Origin: Patescibacteria group bacterium UBA6023
GTDB taxonomy: Bacteria > Patescibacteriota > Minisyncoccia > Phycocordibacterales > UBA6899
NCBI GenBank assembly: GCA_002429425.1
Contig: DIZR01000059.1
Location: 1 to 11,496 of the forward strand
Direction of reading: 5' to 3'
Length of the DNA stretch: 11,496 bases
Positions 1 through 11,496 of the stretch are shown piece after piece; positions within the stretch are counted from its first letter, which is position 1; the number at the start of each line of letters is the position of its first letter. The notes under the pieces were generated by a model, which saw nothing but the letters and a program-made list of their open reading frames with translations, made no database searches and was not told where the DNA came from. The position numbers and the translations under genes were made by a program.

Positions 1-81
1 ATTGTATGTTGCAGGGGCGGCATAGGCTAGTCCTGGAGAGAAAAATGCAAGAAGAGTGATGATTTTACGTGATATTCCCAT
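1..81 (-). CDS. 5' end of a second pilin-like exported protein (partial, runs off left edge)
   Basis: Only the first 27 codons are inside the window, reading MGISRKIITLLAF and ending AAPATYN. They form a typical signal peptide: a short basic start, a hydrophobic core and a GLAYA-A cleavage site. The mature start AAPATYN is identical to that of the complete protein encoded at 150-1247, and 22 bases here (1-22) are identical to 1176-1197. This is therefore almost certainly a tandem paralogue of that pilin/peptidase-like protein. The ATG at 81 is chosen because a TATAAT box ends 6 nt before it, exactly as for two other genes in this window. Whether the paralogue also carries a C-terminal peptidase-like domain cannot be seen. 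Confidence 0.75.
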   Translation of the reverse strand, partial: MGISRKIITLLAFFSPGLAYAAPATYN

Positions 82-95
82 GTCTTAATTATAGC
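82..95 (-). promoter_or_regulatory. -10 promoter box for a leaderless gene
   Basis: On the minus strand TATAAT occupies 93-88, preceded by GC (95-94) and followed by exactly 6 nt and then the ATG at 81. A start site at the usual distance from this box would fall on or next to the ATG, so the message would have no leader. No convincing -35 hexamer is seen. The same GCTATAAT-N6-ATG arrangement occurs at 4173-4180 and 7427-7434. Confidence 0.65.
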
Positions 96-118
96 CTAAA
101 TATGCTTGAGTAAGGAGC

Positions 119-136
119 TTCTTCTCCACAGAAGAA
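119..136 (-). terminator. Small hairpin after the pilin/peptidase gene, possible weak terminator
   Basis: TTCTTC (119-124) and GAAGAA (131-136) form a 6-bp stem with a 6-nt loop, 14 nt downstream of the stop codon at 150-152. There is no T-run directly after the stem on the minus strand, so this is at best a weak intrinsic terminator. It may be chance pairing in AT-rich DNA. Confidence 0.25.
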
Positions 137-149
137 ATTATTTAAATAT

Positions 150-1247
150 TTATATTTGCGTACAAGCTTTTTTGAATAATGTAACACTCTTCCCTGCTGG
201 CGCTGTGGTGCCATCTTTGCAGACATGCCAATGTTTTGAATCCTCATCGGTAAACCAATATCCATTATAAAGCCATTTTTGATGACATGTTCCGCCATGT
301 GATTTACAAAATGAAGGATTTGCCTTGATTGATGCATTCGTTTTAATAAAATTATAAAGCGTTACTGATTTTGAAAGGTCAAAGACCGGTATATTTGCAC
401 CATGACTCGCGTGTCCATTTTCTGTTCCACCGGTGATAATTACGTTACATGAGCATGCCGAAGGAAGCCCAACCAGGAAGCTTACCGTTCCGCCAGGAAG
501 ACCCGCCACGTTGGTACAATGGTTCTCTACTCCATTTATGGTTGAAGGAACACAGGGCGAGTTGTTTGTACCAAGAGGTTTAGTAAAAAGGCATTGTGCT
601 TTACATGCTGCAGTACACGATGATGGAGCATTGGCGCATAATGCAGTTCTGGTACTCGTTTCGCTTCCTCCACCTATTGATGTTGTTGGTTTTGGAACAT
701 TAAAACATGTTTGACTGATAGTCACTCCCTCACTCTGGGCTTTTTTCATTAGTTGATCACAAATTGGTGCAGTATCATAGGGTGGAGAATTTTTTATTAT
801 TCCACTACCAGAATCATATCGATAATAGTAGCCGGGGTTGGTTGGCATCGGGTCACTTGTGGGTGCTGCTGGTGCTGGTGCAACTGGTGTTGATAGTGCT
901 GCGAGATTAAAATCGCTCTTGAGAAGATCGGTGTTGATGGTGCTTAAGAGGATCCATGAGCCAATCGCAAGCAAAAGTCCAAAGAGCGCATTCGTAATAC
1001 ATTCCTTGGATGCACTTTTTTGCGATACCGATGGTGAGCCGATCATTTGAATCGCACAGATAACGATCATAATAACCGCAAGCACTCCTGCAACCCCAAT
1101 AATAACCTGCACGATTCCCTGGAGGTAGTCACTGAGTGTCACTGCGCCCGATAGCGTTCCAAGCGGTGCGAGGAGATTGTATGTTGCAGGGGCGGCAAGA
1201 GCGATGCTTGGAAAGATAAATGCAAGAAGGAATAACAAACGTTTCAT
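150..1247 (-). CDS. T4SS pilin-like membrane module fused to a Cys-rich peptidase M15-like domain
   Basis: The protein has 365 residues. Residues 1-19 are a signal peptide (cleavage near IALA-AP). Residues 41-66 and 84-104 are two membrane segments separated by a short polar loop, with the pattern SASKECITNALFGLLLAIG ending in LLSTIN. This is the layout of the T4SS_pilin/VirB2-like family common in Patescibacteria. A Pro/Ala-rich linker (117-138) leads to an outside domain with 14 cysteines (C163 to C362), an even number that fits disulfide bonding. Within it, GHASHG with H279 and H282, then VFD at D290, and later HWH at 339-341, resemble the zinc-binding His...Asp...His pattern of M15 (VanY-type) peptidases. 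The usual catalytic Glu is not clearly placed: D336 and E335 lie just before HWH. Activity is therefore uncertain. The ATG at 1247 is preferred over an in-frame GTG at 1265 because it directly begins the signal peptide; it lies 4 nt after the preceding stop. I am confident of the pilin-like part and less so of the peptidase assignment. Confidence 0.75.
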   Translation of the reverse strand: MKRLLFLLAFIFPSIALAAPATYNLLAPLGTLSGAVTLSDYLQGIVQVIIGVAGVLAVIMIVICAIQMIGSPSVSQKSASKECITNALFGLLLAIGSWILLSTINTDLLKSDFNLAALSTPVAPAPAAPTSDPMPTNPGYYYRYDSGSGIIKNSPPYDTAPICDQLMKKAQSEGVTISQTCFNVPKPTTSIGGGSETSTRTALCANAPSSCTAACKAQCLFTKPLGTNNSPCVPSTINGVENHCTNVAGLPGGTVSFLVGLPSACSCNVIITGGTENGHASHGANIPVFDLSKSVTLYNFIKTNASIKANPSFCKSHGGTCHQKWLYNGYWFTDEDSKHWHVCKDGTTAPAGKSVTLFKKACTQI

Positions 1248-1251
1248 ATGA

Positions 1252-2646
1252 TTAGTGGGTGACACTTCCTGCTGCGTCCTTTTGCTCTGCAGGAGTGAGT
1301 GTTGTGTCTATTGGTGGAATTCCTCCACTATCTGTTGTGGTTGCTTGAGGAATTCTCATTGACCAAAGAGATGAATCGTTTTTATCCACAAAAAAGAGGA
1401 ATGTTTCTTTGTTATCAATAAATGGCATGGTGACATCGAAATTTTTTTGAAGACTTTTCAGGGGGTCTGCGATAAAAGTAATCTCTGTGGTGTCGGTATT
1501 GATCATCCAAAACGTGTCGTTAAAAGTGGTAATACCCTGATACCATCCATCAGGAATATTCCCATTTCCCCCACCAGTAAAGGATCCGCAGTATAACGCA
1601 TGGTGAATTGTCCCCCATGCGCATTTTTCCGGAAGTGTAGTGAGTGGAACTGAAGATTCATGAGTAATGATACCCTCATCGCCATGGAACCCTTCTTTAC
1701 TGTACAAACCAAAAGTTGAATTATCCGCAATATTCTCACTATAGGCGACAAGTGTTCCATCGGAGTTCCCTTGCGTTGTAAGACCATTTTTCTCACGTAC
1801 AATACGTGAAAGTGTGTGATCTTTTGGATTATACAGATATGCATAACCGGGAACTTTTGCGGATGCTTTTGTTGTGAGAAGGATTGTTCCGTCATTGAAT
1901 AATTGCGGGAGCCATTCGCTGAATGAATTGCGGAAAACTTCCTTTGGTGGCTGTGCATTTGTGAGTGAAATGATTGTTCCCGATACGCCTTCGGGGATAG
2001 GGAGAAGATAGAAGAGGTTTTTGCCGTCAGGAGAAATACTTAATGCGCTAATATTATCCGGAAGGTAGTCTCCTCTTAATGCTCCAACCGTATCAGTTGA
2101 GCTTGCGGTGCTTGTGGGGAGCTCAAGGTTTGCGAAGTATGTTTTGATAACATCAAGACGGGTAAGCGGGTCGCGGGTGAGGTAACGCAAAACAACCGCA
2201 TTTCCTTCACTTCCAAACGATGCTTCATAAACACGAGGAATGGTTGTATTTGTTAATTGCTTACTTATTGCAGTTTCTGGATCTACCTCATACACAAAAC
2301 CATTTTCACGAAGTACGTAGCGTACATAGGTCTTGCCGTCGCGAATAATATTTGTTGCACCTGCAACGGGACCTTTTGCAAGTTGGAGAAACATCGGTTT
2401 CTCGCCTTCTGCTGGAGTAGTTCCATCAGGATTATTTCCTACACTATTGTTTCCCCCGGTAATATTTCCCCGTGGAGTTTCTGTGCCGAGCTGTCCGAAT
2501 GGGAGAACATTACTAATTTGTTTTACGACCGTAGAATTTTTTCCGAAATGGAGAATTGCAAAAATAATGATAGCGATGAGGATGAGAATCCCCACGATAA
2601 TAAATATCCATTTCTTCTTTTCGCTTTGTTCATTTTCTATGTCCAT
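1252..2646 (-). CDS. Membrane-anchored extracytoplasmic protein, probably beta-propeller-like
   Basis: The protein has 464 residues. A charged start (MDIENEQSEKKK) is followed by one membrane helix at 13-34, giving an N-in, C-out anchor. A low-complexity Asn/Gly linker (about 58-80) leads to a domain of about 350 residues rich in short beta-strand patterns. Repeated blocks such as SALSISPDGKNLFYL and GNSDGTLVAYSE are typical of WD40/TolB-type propeller blades (a strand, then SPDG, then a strand). No catalytic motif is visible. It starts 15 nt after the preceding gene stops and ends 4 nt before the next gene, so co-transcription is likely. No Shine-Dalgarno sequence precedes the ATG. A structural or binding role in the outer part of the secretion apparatus is inferred from context. 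The blade count cannot be fixed by eye. Confidence 0.7.
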   Translation of the reverse strand: MDIENEQSEKKKWIFIIVGILILIAIIIFAILHFGKNSTVVKQISNVLPFGQLGTETPRGNITGGNNSVGNNPDGTTPAEGEKPMFLQLAKGPVAGATNIIRDGKTYVRYVLRENGFVYEVDPETAISKQLTNTTIPRVYEASFGSEGNAVVLRYLTRDPLTRLDVIKTYFANLELPTSTASSTDTVGALRGDYLPDNISALSISPDGKNLFYLLPIPEGVSGTIISLTNAQPPKEVFRNSFSEWLPQLFNDGTILLTTKASAKVPGYAYLYNPKDHTLSRIVREKNGLTTQGNSDGTLVAYSENIADNSTFGLYSKEGFHGDEGIITHESSVPLTTLPEKCAWGTIHHALYCGSFTGGGNGNIPDGWYQGITTFNDTFWMINTDTTEITFIADPLKSLQKNFDVTMPFIDNKETFLFFVDKNDSSLWSMRIPQATTTDSGGIPPIDTTLTPAEQKDAAGSVTH

Positions 2647-2661
2647 GTTGTTGTGTGGTTA

Positions 2662-3633
2662 TCATTCTGCAATAAACGAAATTGTTGCCTGTGCTCGCCC
2701 TTCCTGTAGGATGCGTTTCGGGTTTTGTACACGCAGACTAACATCGTACGAAGCTGCGGTATTTGAGGGTTTCACGAGTGTGAGATTTTGTTGATCAAAG
2801 TCCGGTGCTCTGTAAGCGCGATCAACATTCCACGTATACAAAAGATTGCCATTTGCAAAGTTATCAAGTGAGAAGAAATATGGTACTGCGTAAATAGTAA
2901 ACTCTGTTTCTTTTGTTTGTGTTCCGGTGAGTGCATGATTAAATTCTACACCAAGCAGTGGTGCCTGATGATAAAACACCAGTTTTGCCTCTGTTCCTTC
3001 GATGCTTGAGTTTTTTATACCCTTCCAATCCGTCCCTGGGAGACTCACGTCAACAGAAACGGGAACCGGTGAATCTGCATATCCCATGGGAATGACGACG
3101 CTATCCTTTCCTAAGGCTTCGCCGACATTTTGTATGCGATTATATGTCCATTTATAGTAAAATTCTTTTGGATTGCTTGTTAATGCATTAAATCGTGGAA
3201 TTGCAGTAACACGCACAAGGCTTTTGTAACTCGCAAGAGCCTTTCCTTTGTAAAATGGTGGTGTATATGTTTGTGCTTCCCATAATAAATCCACCTCTGC
3301 AGGGGCAATAATGAGTTGTTTGTTGAGTTTTACTCCATCTGCGGTAAATATCACAATATCAACCGTCGTCTTTGTCCCAAAATCTCCGGTACGTAGAGTA
3401 ATTTCCTTTTCCGCAATTCCCTCTTTTACTGGTACTTTGTTTACGTACCACACAAGGTTTGCAGTATTAAGGTTGACTGCATAGGATTCGATTCGTACAG
3501 TTACTGTTTCGTTTGCTCCGGGAGTTTTTGGACTCGTGGTAATGTTTACGAGATCAAACCCCGCTAGCGCGGTATTCGGTACGAATGTTCCGAGAAAAAG
3601 TATTGAAAGTAATATGTAAAAGATTGATTTCAT
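2662..3633 (-). CDS. Exported protein with Ig-like beta-sandwich pattern
   Basis: The protein has 323 residues. Residues 1-24 form a signal peptide (hydrophobic ILLSILFLG, cleavage after NTALA). The mature part has no further membrane helix. It carries alternating-strand patterns such as NLVWYVNKVPVKEG followed by an EITLRTGDFG segment, the look of a PKD/cadherin-like or other Ig-type fold. A later LLYTWNVD block (around 270) resembles the first, which suggests two related domains. Proteins with the phrases VDLLWEA and TPPFYKGKAL recur near T4SS-like genes in Patescibacteria as I remember it; their function is not known. The ATG at 3633 is preferred over an in-frame TTG at 3639 because it begins the signal peptide directly. 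It lies 17 nt after the previous stop with no Shine-Dalgarno sequence. A surface scaffold or adhesin role is inference. Confidence 0.75.
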   Translation of the reverse strand: MKSIFYILLSILFLGTFVPNTALAGFDLVNITTSPKTPGANETVTVRIESYAVNLNTANLVWYVNKVPVKEGIAEKEITLRTGDFGTKTTVDIVIFTADGVKLNKQLIIAPAEVDLLWEAQTYTPPFYKGKALASYKSLVRVTAIPRFNALTSNPKEFYYKWTYNRIQNVGEALGKDSVVIPMGYADSPVPVSVDVSLPGTDWKGIKNSSIEGTEAKLVFYHQAPLLGVEFNHALTGTQTKETEFTIYAVPYFFSLDNFANGNLLYTWNVDRAYRAPDFDQQNLTLVKPSNTAASYDVSLRVQNPKRILQEGRAQATISFIAE

Positions 3634-3650
3634 GCGCAATTGCTATTGCA

Positions 3651-4166
3651 TTAGCTTCCCGTAATAATTTTTTTGGCTCCACCGGCAACTCCACCGATTA
3701 TCTTCTTCCCCACCTTCGCGATTGTTCCTACGAATGCTGCAACGAAGAATCCTATTGTTGCATCAGGAAGTATATTTAGTCCGGGGATCATTCCTATTAT
3801 AGTACTAATACTGATAATCACCAATCGCAAAAGCACACTTTGTTTTGTATATATAAAATAGACCATGGTAATGATGAATACCGTAAGGGAAACGAGCCAA
3901 CTCATGCCGATTGCAAAAAAAGAAATAGGGATACCAACTACTGCCCCAACGCCAGTGGCGCTTAATCCGACACCTAGTGATTCCAGTAGTCCCCAAACAA
4001 GATCAAGGAGATCTTTTGAAATCTCAATTCCCCCAACAAGCCAAAAAAGTAACCAATTAGTAGCCTTTTTTGCAGTACCCTCTCCTTCGGATGTTGGTTT
4101 TTCCGCTTTTTTCCCATATAATGGGGCTTTTCTTATTTTTGATTGAGCGCCCGCTTTCATTGCCAT
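3651..4166 (-). CDS. Small polytopic membrane protein of unknown function
   Basis: The protein has 171 residues. A basic, polar N-terminus (1-36, rich in Lys, Gly and Ser) is followed by several hydrophobic segments: an amphipathic stretch at 38-65, then membrane helices at about 68-86, 88-107, 111-130 and 134-152. It ends in a Lys/Gly-rich tail. No family is recognised. The ATG at 4166 (MAMKAG) is chosen over one at 4184 because the latter's second and third codons are themselves the TATAAT box, which sits 6 nt before 4166. It directly follows virB4 in gene order but has its own promoter box and is separated from virB4 by 202 bp of hairpin-bearing sequence. An accessory role in the secretion membrane complex is inferred only from position. 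Confidence 0.7.
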   Translation of the reverse strand: MAMKAGAQSKIRKAPLYGKKAEKPTSEGEGTAKKATNWLLFWLVGGIEISKDLLDLVWGLLESLGVGLSATGVGAVVGIPISFFAIGMSWLVSLTVFIITMVYFIYTKQSVLLRLVIISISTIIGMIPGLNILPDATIGFFVAAFVGTIAKVGKKIIGGVAGGAKKIITGS

Positions 4167-4180
4167 GTAATCATTATAGC
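4167..4180 (-). promoter_or_regulatory. -10 promoter box for a leaderless gene
   Basis: On the minus strand TATAAT lies at 4178-4173, preceded by GC and followed by GATTAC and the ATG at 4166. The box, the GC before it and the 6-nt spacing match the boxes at 88-95 and 7427-7434. No good -35 element is seen 16-18 nt further upstream. Confidence 0.65.
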
Positions 4181-4247
4181 GCATTAGTAGACTTCCACGG
4201 AGGAATTTTACTCAAACTGTTGATAGTGTTTTTTGTATTTGGCAGTT

Positions 4248-4287
4248 TCCAGGGAGAGACCTTCCAGAGCCAAGGACTCACCTTGGA
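4248..4287 (-). repeat. Mismatch-patterned hairpin repeat, copy D
   Basis: On the minus strand this reads as an imperfect hairpin. From the outside inwards it has a 7-position stem with one mismatch (TCCAAGG with CCCTGGA), a T-T mismatch, 3 bp (GAG with CTC), a second T-T mismatch, 4 bp (CCTT with AAGG) and the 8-nt loop GGCTCTGG. Over 36 nt (4285-4250) it matches copy A at 7477-7512 on the plus strand at 33 positions; two of the three changes lie in the loop and one in the outer arm. It lies between the stop of virB4 and the promoter of the next gene. No T-run follows, so it is not an obvious terminator. Confidence 0.75.
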
Positions 4288-4308
4288 TTCAAAGAAGGGA
4301 GTCGCTCC

Positions 4309-4362
4309 TTGGGATTATGAGGTTCGACTTCCCAAAACTGAGGACAAACCTCCTTACCCCAA
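4309..4362 (-). repeat. Mismatch-patterned hairpin repeat, diverged copy E
   Basis: On the minus strand GAGG (4322-4319 partner) pairs with CCTC, followed inward by 3 near-paired positions, a T-T mismatch, 4 positions with one mismatch, and the 8-nt loop AGTTTTGG. The loop fits the same NGYTYTGR pattern as copies A, C and D. The outer arm continues through scattered mismatches to a GGG/CCC plus TT/AA clamp. It begins only 7 nt after the virB4 stop codon. It is more degenerate than copies A and D and is recognised by layout and loop rather than by close identity. Between E and D (4288-4308) is a possible half copy (GGAGCGACTCC followed by TTCTTTGA). Confidence 0.55.
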
Positions 4363-4368
4363 AAATCA

Positions 4369-6168
4369 TTAACGTTGTGCCTCGGCGAGGTCCTTTTTCG
4401 CTTTCGCGATTGCGAGCATTTGTGCAGGATCGGAGCTTACGATTTGGTCTTCCGTGTATGATGCATAGATCTTGATCGCGACGTGTTTTAGTCCCGCAAA
4501 GAAAAGTCCCTCACCAACACCAGATTCAAGGAGGAGATATTTTTCTTCATCAGTAAGATGGAATGTTTGTTGGACAAGGTCAATCGTCGTTGGTGACTGT
4601 TTGAGGAGTATTTGGATCGAGGAATTCGTGAGAATTGGTAGTCCATATGGTGAGCGGAGAAAGTCATTCACATCCTGGGTGATCGTTGCAATACCAAGGA
4701 AATATTTACGTCCGCGTTTTGCAAGACTAAAGAGGAAAGATGCAGTGTCTTCAGATTTCATCATCCACCATGCTTCATCGACGACGAGAAGGCGTTTACG
4801 TAATTCTTTGCGTATTGCAGTCCAAATGTGGTGCGTAATGATATAGACTGCGACCGGCTTAAGCTCGTCTTCCATGTTGCGTACGGAAAACACAGTGAAG
4901 CGTTTCGTGATATCAACATTTGTTGGTTGATTTAAAAATCCTGACCATGTTCCACGGGTGTATTTTTCCAAACGTTGAAGTAATGATTCTGTTCCATCCA
5001 TTCCCGAAAGGACAAGTTCGAAATCAGAAAGGAGTGGCGGTTCGAGTTGAGTGAAATCAGTATCCGGAGAGATATCTTTGAGTGCGTACGTTTCTGCAAT
5101 TGCACGGTCGATGATTCCATCCTCTTCCGGAGTGAGTCCCCCGAGCATGATGCGGAAAAGTCCTACGAGGAAAATAATATTTGAGCGGAGCACATCTGCA
5201 CCAGACTCATCATCGCGAGGAGCAGGAAGATCAAATGGATTGATGTGATGCTCTGAAGTGAGTGAGATATTGAAGAATCTTCCACCTGTCGCTTCTGCAA
5301 GAAATGCGTATTCATTTTCAGGGTCGATAACGATAACATCGGCATCAAACATAAGTGTGCGAATGATTTCGAGTTTTGTTGTGTATGATTTTCCAGAACC
5401 AGATACCGCAAAGGTCACCGAATTATAGTTCGGCATTGAGAAACGATCGAAAAGTACTAATGATGCGTTGTGTCGATTGATTCCCCAGAGTATGCCCTTG
5501 TCTGAGGTAAGGTCAAATGAAACGAATGGAAAAATTGATGAAAGTGGTGCGGAATTGAGCTTGTAGTGCACTTCGAGCTCATCGGTCATAAGTGGGAGCA
5601 CACTACGATATGCTTGTTCTTGTTGGAATATTGCGGGTTTGAGATAAACTAATTTTGCATCAAGAATAGACTTGAGCTCACTTTCCGCTTTATCGAGTTC
5701 TGTTTTTTCATTTGCGTAGACGGTGATATACACTCCGACGTCGAACAGACGCTCCTGTGCCTGCTGGAGTTTGTCGCGCAAGTCTTCGAGGTCGTTATAG
5801 GCAATATCAAGAACAGGGTCGCGTACAAAGCCTTTTCGTTCGCGTTCATTGATCTGACTTTGTACTTCCGCAACTTTTTTTTGGAAGGAACGTAGCGCAA
5901 GTTCAGTTTCTACCGGATGGATCATTATGGAAATATCGTATACTTTGTCGAGGTTTATCACTGGGGTAAACCAATCTTGCGAAAGGAAGCGTGGATAGGA
6001 AATAACAAAGAGCGTGCGTGCTATTTTATCGCCAATATAAATGTCTTTTGGGGTGATCTTGATTGCGGCAGGAGCAAGAATATCCTTCATGTCGAGGTTT
6101 GTTGCCTCAAAGATATCTGTGGGAAGTACTCCGGTATTTAAATTATCAAATTCTTTTTTTTCTGCCAT
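4369..6168 (-). CDS. virB4: VirB4-family T4SS ATPase (lacking the N-terminal domain)
   Basis: This 599-residue protein is the energy-providing ATPase of type IV secretion systems, acting at the cytoplasmic face of the inner membrane. Residues 1-240 hold the middle VirB4 region, including a charged coiled-coil-like stretch (about 95-145). The ATPase core shows Walker A AVSGSGKS with K260, the family motif IDPENEY at D282, Walker B LLVVDEAWW with D464-E465, and a GRKYF stretch followed by ITQD with Q498. The first Gly of Walker A is Ala, which other VirB4/TraC proteins also show. At 599 residues it is shorter than a typical VirB4 (about 800) because the N-terminal part is encoded by the separate gene just upstream, 12 nt away. 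No Shine-Dalgarno sequence fits in that 12-nt gap, so translation probably depends on the preceding gene or on a leaderless-type mechanism. Confidence 0.95.
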   Translation of the reverse strand: MAEKKEFDNLNTGVLPTDIFEATNLDMKDILAPAAIKITPKDIYIGDKIARTLFVISYPRFLSQDWFTPVINLDKVYDISIMIHPVETELALRSFQKKVAEVQSQINERERKGFVRDPVLDIAYNDLEDLRDKLQQAQERLFDVGVYITVYANEKTELDKAESELKSILDAKLVYLKPAIFQQEQAYRSVLPLMTDELEVHYKLNSAPLSSIFPFVSFDLTSDKGILWGINRHNASLVLFDRFSMPNYNSVTFAVSGSGKSYTTKLEIIRTLMFDADVIVIDPENEYAFLAEATGGRFFNISLTSEHHINPFDLPAPRDDESGADVLRSNIIFLVGLFRIMLGGLTPEEDGIIDRAIAETYALKDISPDTDFTQLEPPLLSDFELVLSGMDGTESLLQRLEKYTRGTWSGFLNQPTNVDITKRFTVFSVRNMEDELKPVAVYIITHHIWTAIRKELRKRLLVVDEAWWMMKSEDTASFLFSLAKRGRKYFLGIATITQDVNDFLRSPYGLPILTNSSIQILLKQSPTTIDLVQQTFHLTDEEKYLLLESGVGEGLFFAGLKHVAIKIYASYTEDQIVSSDPAQMLAIAKAKKDLAEAQR

Positions 6169-6180
6169 AAAATATGTATA

Positions 6181-6825
6181 TTATGCGACTGATGATTCAA
6201 GCTCTCCGGGATTGAATTTTTTGTAGAATAATTCGGTAATCTCCTCCGTGCCAAGCCGTACGGTGCGGAGATCGCAACGTGCAAGACCTTGTTCAACGAT
6301 CGATACACGTTGTTCGAGTTGAATGCGCGCTTCCTCGAAATTTTGCACCTCCGCCGCGGTCATTTTTTTCTTTCCACCCCCACGCTTGAACAGTCCTGAA
6401 ATTCCCCCTCCACCGGAATTTTTTGAAACCAGGGATCCTCCCGCATATGGAATGACGATGAAAAAATTCTTGGACATAATGTTTGTATGACTCGTGAAGT
6501 CTCTGATGAAACTAATATACTCATGAACTTGAATTTTCATCGCATCAACGAGTTGCGCTTTTTCACGTTCTTCGAGCATGGTAAGGTACGGACGAATGTC
6601 TAAACGTTTTGATTGAATAGAAATTTGAATTGGAAACTCAAGTGAGTTGAGAAAATTCTGAAACTGCATGAGGATCGCTCCCTGCTCATCGCCCGACTTG
6701 AGGCCAAAATTGAGCGATGAGGTCATGAGCATCATGCGAAGGTCGCCATTGTTTAAGATCATGATACCGTTTTTGATATCGCGTATTGGAACAAAATCTT
6801 GTGTTGGTTTTCCTGGGGTTGCCAT
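6181..6825 (-). CDS. TraC-like N-terminal domain of VirB4 as a separate protein
   Basis: The protein has 214 residues. It starts with VPIRDIKNGIMILNNGD, the entry strand pattern of TraC/VirB4 N-terminal domains. It continues through mixed alpha/beta segments and ends with a pattern in which QRVSIVEQGLARCDLRTVRL leads to TEEITELFYKKFNP, recurrent in the N-terminal domain of VirB4-family proteins. Between them, at about 130-155, is a Gly- and Lys-rich flexible loop. There is no Walker motif. The neighbouring ATPase lacks exactly this region, so the two proteins most likely assemble into one VirB4-like unit. This split arrangement, following a PrgI gene, is known from Patescibacteria and resembles PrgI/PrgJ loci of Gram-positive conjugative elements. 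The ATG at 6825 is supported by a TATAAT box 8 nt upstream. Confidence 0.88.
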   Translation of the reverse strand: MATPGKPTQDFVPIRDIKNGIMILNNGDLRMMLMTSSLNFGLKSGDEQGAILMQFQNFLNSLEFPIQISIQSKRLDIRPYLTMLEEREKAQLVDAMKIQVHEYISFIRDFTSHTNIMSKNFFIVIPYAGGSLVSKNSGGGGISGLFKRGGGKKKMTAAEVQNFEEARIQLEQRVSIVEQGLARCDLRTVRLGTEEITELFYKKFNPGELESSVA

Positions 6826-6839
6826 GTGTCATTATTATA
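6826..6839 (-). promoter_or_regulatory. -10 promoter box close to the TraC-like start
   Basis: On the minus strand TATAAT is at 6839-6834, followed by AATGACAC and the ATG at 6825 (8-nt spacing). The box lies 3 nt outside the foot of the long hairpin at 6843-6960. No -35 element is evident. The transcript would have at most a 1-3 nt leader. Confidence 0.5.
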
Positions 6840-6842
6840 TAG

Positions 6843-6960
6843 GACTTATGCAAATAGATGAAATTCAAGGCGTGGAGAAAGCAACGAGGAAGACATATTC
6901 ATATATGTTGACCGAGTTGCAGAGGCTCCACAACAAAGAAGTTCGCTATTTGCGTAAGTC
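6843..6960. other. Long imperfect palindrome filling the prgI-traC gap
   Basis: Nearly the whole 145-bp gap folds on itself. The outer stem is 15 bp (6843-6857 with 6946-6960, one T-G wobble when read on the plus strand). Inwards come GAA/TTC and TTC/GAA separated by one mismatch, then GTGGAG/CTCCAC (6872-6877 with 6926-6931), CAAC/GTTG (6882-6885 with 6916-6919), and finally ACATAT/ATATGT (6893-6898 with 6903-6908) around the loop TCAT. The unpaired positions between blocks are mostly purine-purine on the plus strand, including a tandem G-A/A-G pair at 6886-6887 with 6914-6915. There is no T-run, so it does not look like a standard terminator. It ends 3 nt before the -10 box of the next gene. 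Confidence 0.7.
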
Positions 6961-6970
6961 ATACTTGAGC

Positions 6971-7420
6971 TTAAATAATCACTCCGTCCGAGTGTACAGT
7001 GTTCGTTTCGAGCCCACTTGGTTGGACATCCATCGACCAGGTCAGATCACCAAGCTTACTTGTGGTGGTGGAGATGGGTAGTGTTCCTGTGTGAACGGTA
7101 GCGGTAAAGTTTGTCAGATCAAGATGTGTTTCTTCATTTTTTTTCTCTCTTCGTTTCCAGATATATAAACGATTACTTTTTATGTAGTGAAAGCCGGATT
7201 CAATAATAAAGACAAAGGGCTTGTTGTTGAATTTGTAGAATGCAAGTGCCCCCGCAAGACCAACGAAACCTAATGCAACAATAAAGCCGAGATAGGGTAT
7301 AAAGTACCATGCCATATATGCAAGCCCTGCCCCTCCGGCAAGATAAAGAAACTGTTTAATAGTGAATGGACCAATGATCTTATCTTCAACGTCAAGAAAT
7401 TGTGGTACCTGAAACTGCAT
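6971..7420 (-). CDS. prgI: PrgI-family T4SS inner-membrane protein
   Basis: The protein has 149 residues. It begins MQFQVPQFLDVEDKIIGPFT, the signature start of the PrgI family (VirB3-like partner of VirB4 in Gram-positive and Patescibacterial systems), followed by IKQFLYLAGG. Two membrane helices lie at about 24-41 and 45-63. A conserved juxtamembrane stretch follows (NNKPF, then the FHYIKSNRLYIWKRR region), and a polar tail of about 55 residues, longer than in minimal family members. The reading frame stays open for another 54 codons upstream (to a GTG at 7582). That extension is rejected because it runs through the hairpin repeats, and the family signature and promoter box both mark 7420 as the start. 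Confidence 0.92.
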   Translation of the reverse strand: MQFQVPQFLDVEDKIIGPFTIKQFLYLAGGAGLAYMAWYFIPYLGFIVALGFVGLAGALAFYKFNNKPFVFIIESGFHYIKSNRLYIWKRREKKNEETHLDLTNFTATVHTGTLPISTTTSKLGDLTWSMDVQPSGLETNTVHSDGVII

Positions 7421-7435
7421 ATATTTATTATAGCA
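7421..7435 (-). promoter_or_regulatory. Extended -10 promoter box for leaderless prgI
   Basis: The minus strand reads TGCTATAAT (7435-7427), a perfect extended -10 (TG-N-TATAAT), followed by AAATAT and the ATG at 7420. An extended -10 can work without a good -35, and none is seen at normal spacing (a TTGAAA is present but only 14 nt upstream). The spacing implies a leaderless message. This is the best promoter in the window and would drive prgI, the TraC-like gene and virB4. Confidence 0.72.
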
Positions 7436-7469
7436 TGATATAAATATTTCAAGGAAAACATGGTCTATA

Positions 7470-7519
7470 AAATTGGCAAGGTGAGTCCTTGGCTTTGAAA
7501 GGTCTCTCCTTGCCAATTT
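7470..7519 (+). repeat. Mismatch-patterned hairpin repeat, copy A
   Basis: A perfect 12-bp outer stem (AAATTGGCAAGG with CCTTGCCAATTT, 7470-7481 and 7508-7519) is followed inward by T7482-T7507 mismatch, GAG/CTC, T7486-T7503 mismatch, CCTT/AAGG (7487-7490 with 7499-7502) and the 8-nt loop GGCTTTGA. It is the cleanest member of the family and matches copy D at 33 of 36 core positions. On the minus strand the stem is followed by TATAG and on the plus strand by a T-rich stretch, so a terminator role for this copy is possible. That would not explain the paired mismatches or the conserved loop. Confidence 0.82.
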
Positions 7520-7526
7520 GAATTTT

Positions 7527-7578
7527 GTTTCCCGAGGAGTTACCTCCGCGAAGACGCCGAGGAAACACCTTCGGAAAC
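7527..7578 (+). repeat. Mismatch-patterned hairpin, variant copy B
   Basis: The layout is the same as copies A and C but with other bases. A 6-bp clamp (GTTTCC/GGAAAC) is followed by C-C mismatch, 4 positions (GAGG/CCTT, one G-T), A-A mismatch (7538 with 7567), 3 bp (GTT/AAC), A-A mismatch (7542 with 7563), 4 bp (CCTC/GAGG), C-C mismatch, 3 bp (GCG/CGC) and an AAGA tetraloop. The 4-3-4-3 spacing of single mismatches is exact. The different mismatch bases with the same spacing suggest that the spacing, not the sequence, is what is kept. Confidence 0.65.
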
Positions 7579-7585
7579 TCACTGA

Positions 7586-7635
7586 GAGTTTTGGAGGTGA
7601 TTCTTTTGCTTTGAAAGGTGTCTCCTCAGAAACTT
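7586..7635 (+). repeat. Mismatch-patterned hairpin repeat, copy C
   Basis: From outside: a 7-position stem (7586-7592 with 7629-7635, with wobbles), G7593-A7628 mismatch, GAGG/CCTC, T7598-T7623 mismatch, GAT/GTC (one T-G), T7602-T7619 mismatch, CTTT/AAGG (one T-G), and the 8-nt loop TGCTTTGA. Relative to copy A, the outer 4 bp changed from AAGG/CCTT to GAGG/CCTC, including a compensated A-T to G-C pair. GAG/CTC changed to GAT/GTC, which stays paired through a wobble. It lies 8 nt after copy B and 75 nt from the end of the upstream gene. Confidence 0.72.
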
Positions 7636-7710
7636 ATTTGGAAATGGTTAATTAGGGTCGGTATAATCACTAACGAAGACGCTGATGCGACCTCATATAA
7701 TGTTCTGCGG
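7636..7710. other. Rest of the 290-bp non-coding region, with a possible plus-strand promoter
   Basis: This stretch lies between the hairpin cluster and the end of the gene at 7711. It holds TATAAT at 7662-7667 with TTGGAA 18 nt upstream (7638-7643), and a second TATAAT at 7696-7701, both on the plus strand. A loose palindrome GGTCG/CGACC (7656-7660 with 7688-7692) encloses CGAAGACGC (7674-7682), a 9-mer that is also the tip of hairpin B (7549-7557). No plus-strand gene follows, so any transcript would be antisense to 7711-8199. Support is weak. Confidence 0.25.
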
Positions 7711-8199
7711 TTATGGCGTTCCTACGGAATTGCTACTCTCGGTATTCATGCGAAACGCGCCACCAAGCTTTTGTTCAAAGATACTTCCAGCATTTACTTC
7801 TGGTTGGATTAGGGAGCCTTGTAGTATCGGGGCAATGGGTGCAATCGCGATGGGGGTTTGTGGTCCAGTTTTTATCGGTATCGTTTGAAGTGCCCCAGTA
7901 TGAAGCATCTTCAGAGACTCCTTAATGTTGCTAAAAATATCTCTGTTGACCTCCTGCGCAATAAAGGATGCTTTTTCTCTCGGAATATCAAGTTCATCGG
8001 CAATGGTATTAACAAAGTTTGCTGGTGAAAGAAGTCCGGTCATGAGCTTTGCACAAATGTGCACAAGAAAGCCTTGTTCCATTGGAGGTAATGATTGCTT
8101 TTCACCGATGAGTTCTATTTTTTCGACAAGCTCATCACTCCGCAACATTTCTCTAATGTCTTCTGGGAGTGTTTCAAATTTTACTGGAAGTATTGCCAT
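7711..8199 (-). CDS. Small soluble helical protein of the T4SS cluster, function unknown
   Basis: The protein has 162 residues, no signal peptide and no membrane segment. Residues 1-95 look mainly helical and charged (for example PEDIREMLRSDELVEKIELI and IPREKASFIAQEVNRDIF), while the last 60 are Pro/Ile-rich and look like a flexible tail (IKTGPQTPIAIAPIAPI). No family is recognised. It starts 5 nt after the stop of the VirB6-like gene with no Shine-Dalgarno sequence, so translation is probably coupled to that gene. A cytoplasmic partner of the VirB6-like tail or of VirB4 is a reasonable guess from position only. Confidence 0.75.
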   Translation of the reverse strand: MAILPVKFETLPEDIREMLRSDELVEKIELIGEKQSLPPMEQGFLVHICAKLMTGLLSPANFVNTIADELDIPREKASFIAQEVNRDIFSNIKESLKMLHTGALQTIPIKTGPQTPIAIAPIAPILQGSLIQPEVNAGSIFEQKLGGAFRMNTESSNSVGTP

Positions 8200-8204
8200 G
8201 GTAA

Positions 8205-10787
8205 TTATTTTGGTCGAGTGCGATAGGTATCAGAGACGTTGGCGGAAATAATGAGTGAAGGTGCCGGAGGAGGAGTCGCTATCGGAGAGGGAGTTGGGGT
8301 AGATTTACTAGCGCGAGTGTTGTGAGCTTTCAGTTGCGCATCAAGTTTTTCTCCGAAATCTCCATCGAAATCTCCATCTTTTATTTTTTTCTGGAATTCC
8401 CGGACAATTTTTGAATTATACTGACTCACCAGCGCCTCGTGCGTAATGAGCTTATCATCGAGTTGAGTGATTTCCGTTGCTCCGCCGACCATTCCAAGTG
8501 CTTTCCCAATTTCCTTCTTTTGATTTTCTGAATACACTTTCCATTCTGCGTCATTGCCCTTGAGCGAGACCTGCTTTTCGTCATAATCGTTTGTAAGTTT
8601 CTTGAGCTCTGCTGCACTATCGTATTGAAGAACTCCCCCAACTTTTGCCTGGTTTTTTAGATAATTGCGTGCACTTTCTGTGCCATTCTGAACAATGCCA
8701 GATGAGAGTGATTTCGTTGTTTCGGCATCAAGTCTTGAGGTATCAAGTGCGCCGAGCTCTCTTGAGGTAAGTGCGGCGATAACAGCTGGATTTTTGAGAT
8801 ACTCCGGTTTGTCAGCAAGTATTTCTGCCGACTCCTTTCCTGAAAGTCTTGCAAAGCTTGTTTTTATCGCTTCCGCGGCGGCTTCACCAATTAATGCTCC
8901 CTCCGCTTTTGGATCAATGGCTTTCTTAAGGTTATTTTTTTCTTCAACAGTAATCTTGTCTCTTTCTATTTGCTTGAGGGTTTCTTTGTGACGAGCAGCT
9001 TCAAGGGTGTCCTTATCGCCATCTTTTCCAAGTGTTCTGCGAAGATATGCTTCCTGGGCATCTGGCGCATTCTTGTAACGACCTTTCGCTGTTTCAATAA
9101 GTTCTTTTTCTTTATCGGTGCCACGGTACCCTCCTGTTACTGAGCTACCAACGGCACCATGTTGATCGTAATTTCGTTTCGTCCCTTGTCCAGCATTGAC
9201 TCCACCCAGTGCGAGTGCGCTTCCTACTCCGACTCCTGCTACTTTTGCATTGCGGACATCAAAGGTTCCCTTGCTTGCCTTTTCGTAAGTTGCAAGTTTA
9301 ATATTCGCAAGTCGCCCAGCCATACCACCTTTTGCCACAAGTCTATTTTGTTCCTTAACCCATTTTTCATCATTCAGTCTGTTTTTCCCTGCACGTCCTA
9401 ATGTCTGCCTGCCTGCCGCACCGAATCCAAGCGCAGCAGCACCTGCCCCCCCACCGATACCCTTCTTTGCCCATGCACCCGCAGTACTTCCTGCTCCCGA
9501 ACTGACTGCATTTGCAACAGAGAGAGAGGCAAGGACAAGAATGATCATTAACAGATAATTATATACTATGGCGTAACTTGATATGTCTCCTGCGATTGCG
9601 CCACCCATACTTAACCCGTTTGCGTTGGTTAACTTGAAGAGATCGGGAGAATTTACTATTGTCGAAACGAGGTAGAGCATTGCGATAAATGCCGGTGCAA
9701 CAAAAGCACTTCCAATAAGTTGGGATAGCCATTTGTTTGCAAATCCTCCTGCGACCGGAAGTCCAAACCCTAAAAATGCAAATGGCGAGACAATCATGAG
9801 AATGATGAGCGTGACACTACGGATCATCATCATGATCGCACCTGCAAGGAAGACATACCCCGCAATAAACATAAATATTCCCCCACCGAGATATATGAGT
9901 AGTTTTGTTTCGCCAGGAAGAGTAATAGGTTTTCCTGATGAATCCTTAGGGTCGGTAATTGATTGAAGTTTAAGCCCTTGAAAGAGTGTCATTGTTGCAG
10001 ATGGTCCAGTTATACCACCGGAAGTGACTTGCATTTTACTCCAGAATCCTAATGCAAGAATATTCCCCGCGTCAATGACGACCTTTGTTGCAAAGAGACT
10101 GAAGTTAATAAGGATTGCGGCAATGATGAGGTTTGCAACCCAGCGCTTCGTACTTGACCCTGCCATGCCAAGAATCGTTTTGATGGCAATAAAAAGGAGG
10201 GCAAATATGAAGAACATATTTGAGAAATCACGCACGGCAGTCCATCCGATATTGATGACCGTGAGCCCGCTATAAAAATCGCTATTTATTGTTGAACTTA
10301 TTGCAATATCAAGAAGTGAGCCCATTCCCACAAGGAATAAACTCGCAAATTTGTAAAACAAAGCAGCAATACCAACAAGAGCGGCAAGTACAGCTTTTTC
10401 GAGAATATCACCGATGTGATACAAGGGTGATAATATGGATTGCGTGCCAGCATAGCTCGTTTTACCAAATGTTTTTTGCCACAAACCTACTGTTGAAAAA
10501 TTTTCTAAACATCCAGTAGCAAGTACGGCTGGCGATACGACTAGTGCCTGGTTTGTTGTACAGGTAGCAAGGGTTGCGTAGCAGTATTCGTAATTCATAG
10601 AGAAAGTGGTGCTAGATCTTGCCGCAAAGCAGACATCATTTCCTGGTCCAGGGGCTGACGGTGTGATTCCTGGAATTGATGCAGCCGCAAAAGCAATATT
10701 CGTTGGAACAAAAAATCCAATGAGTAGAAACCCGAGTATTACCGTTGTTATTTTTCGCTCTTGATTTTTAAGGGAGTTGCTCATCAT
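8205..10787 (-). CDS. virB6: VirB6/TrbL-like polytopic T4SS channel protein with long soluble tail
   Basis: The protein has 860 residues. The N-terminus (13-36, VILGFLLIGFF then AFAAA) is a signal peptide or first helix. An outside region of about 90 residues with four cysteines (C53, C69, C76, C93) follows. Membrane segments lie at about 132-162, 188-208, 217-248, 294-342, 354-378 and 403-428. A Gly/Ala-rich hinge (430-465) leads to a hydrophilic, Lys/Glu-rich, mainly helical region to residue 860, ending in a Pro/Ser/Thr stretch. The membrane pattern is that of VirB6/TrbL, which forms the inner-membrane part of the transfer channel. Extended soluble C-terminal tails are known in some VirB6 homologues, for example in Rickettsia. 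Two adjacent ATG codons (10787 and 10784) could serve as start; neither has a Shine-Dalgarno sequence. Confidence 0.85.
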   Translation of the reverse strand: MMSNSLKNQERKITTVILGFLLIGFFVPTNIAFAAASIPGITPSAPGPGNDVCFAARSSTTFSMNYEYCYATLATCTTNQALVVSPAVLATGCLENFSTVGLWQKTFGKTSYAGTQSILSPLYHIGDILEKAVLAALVGIAALFYKFASLFLVGMGSLLDIAISSTINSDFYSGLTVINIGWTAVRDFSNMFFIFALLFIAIKTILGMAGSSTKRWVANLIIAAILINFSLFATKVVIDAGNILALGFWSKMQVTSGGITGPSATMTLFQGLKLQSITDPKDSSGKPITLPGETKLLIYLGGGIFMFIAGYVFLAGAIMMMIRSVTLIILMIVSPFAFLGFGLPVAGGFANKWLSQLIGSAFVAPAFIAMLYLVSTIVNSPDLFKLTNANGLSMGGAIAGDISSYAIVYNYLLMIILVLASLSVANAVSSGAGSTAGAWAKKGIGGGAGAAALGFGAAGRQTLGRAGKNRLNDEKWVKEQNRLVAKGGMAGRLANIKLATYEKASKGTFDVRNAKVAGVGVGSALALGGVNAGQGTKRNYDQHGAVGSSVTGGYRGTDKEKELIETAKGRYKNAPDAQEAYLRRTLGKDGDKDTLEAARHKETLKQIERDKITVEEKNNLKKAIDPKAEGALIGEAAAEAIKTSFARLSGKESAEILADKPEYLKNPAVIAALTSRELGALDTSRLDAETTKSLSSGIVQNGTESARNYLKNQAKVGGVLQYDSAAELKKLTNDYDEKQVSLKGNDAEWKVYSENQKKEIGKALGMVGGATEITQLDDKLITHEALVSQYNSKIVREFQKKIKDGDFDGDFGEKLDAQLKAHNTRASKSTPTPSPIATPPPAPSLIISANVSDTYRTRPK

Positions 10788-10878
10788 ATTAGGCGTAGTA
10801 TCATTGCATCAATTTCTTCTCGTTGAAAAATTTGTACAAAAGCTTTTTGAGGAAATGGGTAGCAGTAAATCATGGAAT
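10788..10878. other. 91-bp intergenic gap with weak palindromes
   Basis: This gap precedes the VirB6-like gene. It contains the 10-bp palindrome TTTGTACAAA (10831-10840), and AAAAA/TTTTT, CTC/GAG and ATTTC/GAAAT pairs around it with uneven bulges. It is AT-rich, so such pairing may be chance. No TATAAT box is found at the 6-8 nt spacing used by other genes here, so the VirB6-like gene may be read through from upstream. Confidence 0.3.
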
Positions 10879-11496
10879 CTAGTAATTGGTATCAACTGGA
10901 GCTGTGCCCGCAGTGACAACAACATTGGTATTTGTGTCATTAAACTTCATCTCATCGTAGATCATGAGCATTGTTGCTTGTGCCCAATCGAAAGTATCAT
11001 CTTTTAGTCCAAAATATCCTATGTTAATGACATCATAAAATTCCTGGACGAGCTTATTGACTACTGTCTTGCTTGTTGCAAGTCCCGTTTCATCATACCC
11101 AAGAAGACCGGATTGTGTATTAAGTGTGGTTGATTGTTGTTCGGTCGTACTTCCTGCAGTTGAGTCTAGGGTATTCCCACTTTGTACTTGCTGATTTCCT
11201 TGCTGTGCAACATCCCCGACATTGCGCTCGTTTTGTGCAGAAGGGGTCGTGGCGATCGAGTTCTGTTGGTCTAGGCAGTAGGGGTCGGAAGGATCTCCTG
11301 AACATTCTTTCGTTGGCTTATATCCGCTGTTTGCAGCTTCAAGTCGAGTGGATTCCTGTTGGCGATCAATTCTGCCTTGTGCAGCTGCGTCAGCGGCAGT
11401 TGCCGCACCAAGGGGTGAATTGCCAGGATTTGAAAGTGTACTCAGGAATGTTACCATACCTCCCTGTGCGCTTGCGGGGTCGTTAAAGCTTTCGGA
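10879..11496 (-). CDS. C-terminal part of a Gln/Asn/Thr-rich protein (partial, runs off right edge)
   Basis: 205 codons are visible and the frame is open through the window edge, upstream of an internal ATG at 11457 (preceded by SESFNDPASAQGG). That ATG is therefore probably not the start. The visible part is a low-complexity region of about 130 residues rich in Gln, Ser, Thr and Asn with two cysteines (CSGDPSDPYC), typical of a disordered or extracytoplasmic linker. A compact, probably helical segment follows (VVNKLVQEFYDVINIGYFG, then FDWAQATMLMIYDEM) and a polar end. There is no membrane helix in the visible part. No family is recognised. It is placed upstream of the VirB6-like gene in the same direction, so it is likely part of the same apparatus. 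Confidence 0.65.
   Translation of the reverse strand, partial: SESFNDPASAQGGMVTFLSTLSNPGNSPLGAATAADAAAQGRIDRQQESTRLEAANSGYKPTKECSGDPSDPYCLDQQNSIATTPSAQNERNVGDVAQQGNQQVQSGNTLDSTAGSTTEQQSTTLNTQSGLLGYDETGLATSKTVVNKLVQEFYDVINIGYFGLKDDTFDWAQATMLMIYDEMKFNDTNTNVVVTAGTAPVDTNY

What the first reader, a model, noticed from the sequence alone, without database searches (positions are those of the whole stretch)
7470..7635. Three back-to-back hairpins with single mismatches at fixed 3- and 4-bp spacing
Copies A (7470-7519), B (7527-7578) and C (7586-7635) sit 7 nt apart. Each has stem, mismatch, 3 bp, mismatch, 4 bp, then a loop or tip. The mismatches are T-T in A and C, and A-A (with C-C further in and out) in B. 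A and C share the 8-nt loop pattern (GGCTTTGA, TGCTTTGA). Between A and C the stems change while staying paired or wobble-paired (AAGG/CCTT to GAGG/CCTC; GAG/CTC to GAT/GTC). Terminators and ordinary REP sequences do not need regular symmetric mismatches, so this looks like a selected RNA or single-stranded DNA fold. I do not recognise it as a known class; that is a statement of my knowledge, not of a search.
Basis: partly seen in the sequence, partly recalled or inferred. Interest (0 to 1): 0.8.

Follow-up and report, generated by a model that had tools for sequence, protein, structure and literature searches.

The report
Mobile DNA hairpin pairs in Lloydbacteria
The three hairpins are copies of a short DNA repeat that folds back on itself and is scattered through the small genomes of one group of uncultured Patescibacteria, sometimes sitting in frame inside genes, and it closely resembles the REP/REPIN repeats that other bacteria's RAYT enzymes are thought to spread.

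Summary
The hairpins are real and beyond chance. A and C are copies of a dispersed repeat; B is a related copy on the opposite strand. The core AAGG-TGAGT-CCTT-GGCTTTGA-AAGG-TCTCT-CCTT recurs in the own genome, up to 36 of 36 nt identical; strong matches lie in Ca. Lloydbacteria and a few unnamed MAGs. Each arm is itself a small palindrome, AAGG-N5-CCTT: an inverted doublet, like a REPIN. The 'regular mismatches' are the T residues bordering each unit's loop; the '3 bp' are the loop centres, paired in 25 of 27 contexts. Units of this architecture lie beside 17 of 47 RAYT (Y1 transposase) genes examined; G004's RAYT unit also builds that genome's doublets. Three copies sit in frame in two genes; two of the three are clearly absent from orthologues. 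The orthologous intergenic region lacks A/B/C in the 5 relatives searched. Best reading: an untagged, REPIN-like, non-autonomous ssDNA-hairpin mobile element, probably RAYT-mobilised. No cognate RAYT was found for the A-type unit itself. New variant of a known kind.

The parts
7470..7519 (+). Copy A: doublet, unit 1 AAGGTGAGTCCTT (7478-7490), 8-nt loop GGCTTTGA, unit 2 AAGGTCTCTCCTT (7499-7511), outer arms AAATTGGC/GCCAATTT
   Evidence: (74.6 bits)
7527..7578 (-). Copy B: related doublet in opposite orientation, 12-nt loop GGCGTCTTCGCG; a similar copy is at G000:C2:357-410
   Evidence: (minus strand 24.6 bits; L076 357-410)
7586..7635 (+). Copy C: diverged A-type doublet (loop TGCTTTGA)
   Evidence: 67.6 bits
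7636..7652 (+). 3' flank of C resembling the outer half of a longer inverted repeat that encloses the core in copies of G003 and, less closely, G001
   Evidence: by inspection
4243..4292 (-). Copy D: A-type doublet between the gene for the VirB4 ATPase part (4369-6168) and the next gene (3651-4184)
   Evidence: 67.4 bits; its 61-nt stretch does not fold better than shuffles
4311..4360 (-). Copy E: weak, degenerate neighbour of D
   Evidence: 24.8 bits

Best explanation
The hairpins are copies of a non-autonomous, dispersed mobile DNA element with REPIN anatomy: two inverted copies of a small palindromic unit (AAGG-N5-CCTT) around a short spacer, the whole folding into one long imperfect hairpin in single-stranded DNA. 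SHOWN: doublet anatomy; covariation of loop centres and outer arms; multiple copies; strong matches only in Lloydbacteria and some unnamed MAGs; in-frame copies in two genes, two of three clearly missing from orthologues; absence from the orthologous intergenic site in the 5 relatives searched; RAYT (Y1 tyrosine transposase) genes of the order often beside units of the same AAGG-N5-CCTT architecture; in G004 the RAYT's own unit recurs in that genome's doublets. INFERRED: a RAYT binds the folded unit in ssDNA, cuts beside it and copies or moves the doublet; the T-N3-T loops of A-type units are recognition features on one strand, and they appear as T.T mismatches when the two units pair end to end. 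A, B and C would be three insertions clustered in one permissive intergenic region of a T4SS operon, without function for that operon.
For: Folding z-scores of A, B, C. Dispersed copies in own genome. Covariance-model matches at E<=0.1 in 10 of 60 relatives, those below 1e-10 only in G000, G001, G003, G004 of the same genus. Loop centres pair (G-T counted) in 25 of 27 distinct contexts; outer-arm pairing of 15 T-type contexts 101 of 135 cells against 84.9 in shuffles, 0 of 2000 as high; P1 stem of the 12 A-ending contexts 73 of 96 against 56.7, 0 of 2000. In-frame copies: TatD-family DNase of G004, absent in G001, G002, G005 and G003; first copy of a 322-aa protein of G003, absent in G001 and G004. 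Gene order kept but hairpins absent in 5 relatives. RAYT link: 17 of 47 RAYT loci have AAGG-N5-CCTT within 600 nt of the domain match; 45 units in 68,502 nt near against 10 in 85,130 nt farther off, control GGAA-N5-TTCC 3 against 2; 19 of 47 have an upstream hairpin of 8 or more bp sharing a 12-mer with the downstream flank. Generic doublets: 15 of 60 genomes, 127 forward and 135 reverse matches in G004, control 1 match over all 60. G004's RAYT carries GTACAAGGTCCGACCTTGTAC inside its gene and near-identical units around it; the same unit makes G004 doublets.
Against: No A-type unit lies within 600 nt of any of the 47 RAYT domain matches examined; the RAYTs within about 1.5 kb of an A-type copy in G003:C16 and L139 are flanked by other units. 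No conserved GTAG/CGTC tag: GTAG lies in the 16 nt 5' of the core in 2 of 15 T-type rows (by eye). RAYT presence is a poor predictor: 40 of 60 genomes have a Y1 match; G002 has six but no core-pattern match and one weak model match (E 0.028); G045 has 14 CAAGGN5CCTTG places (control 1) and no Y1 match, while G034 has six Y1 matches and none of these palindromes. In the own genome the shorter pattern AAGGN5CCTT is only 54 against 21 in the control. Copy D does not fold better than shuffles. Model matches of E 2e-9 to 5e-8 also occur outside the genus, in G053, G051 and G027. The second in-frame copy in G003 lies in a poorly aligned linker, and G002 has an extra stretch of its own there. Shuffle controls do not remove relatedness among copies. 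No movement was observed. 8 of 12 A-ending copies lie downstream of a same-strand ORF (7 of 15 for T-type), which a transcript-level role could also explain.
Confidence: 0.78

Rival explanations
1. A structured RNA element (3'-UTR stabiliser, attenuator or small RNA) whose fold is kept by selection on the transcript.
For: Strong folds of A, B, C; compensatory changes; 8 of 12 copies of the A-ending subfamily lie 3' of a same-strand ORF; 10 of 12 of these keep an unpaired GGAGAAGTT-like segment (by eye).
Against: A and C are antisense to the T4SS operon while B and D are sense. Copies lie inside coding frames. The orthologous intergenic region lacks them in the 5 relatives searched. No Rfam match at gathering score in the window; the best sub-threshold one (FuFi-1, 21.2 bits against 59.6) is not repeated in four other loci with A-type copies.
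Confidence: 0.1
2. Intrinsic transcription terminators or other ordinary intergenic hairpins of the operon.
For: Intergenic position; one terminator-like single unit on the minus strand, 1 found against 0.3 in shuffles.
Against: No T-run after the full hairpins; exact core repeats elsewhere, and in frame inside genes.
Confidence: 0.03
3. Miniature inverted-repeat elements moved by another transposase (not a RAYT), such as an IS element with matching ends.
For: No RAYT with A-type flanks was found; a longer inverted repeat encloses the core in some copies; G045 has the palindromes without a Y1 match.
Against: Units match the architecture found beside 17 of 47 RAYT genes, and in G004 the RAYT unit itself builds doublets. 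IS elements with these ends were not searched for.
Confidence: 0.09

Closest known systems
REPINs / BIMEs (REP doublets forming hairpins) with RAYT (TnpA-REP)
   Same: Two inverted palindromic units round a spacer forming a hairpin, compensatory changes, dispersed copies, clusters with mixed orientation, RAYT genes beside units of the same architecture
   Different: No conserved GTAG or CGTC tag; unit is a 4-6 bp stem with a 5-nt T-N3-T or T-N3-A loop; some copies in frame in genes; cognate RAYT of the A-type unit not found; host is a small-genome patescibacterium
Rickettsia palindromic elements (RPE)
   Same: Palindromic repeats tolerated as in-frame insertions in protein genes
   Different: 34-50 nt core against ~150 bp (PMC10969869, passages); doublet anatomy; 22 of 34 copies checked lie in no ORF of 90 aa or more; sequence relation not tested
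IS200/IS605 subterminal hairpins and derived miniature elements
   Same: Hairpins with unpaired bases read in ssDNA by a Y1 transposase
   Different: No guide/cleavage tetranucleotide recognised; IS ends or an IS-borne gene round the copies were not systematically searched for

Membership tests
REPIN (REP doublet forming a hairpin) | Two inverted REP-like palindromic units round a spacer, folding as one hairpin | tested here: met
   copy D is an exception in the shuffle test
REPIN (REP doublet forming a hairpin) | Many dispersed, mainly extragenic copies in a genome | tested here: met
   A-type: own genome; generic doublets 127 forward and 135 reverse matches in G004; 22 of 34 copies in no ORF of 90 aa or more, 12 inside some mechanical ORF
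REPIN (REP doublet forming a hairpin) | Cognate RAYT gene flanked by the same unit | tested here: inconclusive
   Met for the TCCGA unit of G004; no A-type unit within 600 nt of 47 RAYT domain matches, all 20 of the genus included; own genome is 81.9% complete
Tagged REP superfamilies (GTAG / CGTC) | Conserved unpaired GTAG (GTGG) or CGTC tetranucleotide at the foot of the hairpin | tested here: not met
   GTAG in the 16 nt 5' of the core in 2 of 15 T-type rows, by eye; so not filed as a tagged REP. PMC3733652 (passages) notes REP-like families without tags
RAYT (TnpA-REP) | Y1 HuH transposase domain and curated REP-associated model | tested here: inconclusive
   Two genus RAYTs pass the Pfam PF01797 cut-off (31.2 and 35.4 against 23); NF047646 REP_Tyr_transpos matches at 45.3 and 46.0 bits, below its cut-off 80
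Rickettsia palindromic element | About 150-bp palindromic element inserted in frame in ORFs | tested here: not met
   In-frame insertion met, length 34-50 nt not met
Intrinsic terminator | Hairpin followed by a T-run | tested here: not met
   only one single-unit match, on the minus strand
Rfam RNA family | Match at or above gathering score | tested here: not met
   none in the window; FuFi-1 21.2 bits against 59.6
REPIN mobility | Cleavage and movement of the ssDNA hairpin by RAYT | not testable with these tools
   needs biochemistry or population reads

The most novel reading that the evidence does not exclude
A patescibacterial REPIN-RAYT system without the GTAG/CGTC tag, in which strand identity is carried by T-N3-T loops (seen as T.T mismatches in the doublet) and whose units keep an open reading frame (QGDSLALKGVSLD-like), so that they can enter protein genes, and even the RAYT gene itself, in frame.
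Probability: 0.3. Interest if true: 0.62.

Novelty: new variant of a known kind. Interest (0 to 1): 0.46.

Why it matters
Patescibacteria have small, streamlined genomes (own knowledge), yet one 1.4-Mb Lloydbacterial genome has 127 forward and 135 reverse matches to the doublet pattern, roughly 130 places since most doublets count on both strands. The system offers a test of how RAYTs might recognise a unit without a tag, whether strand choice can rest on loop bases, and how palindromic DNA enters protein genes without destroying them. I found no paper on REP or palindromic repeats in these bacteria in the open library: searches returned 0 papers; the 10 of 249 papers listed hold no mention of a REP-associated tyrosine transposase; the 10 papers do not concern this by title and start of abstract. 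Subscription papers and preprints were not searchable.

Tried and rejected
Terminators (no T-run). Rfam families (FuFi-1 and c-di-GMP-II matches are far below gathering scores). TIGR stem-loop arrays, known from CPR bacteria (PMC12045711, passages seen): rejected because copies are mostly solitary and not an array; a Tas/Nop gene was not searched for. Phage origin: 0 matches in viral contigs. Integron attC sites were considered from memory only and not tested.

Solved-structure match of one RAYT by sequence: none at E<=1. My first pattern had a spacer one base too short and found 2 weak matches in 41 genomes; it is replaced. The A-ending subfamily does not pair in the outer arms in simple register (46 of 108 cells, shuffle mean 47.2); its stem lies 10 nt off on the 3' side (that offset was the best of 13 looked at). 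A direct repeat GATAC flanks one in-frame copy in G003, but the G001 orthologue does not show the uninterrupted target, so no target-site duplication is claimed. One GTDB pattern match (Clostridiales, L136) has unpaired loop centres and is probably chance; it was kept in the counts. One search counted inner T.T in 28 of 29 GC..TG-loop doublets without forcing T, but in loci partly gathered with a T-forcing pattern. Rows dropped: of the 62 matches, 40 were looked at and 34 (opposite-strand duplicates and the weakest left out). One search aligned 4 of the TatD loci; the G003 protein was caught only, the others not. One search covered 5 of the 6 loci with kept gene order (L092 was left out).

Full report
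OBSERVATION. The three hairpins lie where stated, 7 nt apart. As RNA on the + strand they fold at -28.0, -24.3 and -18.6 kcal/mol, z -7.6, -5.0, -3.6, and 0 of 200 shuffles did as well for each; on the minus strand C does not stand out (z -1.0). The mismatch pattern is as described. B is in the opposite orientation: its reverse complement has the same T.T positions as A and C. By sequence a strong fourth copy, D, lies at 4243-4292 on the minus strand, although its 61-nt stretch folds no better than shuffles, and a weak fifth, E, at 4311-4360.

DISPERSED REPEAT. The window is contig C85 of an 890,675-base, 101-contig genome of 81.9% completeness. DNA search of that genome with 7440-7650 gave 11 matches at E<=10, among them 36 of 36 nt in C86, 97% over 36 nt in C42, 33 of 33 nt in C70, and two places in C2. 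Flanks differ between copies. A covariance model from six copies found matches at E<=0.1 in 10 of 60 relatives, with stricter filters and at most 100 candidates scored per genome. Those below 1e-10 are all in the same genus, in G000, G001, G003 and G004; G002 of that genus has one weak match; G053, G051 and G027 of the order have matches of 2e-9 to 5e-8. The core pattern gave 20 matches in 4 of 60 genomes and 0 for the reversed pattern. In the GTDB contigs it gave 20 stretches: 11 in two Ca. Lloydbacteria MAGs, 2 in a Parcubacteria MAG, 6 in MAGs titled only 'bacterium' and 1 in a Clostridiales MAG; contig lengths identify the first three MAGs as G003, G004 and G001. None occurred in viral contigs.

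ANATOMY. Each arm is itself a short palindrome, AAGG-N5-CCTT. In A-type copies unit 1 is AAGG-T-GAG-T-CCTT and unit 2 AAGG-T-CTC-T-CCTT, separated by GGCTTTGA. When the doublet folds end to end, the 4-bp segments are the unit stems, the 3-bp segment is the pairing of the two loop centres, and the mismatches are the T residues at both edges of each loop. In 27 distinct contexts found by a pattern that leaves the loop centres free, all three centre bases pair (G-T counted) in 25, with GAG/CTC, GAC/GTC, CAC/GTG, TTC/GAA and others. Outer arms, also free in the pattern, pair in 101 of 135 cells for the 15 T-type contexts, against 84.9 when arms are exchanged between copies (0 of 2000 as high). A second subfamily (12 contexts) ends unit 2 with A; 10 of the 12 have a further stem P1 after an unpaired GGAGAAGTT-like segment. 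P1 pairs in 73 of 96 cells against 56.7 (0 of 2000), at an offset chosen as the best of 13. These controls do not remove common descent of copies.

MOBILITY. In G004 a TatD-family DNase gene (TIGR00010, above cut-off) holds an A-type copy in frame (GKIQGDSLALKGVFLDFD). Orthologues in G001, G002 and G005 lack that stretch in the alignment, and the G003 protein also lacks it (printed). In G003 a 322-aa protein holds two copies in frame. The first is clearly absent from the G001 and G004 orthologues; the second lies in a poorly aligned linker where absence is less certain, and G002 has an extra stretch of its own. The genes on both sides of A/B/C (PrgI family, and the 162-aa gene) are kept in order in six relatives. 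A model search of five of these six loci at E<=1 found no match in the region between them; the only match place, in L088 (the same place as in L013), lies outside it. So the hairpins look like additions to this site and not a conserved leader of the operon. Of 34 copies checked, 22 lie in no ORF of 90 aa or more. Orientation relative to the upstream ORF is mixed: same strand in 8 of 12 A-ending and 7 of 15 T-type contexts, by mechanical ORFs.

RAYT LINK. Y1 transposase matches (PF01797) occur in 40 of 60 relatives, 39 above cut-off, 3 matches in the own genome. Several of the ~220-aa class are flanked by palindromes of this architecture, for example TGTCAAGGTTGAACCTTGACA (G000:C3), CTCCAAGGTTCCACCTTGGAG (G003:C16), ATCCAAGGACTCCCCTTGGAT (G027:C13). 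I examined 47 RAYT loci: all 20 matches of the genus, 25 of the 30 loci returned, and two others. AAGG-N5-CCTT lies within 600 nt of the domain match in 17 of 47; 45 units in 68,502 nt near against 10 in 85,130 nt farther off, and 3 against 2 for the control GGAA-N5-TTCC. Any hairpin of 8 or more bp: 70 in 27,459 bp near against 38 in 101,563 bp farther, and 19 of 47 loci have an upstream hairpin sharing a 12-mer with the downstream flank. The pattern AAGGTN4CCTT-N4-20-AAGGTN4CCTT is found in 15 of 60 genomes, with 127 forward and 135 reverse matches in G004 (most doublets count on both strands), against one control match over all 60. CAAGGN5CCTTG counts 30 in the own genome (control 0) and 184 in G004 (control 5), in 44 of 60 genomes overall; the shorter AAGGN5CCTT is 54 against 21 in the own genome. 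G004's RAYT has GTACAAGGTCCGACCTTGTAC inside its coding frame and near-identical units before and after the gene; the same unit, loop TCCGA, makes up doublets of that genome.

AGAINST. No A-type unit lies within 600 nt of any of the 47 RAYT domain matches; this is the main gap. The link is not one to one: G045 has 14 CAAGGN5CCTTG places and no Y1 match, G034 has six Y1 matches and no such place, G002 has six Y1 matches and no core-pattern match.

COMPARISON. In print, REPINs are inverted REP doublets forming hairpins with common compensatory changes (PMC3116915, passages); REPs share a tetranucleotide guide 5' of the hairpin foot (PMC6006769, passages); E. coli REPs need a mismatch bulge for recognition and iREP on the other strand is not processed (PMC8266576, passages); REP-like families without tags are noted (PMC3733652, passages); in-frame palindromic insertions are known from Rickettsia (PMC10969869, passages). 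The present element works like a REPIN, but lacks a conserved tag, so I call it REPIN-like and do not file it as a tagged REP.

MECHANISM (inferred). During replication the unit strand folds; a RAYT reads the unit stem and its T-bounded loop on one strand, cuts beside it and moves or copies the doublet into a new site. The long pairing of the doublet protects or marks the intermediate. The A/B/C cluster would then be a repeated landing place in a permissive intergenic region of a T4SS operon.

VERDICT. New variant of a known kind, moderate interest.

Noticed in passing
window 4369-6168 and 6181-6825, minus: The VirB4-like T4SS ATPase is encoded as two adjacent ORFs 12 nt apart: an N-terminal piece and the P-loop part.
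   Followed up: no
   Followed up: partly
L110 1439-1459: The RAYT gene of G004 carries its own REP-like unit in frame inside the coding sequence.
   Followed up: partly
L126, L129, L130, L132, L134, L135, L137, L138, L141, L143: Subfamily with a conserved unpaired GGAGAAGTT-like segment between hairpin and a covarying outer stem; its role is unexplained.
   Followed up: partly
L069 8987-9036, L070 1428-1477, L075 3235-3284, L082 3897-3964, L084 5918-5982: The A-type core sits at the tip of a longer imperfect inverted repeat (TACCATCTC...GAGATGGTA in several of these; L084 only in its 5' half), perhaps a larger parent element (by eye).
   Followed up: partly
window 1-54 and 1176-1229: Direct repeat of 54 nt, 83% identical; on the minus strand it looks like the signal-peptide-like N-terminal part of two neighbouring genes (by eye).
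   Followed up: no
L069 5554-5603: Direct repeat GATAC on both sides of an in-frame copy; not confirmed as a target-site duplication.
   Followed up: partly
G045: 14 CAAGGN5CCTTG palindromes (control 1) in a genome without a Y1 transposase match: orphan repeats or a missed gene.
   Followed up: no
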